64,000 bases of DNA from Tessaracoccus caeni (GTDB taxonomy: Bacteria > Actinomycetota > Actinomycetes > Propionibacteriales > Propionibacteriaceae): NCBI RefSeq assembly GCF_029211185.1, contig NZ_JARGDO010000002.1:1-64000 (forward strand), given 5' to 3'. Shown piece after piece: positions 1-64,000 of this stretch; the first letter of the stretch is position 1, and every line of letters begins with the position of its first letter. The notes beneath the pieces are model-generated. The model was not told the DNA's origin and ran no database searches. It saw nothing but the letters and a program-made list of their open reading frames with translations. A program made the translations under genes and the position numbers.

Positions 1-31
1 AGATCGGTGACCATGACAGGGCCCTTCCGGC

Positions 32-56
32 TCGGTGTTGGTGTTAGCAACACCGA
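32..56. promoter_or_regulatory. Operator-like inverted repeat upstream of the MFS gene
   Basis: Perfect 9-bp arms, TCGGTGTTG (32-40) and CAACACCGA (48-56), are separated by 7 bp. The site lies about 80 bp before the start at 138, a plausible place for a dimeric repressor or activator. No regulator gene is visible on the left because the window begins here. Confidence 0.4.
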
Positions 57-124
57 CTCTGGACGCCCTCCCTCACACTCACGGCAACACCACGCCGAGC
101 CACGACCCCTTGGACTCAATCATC

Positions 125-130
125 TAGGCT
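125..130 (+). promoter_or_regulatory. -10 box TAGGCT, probable leaderless transcript
   Basis: TAGGCT ends 7 nt before the GTG at 138. This spacing puts the transcription start at or next to the start codon, and no Shine-Dalgarno sequence is present. No convincing -35 box is seen. Confidence 0.4.
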
Positions 131-137
131 CGACGCC

Positions 138-1340
138 GTGCCAACTCCGCCCGTCGACGACCGCCGCGCCGCCACGTGGGCCGCCATCAGCACCGCGCTG
201 GTGTTCCTGGTAGCGCTGAACCTGCGCCCGGCGCTGACCACCGTCGGCCCGCTGCTGCCGCAGATCGGGCAGGAGAAGGCGCTGAGCGAAGCGGCCCAGG
301 GGCTGCTGGGATCCTTGCCGCTGCTCGCTTTCGCTGCGGTGTCGCCGCTGGTGCATCACGTGTCCAAGCGACTCGGGATCGAGCGTTCGATCCTGCTCGC
401 GCTTCTGGTGCTCGCTGCAGGGATCGGCGTGCGCTCCTACGCGGGCACCGCCGGCCTCTGGGTGGGCACCATCGTCATCGGCAGCGCCATCACGATCGGC
501 AACGTGCTGGTTCCTGCGCTGGTCAAACGCGACTACAGCTCCGGCGTCTCCCGAGCGACGGGCATCTACTCGGCCTGCATCACCATCGGCGCAGGGACCG
601 CCTCCGCGGTGGTCGTCCCCTTGGCTGAGCGCGTGGGCTGGCACGGGGCGTTGGCTTTCTGGGCTCTCCCCGCGGTCGTGACGGCCGTCATCTGGCTTCC
701 CCGCACTCGACGCGCCGACGCGACGGCCACGGCAGGATCCCGACCGGGCCGCCCGGAGATCCCACCCACCATCAGCGTCTGGCGTCAGCCCACCGCCTGG
801 ATGGTGACCGCGTTCATGGGCCTGCAATCCACCATCTTCTACATCATGGTGACGTGGCTGCCGACGATCGCCGCGACGGCCGGGCTGTCCGAGCGTCAAG
901 CCGGCTGGCAGTTGTTCCTGTTCCAGATCGTCGGGATCTTCTCGGCCTTGGCCATTCCCAGATTGATGCGTAGCCCAGACAGCCAGGTGGCGGCGGCCGT
1001 CACGGCCAGCGTGCCCACGCTCGTCGGAGTGGTCGGCCTTCTCCTCGCCCCGCAACAGGCGATGCTGTGGGCCATCGTCGCGGGAATCGGCGGTGGTGCG
1101 TCGCTGGTCGTCGCACTGTCGCTGATCAGCCTGCGCGGACGCACCACCCTCGAGATCACTCAGCTCTCGGGCATGGCCCAGTCGCTGGGATACCTGCTCG
1201 CCGCCGTCGGACCGGTGCTCGCCGGCTATCTCGCCCAGAGCACCGGATCCTGGCGCGCCTCGCTGGGCTTCGTCTGCCTGCTCGCCACCACGCAGGCGAT
1301 CGTCGCCATTCCGGCCGGTCGGCCGCGCCGGAACATCTAG
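138..1340 (+). CDS. MFS transporter, CynX/NimT-like
   Basis: A 400-residue hydrophobic protein with about 12 predicted membrane segments. Its N-terminus has the CynX/NimT pattern: ALNLRPALTTVGPLLPQI near residues 19-36, then repeated hydrophobic helices with a basic loop after helix 6. Characterised relatives move small anions such as cyanate or 2-nitroimidazole; the substrate here cannot be read from sequence. The GTG start is chosen because it follows a TAGGCT -10 box by 7 nt and gives a short cytoplasmic N-terminus before the first helix. The gene stands alone and is convergent with the next gene, 22 bp away. An inverted repeat at 32-56 suggests regulated expression. The family is fairly certain, the substrate unknown. 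Confidence 0.85.
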   Translation: MPTPPVDDRRAATWAAISTALVFLVALNLRPALTTVGPLLPQIGQEKALSEAAQGLLGSLPLLAFAAVSPLVHHVSKRLGIERSILLALLVLAAGIGVRSYAGTAGLWVGTIVIGSAITIGNVLVPALVKRDYSSGVSRATGIYSACITIGAGTASAVVVPLAERVGWHGALAFWALPAVVTAVIWLPRTRRADATATAGSRPGRPEIPPTISVWRQPTAWMVTAFMGLQSTIFYIMVTWLPTIAATAGLSERQAGWQLFLFQIVGIFSALAIPRLMRSPDSQVAAAVTASVPTLVGVVGLLLAPQQAMLWAIVAGIGGGASLVVALSLISLRGRTTLEITQLSGMAQSLGYLLAAVGPVLAGYLAQSTGSWRASLGFVCLLATTQAIVAIPAGRPRRNI

Positions 1341-1362
1341 GGAAAGAGCCGCGGCGCCCCGC

Positions 1363-2013
1363 CTAGCGAGCGACCCTCTCCCCTTCCGTCCGACGATCGA
1401 TGCCCAAGGTGGCAACGAGATCTTCGTGCAGCTGGAACCACACCCGGTGGCAGGAGTCGACGTCGGTCTTGTCCACCCATTCATGCTGCCCCGCGCGGAC
1501 ACTACGCAGCGCAGCATCGAAGCGGGCGTGGTAGCCGCTGAAGCGCAACAGCACGTCGGAAAGCCGGTCGACGAGCGGCGCGACGGCATCCCCGAGCGCA
1601 GCCAGCTCGTTCAACACGCGCTCGTCCCAGTGCGGATCGGTGTGATCGTTGGGAGCCAGCGAGTCCTGTGCCGTGGGCCTGAGCTGCCAGTCGGAACAGG
1701 CGCGAACCAGGCGCGCATTGAGCGGAAGGAACTCCCGATAGACGGCAGCGACCACGGCGCCCGGGTCGGCAACGACGCGCTCCTGCGCGAGCTGGCGTTC
1801 GTTCTCGGCCTTGCCCGGGTCGGTGAGCGTCCATCCCGCGATACCGAAGTAGTCGACGTGCTCCACCCATCCGTTCGCCTCGGCCTGGCGCAGCGCTTCG
1901 ATGGCATCGGCGTCGCGGACGAGCGCCCGCTCCGCCACGACGTCGGTGTCCGCGAACCCCAGCACCCTCACCGAGTGCAGCACGCGCAGCGGCGGCGTCG
2001 ACACGTGTGCCAT
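1363..2013 (-). CDS. Winged-helix transcriptional regulator, MarR/PadR-like N-terminus
   Basis: A 216-residue protein. The first 75 residues look like a winged helix that ends in a wing of the form WVEHVDYFGIAGWTLTDPGK, common in PadR/MarR-like regulators. The remaining 140 residues are helical and of unknown function. The ATG at 2013 is preferred over an upstream in-frame start at 2061 because it sits 2 bp after the stop of the co-transcribed gene 2016-2402. With that gene it forms a two-gene operon divergent from the PEP-utilising protein at 2453, and the shared spacer holds an AT-rich dyad that is a natural operator for this protein. Assignment as a regulator is inference from the N-terminal fold. 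Confidence 0.65.
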   Translation of the reverse strand: MAHVSTPPLRVLHSVRVLGFADTDVVAERALVRDADAIEALRQAEANGWVEHVDYFGIAGWTLTDPGKAENERQLAQERVVADPGAVVAAVYREFLPLNARLVRACSDWQLRPTAQDSLAPNDHTDPHWDERVLNELAALGDAVAPLVDRLSDVLLRFSGYHARFDAALRSVRAGQHEWVDKTDVDSCHRVWFQLHEDLVATLGIDRRTEGERVAR

Positions 2014-2015
2014 GT

Positions 2016-2402
2016 CTACCGCCCCGATCGCGCCGCGAGGCGGGTGTAGTGCTGCTGGCACGCCTGCGGAGACCGGAACCCCATCGCCTCAGCGATCTGA
2101 GCCCAGGTCAGCCCCGCGCTGCGGGCGCTGAAGAGCAGCCCAGCCTCCAGACCTTCCACCTCAGCTCGCGCGGCCGGCAGCAGGGAGAGCGCACTCAACA
2201 GATCCTCCGAGCCGATCTCGGTCGACTTCCAGAGCGCAAAGTGCGCCAGGTCGACGGCCGACGGCGGTATCGGACGCGGGCGCCAAGGCGTCCCCGGGAG
2301 ATCGTCGGCCCCGAGGGCGCGAAGCCGTTGCTGGGCCGCCCTCTCCCGCTGCGCTTGCGCCTGGTCGTCGCCGGCGCGGCCGACATCGTGCTTGCTTTCC
2401 AT
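2016..2402 (-). CDS. Small DNA-binding protein with C-terminal helix-turn-helix
   Basis: A 128-residue protein, rich in charged residues at the N-terminus. The C-terminus carries a clear helix-turn-helix, LTWAQIAEAMGFRSPQACQQ, of a type seen in small actinobacterial DNA-binding proteins. The ATG at 2402 is chosen over the GTG/ATG-like starts at 2420 because GATGAGGGGT lies directly upstream as a ribosome site. It is first in a two-gene operon with the 216-residue winged-helix protein (2-bp gap). The pair is divergent from the PEP-synthase-like gene and probably controls it. Confidence 0.65.
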   Translation of the reverse strand: MESKHDVGRAGDDQAQAQRERAAQQRLRALGADDLPGTPWRPRPIPPSAVDLAHFALWKSTEIGSEDLLSALSLLPAARAEVEGLEAGLLFSARSAGLTWAQIAEAMGFRSPQACQQHYTRLAARSGR

Positions 2403-2420
2403 ACCCCTCATCCTGCACAA

Positions 2421-2449
2421 TCAACATAATGTTGTCAATTGATTGTTGA
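2421..2449. promoter_or_regulatory. AT-rich dyads in a divergent promoter
   Basis: The 50-bp spacer between the divergent genes has CAACAT-A-ATGTTG (2422-2434), a perfect 6-bp dyad around one base. It also has TCAACA (2421-2426) facing TGTTGA (2444-2449), and TCAATTGA between them. Nested dyads in a short AT-rich spacer of a GC-rich genome suggest a repressor site that could control both directions. Confidence 0.5.
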
Positions 2450-2452
2450 TAA

Positions 2453-3634
2453 ATGAGCATATTGATCCCCCTGCCCGACGCCCACCCCGCCACCTGCGGA
2501 GGCAAGGCCGCGACGTTGGCTGTACTGGCCCGCGCAGGGCTCCCCGTGCCCGACGGCTTCGTCGTGCCCTTCGCGACCGTCGAGGCGCTCGACGATGGCA
2601 GTGACGAGGCGTTGGAGCGGGCGATCGGCGAACAGCTCACCGCCCTGGGCCACGCGGCGATGGCGGTGCGCTCCTCGGCCTCCAGCGAGGACACAGCCCA
2701 CGCGTCAGCCGCCGGGCAGTATGAGAGCACGCTCGCCGTCCGCGGCCCACGGGCCGTGCTCGCGGCGATCCGGGCATGCCGGTCGTCGCTCACGTCCTCG
2801 CGCGCCGCAGACTACTGGACCACGCGCACCGAGACCGGTTCGCAGGACGGCGCGCGCATGGCCGTCCTCGTCCAGCGTCTCGTCGACGCCAAGGCTTCGG
2901 GTGTGATGTTCACCCCGACGCAGCCCGGCGGGCCCACTCGGATCGAGGCGTCCTGGGGACTCGGGCCGAGCGTCGTCGACGGCGTGGTGACGCCCGATTC
3001 GTACGAGGTCGACGCCGACGGCTCGGTCCGATGCAGCGTCGGCACCAAGGCCACCCGCCTCGACCGGAACCCCACCGACACCGGGCTCGTCAGCACTCCG
3101 ACGACGGAGGATGGGCGGCTCGACCCCGCGCTGGAACCCCCACAGATCACCGCGCTCGTCGACCTGGGCGCGCAGATCGCGCGTCTGCTCGGCGCACCGC
3201 AGGACGTCGAATGGGCCCTCGCCGACGGAGAACTCTGGATCCTTCAGGCGCGACCGATCACGGCGCCCCTACCTTCCTCGCAACACGTCGCGCCGCACAA
3301 GGACGCACCCCACCACGTCGGCACGCCGGGCTCCCACGGCACCGCGACCGGTACCACCCGGGTCGTGCTCGGGCCGTCGAGCTTCCACCGCATCACACCC
3401 GGCGACGTCCTGGTCTGCCCCTACACCGATCCGGCCTGGACGCCGCTGTTCCGCGTGGTCTCGGCCATCGTCACCGAGACCGGCGGCGCGCTCTCCCATG
3501 CCGCGATCGTCGCGCGCGAGCACGGCATTCCCGCGGTGCTCGGCGTCGTCGACGCGACCACCCAGATTCCCGACGGAGCGCGGGTCACCGTCGACGGCAC
3601 CGCCGGCACCGTAACCCTGCAACCGAGAGACTAG
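2453..3634 (+). CDS. PEP/pyruvate-binding and PEP-utilising phosphotransferase, two-domain form
   Basis: A 393-residue protein. The N-terminal ATP-grasp-like nucleotide-binding domain (about 1-275) has GGKAATLAVLARAGLPVPDG and AVRSSASSED. The C-terminal swivelling domain (about 305-393) has TETGGALSHAAIVAREHG, with the phosphoryl-carrier His near residue 349. These are the ATP-binding and His domains of PEP synthase and rifampin phosphotransferase. At 393 residues against the usual 780-870, the middle or C-terminal substrate domain is missing, so the acceptor is unknown. It may phosphorylate a small molecule or work with a partner protein. Transcription is divergent from two DNA-binding proteins. 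The histidine phosphatase gene follows 6 bp after its stop and is probably co-transcribed. Confidence 0.75.
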   Translation: MSILIPLPDAHPATCGGKAATLAVLARAGLPVPDGFVVPFATVEALDDGSDEALERAIGEQLTALGHAAMAVRSSASSEDTAHASAAGQYESTLAVRGPRAVLAAIRACRSSLTSSRAADYWTTRTETGSQDGARMAVLVQRLVDAKASGVMFTPTQPGGPTRIEASWGLGPSVVDGVVTPDSYEVDADGSVRCSVGTKATRLDRNPTDTGLVSTPTTEDGRLDPALEPPQITALVDLGAQIARLLGAPQDVEWALADGELWILQARPITAPLPSSQHVAPHKDAPHHVGTPGSHGTATGTTRVVLGPSSFHRITPGDVLVCPYTDPAWTPLFRVVSAIVTETGGALSHAAIVAREHGIPAVLGVVDATTQIPDGARVTVDGTAGTVTLQPRD

Positions 3635-3640
3635 GCACCC

Positions 3641-4237
3641 ATGGCAACCAGGCATCTCTACATCGCGCGACACGGCGACGCCGACGCCTTCGGCACCCCG
3701 ACGAAGACGGGACGGATACAGGCCGGGTTCCTCGGCCAGCGGCTCGCGCACCTGCCGATCAGCACCGTCTGGCATTCGCCACTCCCCCGGGCGGCCGCGA
3801 CGGCTCAGATGATCGGAGCCCAGGTGGACGCCCCCGTCGCGGAGGCGCCCGAACTCATCGACCACGTCCCCTACGTACCCTCACCCGACGAGACCCCGCA
3901 GGCATGGAGGCCCTTCTTCGACGGCTACGACGTCGGCGAGGCTGCGGCGGGAAACCGCCTGGCACGCAGCATGGTCGCACGCTTCGCGACGGCACCGTCG
4001 GGCTCCGAGGACGTGCACGAGGTGCTGGTCACCCACTCCTACCCCATCGCCTGGCTGGTGCGCGAGGCACTCGGCGCCCCGCCCGTTCGCTGGCTCGGCA
4101 TGAACAGCGCCAACACGGGGCTGACGGTGATCCATTACGGCTCCGGCCAACCGCCGGCCCTGGTCATGTTCAACGACCTGAGCCACCTGCCCCCGGAACT
4201 GCGCTGGACGGGGTTCCCCGACGCGCTTCGCGCCTAA
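3641..4237 (+). CDS. Histidine phosphatase (phosphoglycerate mutase superfamily)
   Basis: A 198-residue single-domain protein. The catalytic RHG motif is in LYIARHGDAD (residues 6-15), and a second core His is in VLVTHSYPIAWLV near residue 130. These are the phospho-His and proton-relay positions of the superfamily. It starts 6 bp after the PEP-utilising gene, so the two are probably one transcript. A phosphotransferase followed by a phosphatase suggests opposing steps on one metabolite, which is inference. Its stop overlaps that of the convergent gene 4234-5316 by 4 bp. Substrate unknown. Confidence 0.75.
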   Translation: MATRHLYIARHGDADAFGTPTKTGRIQAGFLGQRLAHLPISTVWHSPLPRAAATAQMIGAQVDAPVAEAPELIDHVPYVPSPDETPQAWRPFFDGYDVGEAAAGNRLARSMVARFATAPSGSEDVHEVLVTHSYPIAWLVREALGAPPVRWLGMNSANTGLTVIHYGSGQPPALVMFNDLSHLPPELRWTGFPDALRA

Positions 4238-5316
4238 GCCGGCAGGTGCGGATACTCGGCGAAGCGACGACGCACGGCCGCCTCGGTGGTCTTCGCCAGC
4301 GGGCGGAAGGGGGCGGCGTCGAGGGTGCGCGTGCCCAGCCGACCCTTGGCCAGCCAGAAGCCCCTCACTAGGCCGCCCGCGACGATCGACTTGCGGAACA
4401 CCCCGTTGTTGCCCGGCACCAATTGGACGTGCTGCTCGGGCGTCATCGCGAACAGCCGGTCTTGATAGCCGAGGATGAACTCGTCGAAACCGGGCAGCAG
4501 CAGCGGCTTCGCGACGGCGCGGCCCAACTCGGTCACCTCGTCGGCGAGCCCCAGACGGACGTAGGCGGGTTCGTCACCGGGCACCTGCTCCACCCCGTCG
4601 ACGAGCGGCAGCGCGGCCCGGCACTGGGTGAGCGGGATCTTGCTCCACCACGAGAAGTCGCGCACCGTCGCCGGTCCATGGGAGGTGAAGTAGCGCCGCA
4701 TGAGTTCAGCGGTGGCGGCCACCTCGTCGCCGTTGAATCGACGCTCAAGAGTCGAGTCCTCGGAAAGCCAGGAACTCACCGCGACGATGTTCTGGTCGCC
4801 GCCGTTCCACGGGCCATAGCAGAGCACCGACCTGGATATCAGGGTGTAGAGAATGTGGTAGCCGCGGCCGCCGCCCGTGGAGAGGCCGGCTGCGTCCAGC
4901 ACGGCGAGCGCCTCGTTCCGCGACAAGCCCCGAGGGGCCCGCGCCAGCGCCTCGAGGAGGAGCGCGCCCGCTCGGTCGAACTGCTCCTCGTCGAGACCCA
5001 GCTCCCGCCGACGCGGACCCGCCCCACGCAGCGGCGCGCCGGCCATCAACTCGGTCATCCATCGGAGGTCTTCCGCCGCGGTCAAGAAGATGGTGCCCCG
5101 CATGGGATAACCGCGCACCAGCAATCCATCGTTCAGGGCGGCGAGCACGTCCTCCACCCGTCCCGTGGAGCGGAGCGCCGCCGAGGCGAGCACCCCGGGG
5201 AGGTCTTGCCCCTGCATGGCAGCAAAGGCACGCACGGCGTCGTGTGGAGTGGCGTAGGGCCTTGTCACCAAGCCTTGGGCGACGAGGCGGCGCTGGGCTA
5301 ACTCACGATCGGGCAT
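4234..5316 (-). CDS. Winged-helix DNA-binding protein, HTH_42/AlkZ (YcaQ) superfamily
   Basis: A 360-residue protein typical of the HTH_42 family. The N-terminus runs RRLVAQGLVTRP with a pattern AFAAMQGQDLPGVLASAALR, followed by repeated winged-helix units. AlkZ and YcaQ of this superfamily are DNA glycosylases that unhook interstrand crosslinks or remove alkylated bases. The catalytic QΦQ/QΦD motif appears as MQGQD near residues 33-37, which supports a related activity without proving it. The gene lies next to an alkyltransferase-like gene (6393) and, farther off, an AlkD-like gene (41566), so the window has three candidate alkylation-repair genes. Confidence 0.7.
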   Translation of the reverse strand: MPDRELAQRRLVAQGLVTRPYATPHDAVRAFAAMQGQDLPGVLASAALRSTGRVEDVLAALNDGLLVRGYPMRGTIFLTAAEDLRWMTELMAGAPLRGAGPRRRELGLDEEQFDRAGALLLEALARAPRGLSRNEALAVLDAAGLSTGGGRGYHILYTLISRSVLCYGPWNGGDQNIVAVSSWLSEDSTLERRFNGDEVAATAELMRRYFTSHGPATVRDFSWWSKIPLTQCRAALPLVDGVEQVPGDEPAYVRLGLADEVTELGRAVAKPLLLPGFDEFILGYQDRLFAMTPEQHVQLVPGNNGVFRKSIVAGGLVRGFWLAKGRLGTRTLDAAPFRPLAKTTEAAVRRRFAEYPHLPA

Positions 5317-5346
5317 AGCCCGTATTCAATCAGGCCCGACCGACAA

Positions 5347-6357
5347 CTATCGGCTGACGAGACGCCACAGCCCGCGGCGCATGCTTTGCGTCGCCTCCAC
5401 GTACATGTCATCGCCAGTCGCCTTCGTGTCGAAATGCAGGCTGGTGAGGAAGCGCTCGGTGAGTTCCCAGGCATCGCGCCGGGCCCGCAGCCCATGTACG
5501 TCGCCGACGGCACGGCCGCGCTCGCGGCACGCCTCCACGTACGTCGAAAGGAACTCGTCGATCATCGCGTCGTCCATCGGCACGTACCACGGGCCGCCCA
5601 CGACGGTGCCGCCGATGAGCGCCAGGTCGTTGGCCACGTCGCCGACGCGAGCCCACTCCCAGTCGACGTAGCGCGGCGTGCCCGCATCATCCACCAGCAC
5701 GTTGGTGGCCACGAGGTCGCCGTGGATCACGGAGTAGCCGATGCCATGGAAGGCCGGCGCCAGGTCGAGGAGTCGACGTCGGACGGCGCCCGCCAACTCG
5801 ATGACGCCCGGGTTCTCGGTGACCTCGGGATGCGCACCCCTCCACCACGCCCAGCCGCCGTCGAACTCGTCGACGATGTCGAACACGGTTCCCGACTCAC
5901 CGATCCGACCGGCAAGCTGGAAGTCTGGACGATGCAGCGCCGCCAGCCCACGCGCATGCGCGCGCAACAGATCCCGATCCCAGTCCGCGGGCGCGCGCAT
6001 CTCACCCGGCACGAAGGTGGAGACGACGTACGGGCAGCCCAGCGCGTTGTCCCCGGCAACCTCCACGGCCACCGCCCGCGACCCGATCCCGTCCGACACG
6101 AAGGCCGCCGCGCGGAGCTCGTCCTCCATCGGGCAGGGCATGTCCTCAACCGGACGACGCGCCAGCCGGAAGACCCACGACGTGGCCCCGTCGGAGACCA
6201 GCCACGCAGCGTAGCTCTCCCCCGTACCGAGAAGCGAGACCTCCAGGCGCGACACGACGAGACCCAACTCCGGCACGGGAAGCGCGCTCGCGCTCACCGC
6301 GGCGTGCAGCCGCCACCCCATCTCTGGCAGCGTCGGGTCGATCGGCGTCGCATTCAC
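5347..6357 (-). CDS. Aminoglycoside-phosphotransferase-family small-molecule kinase
   Basis: A 336-residue APH/choline-kinase-fold protein. The N-lobe has VSLLGTGESYAAWLV, a glycine-rich loop analogue. The catalytic loop VIHGDLVATNVLVDD holds the HGDxxxxN motif, and VDWEWA supplies the metal-binding acidic residue. These establish the fold and ATP-dependent phosphotransfer. Family members phosphorylate macrolides, aminoglycosides, choline, methylthioribose or homoserine, and the sequence does not say which. The start is a GTG at 6357; MGWRL at 6321 is an alternative. Only 35 bp separate it from the divergent alkyltransferase-like gene. Confidence 0.75.
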   Translation of the reverse strand: MNATPIDPTLPEMGWRLHAAVSASALPVPELGLVVSRLEVSLLGTGESYAAWLVSDGATSWVFRLARRPVEDMPCPMEDELRAAAFVSDGIGSRAVAVEVAGDNALGCPYVVSTFVPGEMRAPADWDRDLLRAHARGLAALHRPDFQLAGRIGESGTVFDIVDEFDGGWAWWRGAHPEVTENPGVIELAGAVRRRLLDLAPAFHGIGYSVIHGDLVATNVLVDDAGTPRYVDWEWARVGDVANDLALIGGTVVGGPWYVPMDDAMIDEFLSTYVEACRERGRAVGDVHGLRARRDAWELTERFLTSLHFDTKATGDDMYVEATQSMRRGLWRLVSR

Positions 6358-6380
6358 CGGCTCATGCTATCCATGGTGTC

Positions 6381-6386
6381 TAGGCT
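6381..6386 (+). promoter_or_regulatory. -10 box TAGGCT, probable leaderless transcript
   Basis: TAGGCT ends 6 nt before the ATG at 6393. The divergent spacer is only 35 bp and has no ribosome site, so a leaderless mRNA is the simplest reading. Confidence 0.4.
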
Positions 6387-6392
6387 GATCCC

Positions 6393-6731
6393 ATGGATGA
6401 ACTGCTGGTGGAGCGCGTGCTCCGCGCCGTGGAGTGCATCCCGCCGGGGCGCGTGGCGAGCTACGGGATGATCGCATCGCTCGTCGGCACCGGTCCTCGG
6501 CAGGTTGGCGCCATCATGAGCCGGCACGGCAGCGCCGTCGCCTGGTGGCGGGTTCCCACCCACGACGGCCGGCTCCCCACTCCGAGCATGGCCGAGGCCC
6601 GGCGTCGCTGGACTGAGGAAGGCACCCCGATCCGCCCCGACGGCACCCGCTGCGACTACCGCGCCTCCGTCGTCGACATCGACACCTACGCAGCAGCGGT
6701 GAAAGCAGCGCTGGCCGACCTTCCGCTATAG
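6393..6731 (+). CDS. Alkyltransferase-like (ATL) protein, MGMT family without the acceptor Cys
   Basis: A 112-residue single-domain member of the MGMT/Ada C-terminal family. PPGRVASYGMIA carries the nucleotide-flipping Tyr (Y24), and GPRQVGAIM carries the Arg finger (R36). The active-site PCHRV of true methyltransferases is replaced by AWWRV near residues 50-54, so the methyl-accepting Cys is Trp. That is the hallmark of ATL proteins, which bind O6-alkylguanine and hand it to nucleotide excision repair rather than repairing it directly. Its role is thus probably damage recognition. Confidence 0.85.
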   Translation: MDELLVERVLRAVECIPPGRVASYGMIASLVGTGPRQVGAIMSRHGSAVAWWRVPTHDGRLPTPSMAEARRRWTEEGTPIRPDGTRCDYRASVVDIDTYAAAVKAALADLPL

Positions 6732-6817
6732 ACGACAGATCCTTTATAAGGAAGAAAACGGCAGCAGAAACGGAGCGAGATACTCCGTGACGAACCGGCG
6801 GCTATAAGAACACCTGG

Positions 6818-8362
6818 TCACGACGGCCGCAGGTCGCGGCGTCGTATGCCCACCAGGCCGAACGCCGCCAGGCCGAGTCCGATCGCCGTCAGCACGGCCA
6901 GCGTCACCGGAAGTCCGCCTGTGAACAGGGCGCTGAACGTGGCCGCGAAGGGAGAGACGCGGCCGACCACTTGCGGCGAGACCAGGTTGAACTCGGCCAG
7001 CAGGTCCAGCAGGATCAGCAGCCCCAGCGCCGCCCAGCTGACGGCTACCGCCGCCCGCGGAAGCCAGCCGGTCAGGGCGAGCGCGAGACCCACGACCACC
7101 AGCGTGGCGGGCAGATAGGCGACGGTGGTCAGCGGCAGCGACCACCGCCCGGACCCCAGCGCAGCGCCCACGCCCACCCCGAGCAGGATGGCGACGCTCG
7201 TCATCACCGCCACCGTCCAGCCGGCCACCGACCAGCGGCGGCGCGTGACGGCGCGCGCGAGCACCGGCTCCGCCAGACCGCCGGCCTCGTCGCGACGCAG
7301 GGCGAGCACCGCGACGAGTGCCGCCATGGCCGCGATCTGCGCGAGCAGGTAGAGCACGAACTGGAAGAACACCTCGCCGACCGTGCCGCCATGCCAGTGC
7401 GCGAAGTCCTCGAACGCGCTGCCGGCGAGCTGCTGGTCGAGGCCGGCCAGCACCGAGCCCAACAACACGCCGAGCAGGGTGAGGGCCACTGTCCAGCCGA
7501 TGACGGCGCCGCGCTGGAGGCGGAGGGCTAGCGTCAGCGGGCTGCGGACCCAGGCCGGGGCGGTGGCCCGACCGGGACGCGCGGGGATCGCGCCCGTGCC
7601 GTAGTCGCGCGCGGCGTTGAGCCGGAGCGCGATCCACGCCAGCACCACCGCGAGCACCAGCGGAATCAGCGGCGCCCAGAACCGGTCGCCGGCGAAGGCC
7701 TGCGCATGCCGGGCCCAGCCGAACGGGCTCACCCACACGAGTGGGCTGCCGGTCGCGTCGCCGATCGCGGCGAGCACCACGGAAGCGCCGATGGCGATCG
7801 CGCCGAGGCCGCCGGCGGCTCCCGAATCGGCGGCGACCTGCGCGCAGACGGCGCCGACGGCCGTGAAGAACAGCATCGCGCTGGCGAGGACCAGCCCCAG
7901 CAGCACGGATCCCGCCGGGTCCATTCCCGTCGCGAGCAGACCGACGACGGCGACCAGCCCGGTCAGCACCGATGCACCTCCGACGACGAACACGGCCGCC
8001 AGCAGCTGCTCTCGACGAGTCGCGCGACCTGCCAGCTCGAGTTCGAGCCGCCCGGCCTGCTCGTCGGCGCGCGCATAGCTGACGACGAAGATCATCGCGA
8101 TCACGCACCCCACCAGCGACCCCGACGACGCCAGCGTCCATGCCACGATCCCGCCGACCGAAGCCTCGAAGATGGGGCCACGGATCGCCACCTGCGCCAC
8201 GCTGGCCATGGATTCCCGGACGAACGCATCCAGGTCGGCCTGGGTCGGATACCCGACCCGCGTCGAGACCACCATCAGGGCGGGCAGCAGCCCGACGCCG
8301 AGCACCCAGGCGAGCAGACGCCACCGCGAGCGCCTCAGATAGGCGCTGATCAGGGTGGACAT
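6818..8362 (-). CDS. ABC exporter permease, TnrB3-like
   Basis: A 514-residue integral membrane protein with about 12 predicted membrane segments. It begins MSTLISAYLRRSRWRLLAW, and has two similar halves of the type found in permeases grouped as exporters of polyketide antibiotics. The ATG at 8362 overlaps the ATPase stop in a TGATG junction, showing translational coupling. The order is TetR regulator, ATPase, permease, all on the minus strand. This is the classic arrangement of a self-regulated drug or lipid exporter. Substrate unknown. Confidence 0.8.
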   Translation of the reverse strand: MSTLISAYLRRSRWRLLAWVLGVGLLPALMVVSTRVGYPTQADLDAFVRESMASVAQVAIRGPIFEASVGGIVAWTLASSGSLVGCVIAMIFVVSYARADEQAGRLELELAGRATRREQLLAAVFVVGGASVLTGLVAVVGLLATGMDPAGSVLLGLVLASAMLFFTAVGAVCAQVAADSGAAGGLGAIAIGASVVLAAIGDATGSPLVWVSPFGWARHAQAFAGDRFWAPLIPLVLAVVLAWIALRLNAARDYGTGAIPARPGRATAPAWVRSPLTLALRLQRGAVIGWTVALTLLGVLLGSVLAGLDQQLAGSAFEDFAHWHGGTVGEVFFQFVLYLLAQIAAMAALVAVLALRRDEAGGLAEPVLARAVTRRRWSVAGWTVAVMTSVAILLGVGVGAALGSGRWSLPLTTVAYLPATLVVVGLALALTGWLPRAAVAVSWAALGLLILLDLLAEFNLVSPQVVGRVSPFAATFSALFTGGLPVTLAVLTAIGLGLAAFGLVGIRRRDLRPS

Positions 8363-9240
8363 CACCGCTCCGTGGCGGCGTAGTGCGAGAGGAACACGTC
8401 CTCCAGGGACGGCGGGCCCGCCTCGAGCGAGCGGAGACCAGCCGCGGAGAGCCGGCTCAGCGCCTCCGGCAGAGCCGCGGCGGTGACGCTCAGCCGGAGC
8501 CGGTCGCCGTCGCTCGCCAGCACGGCGACGCCGTCGACGGAGAGGTCCGGCTGGGTATCGACGTGCGCCGTGATCAAGGTGTGCCCGGCGCCACGCAGCT
8601 CGGCCAGCGGCGCGGAGTCGACCAGCCGACCATCGCGGATGATGCCGACCCAGTCGCAGAGCCGCTCCACCTCGCCCAGGATGTGGCTCGACAGCAGGAT
8701 CGTCTTGCCGCGCGCATGGTCGGACTGGACGGCGTGGACGAAGGCCTGGTCGATCAGCGGGTCGAGGCCCGACGTCGGCTCGTCCAGGATCAGCAGCTCG
8801 GCGTCGGAGGCGAACGCGGCCACCAGCGCGACCTTCTGCCGGTTGCCCTTGGAGTAGGTGCGATTCTTCTTGGTCGGGTCCAGGTCGAACAGGTCGATCC
8901 ACCGCTGCCGGTCGTGCCCGCCGCCATGCAGCCGGGCCAGGATGTCGAGGGTCTCGCCGCCGCTCAGGTTGGGCCACAGGGTGACGTCGCCCGGCACGTA
9001 GGCGAGCCGGGAGTGGATCTCGGAGACGTCACGCCACGGGTCGAGGCCGAACACCGTCGCGCGCCCGGACGCGATGCCGAGCAGGCCCAGCAGGACGCGC
9101 ATGGTGGTGGTCTTGCCCGCGCCGTTGGGGCCGAGGAAGCCGTGCACCTGCCCCTGTTCCACGCGCAGGCTCAGGTCGTCCAGCGCGACGACATGCCCGT
9201 AGCGCTTCGTGACCCCCTCCAGTTCGATGATCGCGGTCAT
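8362..9240 (-). CDS. ABC transporter ATP-binding protein
   Basis: A 292-residue ATPase. It has Walker A GPNGAGKTTTM (about 36-46), a signature written SKGNRQKVALV in place of canonical LSGGQ, Walker B LLILDEPTSGLDP, and the switch His in ILLSSHILGEV. The drifted signature is common in the DrrA-like/TnrB2 group, whose C-terminal tail (about 215-292) resembles the one here. The ATG at 9240 overlaps the TetR stop by 4 bp, and its own stop overlaps the permease start, so the three genes form one operon. Confidence 0.9.
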   Translation of the reverse strand: MTAIIELEGVTKRYGHVVALDDLSLRVEQGQVHGFLGPNGAGKTTTMRVLLGLLGIASGRATVFGLDPWRDVSEIHSRLAYVPGDVTLWPNLSGGETLDILARLHGGGHDRQRWIDLFDLDPTKKNRTYSKGNRQKVALVAAFASDAELLILDEPTSGLDPLIDQAFVHAVQSDHARGKTILLSSHILGEVERLCDWVGIIRDGRLVDSAPLAELRGAGHTLITAHVDTQPDLSVDGVAVLASDGDRLRLSVTAAALPEALSRLSAAGLRSLEAGPPSLEDVFLSHYAATER

Positions 9241-9839
9241 TGCGATGCCTCCGTTCCGGTCGCCTTTCGCGCGGCCGCCAAGATCTCCGGGGAGATGAGG
9301 TAGGGGTTGAGCAGGTCGAGCTGCGCGGCGATGATCCGCGAGCTGCCCACCAGCGAGTCGGTCATGCCGAGGGAGCGCTCCACGTGCGGACGCAGCAGCA
9401 GCAAGCCCAGCTTCATCGTCACCAGCACCGCTGCCCGGTCTCGCACCGACGACGTGTCCCGCTCCGGCAGATGCGCCTCGGTGAGCGCGACCAGCGCGTC
9501 GAAGATGCGCTGCGAATGCGGGCTGTTCTCCACCAGCAGCCGGCTCAGGTAGCCGATCACGATGGGAGCGGAGCGGTGCACCTCCGCGAGGTACTCCGGG
9601 CCCAGGCCTGGCTGGTCGATGCCGGTGGCGACGTGTTCCTCGAAATAACCGAGGACGTAGTCGTCGCAGGCCGCGCGGAGGTCGCCCTTGGTGCCGAAGT
9701 GGTGCTGAATCAGCGCCGGCGACACCTCGGCGCGCTTCGCGATCTGGCGGATGCTGGCCGCGTCGCCCTGCTCGGTGAAGGAGGTCAGCGCCGCCCGGAG
9801 GATCCGGTCCCGGCCGGCGACGTCGTGTTGCGTGCCCAT
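9237..9839 (-). CDS. TetR-family transcriptional regulator
   Basis: A 200-residue protein. The N-terminal HTH spans about residues 8-55 (DRILRAALTSFTEQG, then ASIRQIAKRAEVSPALIQHH). The C-terminal half is a ligand-binding helical domain. The ATG at 9839 is chosen over 9875 because a TTGAGG-17-TATAGT promoter places transcription at this codon. A GGAC/GTCC dyad overlaps the promoter, so autorepression is likely. It is the first gene of the ABC-exporter operon and probably senses the exporter substrate. Confidence 0.85.
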   Translation of the reverse strand: MGTQHDVAGRDRILRAALTSFTEQGDAASIRQIAKRAEVSPALIQHHFGTKGDLRAACDDYVLGYFEEHVATGIDQPGLGPEYLAEVHRSAPIVIGYLSRLLVENSPHSQRIFDALVALTEAHLPERDTSSVRDRAAVLVTMKLGLLLLRPHVERSLGMTDSLVGSSRIIAAQLDLLNPYLISPEILAAARKATGTEASQ

Positions 9840-9844
9840 GATTC

Positions 9845-9875
9845 GGACTATACGAACGTCCAGTGACCCCCTCAA
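9845..9875 (-). promoter_or_regulatory. Promoter with overlapping TetR-operator-like dyad
   Basis: Read on the minus strand, -35 TTGAGG (9875-9870), a 17-bp spacer and -10 TATAGT (9852-9847) end 7 nt before the ATG at 9839. GGAC (9845-9848) and GTCC (9858-9861) frame a 17-bp imperfect dyad covering the -10 box. Autoregulation by the TetR protein is inferred from position. Confidence 0.55.
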
Positions 9876-9973
9876 CTGGACACCGCGCGGCGTGTCGTCC
9901 AGCCGACGACGAGCCCCACCACCACCGACAGCCCGGCGCCCTCATCAGGCGCACTGATCCACGAAAGGGATCC

Positions 9974-10021
9974 TTAACCGCTTGCTAGACCACCGAAGTG
10001 GGTGGTCTAGCAAGCGGTTAA
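9974..10021. terminator. Long hairpin, terminator-like, member of a repeated hairpin family
   Basis: A perfect 21-bp stem (9974-9994 with 10001-10021) has the 6-nt loop GAAGTG. It lies 14 bp after the stop of the minus-strand gene 10035-11528 and has no U-tract. Its arms and its central part CCACCGAAGT match the hairpins at 11640 and 60067. Confidence 0.6.
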
Positions 10022-10034
10022 GCACGCCACCGAG

Positions 10035-11528
10035 TCAGTCAGCAAGCGGGACGTAGCCCACAGCGTCGACCAAGGCCTGGCCCTCGTCAGAGACCATCCA
10101 GTCGACCAGCTCGGGAACGTGCGGGTTATCCGAACCGGCGGTTGCTGCGTACAGGTCGACGGTGAGCGGGTAACTGCCGTCGGCGATGTTCTCCGGGCTG
10201 GGCGCGACGCCGTCGATCGCCAGCAGCTTGATGCGGGGACTGCCGTTCATCTCCGTCGCGTACCAGCGGAACGAGTAGCCGATGGCCGCGGTCTGGTTGC
10301 GGTACTCCGCCACCGACTCGATCACCATGCCCATGCCCCACGACAGCTCCTCCGTGAGCGGCTCCGCCATGGGCACGTCGCCCATCACCTCGGCCAGCAT
10401 CGCCGTCTGGCTGCCGGAATCTTCCGGACGCTGATAGGCGACGATCTCCTCGTCCGCGCCGCCCAACTCGGCCCAGTTGGTGATCTGCCGCGTGTAGATC
10501 GCGCGCACCTGATCCAAGGTGAGACCCTCGACGGGGTTGTCGGCATTGACGAAGAAGACGAACGCGTCGTGCCCGATGGGGGTGAGATTCAGCTGCACCC
10601 CGCGCCGCTCAGCCTTCTCTAGATGCCCCTGAGACGGCTGCAGGACGAAGATCGCATCCGCGTCGCCATTGATCAGGCGGTCGTAGGCCTCCGAGGTGCG
10701 GTTGCAGGCGACATAGGTGTTCGCGAACTCGTAGATGTCGTCGCTGTCCGTCGGCATCGGCGGATCGTAGACGGCACGGGCCGCCGCCGAGTACACCGGA
10801 TACAGCGCGGTGGCCCCGTCGAGCAGGGGGAACTGCTCGGAGATGGTGAGGCTGCTGGGCGTCGGCGCCTGCACGACGACGGATTCGTCGCCCCACGGGT
10901 GATACAGCCAGAGATCCACTTCGCTGGAGACCCGCTCCAACGAGTCCCACTGCCATGCCCGGTACTCCCGATACCCCAGTTGACCAGAGGCGCCGACGGC
11001 CAGGACAAGGGAGCCCGCGACGATCACCCGGCGCGCCCGGACCCCCGTCGGAGGGTTGGCCCGGCATCCCCAAAGGAAGCCGCCGACGGAACCGACGAGG
11101 GTGGCGATCAGCATCAGGGGCGCGATCCCGTAGGCGCCGAGCAGCTCGGCCAGGACAAAGCCCAGGCCCCAAGGGAACGCAAACCCAAAACTCACCGTCT
11201 GGAGGGCCAAGTCCGTCCGCTCCTCGACCACTGCGAAGGAGATCACCCACACCAGCAGGAAGTAGGCCGGGACCAGCACCACGGGCAACAGCGCCTTGGC
11301 CCACTCCGGCGGACGCGACGGCCGGCGAGCGAACCAGCGCCAGATCAGCAACGACGTCGCCAGCGCCACCAGGGGCGCGATCACCAGCCCCATGTCCTGC
11401 CAGCGTCCGGAAGGAATGCCGACCAGGTCGGGCGCGACGAGCAGGGCGAAGGCCAGAATCGGCACCAGCAGCGGGATCGCGAGGAACCCAACCAGGAGGG
11501 TCATCGCGTAGTACTTCTTGTGACTCAT
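10035..11528 (-). CDS. Membrane-anchored PstS-like substrate-binding domain protein
   Basis: A 497-residue protein. About six membrane segments lie in the first 185 residues (about 8-33, 46-66, 80-101, 112-155 as two, 168-184). An extracytoplasmic domain (about 225-497) resembles phosphate-binding PstS proteins, with DADAIFVLQPSQ, LTLDQVRAIYTRQITNWAELGG and RPEDSGSQTAM. The last two are the GxxxNW and SGT-like ligand-loop patterns of the PstS/PBP-like-2 group. The ATG at 11528 has AAGGAAC upstream. No pst permease or ATPase is nearby, so it may sense phosphate or another anion rather than import it. It is a single-gene transcript between two related hairpins. Confidence 0.65.
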   Translation of the reverse strand: MSHKKYYAMTLLVGFLAIPLLVPILAFALLVAPDLVGIPSGRWQDMGLVIAPLVALATSLLIWRWFARRPSRPPEWAKALLPVVLVPAYFLLVWVISFAVVEERTDLALQTVSFGFAFPWGLGFVLAELLGAYGIAPLMLIATLVGSVGGFLWGCRANPPTGVRARRVIVAGSLVLAVGASGQLGYREYRAWQWDSLERVSSEVDLWLYHPWGDESVVVQAPTPSSLTISEQFPLLDGATALYPVYSAAARAVYDPPMPTDSDDIYEFANTYVACNRTSEAYDRLINGDADAIFVLQPSQGHLEKAERRGVQLNLTPIGHDAFVFFVNADNPVEGLTLDQVRAIYTRQITNWAELGGADEEIVAYQRPEDSGSQTAMLAEVMGDVPMAEPLTEELSWGMGMVIESVAEYRNQTAAIGYSFRWYATEMNGSPRIKLLAIDGVAPSPENIADGSYPLTVDLYAATAGSDNPHVPELVDWMVSDEGQALVDAVGYVPLAD

Positions 11529-11639
11529 CGGTGCCGTTCCTTGGTCCATGCCCGCAACGTCGCGGCTTCCTCGAATCCTACGCAGCCGGCGCGCGGACGA
11601 CGCCTTTACCCAAAGGAGCGTTTACAGACGAGGCACCGC

Positions 11640-11687
11640 TTAACCGCTTGCTAATCCACCGAAGTCGGTGGACTAGCAAGCGGCTAA
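11640..11687. terminator. Long hairpin, terminator-like, member of a repeated hairpin family
   Basis: A 22-bp stem with two mismatches (11640-11661 with 11666-11687) has the loop AAGT. It lies 25 bp after the stop of the minus-strand permease gene 11713-13125. The core CCACCGAAGTCGGTGG is shared with the hairpins at 9974 and 60067. Confidence 0.6.
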
Positions 11688-11712
11688 GGACATTCCGCCG
11701 CCCGTGGCGCGG

Positions 11713-13125
11713 CTACTCCGCCACGAGGCGAGCGATCACGCGGGGCTCAGACTTCCGCAAGGCCGGCAACGTGGGCAGCACGGTGGACAGCAGGGTGAGC
11801 AGGAAGCCGCCTGCGAAGACGCCGAGGATCAGCGGCCAGGACAGCACGAGGCTCCATCCAAGCTCTGCCGCACGAAGGGAGTAGGCCTGGAAGATGAGGC
11901 TGGGCATCACCGCGATGAGCGACAACAGCAGGCCGGTGGTGGTGATGATCAGCGCCTCGAAGGCCGGCACCGCGACGCGCTGCGCGGGAGTGGCTCCCAC
12001 GATGGCGACGAGCGCCAGTTCGGCGTCGCGCTGTTTACTCATCATGATCAGCACGCCGACGCCGCTCATGAAGGCGATCAGCAGAGGCAGGCCGAAGAGG
12101 TAGAGGTGGCTGTCCCAGGTGGGCACCTTGATCGTCGCGTCGCCCAAGTACGCGACCATCGCGCCGATTCCGGAATCACCCAACACCATCGAGCCGACGC
12201 CGATGGCGAAGGTGAACATGACGGGGACCACCGACTTGTACAGCCGGTCGGCGCGCGCGCTGACGGTGGAGCGCGCCAGCTGCCACGCCGGCGACATCGA
12301 CGGGATGAGCCGCGTCCACCAGCGGGTGACGGGCCGCACCAGCACGGGCGCGACGACGGCGAGCAACGCCGACCAGAAGAAGATCTGCAGGAAGCCGAGG
12401 ATCATCAGGTTGCTGATCGTCTCCTTGTAGCGATGCTCGAGCTGGATGGGAACGGAGACGAAGGACGCGGCGATGAGCAGGCCGAGCAAGATCAGCTTCA
12501 CCCAACCTCCGGCCCCCAGCCGCACCTTCCTCGGCGCGGCCTGCGCCAGCCGCAGCGCCTCGACCGGCGGGATCAGGCTGGCCGCCCGCGCCTGTCGCGC
12601 GCCGGCCACCACGGCCACCAGCATGCAGGCCAGGCAGGTGGCGAGGATCGGCCCGGCCTCCACCACCGGATCGACCACCTCGAACATGGTCTCGTCGCGG
12701 TTGCCGTAGGTGGTGAACGCGAACCATCCGTCGATGCTCAACACGCCGATCACTGCCCCGATCAGCCCGCAGGCCAGCGAGACGACGGCCAGCTGCACCG
12801 TGATCGTGGCGCTCACCTGGCCGGGGGTCGCCCCCGCCAGCGCCAGCCGGGCCAGCGATCCCCGACGCGACTCCACGACAAGCCCGGTGGCCGAGTGGAT
12901 CACGGGGATGGCGACGAACAGGATGCAGAGCCCGACGAGCATCTGAGTGATCGTGTAGTACGCCGACTGCAGGTACTCGAGACGGCCGTCGCGGATGGCG
13001 ACGTGCCCCGTCCAGTAGGTGATCATCGTGATCGTCAGGCTGGCGTTGATGACGATGAAGGCCAGGCTGACGCCCAGCCAGGCGGTCCAGGAGTCGCGCA
13101 GCTCGGCGCGTTGCAGACGCAGCAC
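11713..13125 (-). CDS. FtsX/MacB-type ABC transporter permease
   Basis: A 470-residue membrane protein with an FtsX-type architecture: an N-terminal helix (about 15-40) and two sets of helices. ATPGQVSATITVQLAVVS and the GATPAQRVAVPAFEALII stretch match the conserved cytoplasmic loop and following helix of this permease class. It starts 3 bp after the ATPase stop. With that ATPase it forms a LolD/MacB-like transporter, usually involved in exporting peptides or lipoproteins or in sensing cell-envelope antibiotics. The tandem kinases start 140 bp away in the opposite direction, and such transporters are often controlled by a neighbouring two-component system. Confidence 0.8.
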   Translation of the reverse strand: MLRLQRAELRDSWTAWLGVSLAFIVINASLTITMITYWTGHVAIRDGRLEYLQSAYYTITQMLVGLCILFVAIPVIHSATGLVVESRRGSLARLALAGATPGQVSATITVQLAVVSLACGLIGAVIGVLSIDGWFAFTTYGNRDETMFEVVDPVVEAGPILATCLACMLVAVVAGARQARAASLIPPVEALRLAQAAPRKVRLGAGGWVKLILLGLLIAASFVSVPIQLEHRYKETISNLMILGFLQIFFWSALLAVVAPVLVRPVTRWWTRLIPSMSPAWQLARSTVSARADRLYKSVVPVMFTFAIGVGSMVLGDSGIGAMVAYLGDATIKVPTWDSHLYLFGLPLLIAFMSGVGVLIMMSKQRDAELALVAIVGATPAQRVAVPAFEALIITTTGLLLSLIAVMPSLIFQAYSLRAAELGWSLVLSWPLILGVFAGGFLLTLLSTVLPTLPALRKSEPRVIARLVAE

Positions 13126-13128
13126 GGC

Positions 13129-13902
13129 TCAGCCCGCCTCGTGCGCGCTCAAGCCGGTGAGCGTGGCCGCGACCTGTTCCGCCGACGCCGACGCGAGTTC
13201 CTTCACCAGCAGCCCGTCTCGCATGAAGAAGATGCGGTCGCAGGCGGCGGCGACGGTGGGGTCGTGGGTGACGACGAGCACGCTGCGCCCGGGAGTGTGC
13301 GCGATCTGCGACAGCTCGGCCAGCACCAGTTCGCCGGTCCTGGTATCGAGGGCACCGGTGGGTTCGTCGGCAAAGATCACGTCGGGCTGCTGCGCCAGCA
13401 CGCGGGCGAGCGCGACACGCTGCTGCTCGCCGCCGGACATCGACGGCGGCTGGGCATTCATTCGTTCGGAGAGCCCGACGGTGGTGAGGGTGTTCTCGAT
13501 CAGGCCCGCCGGCGGCTTCCGTCGGGCGAGCATGTAGGGCAGCGCGACGTTCTCGGCGGCGGTCAGCGTCGGGATCAGGTTGTAGGACTGGAAGACGAAA
13601 CCCACCTGGGAGCGCCGCATCTTCGCCAGCGCGGTGCGCGACAGACCAGCCAACGGCTGCTCGGCGATGGACACCGTCCCACTGCTCGGCGCTTCCAAAC
13701 CGGCCAGGCAGTACATCAGCGTGGACTTGCCCGAGCCCGAGGGGCCCATGATGGCGACCATCTCGCCGGTGGAGACGCTGAGGCTCACGCCGTGCAGGAT
13801 CTCCACTTCCCCGTCGCCTACCCGATACGACTTCCTGACGTCCTGCGCCCGGATCGCCGTCGTCACCGGTGCTTGCACATGCGCATCAACTTCGATCGCC
13901 AT
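13129..13902 (-). CDS. ABC transporter ATP-binding protein, LolD/MacB type
   Basis: A 257-residue ATPase. It has Walker A GPSGSGKSTLM, Q-loop VFQSYNLIPTLTAAENV, signature SGGEQQRVALARVL, Walker B VIFADEPTGALD and switch LVVTHDPTVAA. LDTRTGE and the Q-loop sequence are typical of the LolD/MacB class that pairs with FtsX permeases. The ATG at 13902 is chosen because GAAGGAAGGG lies upstream; an in-frame start at 13974 has none. It is operonic with the permease (3-bp gap) and divergent from the first tandem kinase. Confidence 0.9.
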   Translation of the reverse strand: MAIEVDAHVQAPVTTAIRAQDVRKSYRVGDGEVEILHGVSLSVSTGEMVAIMGPSGSGKSTLMYCLAGLEAPSSGTVSIAEQPLAGLSRTALAKMRRSQVGFVFQSYNLIPTLTAAENVALPYMLARRKPPAGLIENTLTTVGLSERMNAQPPSMSGGEQQRVALARVLAQQPDVIFADEPTGALDTRTGELVLAELSQIAHTPGRSVLVVTHDPTVAAACDRIFFMRDGLLVKELASASAEQVAATLTGLSAHEAG

Positions 13903-14025
13903 GATGTGGCCCTTCCTTCGCTGGTGGTTCTGATACCCATCCAACTGACCTGCGGACGCTGCGGAATAGTTCACTTTCGGTCAGAAGCGCAGGCGAAGGG
14001 CCGGAGGGGTGGGCGCGGGCGCCAC

Positions 14026-14040
14026 TTATAGTGAGGACTC
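14026..14040 (+). promoter_or_regulatory. Promoter element of the first double kinase
   Basis: TTATAGTGAG (14026-14035) and 5 nt precede GTGACGGC at the kinase start. TATAGT is a good -10 box 8 nt before the GTG. The same block with the same spacing recurs at 16420 before the second kinase, so promoter and gene were duplicated together. Confidence 0.5.
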
Positions 14041-16380
14041 GTGACGGCGAAGACGCGCGCACGCACCGATTCAGGCGTGTCCGGGCCGGGGTTCTCCGGC
14101 TCGGTGCCGTTGCGTGTGCTGCGGTGGGCGTTGCTCGCCTGGCTGTTCCTGGAGTTCTTCATGCTGCTCAGCAGGGACGCCGACGACAGGGCGGAGGCCC
14201 TGGCCTTCGCCGTCGTGATGATGGTCAGCATCGGCATCGCGATCCTCGCCACCGCCCGCCCGCCGCTTGCCGCCGTCGCGAGCCTCGCTCCGATGGCCTC
14301 CACCTATCTGATCGGGCACCAGGCTCAGGACGTTCCGGCCTTCCTCGCCGTTCCCCTCGCCGTGTGCGCCACCGGCAGCGTCCGGGCCGTGATCCTGACC
14401 ATGACGCTCTTCCTCGGGCACGCCGTCGTTAAGGGCATCGCGCTGGACAACGCGGTGCACTTCGCCAGTTACGCGGTGTTCGCCCTCGGCTCCGCCGCAG
14501 CCGGTCTTGTCGTTCGGATGTTGCGCCGACGCACCCAGAGCGTCGGTGCGCACATCCGGCAGATCGAGGCGAAGGCCGAGGAACTGCGAGCCACGGAACG
14601 CACCAAGCTCGCCGACGAGCTTTCCGAGCTGCTGTCGGGTGGGCTCTCGGAACAGCGTCGACGAGTGGCCGCCGCCCGCGCCGACGACGACCCCGCCGGC
14701 GCGGCCCGCACCATCGAGGAGGCAGCGCAGGCCGCCCGCGAGGCGCTCGGCCGGCTGCGCGGCCTGGTCTCGACGCTGCGCGGGCACGCATCGGGCGGTG
14801 GCGTGATCGCGCCCGAACCCGGCCTGGTCGCCGTCGCCGAGGACGTCGACGAACTCCTGACGGGTCACGGGCTCGTGGTGGAGCTCGACACCTCCGGGAT
14901 GCTGCGCCCGTCCGGCGACTTCGCCGCCCGACTGCTCTCCGACGTGCTGCGCGAGGCGACGGCGGTGGCCGTCGAGGCTGCCCCACCCGGGGTGGCCGTG
15001 CGAATCGCCGTGGCCTCCGGGGCTCAGGGATCAAGCGTGGAGATCGACCTTCCTGGCGTGGTCTTCCCCGCGACGGACGGCCTCGCGCGCGCCCGTCGTC
15101 GGTGCCGACTCAGCGGCGGCTCGCTCGAGACCGGCGAGCCAGGGCTGCTTCGAGCGACGGTGCCCGCCCAGCCCACAGTGGGCGACGCGGGCGACGAGGT
15201 CTCGGAAGCAGATCATCTGCCGCGCTGGAACCGAGCGCGGACCCTGCGCTGGACGGGCAGCGTCCTCGCGCTCGCAGGCGTTCTGGTCTACGGCGCCCAC
15301 ACGCTGGCGGCGATACCCGAGGGCGGCGGCGCCTGGGTCGACCCGGCCCTGTGGGCGTGGACCTTCACCGCCCTGGTCGTCACCTGCTGGCGCCCGGCCT
15401 GGGCGATCGCGCCGCTGGTGCTGGTCTGTTTCCTCGCGTTGTGGCTCCTGGAGCCCCGACTCGCGTTCGCGGCGCCGCACCTCGCGCTCGTCACCCTGAC
15501 GGCGATGCTGGTTGCCCGCAACACCGTCTGGTCGGTCGGGATGCTCGCGCTGGCTGGGCTCTTCTCCGTGATCTGGTTCCGACGGCCCGAGCCGCTGGCG
15601 CTCTACCTCAGCCTCTTGATCATGGTCTTCGGCACCGCCGCCAGGCTGGGCGCGCAGCACTTCCATCGCCTCGCGCTCCATCACCGGGCCACCTTCGGCC
15701 GGGCGGTGGCGCAACGTCGTCGAGCCCGCGACGATGTCCGCCGCGAGCTGGCCGGCGAACTGCACGACATCGTCGCGCACCAGCTCACGCTGATCACCTT
15801 GCAGGGCGGCGCGGCTCAGGATCTCCGCGATCCCGGGGCCCTGGAGGCGGCTCTCGAGCGGGTGGACGCCACCCTGCAGTCCACCCAGACCGACCTCGCC
15901 CTCCTCCTGCACGTGCTGAAGGAACCCGGCTCTCACGGGGAGGCCACTGCCGGCGTCGGGGGCGAGACCGACGCCCTGCTGACGCCGCTGGGCGCAGCGG
16001 AGGCCGCCGCCATGACCCTGCGTGAGTCCGGCCGGGTCTTGATGGTCACGGCCGACCCCGCCGTCGACGAGGCGGATCCGACGACCCGACGGACGGTGAC
16101 CCGGATCATCCGCGAGGCCACCACCAACATCCTGCGGTATGCCCCCGAACAGGCGCATTGCACGCTCGAGCTGCGCGCGGACGGCGCGACCGTGAACCTG
16201 TCGGTGACCAGCCCTCTTCCGCTCTCGACCACCCCCTATGAGCACTCGACGGGCCTCGGCCTGGTCGGGTTGGAGGAGCGCGTCCGGCTCACCGGGGGCG
16301 CTCTCACGGCGCGCTCGGTCGACGGGATGTGGGTAGTGACGGCGACGCTGCCGCTCGTCCTCGCCCCGCGCTCGGCCTGA
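14041..16380 (+). CDS. Double sensor histidine kinase: degenerate N-half, active NarL-type C-half
   Basis: A 779-residue protein built of two kinase-like halves. The N-half (1-385) has about five membrane segments in residues 25-160, then a DHp-like stretch (183-250) and a HATPase-like region. In it, KLADELSELLSG shows Ser195 where the acceptor His should be, and the N-box and glycine-rich box are lost. The C-half (395-779) again has membrane helices, then GELHDIVAHQL with H575, N-box REATTNILRYA and G-box STGLGLVGLEERV, all intact for a NarL/DesK-type HisKA_3 kinase. The usual length of such kinases is 380-430 residues. A paralogue with the same layout follows, and a NarL-type regulator lies beyond it. 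The N-half may sense or regulate in cis (inference). Confidence 0.85.
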   Translation: MTAKTRARTDSGVSGPGFSGSVPLRVLRWALLAWLFLEFFMLLSRDADDRAEALAFAVVMMVSIGIAILATARPPLAAVASLAPMASTYLIGHQAQDVPAFLAVPLAVCATGSVRAVILTMTLFLGHAVVKGIALDNAVHFASYAVFALGSAAAGLVVRMLRRRTQSVGAHIRQIEAKAEELRATERTKLADELSELLSGGLSEQRRRVAAARADDDPAGAARTIEEAAQAAREALGRLRGLVSTLRGHASGGGVIAPEPGLVAVAEDVDELLTGHGLVVELDTSGMLRPSGDFAARLLSDVLREATAVAVEAAPPGVAVRIAVASGAQGSSVEIDLPGVVFPATDGLARARRRCRLSGGSLETGEPGLLRATVPAQPTVGDAGDEVSEADHLPRWNRARTLRWTGSVLALAGVLVYGAHTLAAIPEGGGAWVDPALWAWTFTALVVTCWRPAWAIAPLVLVCFLALWLLEPRLAFAAPHLALVTLTAMLVARNTVWSVGMLALAGLFSVIWFRRPEPLALYLSLLIMVFGTAARLGAQHFHRLALHHRATFGRAVAQRRRARDDVRRELAGELHDIVAHQLTLITLQGGAAQDLRDPGALEAALERVDATLQSTQTDLALLLHVLKEPGSHGEATAGVGGETDALLTPLGAAEAAAMTLRESGRVLMVTADPAVDEADPTTRRTVTRIIREATTNILRYAPEQAHCTLELRADGATVNLSVTSPLPLSTTPYEHSTGLGLVGLEERVRLTGGALTARSVDGMWVVTATLPLVLAPRSA

Positions 16381-16419
16381 TCCCGCGAGGGGCACCGTTG
16401 GCCACGGCTCGGCGGCTGC

Positions 16420-16434
16420 TTATAGTGAGTCGCA
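16420..16434 (+). promoter_or_regulatory. Duplicated promoter element before the second double kinase
   Basis: TTATAGTGAG (16420-16429) plus 5 nt precedes GTGACGGC, the same block as at 14026. It drives a short reading frame first (16435-16521), and the kinase start is farther on at 16558. Confidence 0.45.
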
Positions 16435-16521
16435 GTGACGGCTGGGGGGACCGACGCAGCGACGGGCCAGGTCAGTAAGTTCGCCAACGTTGCAAGGTCG
16501 CCGTCCCATGCGCCGCAGTAG
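16435..16521 (+). other. 28-codon upstream reading frame, probably the old N-terminus of the second kinase
   Basis: It opens with GTG at the same distance from the promoter block as the first kinase start and ends in TAG at 16519-16521. It is in the same frame as the kinase gene starting at 16558 (123 nt later). The simplest view is that the ancestral start was here, a stop codon arose, and translation now restarts at 16558 with its own ribosome site. It may act as a leader peptide. No evidence of function. Confidence 0.35.
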
Positions 16522-16557
16522 GTACCGCCTATCGGCGGGATGTGTAGAAGGAAGACG

Positions 16558-18987
16558 ATGCAGAAGACGAACGCGAGCACCACGTCGCGAACGTTGCGCA
16601 TCGTGCGCTGGATCCTCGCGATCATCCTGCTGCTCGACTTCGGGCTCGCGATGAGCCACGATCCCTACCCCGATCAGCCGCCCGCCGCCTACGTCGCCAT
16701 CCGGCTGCTGACGGCGGTGTCGATCCTGCTCGCGAGTTTCCGACCGGGTCTCGGCACCGCGCTGAGCATCGTTCCGCTCGCGTTGGCCCATGCCACGGGA
16801 CACGGGCTGCAGGGCTTCTACCTCATGCTCGCCATCCCGTTCGCGGCGTGCGCCACGGCGTCGACGCCCGTGATCGTCGCGACGCTCGCGATGTTCACCG
16901 GCAATGCGATCATCGCGGTCATCATCGACGGCACCCCCATCGCGTTCTTCGAGCACGCCATGATCGTCGGCGCCGCCGCGTTCGGAGGCGTCGTCGTCCG
17001 CTCGTTGCACGCGCGCCATCTCCTGATCGGCTCCCACATCCGCGATCTGGAGCGGCGATCCGAGGAGACCCGAGCCGCCGAGCGTCGGGCGCTGGCCGCC
17101 GAACTCTCGGATCTGCTCTCCACCGGTCTCGCGGATCAGCGACGGTTGGTGGCCGAGGCGCGCGAACGGCGCGATCCGAGTCGTCTCTTGAGCGTGTCAG
17201 CCGCAGCCGGCGATCCCAGGCCGGGCGGCAGTGCCGCCGCCATGCCGCAGGACCACGCCCAGACTCTTGCGACCACACTCGACCGGCTCGCAGCAGGCTC
17301 GCGCGATGCGCTGGCTCAGCTGCGCAGCTTGATCTCGACGCTCCGCAACCGCCCGGAGACCGGGGCCCCAGGGCCTCGCGACGACCGCGTCGCTGAGGAC
17401 AGTCCGCACGCCCAAGCCCAGCCCGCCGGCCTGGTGGCGATGGCCGAAGAGATCGACGACCTCCTCACCGGACATGGCCACGCCGTCGAACTCGACGTCT
17501 CGGAAATCGCCCGCGAGCCCAGCGATTTCGCTCGACGGATCGTCGCCGACCTCTTGCGAGAGGCGGCACAGCTCACCCTCGACGCGGCCACGCCCGGCGC
17601 GTCGTGCTCCGTGCGGTTGACCTCAGACGACGACGGCGTGGTGGTCGAGGTGGCGGCGCCCGGGATGCGGCCGTCCCTCTCCGCCGTCCTCACCCAGACC
17701 GCCGGCCGGCTGCGGGAGACCGGCGGCGTCCTGGAAACCACCGACGGCGGCCGGATCCGGGCCGTCCTGCCCTCGCAGCCCACCCCCGTCGCGGAGGACG
17801 CGGCCCGCGCCGAGTCGCCGGACGATCCCGTCGGGGGACGCCGCTTCGAACGAGCGCTCCGGTGGGCGGGCACCGTCGTCAGCACGATCGGCGTTCTAGG
17901 CATCCTGGCCCTCAACCTGTTCGTGCTTCCCGCAGACGCCGAGATCGTTTGGACCCAAGACGGGCTCTGGCTGCTCACCTTCATCGGCTTCGGCCTCGCC
18001 TGCTGGCGCCCCCTCCCAGGAGCCGCCGTGCTGGCCATCGCCGCGCTGATCCGGCTCTGGTGGCTGGACCCGCAGGCGGCCATCGGTCAGCCCGATTTCG
18101 CGTTCATCGGGGCCACGGCGATCCTGGTGGCTCATCGCCGTCGCCTGTTCTGGCCCGTGCTCGCGGTGTCGCTCGCCCACGCCTGGGTGTGGTTCACCAT
18201 CGACGAGGTGTATCGGGCGTTCTTCATCACCTTCGTCGGCGCCGGGTTGGGCTTGGCCGGTCGGCACTTCATCCGGCTCCGGGATGCGCAACGAACCCGG
18301 CTCGGGCAGGCGGCCCAGCAGCACCGTCGGGCCCGCGACGAGGTGCGGCGCGAGCTTTCGGGCGAGCTGCACGACATCGTCGCGCACCAGCTCACCCTGA
18401 TCGGCCTGCAGGTGGAGGCGCAGCGCGGCGTCTCCGATCCCGCGACCCTGCGCGCGGCGATCGACCGCATCGACGCGATCCTCCAATCGACACAGACCGA
18501 CCTCGCCCTGCTGCTGCACGTGCTCGACTCCCCCGAGACCGCGTCGGCCACGGGCACCACGGCCGCCAACTCCGTTTCCCCCGCGCCCGCCGCACTCCTC
18601 ACCCTCATCGCTGCCGCAGATGCCGCTGCGGCGACGCTTCAGGACTCCGGGCGATTCCTGCAGCTGAACCTCGACCCTGACGTCTCACCGGACGACCCCA
18701 CCACCCAGCGGACGCTGGTGCGCATCGTGAGGGAATCGACCACCAACATCCTGCGCTACTCCCCCGCCCAGTCCCACAGCACCCTGGATCTCACCCGCGA
18801 CGACCACCACATCCGCATCCGCATCACCAGCCCGCTGCCGAGCCGCCCGGTCCGCTCCGCCGACTCCACCGGCCTCGGCCTCATCGGCTTGGAGGAGCGC
18901 GTCCGACTCACCGGCGGAACCCTGACGGCGAGCGCCGAGGACGGCATGTGGGTGGTCGACGCAGACCTCCCCGCCGCCCGTAGTTAG
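16558..18987 (+). CDS. Double sensor histidine kinase, paralogue of 14041-16380
   Basis: An 809-residue protein with the same two-half plan. The N-half has membrane segments in residues 12-150. Its degenerate DHp reads RALAAELSDLLSTGL, with Ser184 for His, and it is followed by a worn ATPase region. A linker near residues 205-290 is longer than in the paralogue and rich in Ala, Pro and Gln. The C-half has GELHDIVAHQL with H605, N-box RESTTNILRYS and G-box STGLGLIGLEERV. The ATG at 16558 follows AGAAGGAAG and is preferred over the ATG at 16540. Both kinases keep the acceptor His only in the C-half, so the loss predates the duplication. Partner regulator: probably 19138-19848, whose gene converges on this one. 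Confidence 0.85.
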   Translation: MQKTNASTTSRTLRIVRWILAIILLLDFGLAMSHDPYPDQPPAAYVAIRLLTAVSILLASFRPGLGTALSIVPLALAHATGHGLQGFYLMLAIPFAACATASTPVIVATLAMFTGNAIIAVIIDGTPIAFFEHAMIVGAAAFGGVVVRSLHARHLLIGSHIRDLERRSEETRAAERRALAAELSDLLSTGLADQRRLVAEARERRDPSRLLSVSAAAGDPRPGGSAAAMPQDHAQTLATTLDRLAAGSRDALAQLRSLISTLRNRPETGAPGPRDDRVAEDSPHAQAQPAGLVAMAEEIDDLLTGHGHAVELDVSEIAREPSDFARRIVADLLREAAQLTLDAATPGASCSVRLTSDDDGVVVEVAAPGMRPSLSAVLTQTAGRLRETGGVLETTDGGRIRAVLPSQPTPVAEDAARAESPDDPVGGRRFERALRWAGTVVSTIGVLGILALNLFVLPADAEIVWTQDGLWLLTFIGFGLACWRPLPGAAVLAIAALIRLWWLDPQAAIGQPDFAFIGATAILVAHRRRLFWPVLAVSLAHAWVWFTIDEVYRAFFITFVGAGLGLAGRHFIRLRDAQRTRLGQAAQQHRRARDEVRRELSGELHDIVAHQLTLIGLQVEAQRGVSDPATLRAAIDRIDAILQSTQTDLALLLHVLDSPETASATGTTAANSVSPAPAALLTLIAAADAAAATLQDSGRFLQLNLDPDVSPDDPTTQRTLVRIVRESTTNILRYSPAQSHSTLDLTRDDHHIRIRITSPLPSRPVRSADSTGLGLIGLEERVRLTGGTLTASAEDGMWVVDADLPAARS

Positions 18988-19021
18988 GCCTTCGACTGCC
19001 TGCCGGGAAGCAGTGCTGAAC

Positions 19022-19086
19022 ATAACGCTGCGAATATGGCGCGGCGTGTGAAATAGGTACAGGCCACGCCGGATAGCCAGCGTTAT
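19022..19086. terminator. Two-stem hairpin between convergent kinase and regulator genes
   Basis: The outer stem is ATAACGCTG (19022-19030) with CAGCGTTAT (19078-19086). The inner stem is CGGCGTG (19042-19048) with CACGCCG (19065-19071). It occupies the middle of the 150-bp spacer between convergent genes, so a bidirectional terminator is likely. Confidence 0.45.
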
Positions 19087-19137
19087 TCAACTCACTGCCC
19101 TGTATGTCGCTCTCGCGTCAGGGACCCGCGCATGAAC

Positions 19138-19848
19138 CTACCCCTGAATAGGCGGCAGATTCGCGGGGTCGACGATGCCCAGCTGGATCGAGCGCACCAG
19201 GATCTGCGTCCGCGACACCACCCCGAGCTTCGTTCCGATCCGCGCGACGTACTGCTTCACGGAGCCCTCCGACAGGTGCATCCGCGTAGCGATCTGCGCA
19301 TTGGTGAGGCCGTGGGCGAGCCATCGCACCAGTTCGTGCTCGCGCGGGGCGAGGTCGTGCTCGGCGGGGGCCGCCTCGTCGGCGACGACGGTGGAGACCA
19401 GCTCGCGACGCACCGACGCCGACAGCGGCATCTCCCCTGCCAGGGCCTGGCTCAGGGCCATCACCATCCGCTCTGCTCCCGCGTCCTTGAGCAGGTACCC
19501 CGAGGCCCCCGCCCGTAGCGCCCCCACCACGTACTCGCGACCGCCGAAGGTGGTCATGGCCACCACGACGGCGTCGGGCCAGCGGGCGATGATCTGGCGG
19601 GTGGCGTCGATGCCGGAGACCTGCGGCATCTGGAGGTCCATCAGCACGACGTCGGGACAGTGCTTGGCATAGGCGTCGGCCGCGAACGCCCCGTCGGGCA
19701 CCTCACCGACAAGTTCCGCCTCGGGGTGACGCTCGAAGATCCGGCGGTAGGCCTCGCGAATCTGCTCGTCGTCGTCGACGACGAGCACCCGAATGCGGCG
19801 ACCGGTCTGCACCCTCGAAGAGTACCTAGCAGTCTCCCGCCTGAACAC
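19138..19848 (-). CDS. NarL/FixJ-type response regulator
   Basis: A 236-residue regulator. The receiver domain (about 18-135) has RVLVVDDDEQ and DVVLMDLQMPQVSG with the phospho-acceptor Asp, then TTFGG and LLKDA. The LuxR-type HTH (about 165-225) has LAPREHELVRWLAHGLTNAQ and LSEGSVKQYVARIGTKLG. The GTG at 19848 is the longest start; GTG at 19812 is equally possible, since neither has a strong ribosome site. HisKA_3 kinases pair with this regulator class, so it is the likely output of the two tandem double kinases. Two sensors may feed one regulator. Confidence 0.85.
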   Translation of the reverse strand: MFRRETARYSSRVQTGRRIRVLVVDDDEQIREAYRRIFERHPEAELVGEVPDGAFAADAYAKHCPDVVLMDLQMPQVSGIDATRQIIARWPDAVVVAMTTFGGREYVVGALRAGASGYLLKDAGAERMVMALSQALAGEMPLSASVRRELVSTVVADEAAPAEHDLAPREHELVRWLAHGLTNAQIATRMHLSEGSVKQYVARIGTKLGVVSRTQILVRSIQLGIVDPANLPPIQG

Positions 19849-19913
19849 ACCAGCACCGTCGATACCGGTGGATCGCTATCCTCGGAAGACACCCAGAACG
19901 CAGGAGACTCCCC

Positions 19914-21026
19914 ATGAGCAGCGAGCCGATCAACGCCGAGGTACTGGCGGTGATCGTTGCCATGGTGGACGGCGAGCCCTGCGTGCTGACCTTGCCCCAC
20001 TCCGCCCGGCTTCCCGCCGGCCCCCTCCTGCCCGGGCACCGCTCACTTCAGACAGCGGTGCGAGCGTGGGTGGAGGAACAGACGGGACTCACCGTCGGCT
20101 ACCTGGAGCAGCTCTACACCTTCGCCGATCGCGACCGCGACCACAGCGGCACCCGCACCATCTCCGTCTCCTATCTCGGTTTGGTCCGCGGTTTGAACAC
20201 CAAGGGTGGACGGTGGCGCAGTTGGTACTCACTGTTCCCCTGGGAAGACCGCCGCGACGGCGCCACCCCCCTCACCGACGTCATCGGTCCGGCGCTGAAC
20301 CGCTGGGCGACAGGGTCTGATCCCTCGCGGCATACCAACAGCGACGACGCAGCACCTGAGCGCCGAAGCACCGAGAGCGACCTCCTCCACGAAGCCGGCG
20401 CCGATCCCTCGCTGCATACCAACAGCGAGCACGTAGCATCGCCGGCGCACACCCACGATCAAGAGGTCGAGGGACATGCTCGAGGGGAGGCGAGGGCTGA
20501 CGCCGCCGCGCGGTGGGACCGGTGCGCCGTCGACTTCGGTCTCGATGGCCGGCCCTGGCAGCCAGACCTGGCCCTGCAGCGCTACGAGGTGCTGTGGGAG
20601 GCTGGGCTCGTGCCGGAGTCGCCTGACGAGCGAAGGCGGGCGGCAACCCCGGCCGGGAACCGGATCGAATGGTGGCAGCAGGCCCCAGGTGTACCTGGCG
20701 AACGGATGGACGGCGACCATCGGCGGGTTCTCGCCACGGGCATCGCTCGTCTGCGCTCCACCATCCAATATCGGCCGGTCGTGTTCGAGTTGATGCCAGA
20801 GGAGTTCACTCTGAGCCAGCTCCAGGCCTGCGTCGAGGCGCTGGGCGGCCAGGACATCCACACCCAGAACTTCCGCAGGCTGGTGGAGCAGCAGCAGTTG
20901 GTCGAGGAGACGGGCGGTCGCACGTCCACCCGGGGCCGCCCGGCCAGGCTTTACCGCTTCCGCCAGGAGATCCTCCAGGAACGCCGGGCCGCCGGCACCA
21001 AACTCCCCACCCCGCGCTCCCGCTGA
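19914..21026 (+). CDS. NrtR-like Nudix-domain transcriptional regulator
   Basis: A 370-residue protein. Residues 1-135 match the Nudix-like sensor part of NrtR regulators, with NAEVLAVIVAMVDGEPCVLT and TAVRAWVEEQTGLTVGYLEQ. The catalytic Nudix box is incomplete, as usual in ADP-ribose-sensing members. Residues about 225-350 hold a winged helix ending in RLVEQQQLVEETGGRTSTRG. NrtR proteins are normally near 220-250 residues. The excess is a low-complexity insert (about 130-225) with a duplicated 12-residue unit, PSRHTNSDDAAP and PSLHTNSEHVAS. NrtR controls NAD synthesis, and nadA-nadB-nadC lie 4.3 kb downstream behind tandem palindromes, its probable target. Start ATG with GCAGGAGA upstream. 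Confidence 0.75.
   Translation: MSSEPINAEVLAVIVAMVDGEPCVLTLPHSARLPAGPLLPGHRSLQTAVRAWVEEQTGLTVGYLEQLYTFADRDRDHSGTRTISVSYLGLVRGLNTKGGRWRSWYSLFPWEDRRDGATPLTDVIGPALNRWATGSDPSRHTNSDDAAPERRSTESDLLHEAGADPSLHTNSEHVASPAHTHDQEVEGHARGEARADAAARWDRCAVDFGLDGRPWQPDLALQRYEVLWEAGLVPESPDERRRAATPAGNRIEWWQQAPGVPGERMDGDHRRVLATGIARLRSTIQYRPVVFELMPEEFTLSQLQACVEALGGQDIHTQNFRRLVEQQQLVEETGGRTSTRGRPARLYRFRQEILQERRAAGTKLPTPRSR
20319..20438 (+). repeat. Two in-frame direct repeats inside the NrtR-like gene
   Basis: The 36-bp units at 20319-20354 and 20403-20438 match at 32 of 36 positions and are offset by 84 bp, a multiple of three. Both begin GATCCCTCGC and share GCATACCAACAGCGA. They encode the low-complexity insert, and look like intergenic-type repeat units accepted into a coding frame. 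Confidence 0.65.
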
Positions 21027-21053
21027 ACCACTCTCCGGGGCGCGGATACCCCT

Positions 21054-21243
21054 CACGCTCTTTGAGGTGCGAAGGCTCAGGGGCGTACTTCGAGACGCTC
21101 GTACCTCGCTCCTCAGCACCCGCAACGAGCCCCAGAGCCGAAGCCTCGACAATCAGGACGAGCGCGGAGCACCGATGACGCTCTTTGAGGCGCGGAGGCG
21201 CTGGGCGAGGAACGAGCCCCCAAGCCGAAGCCTCGAAAAGAGC
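21054..21243. repeat. Dispersed GAGGTGCG/CCTCGAA repeat cluster A
   Basis: It starts 27 bp after the NrtR-like gene. It contains CTCTTTGAGGTGCG, an inverted copy of the 29-bp unit GCTGAGGAGCGAGG...CTCGAA (21089-21117), and a 70-bp unit running from CTCTTTGAGG to CCTCGAAAAGAG (21181-21242). Closely similar units recur near 24329, 25132, 28976, 31599 and 50201. No gene is present in 21027-21371. Confidence 0.7.
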
Positions 21244-21305
21244 CCCCGCAAGAATCCGCAGAAACCCAGGGACAATCCCCGATCAACCACCAACAACGAC
21301 ACTCC

Positions 21306-21347
21306 AGTGGGAGATGTTCCCCCGTAGACGGTGGAACATCTCCCACT
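21306..21347. terminator. Perfect 15-bp hairpin after the M23/lectin gene
   Basis: AGTGGGAGATGTTCC (21306-21320) pairs perfectly with 21333-21347 around a 12-nt loop. It lies 24 bp after the stop of the minus-strand gene 21372-23600 and is its likely terminator, without a U-tract. Confidence 0.65.
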
Positions 21348-21371
21348 GAAGCACTCTCCCGAACCCAGGTG

Positions 21372-23600
21372 CTACTTGATCGTCGCCTTCACCGAACCCG
21401 ACTTCGCCTCATACGCCTTCGTCGAGCCGTAACTCACCTTGAACGTATGACTCCCCTTCTTCAACCCCGACAGACTCACACTGGCTTTACCTTTCTTCAC
21501 AGTGACGGTCTTGACCAACTTCTTCCCGTCATACACCTTCACCTTCCCGGCCACCGACGCATCCTTCGTACCCGGCAGACCCAGCGCGATCGACAACGTC
21601 ACCTTGCCCTTCGAGCCAGCCTTCGCCGACACCTTCACCGACGGCGAACCCTTACCAACCTTCACCGCCTTCGAAGTAACAGTCCGCGATTCCACACCAG
21701 CCGCGCTGGCGGTCACCCGAACACTGAGCTTCTTCCCCACATCCGACGGCAACGGCACATAAGTGGACTTCGTAGCCCCCTTGATGCTCTTCCCATCCCG
21801 CAACCACTGATACTTCACCGAATAAGACGACTTCCAAGCCCCCAGCTTCGCCGACACCTTCGACCCGACCTTCACCGAAGACCCCACCGACGGCACCGTC
21901 ACCTCCGGCAACAGCACTTCGGGCGGCATCACGGCGGGGGTCTGCGAAGAGAGCGCGACGCCCGGCGCATAGCCGCTCCGCGTTGCAGTGACCTGCACTG
22001 AGATCCGCTTCCCTTCCATGCCGGTGGCCAGCGTGTAAGACGATTCGGTGGCCCCTGCAATCGCAGTGCCGTCGGCCAGCCACTGGTAGGAATACGAGGT
22101 GTCGCCGACAGACCAAGAGCCATTCGACGCGGAAAGGGATGAACCAACTCTCGCGGTGCCATTGATCACTGGTGCCGACGTATTGCCGATGAACCATGAG
22201 CCGGTGAACCGAAGCTTTTCGGGAGCATCGCAGCTGCGGAGCTGGAGGGCCGACCCGTTGCCGGTGGCACCGCCTGCCGTAGCCAGACACTGCCCATCAC
22301 TATCAGAACGGATCGTACCGTCGCTACCAAGCGTCCATTTCTGGTTACTAGCTCCGTGGCAACCGATGAGCGAAACCGGACGACCGCTGCCGGATATCAG
22401 ACCAGAAGCATCAAGACACATATTGTAGTTGCCGTACACCCGAAGCTGCCCATTTTCGTACTTCCAGGACTGGTTCGACCCACCATGACAGCCATACAGC
22501 ATGACTTTGTTGCCATCCACAGGCCTGGAAAGGTCGTTATCAATGCACTGGCTTGTACCAACCACCACGATCTGGTTTCCCCCAGAGATCTTCGTCACAG
22601 GGAACACCGTATCCCCGGCCCACTTCAGCACGCCTGTGTCATTGCAGCTGCGGAGTTGGAGAGCAACTCCGTTGCCCGTGGCGCCGCCAACCGTGGCTAG
22701 GCACTGCCCATCACTGTCAGAGCGGATCGTGCTGTCGCCATATCTCGTCCACTTCTGGTTGCTAGCGCCGTGGCACGTATGGAGCGTCACAGCACGACCA
22801 CTCCCGGACATCAGACCAGAGGCATCAAGACACATATTGTAGTTGCCATACATGCGAAGCAAACCGTTCTCGTACTTCCAGGACTGGTTCGACCCACCAT
22901 GACAGCCAAACATCATGATTTTATTGCCATTCACAGGGAGGGAGCCCGCATTGTCAATGCACTGATTCGTACCAGCCGCCCGAATCTGATCACCGCCCGC
23001 AATCTTCGTCGGATCTGGCTGGACTGGCGCAGACCCCGCCGGTCCGTTAGCAGCGAGCCATGGCAGAGGGTTGACGTATCCAAAATTGCCCGTCTCTCCA
23101 GCGGCACAGTTCCGGTACCCCCACAAGTGCATCCCCGCCCGGTAGGTTCCGGGAATCACGGAGAAGTGAAGATGACTGTTTCCACCCCACTGCGCAACCG
23201 TGCCCAGCTGAGTTCCCGTCGACACTGTCGCACCGGTACCAACCGTTGGGTTGATATGACCATATACCGCCACAAAGTCCCCGGCGGTCGACCGGTGTTG
23301 AACAATCGCAGCCTGCCCTGTGGAATAGCCAACGATCGCCTTCACTGTTCCACCACCGATAGCTTTGACCGAGCTCCCGGCTGGCGCACCTTGTGAGTCA
23401 GCTCCCAGGTGAGCCCAACCGGCCACATATTCACCACCACAGACGTTGAAGCCCCAGTCGTTGTAGCGCCCCACAACCGACGGATTGCCCCAGTTACCCG
23501 GCCAATTGTGGATGGTGGCCGCCGCCCGGATCGGTGTTGCCAGGATCGTTCCAGCGATGGCCAGCGCGAGCGACACGCTGACGGCAAGCCACCTTCGCAT
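21372..23600 (-). CDS. Secreted M23-like peptidase with two ricin-B lectin domains and Ig-like repeats
   Basis: A 742-residue protein. It has a signal peptide (1-27, MRRWLAVSVSLALAIAG then TPIRAA). An M23 domain (about 35-185) has zinc-ligand candidates H64 and D68 (WAHLGAD) and H143/H145 (SHLHF). Two ricin-B lectin domains (about 198-325 and 326-455) carry QxW motifs such as SNQSW and SNQKW. Two Ig-like domains with YQWL are near 470-640, and a final Lys-rich Ig-like domain follows. Probable roles are cell-wall hydrolysis with glycan binding, or attack on other cells. The two lectin domains are very similar in DNA, pointing to recent internal duplication. Codon use is less GC-biased than in neighbours, suggesting transfer. 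Start 23600 (MRRW) or 23639 (MTTTELTTRR) are both possible. Confidence 0.8.
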   Translation of the reverse strand: MRRWLAVSVSLALAIAGTILATPIRAAATIHNWPGNWGNPSVVGRYNDWGFNVCGGEYVAGWAHLGADSQGAPAGSSVKAIGGGTVKAIVGYSTGQAAIVQHRSTAGDFVAVYGHINPTVGTGATVSTGTQLGTVAQWGGNSHLHFSVIPGTYRAGMHLWGYRNCAAGETGNFGYVNPLPWLAANGPAGSAPVQPDPTKIAGGDQIRAAGTNQCIDNAGSLPVNGNKIMMFGCHGGSNQSWKYENGLLRMYGNYNMCLDASGLMSGSGRAVTLHTCHGASNQKWTRYGDSTIRSDSDGQCLATVGGATGNGVALQLRSCNDTGVLKWAGDTVFPVTKISGGNQIVVVGTSQCIDNDLSRPVDGNKVMLYGCHGGSNQSWKYENGQLRVYGNYNMCLDASGLISGSGRPVSLIGCHGASNQKWTLGSDGTIRSDSDGQCLATAGGATGNGSALQLRSCDAPEKLRFTGSWFIGNTSAPVINGTARVGSSLSASNGSWSVGDTSYSYQWLADGTAIAGATESSYTLATGMEGKRISVQVTATRSGYAPGVALSSQTPAVMPPEVLLPEVTVPSVGSSVKVGSKVSAKLGAWKSSYSVKYQWLRDGKSIKGATKSTYVPLPSDVGKKLSVRVTASAAGVESRTVTSKAVKVGKGSPSVKVSAKAGSKGKVTLSIALGLPGTKDASVAGKVKVYDGKKLVKTVTVKKGKASVSLSGLKKGSHTFKVSYGSTKAYEAKSGSVKATIK

Positions 23601-23797
23601 GGTGCACCCTCGCCTGGTGGTCAGTTCAGTAGTTGTCATTGCTCCCCCGCTCTCAAGGCCCCGCCGAAGCGGCGGGCGCACCCAGCACCGACCCCGCAGC
23701 CTCCAGTGGCCACGGATACTCCTCACAGCACTTCATACCCCGATCTACCGGGGCATGTTGTCGTTCCGCGAGACAGGCACGACCCTACCTTGAAATC

Positions 23798-23813
23798 TAC
23801 ATACATGTATGTA
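23798..23813. promoter_or_regulatory. Perfect 16-bp palindrome upstream of the XRE gene
   Basis: TACATACATGTATGTA lies 34 bp before the GTG of the XRE regulator, between two divergent genes. A perfect AT-rich palindrome here is the expected form of an autoregulatory operator. Confidence 0.5.
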
Positions 23814-23847
23814 AATCAAAAGATGCAGTTCCCACAAGGCTTGCCGG

Positions 23848-24129
23848 GTGGACAGCCCGAAGCCGCGCGGATCGTGGGACGAGTGCGCCCGTGAGATCGG
23901 CATCCGGCTGCAGCGGGCCAGGCACGCGAAGGGCATGAGCCAGGAAGCCGTGGCCCACGCCGCTGGCATCGCGGGGCAGACCTACTACAAGTACGAGAAG
24001 GGTGAGTCGAAGCCGGGCACCCCACTGAACCCTCGGCTACGGACACTACTGGCCGTCGCACAGGTGCTCGACGTCGAACTCACCACCCTCATCCCGAAGG
24101 ATCTGCCCGACCTCACGGCGGGTCGCTGA
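23848..24129 (+). CDS. Small XRE-family regulator
   Basis: A 93-residue protein that is essentially one helix-turn-helix domain: IGIRLQRARHAKGMSQEAVA, then HAAGIAGQTYYKYEKGESKP. The GTG at 23848 gives a short N-terminal tail and lies 34 bp after a perfect palindrome. It is divergent from the M23/lectin gene (248 bp apart) and may repress it, itself or both. A long hairpin follows its stop. Confidence 0.75.
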   Translation: MDSPKPRGSWDECAREIGIRLQRARHAKGMSQEAVAHAAGIAGQTYYKYEKGESKPGTPLNPRLRTLLAVAQVLDVELTTLIPKDLPDLTAGR

Positions 24130-24184
24130 GAGTCGGTCTTCGCGGTCTCCCCCTCGAGGACTGCGCGAGGAACGATGGCGTACA

Positions 24185-24247
24185 TATAGCTGGCTCTGCT
24201 GGTCGCACTGTACGTATTGCACAGTGCGACCAACAGAGCCAGCTATA
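24185..24247. terminator. Very long hairpin after the XRE gene
   Basis: A 27-bp stem with one mismatch (24185-24211 with 24221-24247) has a 9-nt loop. Arms begin TATAGCTGGCTCTG. It is 55 bp after the stop at 24129. The stem is longer than an ordinary terminator and could also be a small inverted-repeat element or a structured RNA. Confidence 0.5.
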
Positions 24248-24328
24248 GATCCGGCACCACCCGCCCGATCGGCACCTGAGGAGCCGAGTCGCGTGGAGGA
24301 GCACCCCCTTCGAGGTGCACCCCACCTA

Positions 24329-24618
24329 CGCTCTTCGAGGTGCGGCGCGCAGCGGAGCCTCGAGGAGAGCGACGGGTAGTCGTATGGAGGATGGGGGTCG
24401 CGTGCGGGTTTTGGTGGGCCTAAAAGCCGTCCTGCACACGCGAAGCGCCGTGAGGCGACCGGGCGGGTACTTCGAGGCTCGCTTCACTCGCACCTCAGCA
24501 ACCGCAACCCCATCCGTAACACGACGAGCAAGACCACCGGAACCTGACCACAAGCCCTCAGGTGCCGTCACGCTCTCCTCGAGGCTCGGCCACAGGCGGC
24601 CTCGCACCTCGAAGAGCG
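24329..24618. repeat. 290-bp element with 16-bp perfect terminal inverted repeats, copy 1
   Basis: It is bounded by CGCTCTTCGAGGTGCG (24329-24344) and its exact reverse complement (24603-24618). Its interior, including the GGTGGGCCTAAAAGCCGT block and TCGCACCTCAGCAACCGC, recurs with the same order at 50430-50728. There is no coding frame of substance inside. It looks like a non-autonomous mobile element or a composite REP element. Confidence 0.65.
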
Positions 24619-24873
24619 CAGGGTAGACCCACGCGAAGCGCCGGAACACGGCCGGGCAGGACCGGACCCCATCCGGAACACGACGGACCTGACCGCCGAA
24701 ACCCAACCTCAGCCCGCCGTCGCCAAGGCCGCTGCAGATTCTCGCGAGGCCCTTCGAGACGATGCCCGCGACTCAGCTTGCACCCCCACAGTCAGGCGCG
24801 AACGGCGGGCATCCCTCAGGGACCGGTGGCGAGGCGATCACGCAGCCCACCCTAACGCCCCTCGAGCCATTCC

Positions 24874-24981
24874 GTCGCCGATTCGCACCACGCAACTCGC
24901 CGACTCGCGGACCCAAACTCGCCGATTCGCGACAGGCAACTCGCCGTTTTGCGGCAACCAACTCGCCGTTTTGCGGACTTT
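24874..24981. repeat. Tandem repeat of about 22 bp, four and a half units
   Basis: Units start at about 24894, 24915, 24938 and 24960, with a partial unit before them. Each has AACTCGCC followed by GACTCGCGG, GATTCGCG or GTTTTGCGG. Units are adjacent with no spacers, so this is not a CRISPR array. Confidence 0.65.
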
Positions 24982-25131
24982 TCTCTCCGCCAAAGTCGAC
25001 CCGGAGCCCCAACCGCATGCCCGCAGACACCCTCATGCCCTCCTTGAGGCTCGGCCGCAGGCGGCCTCGTGGTTCCTCATACGAAAGAACCCCTCTTTCC
25101 CGCCCTACGGCGTCCGCGAAGCAGCCCGCAC

Positions 25132-25177
25132 GCTGAGGAGCGAGGAACGAGCGTCTCGAAGGGCACCTCGAAGAGCG
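25132..25177. repeat. Dispersed repeat fragment
   Basis: GCTGAGGAGCGAGGAACGAG and CGTCTCGAA (25132-25160) are shared with 28976-29004 and, inverted, with 21089-21117. They are followed by CACCTCGAAGAGCG, the end of the larger dispersed element. Confidence 0.6.
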
Positions 25178-25249
25178 CGGTGTGAGCCCGCGCGACGCGC
25201 CGGGGCACGACCGGGAGGGGGCGCACACCTGGGCTCGATTTGCGTTCTC

Positions 25250-25293
25250 TTATACTCAGATTTAGCATAATCTTATGCTCTGATTCAGCATAA
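25250..25293. promoter_or_regulatory. Two tandem 21-bp operator-like palindromes before nadA
   Basis: TTATACT-N7-AGCATAA (25250-25270) and TTATGCT-N7-AGCATAA (25273-25293) lie 2 bp apart. The left one contains a TATACT -10-like box. They end 12 bp before the nadA start, so bound protein would block transcription or initiation. The NrtR-like protein encoded at 19914 is the natural candidate, by inference. Confidence 0.6.
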
Positions 25294-25305
25294 GAGGAGA
25301 AGTTG

Positions 25306-26286
25306 ATGACCACCACCCTGATCACCGCCGACGACCTGTTCCAGCGGGTCAACCACGTCATCCCCTCCATCGAGTGGGCCACCATGACCGACGACGTCGA
25401 CGCCATCCTGCGCCTCAAGCACGAGCGCAACGCCGTGATCCTCGCGCACAACTACATGCGCCCCGAGATCTTCCACGGCGTCTCCGACATCGTCGGCGAC
25501 TCCCTGGCCCTGGCCCGCGAGGCCACCACCGTCGAGGCCGACGTGATCGTGCTGGCCGGCGTGCACTTCATGGCCGAGACCGCCAAGCTGCTCAACCCGT
25601 CGAAGACGGTGCTGATCCCGGATCTGCGCTCGGGCTGCTCGCTGGCCGAGTCGATCACCCCTGAGGACGTGCGGGAGCTGCGCCGCCAGCACCCGGGCGT
25701 GCCCGTGGTCACCTACGTCAACACCTCCGCCGCGGTGAAGGCCGAGAGCGACGTCTGCTGCACCTCCGGCAACGCCGTCCAGATCATCGAGAGCCTGGGC
25801 GTGCCCGAGGTGATCATGATCCCCGATCAGTTCCTGGCCGCGAACGTCGCCCGCCAGACCGGCGTGCGCGTCATCACCCACCCCGGCGCCTGCGAGGTGC
25901 ACGAGCGCTTCACCCCGCGCGACATCCAGCAGATCCGGGCCGACTATCCCGACGGCGTCACCGTGCTGGCGCACCCCGAGTGCCCGCCGGAGATCGTCGA
26001 CGAGGCCGACTACGCCGGCTCCACCGCGCAGATGGTGTCCTTCGTCGCCGAGCGTCGACCGAAGCGCGTCGCGCTGATCACCGAGTGCTCGATGAGCGAC
26101 AACGTCGCGCAGGAGTACCCCGACGTCGAGTTCGTGCGACCCTGCAATCTCTGCCCGCACATGAAGCGCAACACGCTGGGCGCAATCCGGCACGCGCTGG
26201 AGACGATGACCCACGAGGTCACCATCGACCCCGCCGTCGCCGTCCGAGCCCGTCGCGCCGTCGACCGCATGCTCGAAGTGCACTGA
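25306..26286 (+). CDS. nadA: Quinolinate synthase NadA
   Basis: A 326-residue enzyme that condenses iminoaspartate with dihydroxyacetone phosphate to quinolinate, using a 4Fe-4S cluster. The three conserved cluster cysteines are C111 (DLRSGCSLA), C226 (AHPECPPEI) and C283 (CNLCPHMKRNT). LAHNYMRPEIFHGVSDIVGDS is the typical N-terminal substrate region; only its motif is named here. The length suits the family. The ATG at 25306 has AAGAGGAGAAG upstream; the TTG at 25303 is not needed. It is first in the order nadA-nadB-nadC, the complete de novo route from aspartate to nicotinate mononucleotide. Confidence 0.95.
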   Translation: MTTTLITADDLFQRVNHVIPSIEWATMTDDVDAILRLKHERNAVILAHNYMRPEIFHGVSDIVGDSLALAREATTVEADVIVLAGVHFMAETAKLLNPSKTVLIPDLRSGCSLAESITPEDVRELRRQHPGVPVVTYVNTSAAVKAESDVCCTSGNAVQIIESLGVPEVIMIPDQFLAANVARQTGVRVITHPGACEVHERFTPRDIQQIRADYPDGVTVLAHPECPPEIVDEADYAGSTAQMVSFVAERRPKRVALITECSMSDNVAQEYPDVEFVRPCNLCPHMKRNTLGAIRHALETMTHEVTIDPAVAVRARRAVDRMLEVH

Positions 26287-26422
26287 GCAATGAACCACCA
26301 GCGGTCACGCACTCCCAGGAACTGGCCGTCGCATCTCACCTCGCGGAGGGTTCCCTCGATACCCTCCCGCGCCTCCTCATCACGGCACCCGGGCTACACA
26401 ATCTCCTAGGAGCGCGATAACA

Positions 26423-28051
26423 ATGAACACCACACGCACCGAGCTGGTCATCGACGGTCCCGTGATCGTGGGCGCGGGGCTCGCAGGGCTGAGTTGCGCC
26501 ATCGAGCTGGCTCCCACGCCGTGCCTCGTCGTCACCGCGGGCCGGCTCGGCGTCGGCACCTCGACGGGGTGGGCGCAGGGCGGCATGGCGGCGGCCATCG
26601 GTCCCGACGACTCCCCCGACCTGCACGCCGCCGACACCCTCGCCGCCGGCGCGGGCCTGTGCGACGAGACGGTGGTCGGTCGGATCATCGCGGCCGCGCC
26701 GGAGACCGTCGAGTGGCTGACGCAGCTCGGCGCGCGCTGGGATCGGAACGACGACGGCTCGCTGAAGCTGGGCCTAGAGGGTGCGCACTCGCGCCGCCGG
26801 ATCGTGCACGCTCAAGGCGACAGGACGGGCGCCGAACTGCTGCGCACCGTCATCGAGGCCGCGCGACGGCTGCCGTCGGTCTCCGTCTGGGAGCAGAGCG
26901 TCGCCCGGCGGATCGTCGTGGAGGGCGGCCGGGCGACCGGCATCGACCTCGACACCCCCGACGGCCCCGTGCGCGTCCGCGCCACCGCCGTCGTGCTGGC
27001 CACCGGCGGCGTCGGCGGCCTGTTCACCCACACCACCAACCCGCTCAGCTCGCGCGGACAGGGCCTGGCGCTCGCCTACCGCGCCGGCGCCGCGCTCCGC
27101 GACCTCGAGATGGTGCAGTTCCACCCCACCGCGCTGGACGTCGCGCTCGACCCGCTCCCCCTGATCAGCGAGGCCGTGCGCGGCGAGGGCGCGATCCTGG
27201 TCAACGAGCTGGGCGAGCGCGTGCTGGAGGATCCGCTGTCCGCCCGCGACGTCGTCTCCCGCGCCGAGTGGGCCCAGCTGCAAGCCGGCCACACGGTCTT
27301 CCTCGACGCCCGCACCTCCCCCGGGGAGCGCTTCGCGCAGGTGTTCCCGTCGATCCACGCCACCGCGCTCGCCGCCGGACTCGATCCCACGAAAGACCTA
27401 CTCCCCGTTACCCCCGCCGCGCACTATCACATGGGCGGCGTGCTGGTGGATGCCGACGGGCAGTCCACCGTGCCCGGGCTGTTCGCCGCCGGCGAGGTGG
27501 CCTCGACGGGCCTGCACGGCGCCAACCGGCTGGCCTCCAACTCGCTGCTCGAGGCCGTGGTCTGCGGACGCGGCATCGCACGGCGCCTTCGTCGCACCTC
27601 GCTCACAATCGCCATCGCTCCGCTCGGCGAGCGGAACTGGCAGAGAGCGGCGCACGCTCGCCCCGACGATCGGAGCCGGACCAGCCCCTTGCACGATGGC
27701 GCGCGGCGCGTAGACCTGGAGGCCGACGAGCCCCAGGAGCACATGAATGGCGAGACTCAGCCTCAAGCCAACATCCCCTGGTGCCCCACCGATCCCCGTC
27801 TCGACGAGATCCGGCGCATCGTCACCGCCGGTGCCGGAGTGCTTCGCAACGCCGACGGACTGCGCCGGGCCCTCGACGAACTGACGCCCTACCTCGACGA
27901 CGACGCCGGCCTGGTCGGCTACCTGCTGGCCCACGCCGCTCTGATCCGCGCCGAGTCGCGTGGGGGACACACCCGCACCGACTTCCCGGAAACCACGGCC
28001 CCGCAACACACCGTCGTCTCGACGACCCGCATGGAAGGACGCGCCGCATGA
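26423..28051 (+). CDS. nadB: L-aspartate oxidase NadB
   Basis: A 542-residue flavoprotein that oxidises aspartate to iminoaspartate for NadA. The FAD-binding [13 protein letters not shown] is near residues 17-29. [33 protein letters not shown] and [19 protein letters not shown] follow in the order of the NadB/SdhA family. The short linker, the lack of covalent-FAD His context and the nad neighbourhood favour NadB over a succinate dehydrogenase subunit. A helical C-terminal part (about 455-542) completes it. The ATG at 26423 has CTAGGAGCG upstream. The 136-bp gap after nadA contains nothing recognised. Its stop overlaps the nadC start (ATGA). Confidence 0.93.
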
Positions 28052-28902
28052 GCACGCTCCCCCGCCCTCTGATCGAACCCCTCGTCGCCGCCGCGCTCCG
28101 GGAAGACCTGGGCCGCGCCGGCGACCTCACCACCGACTCCATCGTTCCCGCCGACGCGACCGCCACCGTGCGGCTCGTCTCGCGGGAGCCGGGCGTCGTC
28201 GCCGGCCTGCCGGTGGCCCAGCTGGCTTGGGGGCTGCTGGAGCCATCGGTGCAGGTCGACGTGCATCTGCCGGACGGCTCCCGGGTCGTGCCCGGCGATG
28301 TCATCGCCACCGTCACCGGCCCCGCGCGGGCCCTGCTGACCGGCGAGCGCGTCGCGCTCAACTTCCTGGGGCACCTTTCGGGGGTCGCCACCGGCACCGC
28401 GTCGATCGCCGACGCCATCGCGCATACCAGCGCCAAGGTCGCCGATACCCGCAAGACCATCCCGGGCCTGCGCGCGCTGCAGAAGTACGCCGTGGTCTGC
28501 GGTGGCGGGTCGAATCACCGGTTCGGACTCGACGACGCGGTGCTGATCAAGGACAACCACATCGCGGTGGCCGGGGGCGTGCGGCAGGCCGTCGAGGCGG
28601 CGCGCGCCGGCGTCGGGCACCTGGTCAAGATCGAGGTGGAGGTGGACACGCTCGAGATGCTGGCCGAGCTGCTCGAGGTGGGCGCCGACGTCGTGCTGCT
28701 CGACAACATGACTCCCGACGTGCTCCGACTAGCCGTAGAGATGGTGGGCGGGCGGATGATCACCGAGGCCTCCGGCCGGATCACACCGGAGACGGCCGTC
28801 CCGATCGCAGAAGCCGGCGTCGACCTCATCAGCGTCGGCTGGCTCACCCACAGCGCCCGCGTGCTCGACATCGGCCTCGACCACGTCTCCAACTCCACCT
28901 AG
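28048..28902 (+). CDS. nadC: Nicotinate-nucleotide pyrophosphorylase NadC
   Basis: A 284-residue enzyme that converts quinolinate and PRPP to nicotinate mononucleotide with loss of CO2. Diagnostic stretches are [82 protein letters not shown] and [19 protein letters not shown]. The ATG at 28048 overlaps the nadB stop by 4 bp, showing coupling. It is the last gene of the nad operon; repeat units follow at 28976. Confidence 0.95.
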
Positions 28903-28975
28903 GGACGCCCAACGAGTCGATCTCCGCGACTTCACCGTTCATCTCACGACCGCAGGAAGGGCGGAGATCCCGGCT

Positions 28976-29004
28976 GCTGAGGAGCGAGGGACGAGCGTCT
29001 CGAA
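28976..29004. repeat. Dispersed repeat unit after nadC
   Basis: The 29-bp unit GCTGAGGAGCGAGGGACGAG then CGTCTCGAA, near-identical to 25132-25160 and inverted at 21089-21117. The 275-bp spacer 28903-29177 holds no other gene. Confidence 0.6.
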
Positions 29005-29177
29005 ATACAGGGACCCGCGGTGGGGTTCCTGTCCGTTCTCGCAACGCCGCTGATCGTCGATATCAGTCATCTTGCGGCACGCATTATGCTGTCCCGCATG
29101 GATGATCCTTCTGGGCATAGTCCCAAGCCCGCCTCGCGGGCGCCGTACGTTGTCTCTACGGCGAAGCGGGGTGGGCG

Positions 29178-30554
29178 ATGAGTTCCGAATTCTGGGGAAT
29201 ACTCGCTGGCATCGTGCTGACCATCGGCACCGGCGTCTTCGTCGCCTCGGAGTTCGCCCTGGTGAACCTCGATCGCAAAGATCTTGAGCAGCGCCAGGCG
29301 AAGGGCGAGCCACGTCTGGCCCCCACGATCAACGCGTTGAAGATCACATCGACGCACCTCTCCGCCGCCCAGCTCGGCATCACCTTGACGACGCTGCTGG
29401 CGGGCTACACGTTCGAGCCGGCGATCAGCTCGCTGCTCAGCGGGCCGCTCGCCGCGATGGGCACCCCTGATGCCTTGATCTCGACGCTGACCACCGTCCT
29501 CGCGGTCGTCATCGCCACCCTCTTCTCGATGATCTTCGGCGAGCTGGTGCCCAAGAACTTCGCGCTCGCCGTGCCGCTGGCCACCGCCAAGATCGTGGTG
29601 CCGCTGCAGGCCGCGTTCACCCTCGTCTTCAAGCCGCTGGTGCTGCTGTGCAACGGCACGGCCAATGCCGTGATCCGCGCCTTCGGCATCGAGCCCAAGG
29701 AGGAGCTGTCGGGCGCCCGCAGCGCCGAGGAGCTGGGCTTCCTGATCCGCCGCTCGGCTCTGGAAGGCTCCCTCGACCGCGACGAGGCCGTGATGCTGCA
29801 CCGCACGCTCACCTTCACCAACCACACCGCCGAAGAGGTGATGACCCCGCGCGTGAACGCCGAGACGCTCCCGCGCACCGCGACCGCCGCCGACGTGATC
29901 GCCACCTCCATCTCCACCGGGCACTCGCGCTTCCCCATCGAGGGCGAGGGCGTCGACGACATCATCGGCGTCGTGCACGTGAAGACGGCCTACGGTTTCG
30001 ACTTCGACCAGCGCAAGAACATGCCCGTCACCCAGTTCATGTCCTCGCCGCTGCTGGTGCCGGAGAGCGCGGGCGCCGGCTCGCTGCTGGAGGTGCTGCG
30101 CGGCCGCGGCTATCAGATCGCGGTGGTCGTCGACGAGTACGGCGGCACCGCGGGCATCGTCACGCTGGAGGATCTCGTCGAGGAACTCCTTGGCGAACTC
30201 CACGACGAGCACGACTCGCGCCTGCGCGACATCGTCAAATTCCCCGACTCGATCCTGCTCAAGGGGTCGCTGCGACCCGACGAGGTGCTGGTGCGCGCCG
30301 GCATCCGCATTCCCGAGGGCGACGAGTACGAAACCATCGCCGGCTACGTGCTGGACACGCTGGAGCACATCCCGGTCATCGGCGAAGAGGTGCCGACGGC
30401 GGACGGCAGGCTGCGCGTCGAACGCCTCACCGGCTCCCGCATCGACCGGCTGCGCTACGTGCCCAACGACTCCGCCACCGACCCTGCCTTCGCAGGCGCC
30501 AGGGAGCGCATCTTGGATGAGTTCCAGCACTCACGGAAGGAGGCCGAGAAGTGA
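29178..30554 (+). CDS. CNNM/CBS transporter-associated protein (hemolysin C/CorC family), first copy
   Basis: A 458-residue protein. The CNNM (DUF21) membrane domain (about 1-195) has FVASEFALVNLDRKDLEQ and IFGELVPKNFALAVP. A CBS pair (about 200-335) has EEVMTPRVNAETLP and VVVDEYGGTAGIVTLEDLVE. The C-terminal CorC_HlyC domain is about 350-440. Characterised relatives export Mg2+ or otherwise support divalent-cation balance. The start at 29178 is an ATG after CGAAGCGGGGTGGGCG. The next gene is a paralogue and overlaps by 4 bp, as is typical for these pairs. Confidence 0.9.
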   Translation: MSSEFWGILAGIVLTIGTGVFVASEFALVNLDRKDLEQRQAKGEPRLAPTINALKITSTHLSAAQLGITLTTLLAGYTFEPAISSLLSGPLAAMGTPDALISTLTTVLAVVIATLFSMIFGELVPKNFALAVPLATAKIVVPLQAAFTLVFKPLVLLCNGTANAVIRAFGIEPKEELSGARSAEELGFLIRRSALEGSLDRDEAVMLHRTLTFTNHTAEEVMTPRVNAETLPRTATAADVIATSISTGHSRFPIEGEGVDDIIGVVHVKTAYGFDFDQRKNMPVTQFMSSPLLVPESAGAGSLLEVLRGRGYQIAVVVDEYGGTAGIVTLEDLVEELLGELHDEHDSRLRDIVKFPDSILLKGSLRPDEVLVRAGIRIPEGDEYETIAGYVLDTLEHIPVIGEEVPTADGRLRVERLTGSRIDRLRYVPNDSATDPAFAGARERILDEFQHSRKEAEK

Positions 30555-31588
30555 GCGAGTACCTTCCTGGACTGATCTGGCTGGTCGTCCTGCTGATCGT
30601 CAACGCGTTCTTCGTGGGCGCCGAGTTCGCCGTCATCTCCGCCCGACGCTCCCAGATCGAGCCGCGCGCGGCCGCCGGCCAGGCGTCGGCCAAGACCACG
30701 CTGTGGGCCATGGAGCACGCCACCCTCATGCTCGCCACCAGCCAGCTGGGCATCACCGTGTGCTCGCTGGTGATCCTGAACGTCTCCGAACCCGCCATCC
30801 ACCACCTGCTGGAGTATCCGCTGGCAGGCACAGGGCTGAACCCCTCGCTCGTGAGCGGCTCCGCTTTCGTCATCGCCCTGGTGCTGGTGACCTTCCTGCA
30901 CGTGGTGTTCGGCGAGATGGTGCCCAAGAACATCGCCTTCTCCGTGCCCGACCGCGCGGCATTGCTGCTGGCTCCCCCGCTGGTGCTGATCTCCCGCCTG
31001 GTCAACCCGCTGATCCACCTGCTGAACTGGATCGCCAACGGCTTCCTGCGGATGTTCAAGGTGGAGCCCAAGGACGAGGCCACCAGCGCCTACACCATCG
31101 ACCAGGTGGCGGCCATCGTCGAGCAGTCCACCAGCGAGGGCACCCTCGAGGACACCACCGGCACGCTGACCGCCGCCTTCGAGTTCACGGAGAAGACCGT
31201 GGCCGACGTGGAGGTGCCGCTGGCCAAGATGGTGCTGCTGCCCGCCGATGCCACCCCGCGCGACGTGCAGCGGATCGTCTCCGACAACGGCTATTCCCGC
31301 TACGTGCTCACCTCGCCCGACGGGCCGCCCAGCCGGTACGTGCACCTGAAGGATGTGCTCGACCTCACCAACCCCGGCGCGATCGACCAGCCCATCCCGC
31401 CCAACCGGATCAGGGAGCTCCCGACGGTGCAGCGCGCCGACGAGCTGGAAGACGCGCTGGCGGCCATCCGCTCGCAGCGGGCCCACGTGGCCCGCGTCGT
31501 CGAAGGCGAAGCCGTGACGGGTGTGCTGTTCCTCGAGGACATCGTCGAGGAACTGATCGGCGAGGTCCAGGACGCCACCGGAGCGTAG
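30551..31588 (+). CDS. CNNM/CBS transporter-associated protein, second copy
   Basis: A 345-residue paralogue of the preceding protein. The CNNM domain has FVGAEFAVISARRSQIEP and VVFGEMVPKNIAFSVP, followed by a CBS pair that ends in GVLFLEDIVEELIGE. It lacks the CorC_HlyC domain, which accounts for the shorter length. The GTG at 30551 overlaps the stop of the first copy (GTGA). The two proteins may form a mixed complex in the membrane. A repeat cluster starts 11 bp after its stop. Confidence 0.9.
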   Translation: MSEYLPGLIWLVVLLIVNAFFVGAEFAVISARRSQIEPRAAAGQASAKTTLWAMEHATLMLATSQLGITVCSLVILNVSEPAIHHLLEYPLAGTGLNPSLVSGSAFVIALVLVTFLHVVFGEMVPKNIAFSVPDRAALLLAPPLVLISRLVNPLIHLLNWIANGFLRMFKVEPKDEATSAYTIDQVAAIVEQSTSEGTLEDTTGTLTAAFEFTEKTVADVEVPLAKMVLLPADATPRDVQRIVSDNGYSRYVLTSPDGPPSRYVHLKDVLDLTNPGAIDQPIPPNRIRELPTVQRADELEDALAAIRSQRAHVARVVEGEAVTGVLFLEDIVEELIGEVQDATGA

Positions 31589-31598
31589 TCCACCTGCA

Positions 31599-31928
31599 CA
31601 CTCTTTGAGGTGCGGAGGCGCTGGGCGAGGAACGAGCCCCGAAGCCGAAGCCTCGACAATCAAGGCGAGCGCGAAGCACCCATGACGCTCTTTGAGGAGC
31701 GGAGCGCAGCGGAGCCTCGAAAAGAGCGCGACTGTGCCTGGGAACCAATGGCTGGGTTCCCGCGGATTCTCGCGGGGGGGGTCTTTTCGAGGCTCGGCCG
31801 CGGGCGGCCTCGCACCTCAAAGAGCGCCATCAGTGCTTCGCGCTCGTCCCGACTGTCGAGGCTCGGCCGCGAACGGCCTCACACCTCAAAGAGCGTCGTG
31901 GGGGCGGCCTCACACCTCAAAGAGCGTG
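31599..31928. repeat. Dispersed repeat cluster C
   Basis: A 330-bp stretch made almost wholly of the dispersed family. It has CTCTTTGAGGTGCGGAGGCG with the 70-bp unit, CTTTGAGGAGCGGAGCGC with CCTCGAAAAGAGCG, and three inverted copies ending CACCTCAAAGAGCG. It overlaps the last codons of the SUKH gene on the minus strand. No independent gene. Confidence 0.7.
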
Positions 31929-33272
31929 GATGGTGTGCTCGATGATGGGTGGGCGGTTCCAGCGGGTCAGCAGTGTGTTCGCGACGTCGACGACCTCGGC
32001 CCAGGTGGCGTCGCGCCCCTCGAAGCCGGCGGCCAGCAACCCTCGGGGCACCAGGTCACGGTCGAGCAAGTAACGCCAGGTGGGTACGTCGACCGCCAGG
32101 TATTCCAGCGCGGGCAGCTGCTGCACCACGTCGATCCCGGTGGCCCGGCCGGGATCGACCTCCACCGTGCGCAGCCTCGGATGCCCGGCGAGGACGGCGA
32201 GGTCCACCGGTTGGTCGACCCGGTTGACGATCAGCACCTCCGTCTCCGGCGTGACGGCGCCGGCGATGTCCCGGTCGCTGCCGCCGAGGCGAACCTTCAG
32301 CACGCCGGCAGCGGGAAGCATCTCATAGCTGCTGGGCGGGTTGGCCAGGAAGGCCGTCAGCGACGGCGCCACCCAGCTGGCACCGGAGTTGGTCTCGTGG
32401 TCGACGAAGAGGATCTGCCCGATGCGGCCGTTCGGCCCGGGCGCGAGATCGGAGACGAAGTAGTTGCCGCCCCAGTCGTCGCCGAGCGGCACCCAGGCCG
32501 GAGAGAAGGCGAGCGATTGGACGCGGCCCGTCGGGTCGGGCCCGGCCACCTCGCTAGCGCCGTACTGCCAGGCAAGGAAACGACCCTCAGGGCTCCAATA
32601 CTCATCGTCCTGTCCGAGCGGGAAGAGACGCATCAGGTAGCGGCTGTCGTCGTCCTCCGAGTCCGGGTCGCCGGGCACGACGGGCTTGATCAGGTCGCCG
32701 CTCGTGGCCGCCTCGTACATCGCGCGCACATCCGGGGGCAGCATGCAGTTGGTGCGCCGCTCCCACTCCTGGATCTGCTGAGGCGTCATGCCCCGGGCCT
32801 CCGGCAGACACTGCCGCACGACATTCGACACCCAGGCCGGATCCATCGTCGAGTCCCAGTGGGACGGGTACCGGGCGGGCAGCCGGCGGTAGGGCTCGGG
32901 CACCGCACCGGGTCGCAGCACCACCGATCCGATCGGCGCCCCGATCCCTCCGGTGCTCACCGACCCGTCGCCCGGGATCTCGTAGAGCACCACCTTCGGT
33001 GCCGCATACCGGTCCACCGTCACGGAGACGCCCACCGAGGTGTTGTCGGCGTACTCCTTCACAGCGCGGAGCAGATCCATCGAGCTGTAGCCTTCGCCCC
33101 GCTCGCGGTAGAACGTCTCCCCCAGTGATGTGCGGCACACCTCGCTGCAGCCGAAGGAACCTCGGCTCAGGGTGCCCGAGATCTCCGCCGTCACCGCGCG
33201 CTCGGGTAAACCTGCGCGCAGTTCTTCCAGCGGGCCGGCCCAGATGTCGCGCTGCAGCAGTCGAGAGTCCAT
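31917..33272 (-). CDS. SUKH (SMI1/KNR4) domain protein
   Basis: A 451-residue protein. The central SUKH domain (about 160-310) has IQEWERRTNCMLPPDVRAMY and WVPLGDDWGGNYFVSDLAPG, the usual start and core of SMI1/KNR4 proteins. The N-terminal 150 and C-terminal 130 residues are not recognised. SUKH proteins often serve as immunity proteins to nuclease or other toxins, but no toxin is adjacent, so that role is unproven. The ATG at 33272 fits a TAGCCT -10 box ending 6 nt upstream. The last residues HAL and the stop codon lie inside the CTCTTTGAGG repeat, so the 3' end was rewritten by the repeat. Confidence 0.7.
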   Translation of the reverse strand: MDSRLLQRDIWAGPLEELRAGLPERAVTAEISGTLSRGSFGCSEVCRTSLGETFYRERGEGYSSMDLLRAVKEYADNTSVGVSVTVDRYAAPKVVLYEIPGDGSVSTGGIGAPIGSVVLRPGAVPEPYRRLPARYPSHWDSTMDPAWVSNVVRQCLPEARGMTPQQIQEWERRTNCMLPPDVRAMYEAATSGDLIKPVVPGDPDSEDDDSRYLMRLFPLGQDDEYWSPEGRFLAWQYGASEVAGPDPTGRVQSLAFSPAWVPLGDDWGGNYFVSDLAPGPNGRIGQILFVDHETNSGASWVAPSLTAFLANPPSSYEMLPAAGVLKVRLGGSDRDIAGAVTPETEVLIVNRVDQPVDLAVLAGHPRLRTVEVDPGRATGIDVVQQLPALEYLAVDVPTWRYLLDRDLVPRGLLAAGFEGRDATWAEVVDVANTLLTRWNRPPIIEHTIHAL

Positions 33273-33416
33273 GGCCACAGGCTACCGACGCGCCCCAGCC
33301 GTCCGGCGCGTGCACAAATCTGCGCATGCGTCTCGACCTCCCGCATAGCGAGGCCTTCGCGTAGAGGCAGATCTGTGCGCGGCTCTTGAGAAAGAGAGGG
33401 GCATAGGGCTATCCCA

Positions 33417-33445
33417 TTGACTCGCGACCGGGAACTCTGTAGGAC
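33417..33445 (+). promoter_or_regulatory. Promoter of the glutamate dehydrogenase gene
   Basis: TTGACT (33417-33422), a 17-bp spacer and TAGGAC (33440-33445) precede the start codon by about 70 nt. The leader ends in GAGGAGCG, a ribosome site. The 240-bp region 33273-33514 holds no gene. Confidence 0.5.
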
Positions 33446-33514
33446 ACTGGAAACAGATCAGTTCACAGCAGCGCCCCATACGGCGGCTGCGCATCCGAGG
33501 AGCGCCGAAGCACC

Positions 33515-36500
33515 ATGACTGTTCTCGATGAGCGACGCAGCTCGCTACTCGGCGAGGCCGCCGTCGGCCTGCCGTCCGATCCGATCGACGCGCATGAGCT
33601 GATCACCGCCTATCACCAGCACGTCCTCACGGAGGAACTCACCAAACGGCATCCCGACGACATCCGCGGTGCCCTGCTCAGCCACCTTGCTCTAGGACGC
33701 ACACGCCTCCCCGGCGAGATCCTGGTAGCCGGGTTCACCCCGCAGGTCGACACCCACGGCTGGGCCACCGGCAACACCGTGATCCAGGTGGTCACCGACG
33801 ACACCGCCTTCATCGTCGACTCCGTCACCGCCGAACTCGACCGCCAGCATCAAACCGTTCGTCTCCTTCTGCATCCGCAGCTCAGCGTGCGACGCGACGA
33901 CGACGGCGTGCTCACCGGCCTCGGCGACGACGGGATTCCAGAGTCGTGGCTGCACATCGAGCTGCCCCGCGTGCCCGACCCGCATCTCCTGGAAGCCCTC
34001 GTCGATCGGATCCGGTTCATCCTCGCCGAGGTTGCGACGGCGGTGGCCGACTGGACTCCGATGCTGCATCAGGCCTCCGCGATCTCGACGTCGTTGGCCG
34101 ACGGGCCGGCCGCCATCCCCGAGGCGGAACGACGGCAGGTGCAGGCGCTTCTCGACTGGCTGATCGAGGACCACTTCGTCTTCCTCGGCTATCGGCGCTA
34201 CGCCTACAACCGCGACGACGACACCCTCGACCAGGTGCCCGGCAGCGGCCTCGGCCTGATGCGCGGCGACTCCGGCACGCCTCGCCGGAAACTGCGCGGG
34301 GTCGTCGCGGAGAAGGCCGCCGAACGGCAGCTGCTGCTGATCACCAAGGCCAATGCCCGCTCGCTGGTGCACCGGTCGACCTATCTCGACTACATCGGTG
34401 TCAAGATCGTCGGCGACGACGGCGCCATCGTGGGCGAGCATCGTTTCATCGGGCTGTTCACCTCCAACGTCTACCAGGCGTCGGTGCGCTCCATCCCCTT
34501 CACAGCCGCCAAGGTGAAAAGCGTGCTGCAACGAAGTGGTTTCGCTCGCGACAGCCATTCGGGCAAGCGCCTGATCAGCGTGCTCGAGTCGTACCCGCGC
34601 GACGAGGTGTTCCAGGGCGACGTCGACTACCTCACCGACGTGGCCACCCGGATCGTCGCCTCGCGCTACCAGCGGCAGACCCAGCTGTTCGTGCGGCCCG
34701 ACGTCTACGGGCGCTTCACCTCCTGTCTCGTACTGCTCCCCCGCGACCGCTACAACACCGACGTGCGGCTGCGCATCCAGGACATCCTGATGCGCTCGTT
34801 CCAGGGCACCAGCGTCGACTACACCGCGCGCGTCGACGACTCCGCACTCGCGATGGTGCACTACGTCATCCGGCGCGATGCCAGCGAGGCCCTGCCCACC
34901 GTCGACCTCGACGACGTGCAGGACTGGCTGCGACAAGCGGTGCAGACCTGGGACGGCGACTGGCAGGCCGCGATGGTGGCCGAGTTCGGCGAGCTCGACG
35001 CCGCCCGTCTGATCACGCGCTGGCGAGCGGGGCTGGACGAGGCCTACAAGGCGATGCATCCGCCGCGCAAGGCGGCCACGGACATCCGCCAGCTGGAGGA
35101 GCTGACGCACGGGGTGCGCGCGGGCCTCTACCAGGAGATGGATGCCAAACCGGGCGAGCGTCGGCTGCGCCTCTACTGCGACCGTGCGCTAGGGCTCACC
35201 GAGGTGCTTCCGCTGCTGCTCGACTTCGGGCTGGCCGTCACCGACGAACGCACCCACCGGCTCCAGGCTCAGGACGGGACGGTGCGCCACATCCTGGACT
35301 TCGGCGTCACGGCGCGGAGCGAGGACTGGTGGCTCTCGGGCAACGGGAATCCGGACGCCGGCTTCCTGCCCGCGTTCCTCGCCGTCTGGGAACGGCGCGC
35401 CGAGAGCGACGGCTTCAACCAGCTGATCGGCTCGATCCATCTCACCTGGAAGCAGGTGGTGGTGCTGCGCATGATCGCCGCCTACCTGCGCCAGACGATG
35501 CACTACTCGACGGGCTCCCTCGTGGCGGCGCTCGTCGAGAATCCCGGGCTCGCCCGGCGGCTCGTCGAGGTGTTCGAGGCCCGCTTCCGGCCGGGCGACG
35601 TCGTCGACCCGGAACGGGAGCAGGCCCTCGCGGATGCGGTGATCGCCGATCTCGCCGACGTGCCGAGCCTCGATCACGACCGGATGATCCAGGCCTTCCT
35701 CGCGGTGATCCGCGCCGGCGAGCGCACCAACTTCTACCAGCTCGACGGCACCGGCGCCGCCATCGCGTTCAAGCTCGACCCGCAACGGGTGCCGCATCTG
35801 CCGGCACCGCGGCCGCTCATCGAAACCTGGGTCTACAGCCCTCGCCTGGAGGGCGTGCATCTGCGCTTCGGCAAGGTGGCGCGCGGCGGCCTGCGCTGGT
35901 CGGACCGGCGCGACGACTTCCGCACCGAGGTACTGGGCCTGGTCAAGGCGCAGATGGTCAAGAACGCGGTGATCGTGCCGACCGGCGCGAAGGGCGGCTT
36001 CTTCCCCAAGGGCCTGCCCGACCCACAGCGCGACCGCGCCGCCTGGCTCGCCCAAGGACGAGCCGCCTACCGCGAGTTCGTCAGCTCGCTGCTCAGCGTC
36101 GCCGACAACCGCGTGCAGGGGCGCACCGTCGGCCCCGACGGCGTGGTCAGGCACGACGGCGACGACAGCTATCTGGTGGTAGCGGCAGACAAGGGCACCG
36201 CCGCCTTCTCCGACCTGGCCAATGAGGTCTCGGCGGAGCACGGTTTCTGGCTGGGCGACGCCTTCGCGTCGGGCGGCTCCGCCGGCTACGACCACAAGGG
36301 CATGGGCATCACCGCCAAGGGCGCGTGGGAGTCGGTGAAACGCCACTTCCTCGAGCTGGGCGTCGACCCGCAGAGCACCGACATCACCGTCGTCGGCATC
36401 GGCGACATGAGCGGCGACGTGTTCGGCAACGGCATGCTGAGCAGCCCTCACATCCGCCTGATCGCAGCCTTCGATCACCGGCACGTGTTCGTCGACCCCA

Positions 36501-38284
36501 ACCCCGATCCGGCGGCCTCCTTCGCCGAGCGCCGGCGCCTGTTCGCGCTGCCGTACTCGTCGTGGGCTGACTACGACCGGGCCCTGATCAGCAAGGGCGG
36601 CGGTGTCTTCCCGCGGTCGGCCAAGACGATCGCGGTCACGCCGGAGATGAGGGACGCGCTCGGCCTGGGGGACGTCGCGCAGCTCACCCCCACCGAGCTG
36701 ATCCGCTCGGTGCTGGCCGCCCCGGTCGACCTGCTGTGGAACGGGGGCATCGGCACGTATATCAAGGCCTCCTCCGAGCAGCACTCCGACATCGGAGACA
36801 GAGCAAACGACGCCGTGCGGATCGACGCGGCGCAACTGCGGTGCCGCGTCGTCGGCGAAGGCGGCAACCTGGGCGCGAGCCAGCTCGGACGCGTCGAGGC
36901 CGCCGAGCTGGGCATCGGCATCAACACCGACGCCATCGACAACTCCGCGGGCGTCGACTGCTCCGACCACGAGGTCAACATCAAGATCCTGCTCGGCAGC
37001 CTGGTTGCCGACGGTCAGATGACCGGCCGCCAGCGCGACGAACTGCTGCGCTCAATGACCGACGACGTGGCCGCCAGCGTGCTGCGCACCAACTACGAGC
37101 AGAACGTGCTGCTCAGCAACGCCCGTCACCTCGGCGACGCGATGCTCGGCTCGCACGAGCGCCTGATGACCTGGCTGGAGCAGCACCGCGGCCTCGACCG
37201 GGCCTTGGAAGCGCTGCCCAGCACCGCGGAACTGGAACGCCGCGAGAAGGAGGGGCGCGGCCTCACCTCACCTGAGTTCTCCGTCCTCGTCGCCCACGCC
37301 AAGATGGCGCTGAAGGACGCGCTGCTCGCGTCCTCCGTGCCCGACGACCCGTGGTTCGAGACGGAGCTCGAGGAGTACTTCCCCGCTCCCCTGCGCGGCT
37401 TCACCCAAGCCCTGCGGAGCCATCCGCTGCGCCGCGAGATCATCGCCAACCGGATCGCGAACTCCGTCGTCAATCGCGGCGGGATCACCTTCACCCATCG
37501 CGCCATGGAGGAATCCGGGGCCGGGCTGGCCGAGGTGGCCAAGGCCTTCGTGATCGCCCGCGAGGCGTTCGACCTGCGCGGCTTCGTCGCCGCCGTCGAA
37601 GAACTCGACGGAGTGGTGCCGACGACGACGCAGTGCCGGCTCTACGTCGAATTCCGGCGGCTGCTGGACCGCACCGCGCGGTATCTCCTGTCCCGGCGGT
37701 CGGCCGTCGCCGACATCGGCACCGAGATCACCCGCTATCGCGAGACCGTGCGACGGCTCTCCGCGACGGTGCTCGGCCTGTACGACAAGGCCGCTCTGGC
37801 ACGCTTCAAGGAGCGCCGGCGGGAGGTTCGCGACGAGGGCGTGCCCGACGTGCTCGCGGACCGCGTCGCAGGGCTGCTGGACAGCGTCGCCTTCCTCGGC
37901 GTCGCCGACCTGGCGCGGCAGCTCGACGCCGACCCGGCCTTCGTCGCCCGCGGCTACCTCCACCTGGCCGAGGCGATCCGGCTGGACGATCTCCTCGAGA
38001 TGTTGTCGAAGCTGTCTGGGGAGAACCGCTGGGATGCGGTGGCGAAGTCGGCCCTGAGGCAGGACGTCTACCGATTGGCGCTGGAGCTGACCGCCGACGC
38101 CTTGGCCATGGCCGACGACGAGGACGCCGCCCGGCGGGTGGGGCGCTGGAGCAAACGCCACGCAGACGCGCTGGCCGATCTCCGCGCCACCTTCGGTGAT
38201 CTGCGCGACGACACCGTCACCAGCCTCGGCCAGATGTGGGTGCTGGTCCGCGACCTGGGCCTGCTGACGGGGGCGACGCCATAG
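33515..38284 (+). CDS. gdh: NAD-specific glutamate dehydrogenase, large (180-kDa) class
   Basis: A 1589-residue enzyme that oxidises glutamate to 2-oxoglutarate and ammonium with NAD. The length matches the large GDH class of Streptomyces and Pseudomonas. The N-terminal 700 residues carry ACT-like regulatory domains. The catalytic region follows: HLRFGKVARGGLRWSDRRDD near 785-805, GAKGGFFPKGLP near 823-835 with the substrate Lys, and the Rossmann motif GIGDMSGDVFGNGML near 960-975. The C-terminal domain is helical. The enzyme is catabolic and usually allosterically controlled. Its last 68 bp overlap the convergent response-regulator gene. Confidence 0.95.
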   Translation: MTVLDERRSSLLGEAAVGLPSDPIDAHELITAYHQHVLTEELTKRHPDDIRGALLSHLALGRTRLPGEILVAGFTPQVDTHGWATGNTVIQVVTDDTAFIVDSVTAELDRQHQTVRLLLHPQLSVRRDDDGVLTGLGDDGIPESWLHIELPRVPDPHLLEALVDRIRFILAEVATAVADWTPMLHQASAISTSLADGPAAIPEAERRQVQALLDWLIEDHFVFLGYRRYAYNRDDDTLDQVPGSGLGLMRGDSGTPRRKLRGVVAEKAAERQLLLITKANARSLVHRSTYLDYIGVKIVGDDGAIVGEHRFIGLFTSNVYQASVRSIPFTAAKVKSVLQRSGFARDSHSGKRLISVLESYPRDEVFQGDVDYLTDVATRIVASRYQRQTQLFVRPDVYGRFTSCLVLLPRDRYNTDVRLRIQDILMRSFQGTSVDYTARVDDSALAMVHYVIRRDASEALPTVDLDDVQDWLRQAVQTWDGDWQAAMVAEFGELDAARLITRWRAGLDEAYKAMHPPRKAATDIRQLEELTHGVRAGLYQEMDAKPGERRLRLYCDRALGLTEVLPLLLDFGLAVTDERTHRLQAQDGTVRHILDFGVTARSEDWWLSGNGNPDAGFLPAFLAVWERRAESDGFNQLIGSIHLTWKQVVVLRMIAAYLRQTMHYSTGSLVAALVENPGLARRLVEVFEARFRPGDVVDPEREQALADAVIADLADVPSLDHDRMIQAFLAVIRAGERTNFYQLDGTGAAIAFKLDPQRVPHLPAPRPLIETWVYSPRLEGVHLRFGKVARGGLRWSDRRDDFRTEVLGLVKAQMVKNAVIVPTGAKGGFFPKGLPDPQRDRAAWLAQGRAAYREFVSSLLSVADNRVQGRTVGPDGVVRHDGDDSYLVVAADKGTAAFSDLANEVSAEHGFWLGDAFASGGSAGYDHKGMGITAKGAWESVKRHFLELGVDPQSTDITVVGIGDMSGDVFGNGMLSSPHIRLIAAFDHRHVFVDPNPDPAASFAERRRLFALPYSSWADYDRALISKGGGVFPRSAKTIAVTPEMRDALGLGDVAQLTPTELIRSVLAAPVDLLWNGGIGTYIKASSEQHSDIGDRANDAVRIDAAQLRCRVVGEGGNLGASQLGRVEAAELGIGINTDAIDNSAGVDCSDHEVNIKILLGSLVADGQMTGRQRDELLRSMTDDVAASVLRTNYEQNVLLSNARHLGDAMLGSHERLMTWLEQHRGLDRALEALPSTAELERREKEGRGLTSPEFSVLVAHAKMALKDALLASSVPDDPWFETELEEYFPAPLRGFTQALRSHPLRREIIANRIANSVVNRGGITFTHRAMEESGAGLAEVAKAFVIAREAFDLRGFVAAVEELDGVVPTTTQCRLYVEFRRLLDRTARYLLSRRSAVADIGTEITRYRETVRRLSATVLGLYDKAALARFKERRREVRDEGVPDVLADRVAGLLDSVAFLGVADLARQLDADPAFVARGYLHLAEAIRLDDLLEMLSKLSGENRWDAVAKSALRQDVYRLALELTADALAMADDEDAARRVGRWSKRHADALADLRATFGDLRDDTVTSLGQMWVLVRDLGLLTGATP

Positions 38285-38930
38285 ACGAGACCCCGACGAA
38301 GCCCGACTCGTAGGCGACGACGACCGCCTGCACCCGATCGCGCAGGCCCAGCTTCAGCAGGATGTGCGCGACGTGGGTCTTGACGGTCGTCTCGCCGAGC
38401 ACCAACTCGGCGGCGATCTCCGCGTTCGACATTCCCGACGCCACCAGGCGCAACACGTCGAGCTCGCGCTCGGTGAGCACCAACAGCCGGGGCGGCGGCC
38501 CGGCCGGAGCCGACGTCGCATATCGCTCGACGAGGCGCCGCGTGATGGAGGGCTCGATCAGCGAGTCGCCGGTGGCGGCGGCCCGCACGGCGGCGATCAG
38601 CCTGGTTGACGGGGCGTCCTTCAGCAGGAACCCGGCCGCCCCGGCACGCAAGGCGCGGTAGACGTACTCGTTTTGGTCGAAGGTGGTCAGCACCACCACC
38701 GTCGGCGCATCGGGCTGCCGGCGGATCTGCTCCGTCGCGGCCAGCCCGTCGAGTTCGGGCATCCGGATATCCATCAGCACCACGTCGGGTTTCTCGAGCG
38801 CAGCCAGACGCACGGCCTCCGCCCCGTTGGCGGCTTCTGCCACCACGACGAGGTCGCCCTCGGCCTCGAGGATCACCCGGAAGCCGGTTCGCACCAGCTC
38901 CTGGTCGTCGGCGATGAGCACCCTGATCAC
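38217..38930 (-). CDS. NarL-type response regulator of the split-kinase locus
   Basis: A 237-residue regulator. The receiver domain (1-120) has RVLIADDQELVRTGFRVILE and DVVLMDIRMPELDG with the phospho-Asp, then LTTFDQ and LLKDAPST. The LuxR-type HTH (about 148-210) has LTERELDVLRLVASGMSNAE and LGETTVKTHVAHILLKLGLR. The natural end of this class is near VVVAYESGFV. The last 22 residues, rich in Pro and Gly, are encoded antisense to the 3' end of gdh. The start is a GTG at 38930. Its divergent neighbours 39087-41498 supply the kinase. Confidence 0.88.
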   Translation of the reverse strand: MIRVLIADDQELVRTGFRVILEAEGDLVVVAEAANGAEAVRLAALEKPDVVLMDIRMPELDGLAATEQIRRQPDAPTVVVLTTFDQNEYVYRALRAGAAGFLLKDAPSTRLIAAVRAAATGDSLIEPSITRRLVERYATSAPAGPPPRLLVLTERELDVLRLVASGMSNAEIAAELVLGETTVKTHVAHILLKLGLRDRVQAVVVAYESGFVGVSSMASPPSAGPGRGPAPTSGRGW

Positions 38931-38962
38931 ACCGCCATTCTCGCCCGTCTGCTCGGTCACGA

Positions 38963-39015
38963 GCGTCCTCCTTGAGGATGAGACCGCGCCGGATGATCGT
39001 CCTGAGGGAGGACGC
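38963..39015. promoter_or_regulatory. Inverted repeat between the divergent regulator and kinase genes
   Basis: GCGTCCTCC (38963-38971) faces GGAGGACGC (39007-39015), with extra symmetry TTGAGGA and TCCTGAG beside the arms. It sits between divergent promoters and may bind the response regulator. Confidence 0.4.
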
Positions 39016-39086
39016 AGACGAGGCCCTCGTCGGCGTGGACTGATGCCATGGCGCCGGACCCGAGGGGGCCCGGCGGAAAGGACATC

Positions 39087-39656
39087 ATGCGCACCCTTCG
39101 CCCCACCGACTATGTGCTCACCGGGCTGCTGACCGCGGTCGCCGTGCTGATCGGCATCGAGAACGTCACCGCCCTTGCCGGCTCCGCGCTGGCCCATCCG
39201 CTCGACACGCAATCCCCGCTGCTGATTCCGGTGTTCATCGCCGCGGTGATCCCCATCCTGTGGCGCCGGAGCTCGGTGCTCCCGGCGCTCGCGATCACCT
39301 TCGTGGTGCTGGCGCTCAGCCTCCCGGCCTTCGGCTGGGTGACGCGGTGCGGCTTCGGGCTGCCACTGATGGCCGCCTACGCCTATGCGATCGCCCGCTT
39401 CGGGGGCACGTGGCCGCGCCACCTGATCGGCGGGGCCGGCATCGTCGGCTCGATCGTCGTGATCCTGCTCAAGGACGCCTCCACCGGCGGCATCTCCAGC
39501 CCGACCGGCCTGATGGGCGGCGCCCTGCCCATCGCCCTCGGCTTGGCCGTCCTCGGCTACGCGGCTGGGCTCGTCGTCGACGCGATCGCCCGGCGACGCA
39601 CGGCCGCCTCGGTGACCCGGCCGGCGCCTACGCTGAGCGTCAACCAGGCAGGCTGA
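39087..39656 (+). CDS. Membrane protein related to kinase sensor domains
   Basis: A 189-residue protein with four or five membrane segments and no catalytic domain. FGWVTRCGFGLPLMAAYAYA is closely related to FGWVTRCGVGLPLAFLLVYL in the next gene, and VILLKDASTGG resembles VVLVRDATTGL there. It is therefore a paralogue of the membrane part of a histidine kinase, standing alone. The ATG at 39087 has GGAAAGGA upstream; the start at 39048 is not needed. It probably joins the next two proteins in one sensor complex. Confidence 0.7.
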   Translation: MRTLRPTDYVLTGLLTAVAVLIGIENVTALAGSALAHPLDTQSPLLIPVFIAAVIPILWRRSSVLPALAITFVVLALSLPAFGWVTRCGFGLPLMAAYAYAIARFGGTWPRHLIGGAGIVGSIVVILLKDASTGGISSPTGLMGGALPIALGLAVLGYAAGLVVDAIARRRTAASVTRPAPTLSVNQAG

Positions 39657-39676
39657 GGACAGGCCGAGGACACGTG

Positions 39677-40528
39677 ATGGACGCTGCGACGCACCTCCTC
39701 CGCGGGGGCCGGGCACTCCGGCCCCTGTCGGGCGTGCGCGCCTCCGACTGGGTGCTGACAACGGTGTTCGTCATGGTGGGGGCGGTCCTGATGCTCGGCA
39801 CCATCCTCTCCAACCCCGACGAGCTGGCCATCGAGCTCGCCCGAGGCACCATGGTGCACCTGCCCAGCTCGCGGTCGTGGGGAATGATCCCGCTGTTCGC
39901 GCTCGCGCTGCTCCCGCTGCTGTGGTGGCGGCGGGGCGTGCTGGAGGTGACCGTCGCGTGCACCGCGGCGATGGGCGTCCACGTGCTGGTCTTCGGATGG
40001 GTGACCCGCTGCGGCGTGGGCCTGCCCTTGGCATTCCTGCTGGTCTATCTCGCCGGCGCGCACGAACGGGGATGGCGCGCCGTGGCCGCGTGGCTGGCCG
40101 GAGTGGTGCTGGTGTTCGTCGTTCTCGTGCGCGACGCCACCACGGGCCTGGTGCCCCTGCCGTTGTGCCTGATCGCGCTCGCCTCGGCCGCGGTGCTTGG
40201 CCTCCTCGCCGGACGGCGGGCCGCCGCGATCGCGGAGCTGGCCGTCCGCACGGAGGAGTTGCGGGTGCTGCGTGACGAGCGGGCCGCCCTGGAGGTGGCC
40301 GCCGACCGGGCCCTGGTGACGCACCGGATCGACCAGGCGGTCAGCTCACGACTCGGCCTCCTCGCCACCGAAGCTGAGGCCTCGCGTGGGCTGCCTGCCG
40401 AGCAGCTGCGCGCCTCCTTCGCGTCGCTGGAGGCGCAGAGCCGGCACGCCCTCGAGGAGATGCGGCGGATCGTCGGCGGGCTCGACGCCGCACCCGAACA
40501 GGAGTTCGACGATGCCCCGCGGCTCTGA
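39677..40528 (+). CDS. Histidine-kinase-like protein truncated after a degenerate DHp
   Basis: A 283-residue protein. Membrane segments fill about residues 25-185. A coiled stretch (about 190-225) follows, then a DHp-like helix, HRIDQAVSSRLGLLATEAEA, where the ELHD phospho-acceptor motif has become RIDQ. HALEEMRRIVGGLD matches the second DHp helix. The protein then ends without any ATPase domain. It cannot phosphorylate itself and probably dimerises with, or tunes, the kinase encoded by the next gene, which overlaps it by 17 bp. Start ATG 39677 (or GTG 39674), with GAGGA upstream. Confidence 0.7.
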   Translation: MDAATHLLRGGRALRPLSGVRASDWVLTTVFVMVGAVLMLGTILSNPDELAIELARGTMVHLPSSRSWGMIPLFALALLPLLWWRRGVLEVTVACTAAMGVHVLVFGWVTRCGVGLPLAFLLVYLAGAHERGWRAVAAWLAGVVLVFVVLVRDATTGLVPLPLCLIALASAAVLGLLAGRRAAAIAELAVRTEELRVLRDERAALEVAADRALVTHRIDQAVSSRLGLLATEAEASRGLPAEQLRASFASLEAQSRHALEEMRRIVGGLDAAPEQEFDDAPRL

Positions 40529-41498
40529 TCGCTGGGCCTTGGCCGCGGGGGTTCTGGCTCTGGCGCTCGCTCCGGCGGTGGACCTGGTGCGACCGGAGGG
40601 ATCGGCGGTGCTCGACGTGCTGGGGTTCGCGCTACTCGGCCTCGGCGCCGCCGGCCGGCTGGTTTGGCTAGCCGCCGTCGGCGGGGCCGCCTACCTGGGC
40701 GTCCTCGTCATCGCGCCCGCGCCTGAGAACGCGGTGGCCGCCCTCGTGTTCAGCGTGCCGCCCTTCGTGATGGGCGCAATGCTGGGCCGCAAGCGCGAGG
40801 CGGAGCGCAGGCTGAGGTCGCGGCTCGACGAGGTGGACGCCGAGCGGGAGCTGTACGCCGAGATCGCGGTGCGGCACGAGCGCTCCCGGATCGCCGACGA
40901 GCTGCACGACCTGGTGGGCCACGCGCTGAGCGTCATGGTGATCCAGGCGGCGGCCGGGCAGCGCTTGGCCGGCCGGGATCCGGAGCGAGCCGACGCGGCT
41001 CTGGTGGCGATCGCGAGCGCAGCCAGGGCGGGCGAGCGGGATCTCCGGCGGCTCGGGGACATGCTGGCCGGCGGCGAGCCCGAGGGAGACCTCAGCCTGG
41101 TCGACGCGCTCGTCGAACGCTCCCGAGCCAGCGGATTGGATGCTCACTACCGGATCGACGGGCCTGTCGACCAACTCCCTCTCTCCGTCACACATCTGGT
41201 CTATCGGGTGGTGAGGGAGGGGCTCACCAACGCCCTGCGCTACGCGGCCGGGCACACCGTCGAGGTTCTGATCGAGGCCGACGGCAGGAAGGTGAGGGCA
41301 AGCGTCACCGACCATGGCTCCGGCGCGAGCGTGCCACGCCTCGTGCCGGGAGGCGGCCATGGGTTGGCCGGGTTGAGTCAGCGCGTCGCAGAGCTCGGCG
41401 GACGCTTCGACGCCGGGCCGACGGCGCAGCCAGGCTGGCGGGTGGAAGCCGAAATCCCCGTCGCCACGGCGGATTCGGCGCGCCGCAAGGCCTTCTAG
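40512..41498 (+). CDS. NarL-type sensor histidine kinase
   Basis: A 328-residue kinase with four membrane segments in the first 95 residues and a short coiled linker. The HisKA_3 motif is SRIADELHDLVGHALSVMVI with the acceptor His. The N-box is REGLTNALRYA and the G-box GGGHGLAGLSQRV. It overlaps the degenerate kinase-like gene by 17 bp, has GGAG 8 nt upstream, and is divergent from the response-regulator gene 38217-38930, its likely partner. It is the only catalytically complete kinase of the three-gene set. Confidence 0.88.
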   Translation: MPRGSDRWALAAGVLALALAPAVDLVRPEGSAVLDVLGFALLGLGAAGRLVWLAAVGGAAYLGVLVIAPAPENAVAALVFSVPPFVMGAMLGRKREAERRLRSRLDEVDAERELYAEIAVRHERSRIADELHDLVGHALSVMVIQAAAGQRLAGRDPERADAALVAIASAARAGERDLRRLGDMLAGGEPEGDLSLVDALVERSRASGLDAHYRIDGPVDQLPLSVTHLVYRVVREGLTNALRYAAGHTVEVLIEADGRKVRASVTDHGSGASVPRLVPGGGHGLAGLSQRVAELGGRFDAGPTAQPGWRVEAEIPVATADSARRKAF

Positions 41499-41565
41499 TG
41501 GGGCCCGTCATGACATCCTGCTTCGCAGCCTAAACTGGCCTCCCACCAGCTGACTGGAGATCGCC

Positions 41566-42231
41566 ATGCCTGAGCCCACCGTCGACGCCGTCCTCGCCGA
41601 GCTGGCCGCGCTCGAGGATCCGAAGATCCGCGCCGTCAACGAACGTCACGGCGACGATCATGGTGTCAACCTGACGAAGCTGCGCGCCGTCGCCAAGGAG
41701 CTGAAGAAGAACCAGCCGTTGGCGCGCGAACTCTGGGCCAACGGCGACTCCGCCGCCCGGCTGGTCGCCCTCTTGATCTGCCGGCCGCGCGAGTTCACGG
41801 CGGACGAACTGGACGCGATGCTGCGGGAGGCGCGCAGCCCCAAGGTGCACGACTGGCTGGTGGGCTACGTCGTCTCCAAGGGTCCCCACGCCGAGGCGCT
41901 GCGGCTGCGCTGGATCGACGACGCCGACCCTGTGGTGGCCAGCGCCGGCTGGGCGCTCACGGCGGAGCGCGTCGCGAAGAAGCCCGACGGCCTGGACCAG
42001 CCCGGATTGCTCGACGTGATCGAGGCAGAGATGAAGGACGCGCACCACCGGCTGCAGTGGGCGATGAACTGGGCGCTGACCCAGATCGGCGTCGAGAACC
42101 CGGAACTGCGCGAGCGCGCGGTCGGCATCGGGGAGCGCCTGGAAGTGCTCAAGGACTACCCCACCCCGCCCAACTGCACCTCACCCTTCGCTCCCCTCGC
42201 GATCGCAGAGTTGGTGCGCCGCAAGGCGTGA
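41566..42231 (+). CDS. AlkD-like DNA alkylation repair protein
   Basis: A 221-residue HEAT-like repeat protein of the DNA alkylation repair family. The start MPEPTVDAVLAELAALEDPK and the central SPKVHDWLVGYVVSKGPHAE, then HHRLQWAMNWALTQIGVENP, match this group; the helical repeat wraps DNA and some members remove bulky or cationic alkyl bases. The activity of this member is not proven. The gene has TAAACT about 30 nt before the start and GGAGATC as a ribosome site. Confidence 0.75.
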   Translation: MPEPTVDAVLAELAALEDPKIRAVNERHGDDHGVNLTKLRAVAKELKKNQPLARELWANGDSAARLVALLICRPREFTADELDAMLREARSPKVHDWLVGYVVSKGPHAEALRLRWIDDADPVVASAGWALTAERVAKKPDGLDQPGLLDVIEAEMKDAHHRLQWAMNWALTQIGVENPELRERAVGIGERLEVLKDYPTPPNCTSPFAPLAIAELVRRKA

Positions 42232-42290
42232 CATGCCTCCGCGCTTTCTGAGGTGCGGCGATCATACGGCTACTGCGACACGTCCCCACC

Positions 42291-42326
42291 TGTTCATTTC
42301 TTTCCACTGTTCACGTAACATGAACA
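42291..42326. promoter_or_regulatory. Operator-like repeats before the AbiE-type pair
   Basis: TGTTCA occurs at 42291-42296 and 42308-42313, and its inverse TGAACA at 42321-42326, ending one base before the ATG at 42328. AbiEi antitoxins repress their operon through inverted repeats, so an autoregulatory site is likely. Confidence 0.5.
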
Positions 42327-42327
42327 T

Positions 42328-43359
42328 ATGTCACTTCTGAACACCCGCGTAGACGAGCTGGTCGGGAAAGTGCAGCACGCCTTGTCCCAGCGGGACATAG
42401 AGGCAGAGTTCGATCTGCCACCAGAAGCCACCCACCCGGAGGCACACGGCCTCGCCCGGGTGCGCATCGACGACATCGCAATAGACATGCCCCTTGAGGT
42501 CAGAGCGCAGTTGCGCCCATCGACGGTCGATCTTCTTCGCCCTAACCTCACCCCCAACACGCTCGTCGTGTCGGATCACATCACCACGACGGTAGGAGAT
42601 CTGCTCCGCAGGAAGGGGCTGAACTACGCGGACGCCGCCGGAAATGCGTTCATTACAGGCCAGGGCCTCAGGATCCACTTCGAAGGGTTCCGACCCATCC
42701 ATACCGACAGGCAGCCGTCGAGACTCTTCACCAAGGCGAGTCTTCCCGTGCTCTTGGCGGTCCTCACCAGGCCCGCCCTCATCCATGCGCCCGTCAGGGA
42801 GCTGCAATCCCACACCATGGCATCAGTGGGGACTACTCACAGAGTGCGGCGCCAACTACTTACCAGCGGGCTCGAGCGCACACCCCAAGAAGACCCGTCC
42901 GCAAACAACCGCCGACGCTGGCGAAGCCTGTTCGAAGGGTGGGTGGCGGAATTCACGACGGCACGCGAGTCGCTCATCTTGGGCCGGTACACCAGTGAGT
43001 TTGCCGTACGGACGCTGCCGGAACGCCTGGCGGAGATCCCGGTCGTCCTGTCGGGAGAACTTGCCGCCTTTGCGAGAGGAGCCGACATCCGCCCCGCCAC
43101 CGCTGATCTATACCTCGACGCCCCCAACCCCGAGCTGCTCCGTGCGGCCCGGCTTCGCCGCGACCCCCACGGCCCCATCAGCCTCCGGCAGGCCATCTGG
43201 ACCTCAGCGCTCGAGGACATCACCGCCGGACTGCCCGTCCTAGCCCCCTCTCCAGTCGTCTACGCGGACATCGCGAGTATCCTCGATCCCCGCACAGACA
43301 CCGTCGCACGAAACTGGCTCACCAATGACCCGATCCTTCGATCTATCTTCGACGACTGA
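42328..43359 (+). CDS. AbiEi-type antitoxin of a type IV toxin-antitoxin pair
   Basis: A 343-residue protein. A winged-helix-like region is near residues 75-105 (ITTTVGDLLRRKGLNYADAA) and a second helical region near 155-185. The C-terminal half has a pattern seen in AbiEi/AbiEi-like antitoxins, with RYTSEFAVRTLPERLAEIPV and ADLYLDAPNPELLRAARL. In AbiE systems the antitoxin represses transcription and counters the toxin without binding it. It overlaps the nucleotidyltransferase gene by 35 bp. Codon use is less GC-biased than around it, consistent with a mobile module. The name rests on gene pairing as much as on sequence. Confidence 0.65.
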   Translation: MSLLNTRVDELVGKVQHALSQRDIEAEFDLPPEATHPEAHGLARVRIDDIAIDMPLEVRAQLRPSTVDLLRPNLTPNTLVVSDHITTTVGDLLRRKGLNYADAAGNAFITGQGLRIHFEGFRPIHTDRQPSRLFTKASLPVLLAVLTRPALIHAPVRELQSHTMASVGTTHRVRRQLLTSGLERTPQEDPSANNRRRWRSLFEGWVAEFTTARESLILGRYTSEFAVRTLPERLAEIPVVLSGELAAFARGADIRPATADLYLDAPNPELLRAARLRRDPHGPISLRQAIWTSALEDITAGLPVLAPSPVVYADIASILDPRTDTVARNWLTNDPILRSIFDD

Positions 43360-44104
43360 GACCTTCGTCCCGACCGACACCCTGCGCGCGCTCCAGACAC
43401 TGGGGGCGACGACGGGGCTGCACTGGATCCTCATCGGCGCGACTGCGCGCGACCTCGTCGTATACCTACCCCTGGGGCACACGCCGCCACGCATCACGCA
43501 CGATGTGGACATCGTGGTTGCGGCCGAGGGGTTCGACCTTTTCACCCGAGACCTTGTTCCTCGACGCGGCGGTAATCACGCTTTCCAGATAGACGGAGTA
43601 GCGATCGACGTGCTCCCCATCCCGACCGGGCAAGACGCGACAACCATCGAGTTCAGCGACGGAAGCGTCCTCAACACCATCGGAATACCTGAAGCCGCTT
43701 CATCGCCCGAGACCGTCCTCCTTAGGCGAGATCTTGTCCTGGAAGTCGCATCTATCGAGGCCCAGTGCGCGCTCAAGGTACTGGCGTGGCATGACCGCCA
43801 CGTCGACGATCCCAAGGATGCTGTTGACCTCATCGCCCTGCTTGAAGCCGGTTCGGAGGGCCTATACGCCGACGAGACCTGGGATGACCCAGATAGCTTG
43901 ACCGCCACCGACCACGACATCCGCCTGGCCGGCGCCTACCGCTTCGGCCGCAACAGCAGAGCCCTCTTCACCGCCGACCGAGCCTCCGTGATAAGCGACA
44001 TCCTTCTCGCGCCGAGAACCCGGTCGCTTCTACCACAACACGCGAGAAGAGCATCGGCTAACGAACTTCTCCACGCTTACACAAGAGGGTTCCACGAAGG
44101 ATAA
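43325..44104 (+). CDS. Nucleotidyltransferase toxin, AbiEii-like
   Basis: A 259-residue DNA-polymerase-beta-like nucleotidyltransferase. LHWILIGATARDLVVYLPLG is the G[GS]-type entry to the fold with Gly replaced by GAT, and PRITHDVDIVV carries the paired metal-binding Asp residues. A later acidic position appears in GVAIDVLPIP. AbiEii toxins transfer nucleotides to RNA and can block growth during phage infection. The ATG at 43325 lies inside the upstream antitoxin gene, a usual arrangement for these pairs. A strong terminator follows the stop. Confidence 0.75.
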   Translation: MTRSFDLSSTTETFVPTDTLRALQTLGATTGLHWILIGATARDLVVYLPLGHTPPRITHDVDIVVAAEGFDLFTRDLVPRRGGNHAFQIDGVAIDVLPIPTGQDATTIEFSDGSVLNTIGIPEAASSPETVLLRRDLVLEVASIEAQCALKVLAWHDRHVDDPKDAVDLIALLEAGSEGLYADETWDDPDSLTATDHDIRLAGAYRFGRNSRALFTADRASVISDILLAPRTRSLLPQHARRASANELLHAYTRGFHEG

Positions 44105-44123
44105 CCAACCTCTACAGAAAGCG

Positions 44124-44151
44124 AAGAACCCCGGCCTCAGCCGGGGTTCTT
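44124..44151. terminator. Strong bidirectional terminator
   Basis: A perfect 12-bp stem (44124-44135 with 44140-44151, arm AAGAACCCCGGC) has the loop CTCA and ends in TTCTTCC. It separates the plus-strand toxin gene from the minus-strand tRNA and can serve both. Confidence 0.8.
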
Positions 44152-44158
44152 CCGTTTG

Positions 44159-44241
44159 TGCGCGAGAGAGGAGTTGAACCTCCACGCCCTTGCGGGCACC
44201 GGCACCTGAAGCCGGCGCGTCTGCCATTCCGCCACTCGCGC
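44159..44241 (-). tRNA. tRNA-Leu (CAG)
   Basis: An 83-nt cloverleaf on the minus strand with acceptor arms GCGCGAG and CTCGCGC. The anticodon stem-loop is CCGGC-TTCAGGT-GCCGG, giving anticodon CAG. A long variable arm and the TTCAACTC-type T loop fit a class II leucine tRNA. No encoded CCA follows the discriminator base. Confidence 0.95.
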
Positions 44242-44313
44242 ATCGGGCCATCTCTGACCCGGCGATAAACATATCAGGGCGTCGCCGACGACCGCAAACC
44301 GCGACGGCGTCAG

Positions 44314-44937
44314 CTACTCGTCGGCGCTCTTCGCGGCGGCGACGAACGCGCGGACCTTGGCGTGGTCCTTCACTCCAGGCGCGGACTCCACCCCGCTCGA
44401 CACATCCACCCCCCACGGTTGGGCGGCGGCGATGATGGCGGCGACGTTGTCCGGGTTCAATCCCCCGGCCAGCAGCCACTCTCCCTCGGGGGTGCGCCCG
44501 TCGAGCGCCGAGACATCCCACCGCTCACCTGAACCGGGCAGCGGGGCGTCCAGCAGCAGCCGGGTCTCGCCGTAGGCGCCGACGGTGAGGTCGGGATCGG
44601 TGGACAACGACGTCGCCCTCCAGACCCGCCCGTTGAACAAGCCGAGGGCGACCCGGAAGTCGTCGAGCGTGTAGGTGCCGTGCAGCTGTACGACGTCGAC
44701 GCCCAACCGGTTGCCCGTCAGGGCTGCGTCCTCGGCAGGCATGTCGTTGACCACCAACACCGTCTCGACGGCACCCTCCGCAAACCCTTTGACCGCGGCC
44801 ACGATCTCCGACGCTGCCTCCTCAGTCAGCCGCCTCGGGCTGGTCCGGTTCATCACGACGCCCACCGCATCGGCACCGGCTTCCACCGCCACCCTCGCCG
44901 TCTCCACCGTGTCCAACCCGCACACCTTCACGAACAT
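44314..44937 (-). CDS. trpF: Phosphoribosylanthranilate isomerase TrpF
   Basis: A 207-residue TIM-barrel enzyme of tryptophan synthesis, isomerising phosphoribosylanthranilate. KVCGLDTVETARVAVEAGAD carries the catalytic Cys (C6), VVQLHGTYTLDDF follows, and LLAGGLNPDNVAAII with GVDVSSGVESAPGVKD is the phosphate-binding end holding the acidic catalyst. No other trp gene is near. TAGGAT ends 6 nt before the ATG at 44937, so the mRNA is probably leaderless. Confidence 0.93.
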   Translation of the reverse strand: MFVKVCGLDTVETARVAVEAGADAVGVVMNRTSPRRLTEEAASEIVAAVKGFAEGAVETVLVVNDMPAEDAALTGNRLGVDVVQLHGTYTLDDFRVALGLFNGRVWRATSLSTDPDLTVGAYGETRLLLDAPLPGSGERWDVSALDGRTPEGEWLLAGGLNPDNVAAIIAAAQPWGVDVSSGVESAPGVKDHAKVRAFVAAAKSADE

Positions 44938-45019
44938 CCCTGCATCCTACGTGCCCCCTGCCCACCGGGCAGTGCCCGAACTCGTGACCCCAGACCCCCC
45001 ACCACCCCACCCCGACCCC

Positions 45020-45076
45020 CATTCCCGCATTCCCCCATTCCCGCATTCCCGGAAAATCGGCCAGTGGCCGATTTTC
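45020..45076. repeat. Short CATTCCCGC repeats and a 25-bp palindrome of the AAAATCGGCCA family
   Basis: Four degenerate copies of CATTCCCGC (about 45020-45051) run into a perfect palindrome at 45052-45076, with arms GAAAATCGGCCA around one G. The rest of the spacer 44938-45167 holds one decayed relative (GCGCAAAAGTGGCCAGAAC) and no gene. Confidence 0.7.
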
Positions 45077-45167
45077 GGCATCAGACGGCGCAAAAGTGGC
45101 CAGAACCCCCGGCGACGGAGGCTGGCGGGGCGTCGACCATCGCCTAACACCCAAGAGACGAGCAGTC

Positions 45168-45201
45168 TTGATGCTGCGAAATGTAGCAGTTATGCTACAT
45201 T
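45168..45201 (+). promoter_or_regulatory. Promoter and overlapping operator of the ABC/XRE operon
   Basis: TTGATG (45168-45173), a 17-bp spacer and TATGCT (45191-45196) form a good promoter. The perfect dyad AATGTAGCA (45180-45188) and TGCTACATT (45193-45201) covers the -10 box. The XRE protein encoded at the end of the operon is a candidate repressor. Confidence 0.65.
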
Positions 45202-45233
45202 CTATCGTCTTGACGCTACCCCAAGGAGGAGCC

Positions 45234-46115
45234 TTGACCGCGATCAGAGCAGCCGGCATCCGCAAGACTTACGGCGACACGACGGTCCTGGACGGGATCG
45301 ACGTCGCTCTCCAGCCCGGTCAGGCCGTCGCCCTTCTGGGGCCTAACGGCGCGGGCAAGACCACCACCGTCGAGATCCTGATGGGCTTCGTCGACCGCGA
45401 CGGCGGCACCGTCGAGGTGCTCGGGGTCGATCCGGCGTCCCAGCGCGGCGATTCCTGGCGCTCCCGCGTCGGCATGGTCGTGCAGCAGGGACGCGACCGG
45501 CCCAAATGGCGCGTCCACGAGTTCCTGCGTTGGATCCATGCTCACTATCCAGAAGGCCCACGGCTGCGCAGCGTCGACGAGATGCTGGATGCCTTCGAGC
45601 TTCATGAGCACGCCCACAAAACTCTGGTCACGCTTTCGGGTGGCCTCCGACGACGGCTCGATCTGGCCGCCGCTCTCATCGCACGTCCCGATCTGCTCGT
45701 CCTCGATGAGCCTACGACGGGCCTCGACCCCGTTGCCAAGCGGGCCGTGCACGACATCGTGGCCGACCAGATCGACACCGGCACTGCACTCCTGCTCACC
45801 ACTCACGATCTCGCCGAGGCCGACCGCCTGGCGGGCCGCATCCTGATCCTCAACCGCGGCACGATCGTCGCCGAGGGCTCGCCCGACCAGCTGCGCCGTC
45901 AGGTGGAGAGCAACGTCGAGATCACGTGGAACGCCGACGGAGCGCACCACGTTCACGTCACGACGGCGCCTGAGGCCTTCGTGCGCGACCTTCTCCGCGA
46001 CGACGTCACCGGCTTGGAGGTGCGTCGCACCAGCCTGGAAGATGCCTATCTCGCCCTGGTCGACCCCAACCCCGATTCCCACAAGAACCTGATCGACGAG
46101 GAGGCATCACGATGA
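45234..46115 (+). CDS. ABC-2-type transporter ATP-binding protein
   Basis: A 293-residue ATPase. It has Walker A GPNGAGKTTTVEI, signature LSGGLRRRLDLAAALI, Walker B LLVLDEPTTGLDP and switch LLTTHDLAEADRL, with a C-terminal tail as in drug-export ATPases. The TTG at 45234 is chosen because AAGGAGGAG lies 5 nt upstream and the protein proper begins there. It is first in an operon with an ABC-2 permease and an XRE regulator, joined by 4-bp overlaps. A promoter with overlapping dyad precedes it. Confidence 0.9.
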   Translation: MTAIRAAGIRKTYGDTTVLDGIDVALQPGQAVALLGPNGAGKTTTVEILMGFVDRDGGTVEVLGVDPASQRGDSWRSRVGMVVQQGRDRPKWRVHEFLRWIHAHYPEGPRLRSVDEMLDAFELHEHAHKTLVTLSGGLRRRLDLAAALIARPDLLVLDEPTTGLDPVAKRAVHDIVADQIDTGTALLLTTHDLAEADRLAGRILILNRGTIVAEGSPDQLRRQVESNVEITWNADGAHHVHVTTAPEAFVRDLLRDDVTGLEVRRTSLEDAYLALVDPNPDSHKNLIDEEASR

Positions 46116-46960
46116 GCAGCACCCCCTGGCTCCGCGCCGGTTGGCTACAGGCCAAGACCGAGCTCCGGATCAACTTCCTCACCCCGTCGTTCCTCGCCAC
46201 GGTGATTGGACCTATCATCTCGGTCGTGGTGGTGTGGTTCGTGCTGGGCAGCACCAACTACGACGCGACCGACATCCTCGGCGCGGCCTTCGCCCTGGCC
46301 GGCATGCTCGGCGTCTCGGGGGCCATGGCAGCATTCGGTGTGATGAGCGAGATGTATACCGAACGCACCGAGGGCACCCTGTTGCGCCTCAGGATGGTGC
46401 CTGACGGCATCCGGTCCTGGGTCTTCGGCAAGACGCTCTCCGTCGGCTTGTACATGCTGTTCACCGCGGGCGTGATGGCCGCAGGCACCTTCATCGCCTT
46501 CCCCTCGCTGATTCCGGCCTCCGTCCTGCAGGTCGCGGCCCTCGTCGCGGTGCTCCTGGCGTCGTACTTCGTCTTCCTTCCTCTGGGCATCATGGCCGGA
46601 ACCCTGACGCGAACCACCGCCGGATTGACGATCGCGATGCTGGTCTTCTTCGCCCTCTATGCGGCCAGCGGCACCGTCTTCCCCATCACCTACTACCCCG
46701 AAGCACTGCAGTGGGTGGTCGGAGCGACGCCGTTCTACTGGAGCGCGCACATCGCGCGCTGGGCGCTGCTGCCTGCCGAGGCGGGAACCGCCGAACTGCT
46801 GGGCACCTTCCAGCCCCTCCTGGGCCTGGGCGTGATGACGGCGTGGGCCATCGTCGCCTACGCCCTGGCACCGCGGGTGCTGCGACGGGGCATCCGCCGC
46901 GAAACCGTAGGCGCGCTGATGGCCGCCCGCGATCGCCTGGCCGCCCAGGGGTACGCGTGA
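46112..46960 (+). CDS. ABC-2-type permease
   Basis: A 282-residue protein with six membrane segments and the ABC-2 pattern: EMYTERTEGTLLRLRMVPDG in the first cytoplasmic loop and LTIAMLVFFALYAASGTVFP near the C-terminus. It overlaps the ATPase gene by 4 bp and the XRE gene by 4 bp. The complex is probably an exporter; substrate unknown. Confidence 0.88.
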   Translation: MSSTPWLRAGWLQAKTELRINFLTPSFLATVIGPIISVVVVWFVLGSTNYDATDILGAAFALAGMLGVSGAMAAFGVMSEMYTERTEGTLLRLRMVPDGIRSWVFGKTLSVGLYMLFTAGVMAAGTFIAFPSLIPASVLQVAALVAVLLASYFVFLPLGIMAGTLTRTTAGLTIAMLVFFALYAASGTVFPITYYPEALQWVVGATPFYWSAHIARWALLPAEAGTAELLGTFQPLLGLGVMTAWAIVAYALAPRVLRRGIRRETVGALMAARDRLAAQGYA

Positions 46961-47190
46961 GCCCGAAGCCCGACGAGCAGGTCCGCAATCGGCTGGCGGT
47001 GCTCCGGGCCGATCGCGGGGTGTCTCGTCGTCAGCTGGCCGAGGCGCTGGGCATTCACTACCAGACGATGGGCTATCTGGAGCGCGGCGAGTTCGCGCCG
47101 TCGCTGCACCTGGCGCTGCGGATCGCGCGCTACTTCGACGTGCCCGTGGAGTCGGTGTTCAGCCTCGACGACTTCCCGCCCCTCCGCTGA
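46957..47190 (+). CDS. Small XRE-family regulator (YozG/Cro-like)
   Basis: A 77-residue HTH protein with RNRLAVLRADRGVSRRQLAE, then GIHYQTMGYLERGEFAPSLH and FDVPVESVFSLDDFPPL. These match the short Cro-like regulators often encoded with ABC-2 exporters. The GTG at 46957 overlaps the permease stop (GTGA). It probably represses its own operon through the dyad at 45180-45201. Confidence 0.85.
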   Translation: MSPKPDEQVRNRLAVLRADRGVSRRQLAEALGIHYQTMGYLERGEFAPSLHLALRIARYFDVPVESVFSLDDFPPLR

Positions 47191-47256
47191 CGCCCCCCAA
47201 CCCGTCTGCCCGGCTCCGCACCCAGGTTCTGGCCGATTCTTCAGCCCAGACACCGC

Positions 47257-47320
47257 AAAATCGGCCAATGGCCCATTTTTCGGTGTCTAGTCAGGAAAAT
47301 CGGCCAATGGCCGATTTTCC
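47257..47320. repeat. Two palindromes of the AAAATCGGCCA family
   Basis: 47257-47279 has arms AAAATCGGCCA with one mismatch. 47294-47320 is a perfect 27-bp palindrome with arms GGAAAATCGGCCA around one A. They lie between the XRE gene and the mshA-mshB fusion, in a 240-bp spacer with no gene. Confidence 0.75.
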
Positions 47321-47418
47321 GGTTTAGACGCCGAAGAACTGACCAAGACCCATCTCAGCCCATAGCGAGATTGGAGTTCCGAGGAGGCCAAAAACCGCGG
47401 AGCCATCATCGATCCGAG

Positions 47419-47424
47419 TAGGTT
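47419..47424 (+). promoter_or_regulatory. -10 box TAGGTT, probable leaderless transcript
   Basis: TAGGTT ends 6 nt before the ATG at 47431. CGGAGC between them is a weak ribosome site at best. Confidence 0.4.
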
Positions 47425-47430
47425 CGGAGC

Positions 47431-49368
47431 ATGAGCCTGCGCATCGCCTTCGTCTGCTTGCACACCTCGCCGCTCGACCGGGCCGGCACCGCCGACGCGG
47501 GCGGCATGAACGTGATGATCCGCGCGCTCGCCCGGGCGCTGGTCCGGGCCGGCCACCGCGTCGAGTTCTTCACCCGGCGCTCTCATCCCGATCAGCCTGC
47601 CACCGAGATCTTCGACGACCTCCTGGTGCTCAACCGGATCGACGCTGGCCCGCCGGCCGTCCTTCCCAAGAGCGAGATCGATCAGTACATCGACGAATTC
47701 CGCACCAACCTTGGCACGCTGCGCGGCTTCGACGTGGTGCACTCGCATCATTGGATGTCCGGCGTGGCCGCGCTCCCGCTGGCGCGCGAGGCCGGCATCC
47801 CCCACGTGATGACCTTCCACTCCGTCGCCGCCCATCCCAATTCGCCGTTGCACGACGGCGAGCCGCCGGAGTCCCCGGCGCGGGTGCCGGGCGAGGTGCT
47901 GTGCGCCGAGCAGTCCGACCTGGTGATCGCGGTGTCCAAGTACGAGGCCGCCGTCACCATCGGCCGCTGCAACGCCGACCCGGAGAAGGTCGCGATCGTG
48001 CGACCCGGCGTCAACACCGAGCTGTTCCGGCCGGCCCTTCGCGAGGAGCAGGGCTGGACACCCGAGCCCGGAATCCGCGCCGGCTACGTCCTCTTCGCCG
48101 CCCGGCTGCAGCCGCTGAAGGCCCCCGACCTGGCCATCCGCACCCTGGCCGAGGTGCCGGAGGCGATCCGCCCAGACCTGGTGATCGTCGGCCAGACCTC
48201 ACCCGACTTCGCCGGCTACGAGGACGAGCTGCACCGCCTGGTCGACGAGCTGGGCCTCACCGAGACGGTGCGCTTCCTGCCCGGTCGCGACCGACCGGAG
48301 CTGGCGAAGGTGATCCGGCACGCCAGCGTGATGCTGGTGCCGTCGTTCTCCGAGACCTTCGGACTGATCGCGCTGGAGGCCTCAGCCTCCGGCGTGCCGG
48401 TGCTCGCGGCCGCTGCCGGCGGCCTCACCGAGGCCATCTGCAACACCCACACCGGGCTGCTCATCCCCACCCGCGATGCCGCCGTCTGGGGCCAGGAGCT
48501 GACCGGTCTCCTGACAGACGACGAGCGGCGCGCACTGATGGGTGCCACCGGTCGCCAGCGGGCCGAGGACATGACTTGGCCGAAGGTGGCGGAGCGCACC
48601 ACCGCCGCCTATCGTCGCGCCATCGGCGCCCGACTGACCCGCCGCGTCTGCTTCGTGCACGCCCACCCCGACGACGAGACCCTCGCCTCCGGCGCGCTGA
48701 TCGCGCATCTCGCCGACGAGGGCATCCACGTCTCGGTCCTCACCGCCACCCGAGGAGAGATGGGCGAGGTCGTTCCCGGCCCGCTGTCCCACCTGCTAGG
48801 CACCATCGAGCTGGAGCATCGTCGAGAGGCCGAACTGGCCGGCGCGCTCAACGTGATCGGTGTGGAGCGCCACGCCTACCTTGGCACGCCCCCGGCGCGG
48901 GCGACGGAGGAACCTCGTCGTTACCGCGACTCCGGAATGACCTGGATCCGAGAGGGCCTGGCGGGCCCCGCCGACGATGCCGATCCCCGCTCGCTCTGCG
49001 CGGCGGATCTCGACGAGGTGATCGCCGACGTCAAGGCCTTCCTGATCGCCGACCGAGCCGAACTCGCGGTGAGCTACGCCGACGACGGCGGCTACGGTCA
49101 CCCCGACCACGTCCGGATGCACCACGCCACCAAGGCCGCCGCCGAGCAGCTGGGCATCCCGTTCGCCGAACTCACCCCCGTCCAGGACGACGGCGTGGTC
49201 TGGTTCGCCCTGGACCGCCTGCTGCCCCGCGTCGCCGAGGCCCTGGGTCACCACCGCACCCAGCTCACCGTGCACGGCTCGTCGCTCACCCACTCGGGCG
49301 GCCAGACCGAGGACATCCTGACCTCCACCGGCCTCCGCGGCACCGGCTTCACCCTCCCCCTCCCCTGA
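47431..49368 (+). CDS. mshA-mshB: MshA-MshB fusion: mycothiol glycosyltransferase and deacetylase in one chain
   Basis: A 645-residue protein. Residues 1-400 are a GT4 glycosyltransferase like MshA, which joins UDP-GlcNAc to inositol 3-phosphate. It has TSPLDRAGTADAGGMNVMIR at the N-terminus, PGVNTELFRP, ARLQPLKAPDL with donor-phosphate residues R225 and K230, and SFSETFGLIALEASASGVPV with E316. Residues 404-645 are an MshB-like PIG-L deacetylase, with zinc-ligand candidates H412 and D415 (HAHPDDETLASG) and H557 (YGHPDH), and TATRGEMGEV. MshB acts two steps later on GlcNAc-inositol. The deacetylase part is shorter than the roughly 300 residues of M. tuberculosis MshB. No stop, frameshift or internal start separates the parts. 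Confidence 0.88.
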   Translation: MSLRIAFVCLHTSPLDRAGTADAGGMNVMIRALARALVRAGHRVEFFTRRSHPDQPATEIFDDLLVLNRIDAGPPAVLPKSEIDQYIDEFRTNLGTLRGFDVVHSHHWMSGVAALPLAREAGIPHVMTFHSVAAHPNSPLHDGEPPESPARVPGEVLCAEQSDLVIAVSKYEAAVTIGRCNADPEKVAIVRPGVNTELFRPALREEQGWTPEPGIRAGYVLFAARLQPLKAPDLAIRTLAEVPEAIRPDLVIVGQTSPDFAGYEDELHRLVDELGLTETVRFLPGRDRPELAKVIRHASVMLVPSFSETFGLIALEASASGVPVLAAAAGGLTEAICNTHTGLLIPTRDAAVWGQELTGLLTDDERRALMGATGRQRAEDMTWPKVAERTTAAYRRAIGARLTRRVCFVHAHPDDETLASGALIAHLADEGIHVSVLTATRGEMGEVVPGPLSHLLGTIELEHRREAELAGALNVIGVERHAYLGTPPARATEEPRRYRDSGMTWIREGLAGPADDADPRSLCAADLDEVIADVKAFLIADRAELAVSYADDGGYGHPDHVRMHHATKAAAEQLGIPFAELTPVQDDGVVWFALDRLLPRVAEALGHHRTQLTVHGSSLTHSGGQTEDILTSTGLRGTGFTLPLP

Positions 49369-49381
49369 CCCCCTCACTCCC

Positions 49382-49524
49382 GGAAAATCGGCCACTGGCC
49401 GATTTTCCCGGGTCGTGTACCGAAAATCGGCCAGTACTTCGACGACGCCGACGACCGCGTACCGGGCGTTGGCCGATTTTCCTGGGTCTTGTACCGAAAA
49501 TCGGCCAGTGGCCGATTTTCGGTA
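49382..49524. repeat. Three palindromes of the AAAATCGGCCA family after mshA-mshB
   Basis: 49382-49408 is a perfect 27-bp palindrome. 49421-49433 and 49469-49482 are the two arms of one palindrome split by 35 bp. 49492-49524 is a perfect 33-bp palindrome, the longest, with arms ending TACCGAAAATCGGCCA. They occupy the spacer between the fusion gene and the histidine phosphatase gene. Confidence 0.8.
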
Positions 49525-49599
49525 TGGCGGGCGGGGAGGTTCAAGGAAGAGGGAGGCGGGGGACGCAAGGGGTGCGCGGAGTACTGCGGCGCCACCCGA

Positions 49600-49605
49600 T
49601 AGCCT
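49600..49605 (+). promoter_or_regulatory. -10 box TAGCCT, probable leaderless transcript
   Basis: TAGCCT ends 7 nt before the ATG at 49613. Confidence 0.35.
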
Positions 49606-49612
49606 GGGAGTC

Positions 49613-50200
49613 ATGCGCCTCATCCTCATCCGTCACGGACAGACCCAGAGCAACGTCAACAGGGAGCTCGACACCGCCTACCCGGGGGCACCGCTCGATG
49701 AGACGGGCCTGACGCAGGCGGAGAAGCTGGTCGAGCGGATCGCGCATGAGCCCATCGAGGCGGTCTACGCATCGACGCTGACCCGGGCGCAGCAGACCGC
49801 CGCCCCGCTGGCTGCCGCACGCGGTCTGGAGGTGCAGGTGGTCGACGGGCTCCAGGAGATCGCCGCCGGCGTCGACGAGATGAGCACCAACTGGCGCCCG
49901 TACATCGAGATGCTGTTCTCGTGGGCGCCGGACAATCTCGACGTCGGCATGGAAGGCGGCGAGACGGCCCGCCAGTTCATCGAGCGCTACACCAGAGCTA
50001 TCGCCCAGATCGAGTCCGCGGGCCACGAGTGCGCCGCCCTGGTCAGCCACGGCGCCGCACTACGCGTCTGGGGTCTCACCTGTGTCCCGACGATCGACCA
50101 GTCCATCGCTCAGCCGCTGCCCAACACCAACTGGATCGTGATGAACGGTTCCCTTGCCGATGGCTGGACCATCGAGCAGTGGGGCGACCACACCCTCTGA
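49613..50200 (+). CDS. Histidine phosphatase (phosphoglycerate mutase superfamily)
   Basis: A 195-residue phosphatase with LILIRHGQTQSNVNRELDTA at the N-terminus (catalytic RHG), TRAQQTAAPLAA, and a second His in ALVSHGAALRVW. An Asp/Glu-rich stretch near 95-115, DNLDVGMEGGETARQF, fits the GpmB/CobC-like group. The ATG at 49613 follows TAGCCT. It is the first gene after mshA-mshB, 245 bp on. The step between MshA and MshB removes the inositol 3-phosphate, and a phosphatase of this family would fit. That is inference from position. Confidence 0.8.
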   Translation: MRLILIRHGQTQSNVNRELDTAYPGAPLDETGLTQAEKLVERIAHEPIEAVYASTLTRAQQTAAPLAAARGLEVQVVDGLQEIAAGVDEMSTNWRPYIEMLFSWAPDNLDVGMEGGETARQFIERYTRAIAQIESAGHECAALVSHGAALRVWGLTCVPTIDQSIAQPLPNTNWIVMNGSLADGWTIEQWGDHTL

Positions 50201-50429
50201 GCCGAAGCCTCGAAAAGAGCGCGGCTGCGCGCAAGGACTGATGGCGGGGTTCCTGCGAATCTAACGCTGGGCCTCCTCGAGGCTCGGCCGCGGGCGGCCT
50301 CGCACCTCGAAGACCGTCATCCCCCACGCTCTTCGAGGTGCGGAGGCCCTGGGCGAGGCACGAGCCCCGAAGCCGAAGCCTCGAGGAGAGCGACCGGCAG
50401 CCGAAGAACTGAGTCGTGTGGAGAGATCA
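50201..50429. repeat. Dispersed repeat cluster D, left part
   Basis: It contains GCCGAAGCCTCGAAAAGAGC directly after the phosphatase stop, GGCTCGGCCGCGGGCGGCCT with CACCTCGAAGACCG, and the 70-bp unit from CGCTCTTCGAGGTGCGG (50328) to CCTCGAGGAGAGCG. Similar sequence occurs at 31599-31928. No gene. Confidence 0.65.
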
Positions 50430-50728
50430 CGCTCTTTGAGGTGCGAGGAACGAGCCTCGAAAAGAGCGACTGGCGGCCGAAGAACTTAGTCGTGTGGAGG
50501 ATGGGGTTCGCGAGTGGGTTTGGTGGGCGTAAAAGCCGTGAGCCCGCGCGAAGCGCCGGAACACGGCCGGCGGCGGGCACTTCGAGGCTCGCTCCGCTCG
50601 CACCTCAGCAACCGCGACCCCATCCGTAACACGACGAACGAGACCACCGAAACCTGACCACCAGCCCCCAGACGCCGTCACGCTCTCCTCGAGGCTCGGC
50701 CGCGAACGGCCTCGCACCTCGAAGAGCG
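50430..50728. repeat. 299-bp element with terminal inverted repeats, copy 2
   Basis: It is bounded by CGCTCTTTGAGGTGCG (50430-50445) and CGCACCTCGAAGAGCG (50713-50728), one mismatch. The interior, including GGTGGGCGTAAAAGCCGT and CACCTCAGCAACCGCGACCC, matches 24329-24618 along its length. It ends 6 bp before the ROK gene stop. Confidence 0.65.
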
Positions 50729-50734
50729 TAGGTT

Positions 50735-51967
50735 CTAGAGAGTGTTTCGTTCGGAGAGCAGCGGGAGGACGATCTCGAGGGCGGCCTCTCGCGCTGCGGA
50801 CACCGCGCCGAGCGAGACGACGTCGCCGCCTAACTCGGAGGCGACGATCTCCGGCGCCTCCAACTCGGCTTCGGCGCTCAGCTGACGCTGCGCCATCTCG
50901 ATCACCTCGCCCAGGGCACCGGCCATGGAGCCGCACACCACGATTCTTTCCGGGTCGTAGAAACGCGCGATCACGCTGCAGACCAAGCCGAGCTTCGCCC
51001 CCAGCTCCTCCAGCAGGGGTCGCGCCACCGGATCGGACATCCGGGCGTCGGCGAGCAGCCGCTGCGTCGACAGATCGTCGGGCGAAAGCTCGGCCCACGG
51101 ATGCTCGGCGGGTATCCGCCCGTCCTCCAAGGCGGCTCGGATCCACTTCACCGTGAGGTCGCCGAGCCCCCAGGTTCCGCCGAGGTCGGCGACGTAGCGG
51201 AGGGCCTCGAGCTCGCCGACGCCTCCCTGCGCACCCCGCACGAGGCGTCCCTCCATAAAGACCCCCGAACCGAGCCGGAAGCCGGACAGCATGGCGACGA
51301 AGTGATCGCAGCCCCTCGCCTCCCCCAGGGTGCCCTCCGCGACGGCGGCCAGCGCTGCGTCGTTCTCCAGCCGGACGGCGGGGAAGACCTGGGCGAGCGC
51401 CTCCTGCAGTCCGGCGTTCATGTACTGCCAGAACCCCGCGCTGTGGGACGGCGAGCGGCCCTGACCGTCGACCGGAGCGGGGATGCCCACCCCCACCGCG
51501 ATCACGTCGTTGCGCGTGCGCCCCACCTGCGAAAGCACGTCGTCGATGGCGCGGAAGGCCGCGTCTCGCCGTTCCTGGTAGGAACGATCGTCGCGGATCG
51601 TCCCCGCGCCGTCGTAGTGCCCGGGCACCTCGAACTTCTCCCTGGCCACCACGACTCCGGTCAAGTCTGCAGCGACGGCGGTGAAGTATCGGTTGCCGGC
51701 ATCGACTCCGATGACGAGCCCCGCGTCGCCGCGCAGTTCGAAACGACGGGCCGGCCGCCCGAGTCGGGTGCCGGTGGCGGGTGAGCTGTCGAGTTCGCGA
51801 ATGAGCCCGATCTCGATCAAGGTATCCAACGCCGACAAGGTGGTGGACCGGGTCAGGCCGCAGGCTGCCATCACATGGTCAGCGCGGAAGACGCCGGCGT
51901 CCCAGGCGAACTCCAGCACGGCGGAGGTGCTTGCCCGATGACGCAGGCCGACGTCGATGAACTGCAT
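50735..51967 (-). CDS. ROK-family transcriptional regulator
   Basis: A 410-residue protein. The N-terminal winged helix (about 10-72) has RADHVMAACGLTRSTTLSAL. A sugar-kinase-like domain has LVIGVDAGNRYFTAVAADLT and AVGVGIPAPVDGQG. The ROK zinc signature CGxxGC is absent; the region reads GAQGGVGELEALRYVADLGG. Without the catalytic GH and the zinc cysteines it is probably a regulator only. M4 at 51967 is preferred because AAGGGGG lies 9 nt upstream; 51976 has none at a suitable distance. It is divergent from the sugar ABC operon and likely represses it, with release by an imported sugar or its phosphate. Confidence 0.8.
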   Translation of the reverse strand: MQFIDVGLRHRASTSAVLEFAWDAGVFRADHVMAACGLTRSTTLSALDTLIEIGLIRELDSSPATGTRLGRPARRFELRGDAGLVIGVDAGNRYFTAVAADLTGVVVAREKFEVPGHYDGAGTIRDDRSYQERRDAAFRAIDDVLSQVGRTRNDVIAVGVGIPAPVDGQGRSPSHSAGFWQYMNAGLQEALAQVFPAVRLENDAALAAVAEGTLGEARGCDHFVAMLSGFRLGSGVFMEGRLVRGAQGGVGELEALRYVADLGGTWGLGDLTVKWIRAALEDGRIPAEHPWAELSPDDLSTQRLLADARMSDPVARPLLEELGAKLGLVCSVIARFYDPERIVVCGSMAGALGEVIEMAQRQLSAEAELEAPEIVASELGGDVVSLGAVSAAREAALEIVLPLLSERNTL

Positions 51968-52044
51968 CGGCTTCATCCCCCTTGACCTGTACCCGTTGTC
52001 TGAGGCATCCTAACTGAGCCCACGTTTCTACGGTGATTCAATTT

Positions 52045-52060
52045 AGTTTTCTTAGAAACT
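52045..52060. promoter_or_regulatory. Operator-like dyad in the ROK/sugar-operon divergent spacer
   Basis: AGTTT (52045-52049) and AAACT (52056-52060) face each other across 6 bp, in the AT-rich centre of the 128-bp spacer between the divergent genes. It is a plausible binding site for the ROK protein. Confidence 0.4.
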
Positions 52061-52095
52061 GGTCCAGTCAAAGACAGACGGAAAGGGACGACGAC

Positions 52096-53403
52096 GTGCC
52101 TCAACCTTCACCCATCACACCCGACGCGCGCGCCGGGTTGAGTTCATGGGCTCCGCCTCGGCGCAGCCTCTTCAAAGCGGCCGGCGCAGTCGGCGCAGCC
52201 GGTGCCATCCCGTGGCTCACCGGCTGTTCGGCCGGCTCCGCCAAGACCGTGACGTTCTACGCCTCGAAGCCCGAGGCCGTGCCGCAGTTCCGCCAGTGGG
52301 CTGCCGACTTCACGGCATCTCAGAAGGATTACCGGATCCTTCATGATCTCTCGACGAACCTGTCGGCGAGCTTCGTGCGCAGCAACCCGCCGGACTTGGG
52401 CCTGCTCAACTACAACCTTGAGATGGCGCGCTTCATGGAGCGCGGCGCTCTCACCGACCTGAAGAGCCTCCCCGAGGCCGCGACCATTCGCGACGACATC
52501 GTCGAGCTCTCCAAGTCGTACCCGCAGTTCGAGGATCGCGTCAGCGTGCTGCCGTACTCCGCGATGGCCGCCTCGGTGATCTACAACAAGCGGATCTTCG
52601 AAGCCAACAACGTCGAGGTGCCCACCACGTGGGACGCCCTGATCGACGTCTGCGAGACCCTCATGGGCAAGGGTGTCCTGCCGTTCTACGGCACCTTCAT
52701 GGACACCTGGACCATCGCCCAGGGCTGGTGGGATTACCCCGTCGGCGGAATGGTCGACGTGGCCGACTTCTACAAGAAGATGAACGAGATCGGCGCCGAT
52801 GTCGGCCCCGATTCCGAGGTCTCCTTCCAGAAGACCATGCTGGAGCCCACCCAGAAGATGCTGGAGCTCCTGAAGTATGTCAACGAGGACGCAGCCGGCC
52901 GCGGCTACGGCGACGGCAACACGGCGTTCGCCAACGATGGCGCGGCGATGATCCTGCAGGGTCCCTGGGCGTTCGGTGAGTTCGAGAAGTCGAACCCCGA
53001 CCAGGACCTGGGCACCTTCCCGATGCCCGTCACGGACAACCCCGACGACCTGAAGGTTCGCGTCAACATCGACCTTTCGCTCTGGGTTCCCGAGCAGGCC
53101 GATGCGGCGGAGGGTGCCACGGCGTTCCTCCAGTACCTGATGCAGCCGGAGATCCAGGATCCGTACAACGCGGCCTTCCTCGGCTTCGGCACCACCAAGG
53201 ATGCCCCGCCGGTGACCGACGAGCGCATCGTCGGAATGCAGCCCTACTACGACTCGGGCAAGTTCTACATGGGTGCCTCGCAGTTCATTCCGAACAACAT
53301 CCCGGCCGCCAACTATCTCCAGTCCATTGTGTTCGGTCAGCCGGCGGAAGGCATTCTCGCGCAGATGGACCGCGACTGGGCCCGACTCGCCTACCGGGCC
53401 TGA
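52096..53403 (+). CDS. Sugar ABC transporter substrate-binding lipoprotein, Tat-exported
   Basis: A 435-residue extracytoplasmic binding protein of the maltose/oligosaccharide class. The signal PRRSLFKAAGAVGAAGAIPW with LTGC combines a twin-arginine motif and a lipobox, so it is probably exported folded and lipid-anchored. AAMILQGPWAFGEFEKSNPD, and a C-terminal region ending SIVFGQPAEGILAQMDRDWA, are typical. The GTG at 52096 has GGAAAGGGA upstream. It is the first gene of the operon with two permeases. No ATPase is encoded nearby, so a shared MsmK/MalK-like ATPase from elsewhere is needed. Confidence 0.88.
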   Translation: MPQPSPITPDARAGLSSWAPPRRSLFKAAGAVGAAGAIPWLTGCSAGSAKTVTFYASKPEAVPQFRQWAADFTASQKDYRILHDLSTNLSASFVRSNPPDLGLLNYNLEMARFMERGALTDLKSLPEAATIRDDIVELSKSYPQFEDRVSVLPYSAMAASVIYNKRIFEANNVEVPTTWDALIDVCETLMGKGVLPFYGTFMDTWTIAQGWWDYPVGGMVDVADFYKKMNEIGADVGPDSEVSFQKTMLEPTQKMLELLKYVNEDAAGRGYGDGNTAFANDGAAMILQGPWAFGEFEKSNPDQDLGTFPMPVTDNPDDLKVRVNIDLSLWVPEQADAAEGATAFLQYLMQPEIQDPYNAAFLGFGTTKDAPPVTDERIVGMQPYYDSGKFYMGASQFIPNNIPAANYLQSIVFGQPAEGILAQMDRDWARLAYRA

Positions 53404-53421
53404 TCAGAAGGAGTTACAAAG

Positions 53422-54339
53422 ATGTCAACGACTACCCCACAACGGGCGAACTCCTCGGCTGAGCCGGAGATTCGTCAGCAGCGACGCACCGTGGAGCCGA
53501 TCTACTGGTTCTTCCTGCTCCCGGCTCTCGCCGCGTTCACCCTTCTGATCACTTACCCGGCCATCGAGGGGCTCACCATGAGCTTCACCAACTCGATCGG
53601 CTTCGGCACCTACGACTGGATCGGCTTCAAGAACTACATCGCGCTGTTCCAGGACGAGAACATCCTGTCCTCTTACGGTTTCACGTTCTTGTTCGCCACC
53701 GTCTCGGTGATCTTGGTGAACGTGATCTCCTTCATGCTCGCCCTCGGCCTCACGTCGAAGATCAAGTTCACCAACGCGCTGCGCGCGATCTTCGTGATCC
53801 CGATGGTGATCTCGGCGATCATCTACTCGTACGTGTTCCGCTTCCTGTTCAACAACTCGCTCACCGAGTTCGGAAAGTGGATCGGCAACGACACCCTCTC
53901 GGAGAGCCTGCTGGCCAACGAGAGCTGGGCCTGGTTCGCGATCGTGATCGTCACCGTCTGGGGCGGTATCCCCGGCACGATGTTGATCTACATCGCCGGC
54001 CTGATGACCGTTCCCGGCGAGGTCTACGAGGCCAGCTCCATCGACGGCGCAACCCCTTGGAAGAACCTCATCCACATCACCCTGCCCCTGGTGGCCGGCT
54101 ACGTGGGCATCAACCTGATCCTGGGCTTCAAGGGCTACCTGGGTGTCTACGACCAGATCGTCGCCTTGACGGGTGGCGGGCCAGGTGTCGCCACGCGATC
54201 GGTGGCCTACACCATCTTCGCCGGCTTCGGTGGCGGTGACTACGCCTACCAGATGGCCAACGCCGCCGTCTTCTTCATCATCACGATCATCATCGCGCTG
54301 CTCCAGCTGCGCCTTACCAAGGGAACCTCACAGTCATGA
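53422..54339 (+). CDS. Sugar ABC transporter permease, MalF-like
   Basis: A 305-residue protein with six membrane segments. The EAA-loop motif, EVYEASSIDGATPWKNLIHI, docks the ATPase. Length and helix pattern are those of the first permease in CUT1-family carbohydrate transporters. The ATG at 53422 has GAAGGAG upstream. It overlaps the next permease gene by 4 bp. Confidence 0.92.
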   Translation: MSTTTPQRANSSAEPEIRQQRRTVEPIYWFFLLPALAAFTLLITYPAIEGLTMSFTNSIGFGTYDWIGFKNYIALFQDENILSSYGFTFLFATVSVILVNVISFMLALGLTSKIKFTNALRAIFVIPMVISAIIYSYVFRFLFNNSLTEFGKWIGNDTLSESLLANESWAWFAIVIVTVWGGIPGTMLIYIAGLMTVPGEVYEASSIDGATPWKNLIHITLPLVAGYVGINLILGFKGYLGVYDQIVALTGGGPGVATRSVAYTIFAGFGGGDYAYQMANAAVFFIITIIIALLQLRLTKGTSQS

Positions 54340-55217
54340 GCGCTGCAGTCGTTATCCCCAAGACAGACGGAAAGGGCACCGTCCGCGGCAAGGTGGGCCA
54401 GGAGCGGACCAACTGGACCGCCACCATCCTGCTCTTGATCGCGTCACTGACCATCCTGGTTCCGCTGTACGTCACCGTCGCGATGGCGTTCAAGACCACC
54501 CAGCAGTCCACCGATCTGAACGCGTTCAGCCTTCCGAGCCCGTTCAGCGTCAGTGGGTTCACCGAGGCCTGGAGCCTGACGAACTTCCCGCGCGCCTTCC
54601 TGATCTCGTCCATCGTGACGTTGGTCGCCGTGGCGGGCGCGATCCTGGTGGCATCGATGGCCTCCTACGCCATCGTGCGCAACTGGGACAAGAAGATCTT
54701 CCGCTACTCCTTCTTCTATCTGCTGGCCGCCATGTTCATCCCCTTCCCCGTCGTCGCGCTCCCGCAGGTGCGCCTCACCGGTCTGATGGGGCTGGACAAC
54801 TTCGCCGGCGTCGCGCTGCTGCACATCGTGTTCGGCCTCGCGTTCAACACGCTGCTGTTCACCACCTTCCTGCGCTCCATTCCGCTGGAGCTCGAGGAGT
54901 CGATGCGCATGGACGGTGCCACCACGTGGCAGACGTTCTGGAAGCTGATCTTCCCGCTGCTGTCCCCGATGGCCGCGACGGTGGGCATCTTCGCCTTCCT
55001 CGGGTCGTGGAATGACTTCATGATGCCCTCGCTGATCATCTCGACCCCCGAGTTGCAGACGATCCCCGTGGTCAACAGCATCTTCCAGACCCAGTTCAGC
55101 AACAGCTACAACGTGAGCTTCGCGTCGTACCTGATGGCGATGGCCCCGGCCATCATCGTCTACATCTTCTCGCAGCGCTGGGTGATGTCGGGCCTGACCC
55201 AGGGCGCCATCAAGTAA
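54336..55217 (+). CDS. Sugar ABC transporter permease, MalG-like
   Basis: A 293-residue second permease of the CUT1 system with six membrane segments. The EAA-loop is ELEESMRMDGATTWQTFWKL. The C-terminus VMSGLTQGAIK is the usual end of MalG-like proteins. It starts 1 bp into the stop of the first permease (ATGA), so the three transport genes are one operon with the GH13 genes downstream. Confidence 0.92.
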   Translation: MSAAVVIPKTDGKGTVRGKVGQERTNWTATILLLIASLTILVPLYVTVAMAFKTTQQSTDLNAFSLPSPFSVSGFTEAWSLTNFPRAFLISSIVTLVAVAGAILVASMASYAIVRNWDKKIFRYSFFYLLAAMFIPFPVVALPQVRLTGLMGLDNFAGVALLHIVFGLAFNTLLFTTFLRSIPLELEESMRMDGATTWQTFWKLIFPLLSPMAATVGIFAFLGSWNDFMMPSLIISTPELQTIPVVNSIFQTQFSNSYNVSFASYLMAMAPAIIVYIFSQRWVMSGLTQGAIK

Positions 55218-55234
55218 CCCTGAGACAACAATCA

Positions 55235-55306
55235 GACGCAGATCCCTCTATTCTCGGGTGGCGAGCCGAAAGGCTCGTCGCCCGGGACCATAGAGGGATC
55301 TGTGTC
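55235..55306. terminator. Long hairpin between the transport genes and the GH13 genes
   Basis: Arms 55235-55267 and 55272-55306 pair with a few mismatches and a bulge around the loop GAAA. The outer part is CAGATCCCTCTAT with ATAGAGGGATCTGTG; the inner part is GGCGAGCC with GGCTCGTCGCC. It probably terminates or attenuates transcription after the permeases, or stabilises the upstream mRNA end. Confidence 0.7.
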
Positions 55307-55338
55307 GTATCGGACCCCCTTCTTAGGAGAAAAGCACC

Positions 55339-57123
55339 ATGACCACCACCACGGACATCAGCACGGCCGCACGCCCGGAGGGCTGGTGGCGTTCTGCCGT
55401 CGTCTACCAGATCTACCCGCGCTCGTTCCAGGACTCCAACGGCGACGGGATCGGCGACATTCCCGGCATCACCTCTCGCCTCGACTACCTCGCGGAGCTG
55501 GGCGTCGACGTGCTCTGGCTGTCCCCGGTCTACCGCTCGCCGCAGGTGGACAACGGCTACGACATCTCCGATTACCAGGACATCGACCCGCTCTTCGGCA
55601 CCCTGGAGGATCTGGATGAGCTGATCGCCGAGGCTCACGCTCGGGGCATCAAGCTGGTGATGGACCTGGTGGTCAACCACACCTCGGATCAGCATGCCTG
55701 GTTCGTCGAGTCGCGCGACCCGGCGTCGCCGAAGCGCGATTGGTACTACTGGCGGCCCGCTCGCCCCGGCCACGAGCCCGGCACTCCTGGCGCCGAGCCC
55801 GACGACAGTCACGCCGCGTTCGCCCCGAGGGCGTGGACCTACGATCCGGCCAGCGGCGAGTACTACCTCGGCATCTTCAGCCCTGGTCAGCCCGACCTGA
55901 ACTGGGAGAACGAGGACGTGCGCCAGGCCGTCTACGCGATGATGCGCTGGTGGGTGGAGCGCGGCGTCGACGGCTTCCGGATGGACGTGATCAACCTGAT
56001 CTCCAAGCCGGCCGAACTCACTTCGGGCGGCCCCATCGACGCGGAGGCCGCGAGCTTCCGCCAGATCGCCAACGGTCCTCGGCTGGACGAGTTCCTCGCC
56101 GAGATGAACCGCGAGGTGGGGCTGGACGAGCACAACCTGATCACCGTCGGCGAGATGCCCGGCGCCACCGTCGAGGTGGCCCAGCGCGTCACCGATCCGG
56201 CGCGCAAAGAGCTGAACATGGTGTTCACCTTCGAGCACATGAACCTCGACCAGGCCTCGTGGAGCAAGTGGGACCTCGCTCCCCTTCCGCTGCCCGTGCT
56301 GAAGAAGAACCTGAACCAGTGGCAGGAAGGCCTGGCAGAGGCCGGCTGGAACTCGCTCTACTGGGACAACCACGACCAGCCCCGCGCCGTCTCTCGCTTC
56401 GGCGACGACTCCCCCGAGCACCGGGTGACCTCGGCCAAGACCCTGGCCACCGTGCTGCACCTGCACAAGGGCACCCCGTACGTCTACCAGGGCGAGGAGT
56501 TCGGCATGACCAACTCCCCCTTCTCCTCCATTGAGGACTACGAGGACGTCGAGTCGCTGAACTACCACGCGCTCGCCACCGCCCGTGGCGTCTCGGAAGA
56601 GGAGGTGCTGCGCTCCCTGGCCGCGAAGAGCCGCGACCACGCCCGCACCCCCGTGCACTGGGACGACACCGAGCATGCCGGGTTCACCACAGGCACCCCG
56701 TGGTTCGACGTCAACCCGAACTACACCGAGATCAACGCCGAGGCCACCCGTCGCGACCCCGACTCGGTGTTCGCGCACTACCAGAAGCTGATCCAGCTGC
56801 GCCACGACGACGAGACCGTCCGCGAGGGCCGCTTCCAGTTGCTGCTCCCGGAGCATGACCAGCTCTGGGCCTTCACCCGCACCCTCGACACGCTCCCTGA
56901 GGTGCGCACTTCGAGGCTCGCTGACGCTCGCACCTCAGCAACCGGCAACACGAGCCTCGAAGGGCGACTGCTCGTGATCGCGAACTGCTCCTCCGAGCCG
57001 GTTCAGATCCCTGCCGACGACCTGCCGTCGCTGGATGGGGCCGAGTTGGTCCTCGGCACCCACGACGACGCCGATCCCGCGACGCTGGCCGCCTGGGAAT
57101 CCCGCATCCTCCGTCTCGCCTGA
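55339..57123 (+). CDS. GH13 alpha-glucosidase, first copy
   Basis: A 594-residue GH13 enzyme of the oligo-1,6-glucosidase/alpha-glucosidase group. VVYQIYPRSFQDSNGDGIGD opens the barrel. Catalytic residues are D216 (DGFRMDVIN), E272 (VGEMPG) and D346 (WDNHDQPR). It lacks a signal peptide, so it acts on imported alpha-glucosides in the cytoplasm. Residues about 523-537 (VRTSRLADARTSATG) are encoded by a dispersed repeat unit (56907-56950), an in-frame insertion before the C-terminal sandwich. The ATG at 55339 has TAGGAGAAAAG upstream. Confidence 0.93.
   Translation: MTTTTDISTAARPEGWWRSAVVYQIYPRSFQDSNGDGIGDIPGITSRLDYLAELGVDVLWLSPVYRSPQVDNGYDISDYQDIDPLFGTLEDLDELIAEAHARGIKLVMDLVVNHTSDQHAWFVESRDPASPKRDWYYWRPARPGHEPGTPGAEPDDSHAAFAPRAWTYDPASGEYYLGIFSPGQPDLNWENEDVRQAVYAMMRWWVERGVDGFRMDVINLISKPAELTSGGPIDAEAASFRQIANGPRLDEFLAEMNREVGLDEHNLITVGEMPGATVEVAQRVTDPARKELNMVFTFEHMNLDQASWSKWDLAPLPLPVLKKNLNQWQEGLAEAGWNSLYWDNHDQPRAVSRFGDDSPEHRVTSAKTLATVLHLHKGTPYVYQGEEFGMTNSPFSSIEDYEDVESLNYHALATARGVSEEEVLRSLAAKSRDHARTPVHWDDTEHAGFTTGTPWFDVNPNYTEINAEATRRDPDSVFAHYQKLIQLRHDDETVREGRFQLLLPEHDQLWAFTRTLDTLPEVRTSRLADARTSATGNTSLEGRLLVIANCSSEPVQIPADDLPSLDGAELVLGTHDDADPATLAAWESRILRLA
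56907..56950 (+). repeat. Dispersed repeat unit inside the GH13 reading frame
   Basis: CACTTCGAGGCTCGCTGACG and CTCGCACCTCAGCAACCGGC match the interior units at 24469-24505 and 50579-50616. Flanks GAGGTGCG (56900-56906) and AGCCTCGAAGGGCG (56953-56966) also belong to the family. It is in frame and does not interrupt translation. Confidence 0.7.
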
Positions 57124-57140
57124 TCCTCGAAAGGAACCCC

Positions 57141-58778
57141 GTGTCGATCTCCGAATGGTGGCGCCAAGCCGTCGTCTACCAGATCTATCCGCGTAGCTTC
57201 GCCGACGCGAATGCCGACGGCATCGGTGACATGCGCGGCATCCTGTCGCGCATCGATTACCTGGCGACGCTGGGGATCGACGCCGTGTGGCTCAGCCCGT
57301 TCTACCCGTCGGATCTGGCCGACGGCGGCTACGACGTGATCGACTACCGCGACGTCGACCCTCGGATCGGTACTCTCGCCGACTTCGAAGCCCTCGTCGC
57401 GGCGCTGCACACCCGCGACATCCGGGTGATCATCGATATCGTGCCCAACCACTCGTCGAACAACCACGCGTGGTTCCGGGAGGCGGTCGCCTCCGAGCCG
57501 GGCTCGCCGGCCCGGGCGCGCTATCACTTCCGGGACGGCACCGGCCCGGACGGCAGCGAGCCGCCCACCGACTGGCGTTCGCTGTTCGGCGGCCGCGCCT
57601 GGACCCAGGTGGCCGACGGCCAGTGGTACCTGCATACCTTCGCCGCGGAGCAGCCCGACCTCAACTGGTCGAACCCCGAGGTGCGCCAGGAGTTCCTGGA
57701 CATCCTGCGGTTCTGGTCGGATCGCGGCGTCGACGGCTTCCGGGTGGACGCCGCGCACATGCTGGCCAAGGACATGAGCGACCCGCTGCCCACCCAGGCC
57801 GAGCTCGAGGACCACCCCCGCGACGGCACCCACCCCACCTGGGACCGCGACGAGCTACAGGAGCTCTACGCCGAGTGGCGCACCGTCTTCAACTCCTACG
57901 ACCCGCCGCGCACCGCCGTCGCGGAGGCCGCGGTGCACCGCTCGCGCGTCCCGTTGTACGCCAGCCCGCAGACGCTCGGCCAATCGTTCTTCTTCGATCT
58001 CCAGCTCTCCGACTACGACGCCGAGCGCTTCCACACCATCATCGACGAGAGCCTCGAGGTAGCCGCCACCTCCGGATCGTCGGTCACCTGGGTGTTGAAC
58101 AACCACGACACCATCCGGCACGCCAGCCGCTACGGCACCCCCTGCCCCGGGGTGAACGCCATCGGCGAGCCGCTGCGCAAGCACGGCGGGGACTGGCTGA
58201 TGGCCGGCGGCGATCCCGTCCTGATCGACGCGGCCCGCGGTCTGCGCCGAGCCCGCGCGGCCACCATGCTGATGCTCGCGCTCCCGGGGTCGGCGTATCT
58301 GTACCAGGGCGAGGAGCTGGGTCTGCAGGAAGTCGCGGAGATCCCCGACGAGCAGCGCCAGGATCCGTCGTTCTTCCGCAACCGGGCCAACGAGGTGGGG
58401 CGCGACGGCTGCCGCGTGCCGATCCCCTGGACCCGCTCCGGGCCGTCGTACGGCTTCGGCGACGGCGGCTCGCACCTGCCGCAGCCGCTGTGGTTCGGCG
58501 GATACTCCGTCGAGGCCGAAGACGGGGAGCCCACCTCGACGCTGTCGCTCTACCGCGAGGCGCTCCGGCTGCGCCGCGAGCTGCTGGCCGCCGAGGAACT
58601 GACATGGGTCGCCACCGGCCGCGACGACGTGTTGTCCTTCGCGCGTCCGGGCGGGTGGCTGGTGGTCTCCAACTTCGGCGCCGAGCCCTTCCCGCTGCCC
58701 GACGGCGAGATGCTGCTGTCGTCCGGCCCGATCGGCGACGAGCTGCCCGGCGAGACGACGGTCTGGCTGCGGGCCTGA
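57141..58778 (+). CDS. GH13 alpha-glucosidase, second copy
   Basis: A 545-residue GH13 enzyme paralogous to the preceding one, with VVYQIYPRSFADANADGIGD. Catalytic residues are D203 (DGFRVDAAHM), E262 (RTAVAEAAVH) and D323 (LNNHDTIRH). It has no signal peptide. The GTG at 57141 follows AAAGGAA and lies 17 bp after the first copy. Two related but divergent enzymes suggest that several alpha-linked substrates, such as isomaltose and maltose types, are used. Its stop overlaps the next gene (TGATG). Confidence 0.92.
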   Translation: MSISEWWRQAVVYQIYPRSFADANADGIGDMRGILSRIDYLATLGIDAVWLSPFYPSDLADGGYDVIDYRDVDPRIGTLADFEALVAALHTRDIRVIIDIVPNHSSNNHAWFREAVASEPGSPARARYHFRDGTGPDGSEPPTDWRSLFGGRAWTQVADGQWYLHTFAAEQPDLNWSNPEVRQEFLDILRFWSDRGVDGFRVDAAHMLAKDMSDPLPTQAELEDHPRDGTHPTWDRDELQELYAEWRTVFNSYDPPRTAVAEAAVHRSRVPLYASPQTLGQSFFFDLQLSDYDAERFHTIIDESLEVAATSGSSVTWVLNNHDTIRHASRYGTPCPGVNAIGEPLRKHGGDWLMAGGDPVLIDAARGLRRARAATMLMLALPGSAYLYQGEELGLQEVAEIPDEQRQDPSFFRNRANEVGRDGCRVPIPWTRSGPSYGFGDGGSHLPQPLWFGGYSVEAEDGEPTSTLSLYREALRLRRELLAAEELTWVATGRDDVLSFARPGGWLVVSNFGAEPFPLPDGEMLLSSGPIGDELPGETTVWLRA

Positions 58779-60070
58779 TGTTCACCGCGGAGGAGAAGCG
58801 ACGCCGCTACCTGCTGGTGGAGGCGGCGCTGGCCGAGGCCGAGGGCGAGCTGGGGCTCATCCCTGCCGAGGCCGCCGCCGAGATCGCGCGGGTCGCGCGG
58901 ACGATCACGCTCGACCCGGCGCGCCTCGGTGTCCGCATCGCCGCGCACGGCCACACCATGATGGCGCTGGTCGAGGAGCTGGCCGAGGCCGTCGGCGAGC
59001 ACGGCGGCTGGGTGCATTGGGGCGCGACGACGCAGAACATCCAGCAGACCGGCGACATCCTCATCCTGCGCGACGTACACGACGCCGTGCGGAACTCCGT
59101 CCGCGAGGCCCTCGTCGCACTGGCCGATCTCGCCGAATGCACCGCCGCCATGCCCATGCCCGGCCGGACGCACTGGCAGCACGCCGTGCCGATCACCTTC
59201 GGCCTCAAGGCCGCGGCGTGGGCCGACCAGTTCACCCGCCACCTCGAGCGTCTCGACGAGCTTCGCCCCCGGCTGCTGCGCTCCATGACGGGCGGGGCCG
59301 CGGGCACCTTCGCATCCTTCGGCGAGCGCGGGCCGGCGCTGCAAGCGCGGGTCGCCGAGATCCTCGGCCTCTCCCCCATGCCGGTGCCTTCTCGCGCCAT
59401 CGTCGATCACCTGGCGGAGTTCGTCCTGCTGCTGGGGCTGATCTCGGCCACCGCACAGTCGGTAGCTGAGGAGGTCCAGCTGCTGAACACCCCGGAGATC
59501 GGCGAGGCCCACGAGGCCATTCCTGCCGGCCAGGTGGGCTCGTCGACCATGCCGCAGAAGCGCGTCGCGCCGCATGTCGGAGTCTTGATCATCGCCGCCG
59601 CCACCGCCCGCGCCGCTGCACCGCTCGCCCTCGAGGCGATGCTGCAGTCGCACGAGGTGGACGGCACCCGCTCCGTCATGATGGACCGCGCTCTGGAGCA
59701 GGCCGGCACCCACACGATGCAGGCGCTCGACGCGCTGGTGCCGCTGATCCAGCGGCTCGAGGTGGATCCCGGGAGAATGCGGGAGAACCTGGGCCTCACC
59801 AAGGGCCTGATCAACGCCGAGGCCGCCATGCTGGCCTTGGCCGACGCCCTCGGACGGCAGGAGGCGCACCATGTCGTGCACCACGCCGTCGAACGGGTCA
59901 ACGCCGAGGGCCTGTCCTTCGCCGACGCCCTCCTGGCCGACGAACGCGTCGCGGCCGTGCTGACCGCGGAGCAGATCGACGCTCTCCTCGACCCGGCCAA
60001 CTACACCGGCCTGAGCGAGCAGATCGCCCGCGAGGCCGCGCGCTCGGCGAGGGCAGCGGCCAGCGCTTAA
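58778..60070 (+). CDS. Fumarase/aspartase-superfamily lyase of unknown substrate
   Basis: A 430-residue lyase of the adenylosuccinate lyase and carboxymuconate cycloisomerase superfamily. The three conserved regions are HWGATTQNIQQTGD (80-93), GRTHWQHAVPITFG (129-142) and GSSTMPQKRVAPH (254-266). The last usually reads GSSxMPxKRNP; here the Asn-Pro pair is VA, so catalysis or substrate may differ. The ATG at 58778 couples it to the second GH13 gene. Its place in a sugar operon is unexplained. purB or pcaB names are not supported by context. The stop codon lies in the first bases of a family hairpin. Confidence 0.8.
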   Translation: MFTAEEKRRRYLLVEAALAEAEGELGLIPAEAAAEIARVARTITLDPARLGVRIAAHGHTMMALVEELAEAVGEHGGWVHWGATTQNIQQTGDILILRDVHDAVRNSVREALVALADLAECTAAMPMPGRTHWQHAVPITFGLKAAAWADQFTRHLERLDELRPRLLRSMTGGAAGTFASFGERGPALQARVAEILGLSPMPVPSRAIVDHLAEFVLLLGLISATAQSVAEEVQLLNTPEIGEAHEAIPAGQVGSSTMPQKRVAPHVGVLIIAAATARAAAPLALEAMLQSHEVDGTRSVMMDRALEQAGTHTMQALDALVPLIQRLEVDPGRMRENLGLTKGLINAEAAMLALADALGRQEAHHVVHHAVERVNAEGLSFADALLADERVAAVLTAEQIDALLDPANYTGLSEQIAREAARSARAAASA

Positions 60071-60114
60071 GTGCTCGCCATTCCACCGACTTCGGTGGAA
60101 TGGTGAGCAGCTAA
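60067..60114. terminator. Long hairpin between convergent genes, repeated family member
   Basis: A 22-bp stem with mismatches (60067-60088 with 60093-60114) has the loop ACTT and core CCACCGACTTCGGTGG. It begins in the lyase stop codon and ends 5 bp before the stop of the minus-strand Lrp gene, so it can terminate both. Confidence 0.65.
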
Positions 60115-60118
60115 GCCC

Positions 60119-60604
60119 TCACGACGCTCCAACAGCCAGGCGTTCCAGGAGCTGGCGGGTGCGAAACGGCATGGCAGGGTTCACCGAGATCATCGTGTTG
60201 GTGCGCTGGATGCCGTCGATCTCGAGGATCTGGTTGGTGATCCGGTGCAGGTCGAGCGTGTCCTTCGCGACGACGCGGGTCAGCAGGTCGGCGTCGCCGG
60301 TGGTGAAGTGCACCTCCATCACCTCCGGGATGGAGTACAGCTCGGCGGCAGCGTCCGGCCCGTCGCGCTGGCTCAAGGCCAGGGCGACGAAAGCGAGCAG
60401 CGGGTAGCCGAGCGACGCCGGCGTCACCCGATGGCTGAAGCCCAGCAGCACCTCGTCGCGATCCAGCCGCTGCAGCCTGGCGTGCACCGTGTTGCGCGAG
60501 ATACCGAGCGTCTTGGCGATCTGCAGGATCGACGCCCCCGGATCGTCCTCCAGGGCGAGCAGGATCTGAGCATCAAGGACGTCGAGACGTCGATGGCTTG
60601 GCAT
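60119..60604 (-). CDS. Lrp/AsnC-family transcriptional regulator
   Basis: A 161-residue regulator. The N-terminal HTH has LDVLDAQILLALEDDPGASI and LGISRNTVHARLQRLDRDEV. The C-terminal effector-binding RAM domain (about 70-150) has HFTTGDADLLTRVVAKDTLD. The ATG at 60604 is chosen over the GTG at 60619. It is divergent from the YitT gene, whose expression it may control. Lrp proteins of this size respond to amino acids; the ligand here is unknown. Confidence 0.85.
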   Translation of the reverse strand: MPSHRRLDVLDAQILLALEDDPGASILQIAKTLGISRNTVHARLQRLDRDEVLLGFSHRVTPASLGYPLLAFVALALSQRDGPDAAAELYSIPEVMEVHFTTGDADLLTRVVAKDTLDLHRITNQILEIDGIQRTNTMISVNPAMPFRTRQLLERLAVGAS

Positions 60605-60695
60605 ATTGACCGTATTCACAGGTTCTATTGTGCATTCATCTCAGCGAAACGCCTGGCGGTTGCACGCCCATGTCTATTCCTTGAATCATCGAGTC

Positions 60696-61343
60696 GTGCT
60701 CAAAGCTTCGGCCCAATCCCAGGCGACCCCGTCAGTCGAGACCCCTTCACCGACCCCTCATACGGCCGTCGAGGACGTTCTCGCCATCGCCATCGCCGCC
60801 ACGGTGATCTCCCTTGGCCTCTTCCTGATGAAGTCGGCCGGCGTGGTCACCGGCGGCACCGAGGGCGTCGCACTCCTGCTCTCGCACACCATCGGCGTAG
60901 ATCTGGGAATCGCGATCTTCGTTCTAGCCATCCCCTTTTACGGCCTCGGCCTTTGGCAGAAGGGGTGGCGCTTCACGCTGCGCAGCGCCGTCGCCGTGAC
61001 GCTGATCTCGACCATGTCGTCGCTGACCCCACACGTCATCGGCGCGCTTCAGATCGACGCCCTCTACGGCGCCCTCGTGGGCAACGTCCTGATCGGCATC
61101 GGCTTCCTGATCCTCTTCCGGCACGGCGCCAGCCCAGCGGGATTCAGCATCATCTCGCTGCTCGCCCAAGAGAAGCTGGGCTGGCGCGCCGGGCGCGTCC
61201 AGCTCTGCTTCGACGCGGTCATCGTCGCCAGCGCCCTCAGCTACGCCCCGCCGTCGACGGTGCTGGTCTCGGCCGGCGGCGTGGCCATGGTGGGCCTGAT
61301 CCTCAGCATGAACCACCGTCCAGGGCGCTACGTCGGCGCCTGA
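60696..61343 (+). CDS. YitT-family membrane protein
   Basis: A 215-residue DUF161 protein with five membrane segments. The pattern includes FLMKSAGVVTGGTEGVALLL and LIGIGFLILFRHGASPAGFS. It is shorter than YitT proteins that carry a C-terminal DUF2179 domain, which is missing. Function is unknown; some relatives are linked to transport. The start is uncertain: GTG 60696 is chosen because the frame upstream has no ribosome site, but TTG 60606 or GTG 60630 would add up to 30 residues. Divergent from the Lrp gene. Confidence 0.75.
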   Translation: MLKASAQSQATPSVETPSPTPHTAVEDVLAIAIAATVISLGLFLMKSAGVVTGGTEGVALLLSHTIGVDLGIAIFVLAIPFYGLGLWQKGWRFTLRSAVAVTLISTMSSLTPHVIGALQIDALYGALVGNVLIGIGFLILFRHGASPAGFSIISLLAQEKLGWRAGRVQLCFDAVIVASALSYAPPSTVLVSAGGVAMVGLILSMNHRPGRYVGA

Positions 61344-61372
61344 GGTATTTCATCGTCTACTAGATTAATTTG

Positions 61373-61400
61373 TTGGCTGCATAGGGTCACCTCCTATAGC
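61373..61400 (+). promoter_or_regulatory. Promoter upstream of the membrane-protein gene
   Basis: TTGGCT (61373-61378), a 16-bp spacer and TATAGC (61395-61400) lie about 107 bp before the ATG at 61507. The leader ends with CGAAAGGGC, a weak ribosome site. Confidence 0.4.
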
Positions 61401-61506
61401 CTGGTCGGAGTCGAGCACCGGCCCCGGGCGCAGGATCGCGCCTCCGACACCTCCCGATCACAGGAGTCGAGGCCGCACTCGCGCACGTCCAACGAAAGGG
61501 CTTCAG

Positions 61507-62196
61507 ATGAAGCGCACCCGCGAACGGAAACCCCGGCGCCCCAAGACGATGGAGGAGATCGCCGCGGCCTTTCGTGCGCTACGCGGGGACCAGCGCGACG
61601 AAGACTGGGCATGGAGCGTCGCGGCCCAACTGGATCTGGACGACGTGCGACCCGACCTGACCCGCGAGGCGCTCGCCGATCTCCTGCCCGAGCTGCGGGA
61701 AACCAAGAGGTCGGTCTACCGATCGTTCGGCGACCCCGTGAAGTGGGCCCGCGAGCGGGAGGCGAAGTGGCACAGCGAGGGCGTGCTCGTCACGACGCGT
61801 CCGGAACCCTTCCTACTGTCCGACTTCGCCGGCAAGGGACTGTGGATGGCCGCGGTGATCACCGTGATCCTGATGATCATGCAGCTGACGACCCACGGCT
61901 GGAGCTTCGACATCACCTGGACCCTCGTCCTCGCACCCCCGCTGCTCGCTGCCGCCATTCTCCTGGTCCTGCGGATGTGGAACACCGTGCTGCAGCGGAA
62001 CTTCCGCCGCTTCGTGATCGAGATGATCGCCGTCGCCGTCGTCATTTACGGCGGTGGCACCGTCCTCGTCCTCGGTCAGCGAGCATTGCTGGCGCAGGCG
62101 CCCGGTCTCTTGATGCTCGCGGTCGCCGCGGCGTACGGCTTGGCCGCCACCTACGTCGCCCGCAGCCGAGTAACCGGGGATCCCGGCGAGAAGTAA
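61507..62196 (+). CDS. Conserved-type membrane protein of unknown function
   Basis: A 229-residue protein. About 95 cytoplasmic residues start with a basic stretch (MKRTRERKPRRPKTMEEIAA) and a helical region that resembles the permease-prefix domains fused to some PadR-linked membrane proteins. Four membrane segments follow at about 107-125, 134-158, 163-187 and 195-217. The family is not recognised. It may form an operon with the HAD gene 10 bp downstream, although that gene has its own -10-like box. Confidence 0.6.
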   Translation: MKRTRERKPRRPKTMEEIAAAFRALRGDQRDEDWAWSVAAQLDLDDVRPDLTREALADLLPELRETKRSVYRSFGDPVKWAREREAKWHSEGVLVTTRPEPFLLSDFAGKGLWMAAVITVILMIMQLTTHGWSFDITWTLVLAPPLLAAAILLVLRMWNTVLQRNFRRFVIEMIAVAVVIYGGGTVLVLGQRALLAQAPGLLMLAVAAAYGLAATYVARSRVTGDPGEK

Positions 62197-62199
62197 GAT
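62194..62199 (+). promoter_or_regulatory. -10 box TAAGAT, probable leaderless transcript
   Basis: TAAGAT overlaps the stop of the previous gene and ends 7 nt before the ATG at 62207. Confidence 0.3.
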
Positions 62200-62206
62200 A
62201 AACGCG

Positions 62207-63034
62207 ATGACGCCGAGTCGAGCCACGGTGCGCCTGATCGCCACCGACATGGACCGCACGCTGCTGAGCGGCAACCCCCGAGCGATCAGTCCTCGCGTAC
62301 ACACCGCGCTGACCGAGGCCGCGCGCGCGGGGATCCGGGTGATCGCCGTCTCCGGACGACAGCCCTACTCGCAGGCCACCTTCGTTCAAGACACCCCGCT
62401 GGCGGATCTGGGCATCGGCTGCAACGGCGCAGTGATCGCCCACCTCGGCACCGGCGAGATCCTGGCCGAGGAGCTTCTCTCACCTGAGGCGCAGATCGCT
62501 TTGACGCACGGCTTGAGACGGGTCTTCCCCGAGGTGAAGGTCGCCACGTTCAGGAACGGCGGCAACACCGTCCGGGCGCAGTCCGGTTATCTCGACGCCG
62601 TCTCCGGACCGCAGGCGCCGTGGCCGCCGGACCAACGCGAGGTCGCCCTCGACGAGGCGCTGAGCCGGCCGGCCGTGAAGCTCGTCGCCGCCGCGCCAGG
62701 AGTACCGGCCGAAGAGATCTACGCCGCAGCCTTGGCTCTGAACGTGCCCGGCTGCGAGCCGGTCGTCTCGGGCGCATCCTGGCTGGAGGTGGCTCGCGGC
62801 GGCGTCACCAAAGCGTCGGCCTTGGCCCGCGTCGCGACCCATCTGGACATAGACCGCAGCCAGGTGGTGGCAATCGGCGACAACATCAACGATGTCGCGA
62901 TGCTGCGCTGGGCCGGCTGGGGCGTGGCCGTGGCCAACGGAACCCCTGAGGCCCGCGCGGCCGCCGACCACGTCACGGTGTCGAACGAAGAGGACGCCGT
63001 GGCCGTCGTCATCGAGGGGATTCTCGGCGCGTAG
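62207..63034 (+). CDS. HAD-superfamily IIB (Cof-type) phosphatase
   Basis: A 275-residue HAD hydrolase. Motif I is IATDMDRTLLSG (D14, D16), motif II is VIAVSGRQPYSQ, the Lys of motif III lies in GGVTKASALARV, and motif IV is AIGDNINDVAMLRWAGWGVA. The IIB cap type makes a sugar-phosphate or similar small phosphoester the likely substrate, which suits the sugar context nearby. Substrate unproven. Confidence 0.88.
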   Translation: MTPSRATVRLIATDMDRTLLSGNPRAISPRVHTALTEAARAGIRVIAVSGRQPYSQATFVQDTPLADLGIGCNGAVIAHLGTGEILAEELLSPEAQIALTHGLRRVFPEVKVATFRNGGNTVRAQSGYLDAVSGPQAPWPPDQREVALDEALSRPAVKLVAAAPGVPAEEIYAAALALNVPGCEPVVSGASWLEVARGGVTKASALARVATHLDIDRSQVVAIGDNINDVAMLRWAGWGVAVANGTPEARAAADHVTVSNEEDAVAVVIEGILGA

Positions 63035-63267
63035 AGATTCTGCGGAGGGTCTCACTCCCGTCCGGGAACGGACGAAAAGTCCACCGCGCACCTCTGTCGA
63101 AAATTGATCAGGGCATAAGATATATTGCCTTGCGTAACGTCGGGGAACCGGCATCCGATACGACCAAGACCACACCGCCGACGACGACCCACCGTGGCCC
63201 CCGAGACCACCCGACGGCCGCTCGTCCCCGACCTACAGACATCGCTCAACGAAGAGAAGGAGTGACG
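63035..63267. other. Gene-free spacer before the PTS gene
   Basis: A 233-bp spacer without a reading frame of merit. An AT-rich patch ATAAGATATATTG near 63115-63127 could hold a -10 box, but no -35 box lies at a fitting distance. AGAAGGAGTG before 63268 is the ribosome site. No antiterminator hairpin is evident. Confidence 0.5.
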
Positions 63268-64000
63268 ATGAAGACCCGCTTCAAGAAGGGCATTCAGACC
63301 TTCGGCAGATCCCTGCTGCTGCCCATTGCCGTGCTCGCCCCGGTCGGCATGATCATGGGCCTTGCCAACGCCCTCACCCAGGAATACCTCACCGAGAAGG
63401 TGCCGTGGCTCGGCAACGCGATCTTCCAGGAGGTGCTGACCAGCCTCGGCACCATCTCCCAGGTCGTCTTCGACAACATCCCGCTGCTGTTCGCGATGGG
63501 CGTGGCCTATGGGATGAACAAGCGCGACAAGGGCATCGCGGTGTTCGCCTCCGTGATCGGCTACCTGACCATGCAGGTGGCGATGCGGGTCTACCTCATC
63601 GTCACGGGCACGCTCGTCGACGATCCCGACCTGATGCGCGCGGCCGGCCAGGGCCTGGTGCTCGGCATCCACACCGTGCGCGTGGAGGCCGCCGGCGGCA
63701 TCATCGCCGGCCTGCTCGCCGCATACGCCTGCGACAAGTGGTACACGAAGGAGCTTCCGCTGGCGTTCGCGTTCTTCGGCGGCAAGAAGTTCGTGGCCAT
63801 CGCCACGTTCGTGCTGATGATCCCGATCGGTTTCCTGGTGCCGATCGTCTGGGGCGGCTTCACCGCGGTCCTGGTGTTCATCTCACCCATCTTCATGAAC
63901 GACTACTTCGGCGTCGGCCTGTACTGGACGGCGCACCGTCTCTGCATCCCGTTCGGCCTGCACCACGTGCTCGCCTCCGTGGTGCGGTTCACCGAGGCCG
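63268..64000 (+). CDS. PTS sugar transporter EIIC component (partial, runs off the window)
   Basis: The first 244 residues of a membrane protein of the PTS glucose/maltose/alpha-glucoside EIIC family. FGRSLLLPIAVLAPVGMIMG is the usual first segment, and NIPLLFAMGVAYGMNKRDKG with IAVFASVIGYLTMQ is diagnostic. FGLHHVLASVVRF near the right edge holds the conserved substrate-site His. Any EIIB domain lies beyond 64000. The ATG at 63268 has AGAAGGAG. It may import the same class of sugars as the ABC system, with phosphorylation. Substrate undecided. Confidence 0.88.
   Translation, partial: MKTRFKKGIQTFGRSLLLPIAVLAPVGMIMGLANALTQEYLTEKVPWLGNAIFQEVLTSLGTISQVVFDNIPLLFAMGVAYGMNKRDKGIAVFASVIGYLTMQVAMRVYLIVTGTLVDDPDLMRAAGQGLVLGIHTVRVEAAGGIIAGLLAAYACDKWYTKELPLAFAFFGGKKFVAIATFVLMIPIGFLVPIVWGGFTAVLVFISPIFMNDYFGVGLYWTAHRLCIPFGLHHVLASVVRFTEA

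Follow-up and report, generated by a model that had tools for sequence, protein, structure and literature searches.

Why does a single gene of Tessaracoccus caeni seem to join the first and the third step of mycothiol synthesis over the step that lies between them? In most actinobacteria mycothiol serves as the main thiol buffer. The window, by which we mean the whole stretch of 64,000 nucleotides that was analysed (contig NZ_JARGDO010000002.1), holds an open reading frame on the + strand with an ATG start and zero internal stops. An earlier note on this DNA had proposed that its 645-residue chain carries two mycothiol-type enzymes, and the uninterrupted frame, the best matches in Pfam and NCBIfam and the structure matches agree with this. 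The phosphatase that belongs between steps 1 and 3 is no part of the fusion, which consists of the following parts:

47431..49368, + strand: fused gene for an MshA-like GT4 glycosyltransferase and a short MshB-like PIG-L deacetylase, 645 residues (open reading frame, Pfam, NCBIfam, AF2 model)
47431..48627, + strand: GT-B glycosyltransferase half, residues 1-399, MshA-like, a predicted UDP-GlcNAc:inositol-phosphate N-acetylglucosaminyltransferase
48628..48642, + strand: junction, residues 400-404 (secondary structure of the AF2 model)
48640..49365, + strand: PIG-L deacetylase half, residues 404-645, short MshB-like

In the AF2 model the final helix of the glycosyltransferase (residues 383-400) passes near-directly into the first PIG-L strand (residues 405-410), and a long linker is absent. 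Pfam placed GT4 domains inside residues 24-377 and a PIG-L domain at residues 408-570, the latter with 82.9 bits for PF02585 against a gathering score of 28.2, which puts the C-terminal half in the PIG-L superfamily. The top NCBIfam match was MshA (TIGR03449, 1.4e-90) for residues 4-398 and MshB (TIGR03445, 2.7e-36) for residues 408-585, both below the curated cut-offs. With the MshA model, for which 462.5 bits are required, the glycosyltransferase half reached 306.1 and the full protein 304.1; the C-terminal half reached 128.7 bits with the MshB model where 224.35 are required, covering profile positions 2-168 of 284. With the Mca model (TIGR03446) the C-terminal half scored 72.7 bits, the cut-off being 277.15. 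Judged by the NCBIfam cut-offs, both halves fall outside canonical MshA and MshB. When the predicted structures were compared to the PDB, taking the matches from Foldseek's ranked chains, the glycosyltransferase half matched MshA best, with sucrose-phosphate synthase (6kih) as its second match, and the C-terminal half matched MshB best. The identification of the halves as MshA and MshB in the earlier note thus stands for the best profile and structure matches and falls short at the curated cut-offs, while the motifs it had named are all present (HPDDE at residues 412-416, YGHPDH at 555-560 and a Gly-rich N-terminus with GGMN). The same GT4 plus PIG-L logic is found in BshA and BshB of bacillithiol synthesis, which work on GlcNAc-malate according to passages of PMC4360819 and PMC6282198. 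The acceptor in bacillithiol synthesis is malate, and the glycosyltransferase half scored 95 bits with the BshA model versus 306 with that of MshA.

A fusion created by a sequencing error, which had been named beforehand as a possible refutation, was rejected because congeners share the fused reading frame. Three of them (G095, G129 and G084) have the same unbroken frame, with 66-70% identity per half. The join is also present in the congener G119, where a frame change breaks the glycosyltransferase half, and in G054 of the same genus, which is only about 50% identical. Outside this genus (g1), fused frames were found in G020, G136, G037, G109, G058 and G141.

We then asked which other mycothiol genes accompany the fusion. 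The genome of the window (4.16 Mb, 82 contigs, 100% complete, 1.59% contaminated) encodes MshC (598 bits, cut-off 485), MshD (211 bits, cut-off 163) and a separate Mca (418 bits, cut-off 277.15). Of the 18 first-look candidates 11 were scored, and among these the fusion alone matches MshA with an E of 1e-40 or better. It is hence the sole MshA candidate beside MshC and MshD in this genome, where P0001 finds its next best match at 77.5 bits. The expectation that no separate mshB would exist was contradicted, since a separate MshB passes the cut-off on the same contig (C22:188927-189790, 227 bits, cut-off 224.35). Of the proposed refutation by a separate mshB together with an inactive C-terminal half, only the first part was found, as the C-terminal half shows no loss of catalytic residues. 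The separate MshB lowers the case for the C-terminal half as the organism's only deacetylase, not for it being one deacetylase. Likewise, a separate MshB passes the cut-off in the five further genomes of genus g1 that carry the fusion; none does so in the remaining six fused genomes, two of these being only 80% and 88% complete.

The glycosyltransferase type, defined as a match to P0001 at E 1e-80 or better, was searched in 147 evenly drawn family genomes. It was present in 92 of them, whereas MshA over the cut-off was present in 12, all g19, and none had both. No MshB passes the cut-off in 61 of the 92. In the near-complete subset (106 genomes, at least 95% complete and at most 5% contaminated), MshC accompanies the type in 69/69 genomes and canonical MshA in 12/12, and of the 25 genomes with neither kind of glycosyltransferase seven have MshC and 18 lack it. 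These co-occurrences are counts, uncorrected for the kinship of the genomes. In the full draw the type occurs without detected MshC in G062, G100 and G142 (59, 69 and 85% complete), and MshC occurs with neither kind of glycosyltransferase in 14/147. Four of the seven near-complete MshC-only exceptions (G022, G044, G061 and G076) hold a third MshA-like glycosyltransferase. This third group, to which G009:C13 (L199, L179) also belongs, scores 333-343 bits with the MshA model and is the sister of canonical MshA on the tree, as judged from two rows with long branches; G009 carries both a third-group and a pair-type glycosyltransferase. Within genus g1, G112 has MshB, MshC and MshD over the cut-off and no match to an MshA-type glycosyltransferase, and in G105, where MshB is over the cut-off, neither an MshC-level nor an MshD match nor an MshA-type glycosyltransferase was found. 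These two genomes are possible stages of pathway loss in the genus of the window.

At class level, an even draw comprised 374 genomes, three of which were also in the family draw. MshA passes the cut-off in 338 of them, and the glycosyltransferase type is present in five (G000, G341, G375, G480 and G504; E 1.1e-97 or better). None of these five comes near the MshA cut-off (E about 8.8e-87 to 5e-91), and all have MshC at E 3.5e-162 or better. We also searched the twenty genomes behind the named loci, which were chosen for holding a P0001 relative. Fifteen have the pair (Labedella, Cryobacterium, Mycetocola and Brachybacterium), in four no more than a relative of the deacetylase was found (Glaciihabitans, Leucobacter and two Rothia) and one is Nocardioides albus. 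MshC is over the cut-off in 20/20, MshA and MshB only in Nocardioides.

The arrangement of both genes was compared in 81 loci (60 family stretches, four class stretches and 17 of the 35 named loci, matching both halves), of which 80 hold the type, L179 being another glycosyltransferase. These loci came from the top of the score lists and, with the window, represent 61 of the 92 type-bearing family genomes, so the fused share is not an estimate for the family. The genes are fused in 12/81 loci, that is, in the window and eleven others including the broken G119. In 43 loci a candidate start codon of the deacetylase lies 1-5 bases inside the stop of the glycosyltransferase, in 14 the genes are adjacent in another way, and in one they lie about 0.8 kb apart. 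In the other 11 loci the deacetylase was not found within the fetched stretch; eight of these are g12 (L138, L143, L144, L146, L148, L149, L150 and L154), and five g12 genomes (G052, G082, G093, G117 and G133) have a 51-55% identical deacetylase elsewhere. The g12 glycosyltransferases suggest that the joining is not needed for function. On the glycosyltransferase tree (quick maximum likelihood, many branches weakly supported) the fused state needs six changes among 80 rows, and by parsimony joining and splitting are indistinguishable. One of the changes is the fused clade of the window with G095, G129 and G084 (SH-aLRT 95), while G054 of the same genus is placed elsewhere on a long branch. The fusion is thus one join among several in a gene pair that mostly occurs as two neighbouring genes. 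Most simply, we infer that the ancestral form was a closely coupled gene pair: the joined chain would have arisen from a two-gene unit with often overlapping ends, and the joined state would have changed more than once on the tree.

To characterize the glycosyltransferase half, we compared its residues to MshA of C. glutamicum (CgMshA; 3c48/3c4q), with which it shares the GT-B fold, the donor residues and the Gly-rich N-terminal loop. Leaving out the broken copy of G119, G17, D20, G22, G23, N25, W111, S113, H133, E150, R154, E158, R231, K236 and E324 (CgMshA numbering) are found in 80/80 rows of the type, and H9, K78 and E316 in 79/80. Three positions differ from CgMshA: Y110 is H in 79/80, T134 is S in 79/80 and S317 is T in 80/80. 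The half encoded in the window keeps H9, G22, G23, N25, K78, H133, R154, R231, K236, E316 and E324, with H at 110 and S at 134, and hence has the residues of the donor site and largely those of the inositol-phosphate site. K78, Y110, T134 and R154 of CgMshA are said, in the 2008 work of Vetting, to hold the inositol phosphate, and K78 and R154 we take to be the phosphate ligands. H133, K236, E316 and E324 are given as substrate-binding residues of MshA in passages of PMC4506291. These residues suggest an MshA whose phosphate pocket was retuned rather than lost. Direct use of free inositol, which would make the phosphatase unneeded, is disfavoured because K78 and R154 are kept, although Y110 and T134 changed; a loss of the phosphate-site residues had been expected in that case. 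On the quick maximum-likelihood tree a branch separates the 80 rows of the type from canonical MshA (34 rows, SH-aLRT 97) and two third-type rows, which lie together on its other side (91). The type's own branch has a support of 51, probably due to three very long paralogues that root the tree badly. The type thus forms a separate sister lineage, with a median identity of 37% to canonical MshA, compared to 52% within the type and 53% within canonical MshA.

The deacetylase half was analysed in the same way, using 67 of the 70 deacetylases found in pair loci (L121, L137 and L175 were left out because the extracted stretch contains a stop). Four features of this half are:

48664..48678, + strand: HPDDE motif, residues 412-416 (H13, D15 and D16 of Mtb MshB; H, D and D in 67/67 pair-type rows)
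49093..49110, + strand: YGHPDH motif, residues 555-560 (Y142, G143, H144, D146 and H147 of Mtb MshB)
48751..48753, + strand: R441, present in 67/67 pair-type deacetylases (L in 14/14 MshB rows, G in 7/7 Mca rows)
48886..48921, + strand: pair-type insert before the YRDSGM motif, with R490 (58/67) and R496 (62/67); gaps in the MshB and Mca rows

Like MshB of M. tuberculosis (1q74/4ewl), the GlcNAc-Ins deacetylase, the pair type has the PIG-L fold, the zinc and catalytic residues and the RDSGM and GYGHPDH motifs. H13, D15, D16, R68, D95, Y142, H144, D146 and H147 (Mtb MshB numbering) are found in 67/67 rows, and the window has all of those that we take to have catalytic or zinc-binding roles (H13, D15, D16, R68, D95, Y142, H144 and H147). 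Position 98 is M in 67/67 and position 143 is G in 64/67, as in MshB, whereas the seven rows of Mca, the homologous PIG-L enzyme that acts as mycothiol S-conjugate amidase, are mixed at 98 and have P at 143; of these rows, that of the window's genome was confirmed by the Mca model and the others were assigned by MshB-model score and tree. Besides R490 and R496, W505 and H621 (66/67) are specific to the pair type. The pair type differs from MshB also in length: 63/67 are 230-270 residues as extracted and separate MshB proteins 294-306, so that it is some 50 residues shorter, and its match to the MshB profile takes in only the first 60% or so. Because it is shorter and matches only this share of the profile, its substrate may differ from that of MshB. 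On the deacetylase tree, whose 87 rows include 59 of the 67 pair-type rows, the pair forms one clade (SH-aLRT 91). Next to this clade stand Glaciihabitans and Leucobacter, then the Rothia proteins, and Mtb MshB follows (94 and 90 on the branches leading to it). The separate MshB of genus g1 and Mca fall apart from this clade. The place of Mtb MshB is provisional, its row being a fragment. The median identity to Mtb MshB is 50% for separate MshB rows and 42% for pair rows, which speaks against the pair type as the truer MshB. The profile models, the tree and the predicted fold all put the C-terminal half closer to MshB than to Mca.

Judging from sequence and models, the product of the fused gene is probably an enzyme of two domains that works in a variant of the mycothiol pathway, with an MshA as N-terminal half and a short MshB-type deacetylase as C-terminal half, both activities being predicted ones. 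The order of steps follows that given for mycothiol in passages of PMC4360819. The N-terminal half would be the MshA of the organism, transferring GlcNAc from UDP-GlcNAc to inositol phosphate to yield GlcNAc-Ins-P; we favour this because the donor and acceptor residues and the fold are kept, no other MshA match was found among the scored candidates and MshC co-occurs. A phosphatase outside the fused unit would convert GlcNAc-Ins-P to GlcNAc-Ins, from which the C-terminal half, as a short MshB-type zinc deacetylase, would remove the acetyl group to give GlcN-Ins. This role is suggested by its fold, by the conservation of its catalytic residues and by its position next to MshA-like glycosyltransferases. 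The separate long MshB would share or back up the deacetylation in the window's genome, and GlcN-Ins would pass to MshC and then MshD. Co-expression at a fixed ratio would be a sufficient reason for coupling glycosyltransferase and deacetylase; the channelling of GlcNAc-inositol intermediates that the earlier note had proposed is a hypothetical role.

Within the same pathway the order of the two middle steps could be swapped, such that the fused deacetylase acts on GlcNAc-Ins-P to give GlcN-Ins-P and dephosphorylation comes afterwards, which we regard as unlikely. The conservation of K78 and R154 leads one to expect a phosphorylated product of the glycosyltransferase, the deacetylase lies close behind or is fused to it in most examined loci, and no other neighbouring protein family is common to more than 10 of 83 stretches (about 6 kb on each side or less, with noise from shadow frames of high-GC DNA). 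The deacetylase also has a shorter C-terminal part and residues absent from MshB (R441, R490, R496 and H621). However, partners in an operon or a fusion may catalyse non-successive steps, and Arg at the position of R441 is common among other PIG-L enzymes. If true, the swap would explain why steps 1 and 3 are joined without the textbook intervening phosphatase, and would redefine the substrate of the missing phosphatase.

It is less likely still that the C-terminal half is a bystander or another amidase, for instance of mycothiol conjugates, with the separate long MshB deacetylating. The separate MshB over the cut-off in all fused genomes of genus g1 fits this, and in the window's genome this enzyme may do the deacetylation alone. 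Against it, the catalytic residues are kept in 67/67 rows, positions 98 and 143 resemble MshB and not Mca, a separate Mca is already present, and in the six other fused genomes no separate MshB reaches the cut-off. That the pair serves another glucosaminyl-cyclitol or sucrose-phosphate-like pathway, as the two scores below the equivalog cut-offs and the match to 6kih might indicate, is very improbable in view of MshC accompanying the type in every near-complete family genome that has it, canonical MshA never being found alongside it and the residues of the inositol-phosphate site being largely kept. These alternatives overlap with the two-domain mycothiol enzyme that we prefer, and the likelihoods are not meant to add up to one.

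Two genes for histidine phosphatases were considered for the step outside the unit. The one directly downstream of the fusion (window 49613-50200, Pfam 122 bits) was rejected as the unit's missing phosphatase and is not a conserved partner, because it lies beside the unit only in the window and in 3/82 other stretches, all of genus g1. The second, to which it is about 31% identical, lies upstream of mshC in the same genome (L219:8366-9028, C12; Pfam 158 bits). Homologues of this mshC-linked protein were found in 12/20 sampled mshC stretches from several families (tblastn, at least 147 bits) and not in the other 8/20 stretches (two g9, one g12, one f4, Cryobacterium, Labedella, Brachybacterium and Rothia). 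It is a candidate for the GlcNAc-Ins-P phosphatase. By gene order, its M. tuberculosis member is presumably Rv2135c. The substrate of Rv2135c is described as unknown in passages of PMC3866925.

Upstream of the fusion, an ABC-2 type transporter pair is followed by a Cro/C1-type HTH regulator (window 45234-47190). A 25-base palindrome, GAAAATCGGCCANTGGCCGATTTTC, occurs between or beside the transporter, HTH, fusion and phosphatase genes only, in five copies (four perfect, one with three mismatches; chance expectation 0.00):

45052-45076: palindrome copy
47256-47280: palindrome copy
47295-47319: palindrome copy
49383-49407: palindrome copy
49496-49520: palindrome copy

Its 19-base core has seven further copies in 400 kb of the same genome and zero in 199 other loci, seven of them from the window's genome. 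The palindrome may be an intergenic repeat or an operator.

Taken across the family, these results indicate that a second and divergent lineage of MshA/MshB is found in the place of the missing canonical MshA in 92/147 sampled genomes. Both canonical enzymes are also missing in 15/15 named Cryobacterium, Labedella, Mycetocola and Brachybacterium genomes, which by the curated NCBIfam cut-offs read as having MshC without MshA or MshB, though a looser annotation may still label the pair genes as mshA and mshB. Passages of PMC5358740 report mshA and mshB in Clavibacter, which shares its family with Cryobacterium. Our search of the open-access literature found no described MshA-MshB fusion or divergent pair. 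Both enzymes are of known kinds; what surprises is a divergent MshA that stands in for the canonical one across much of the family and its repeated joining to the deacetylase over the intervening step. The recurrent joins of steps 1 and 3 open a direct way to test if the phosphatase works between the two or only afterwards.
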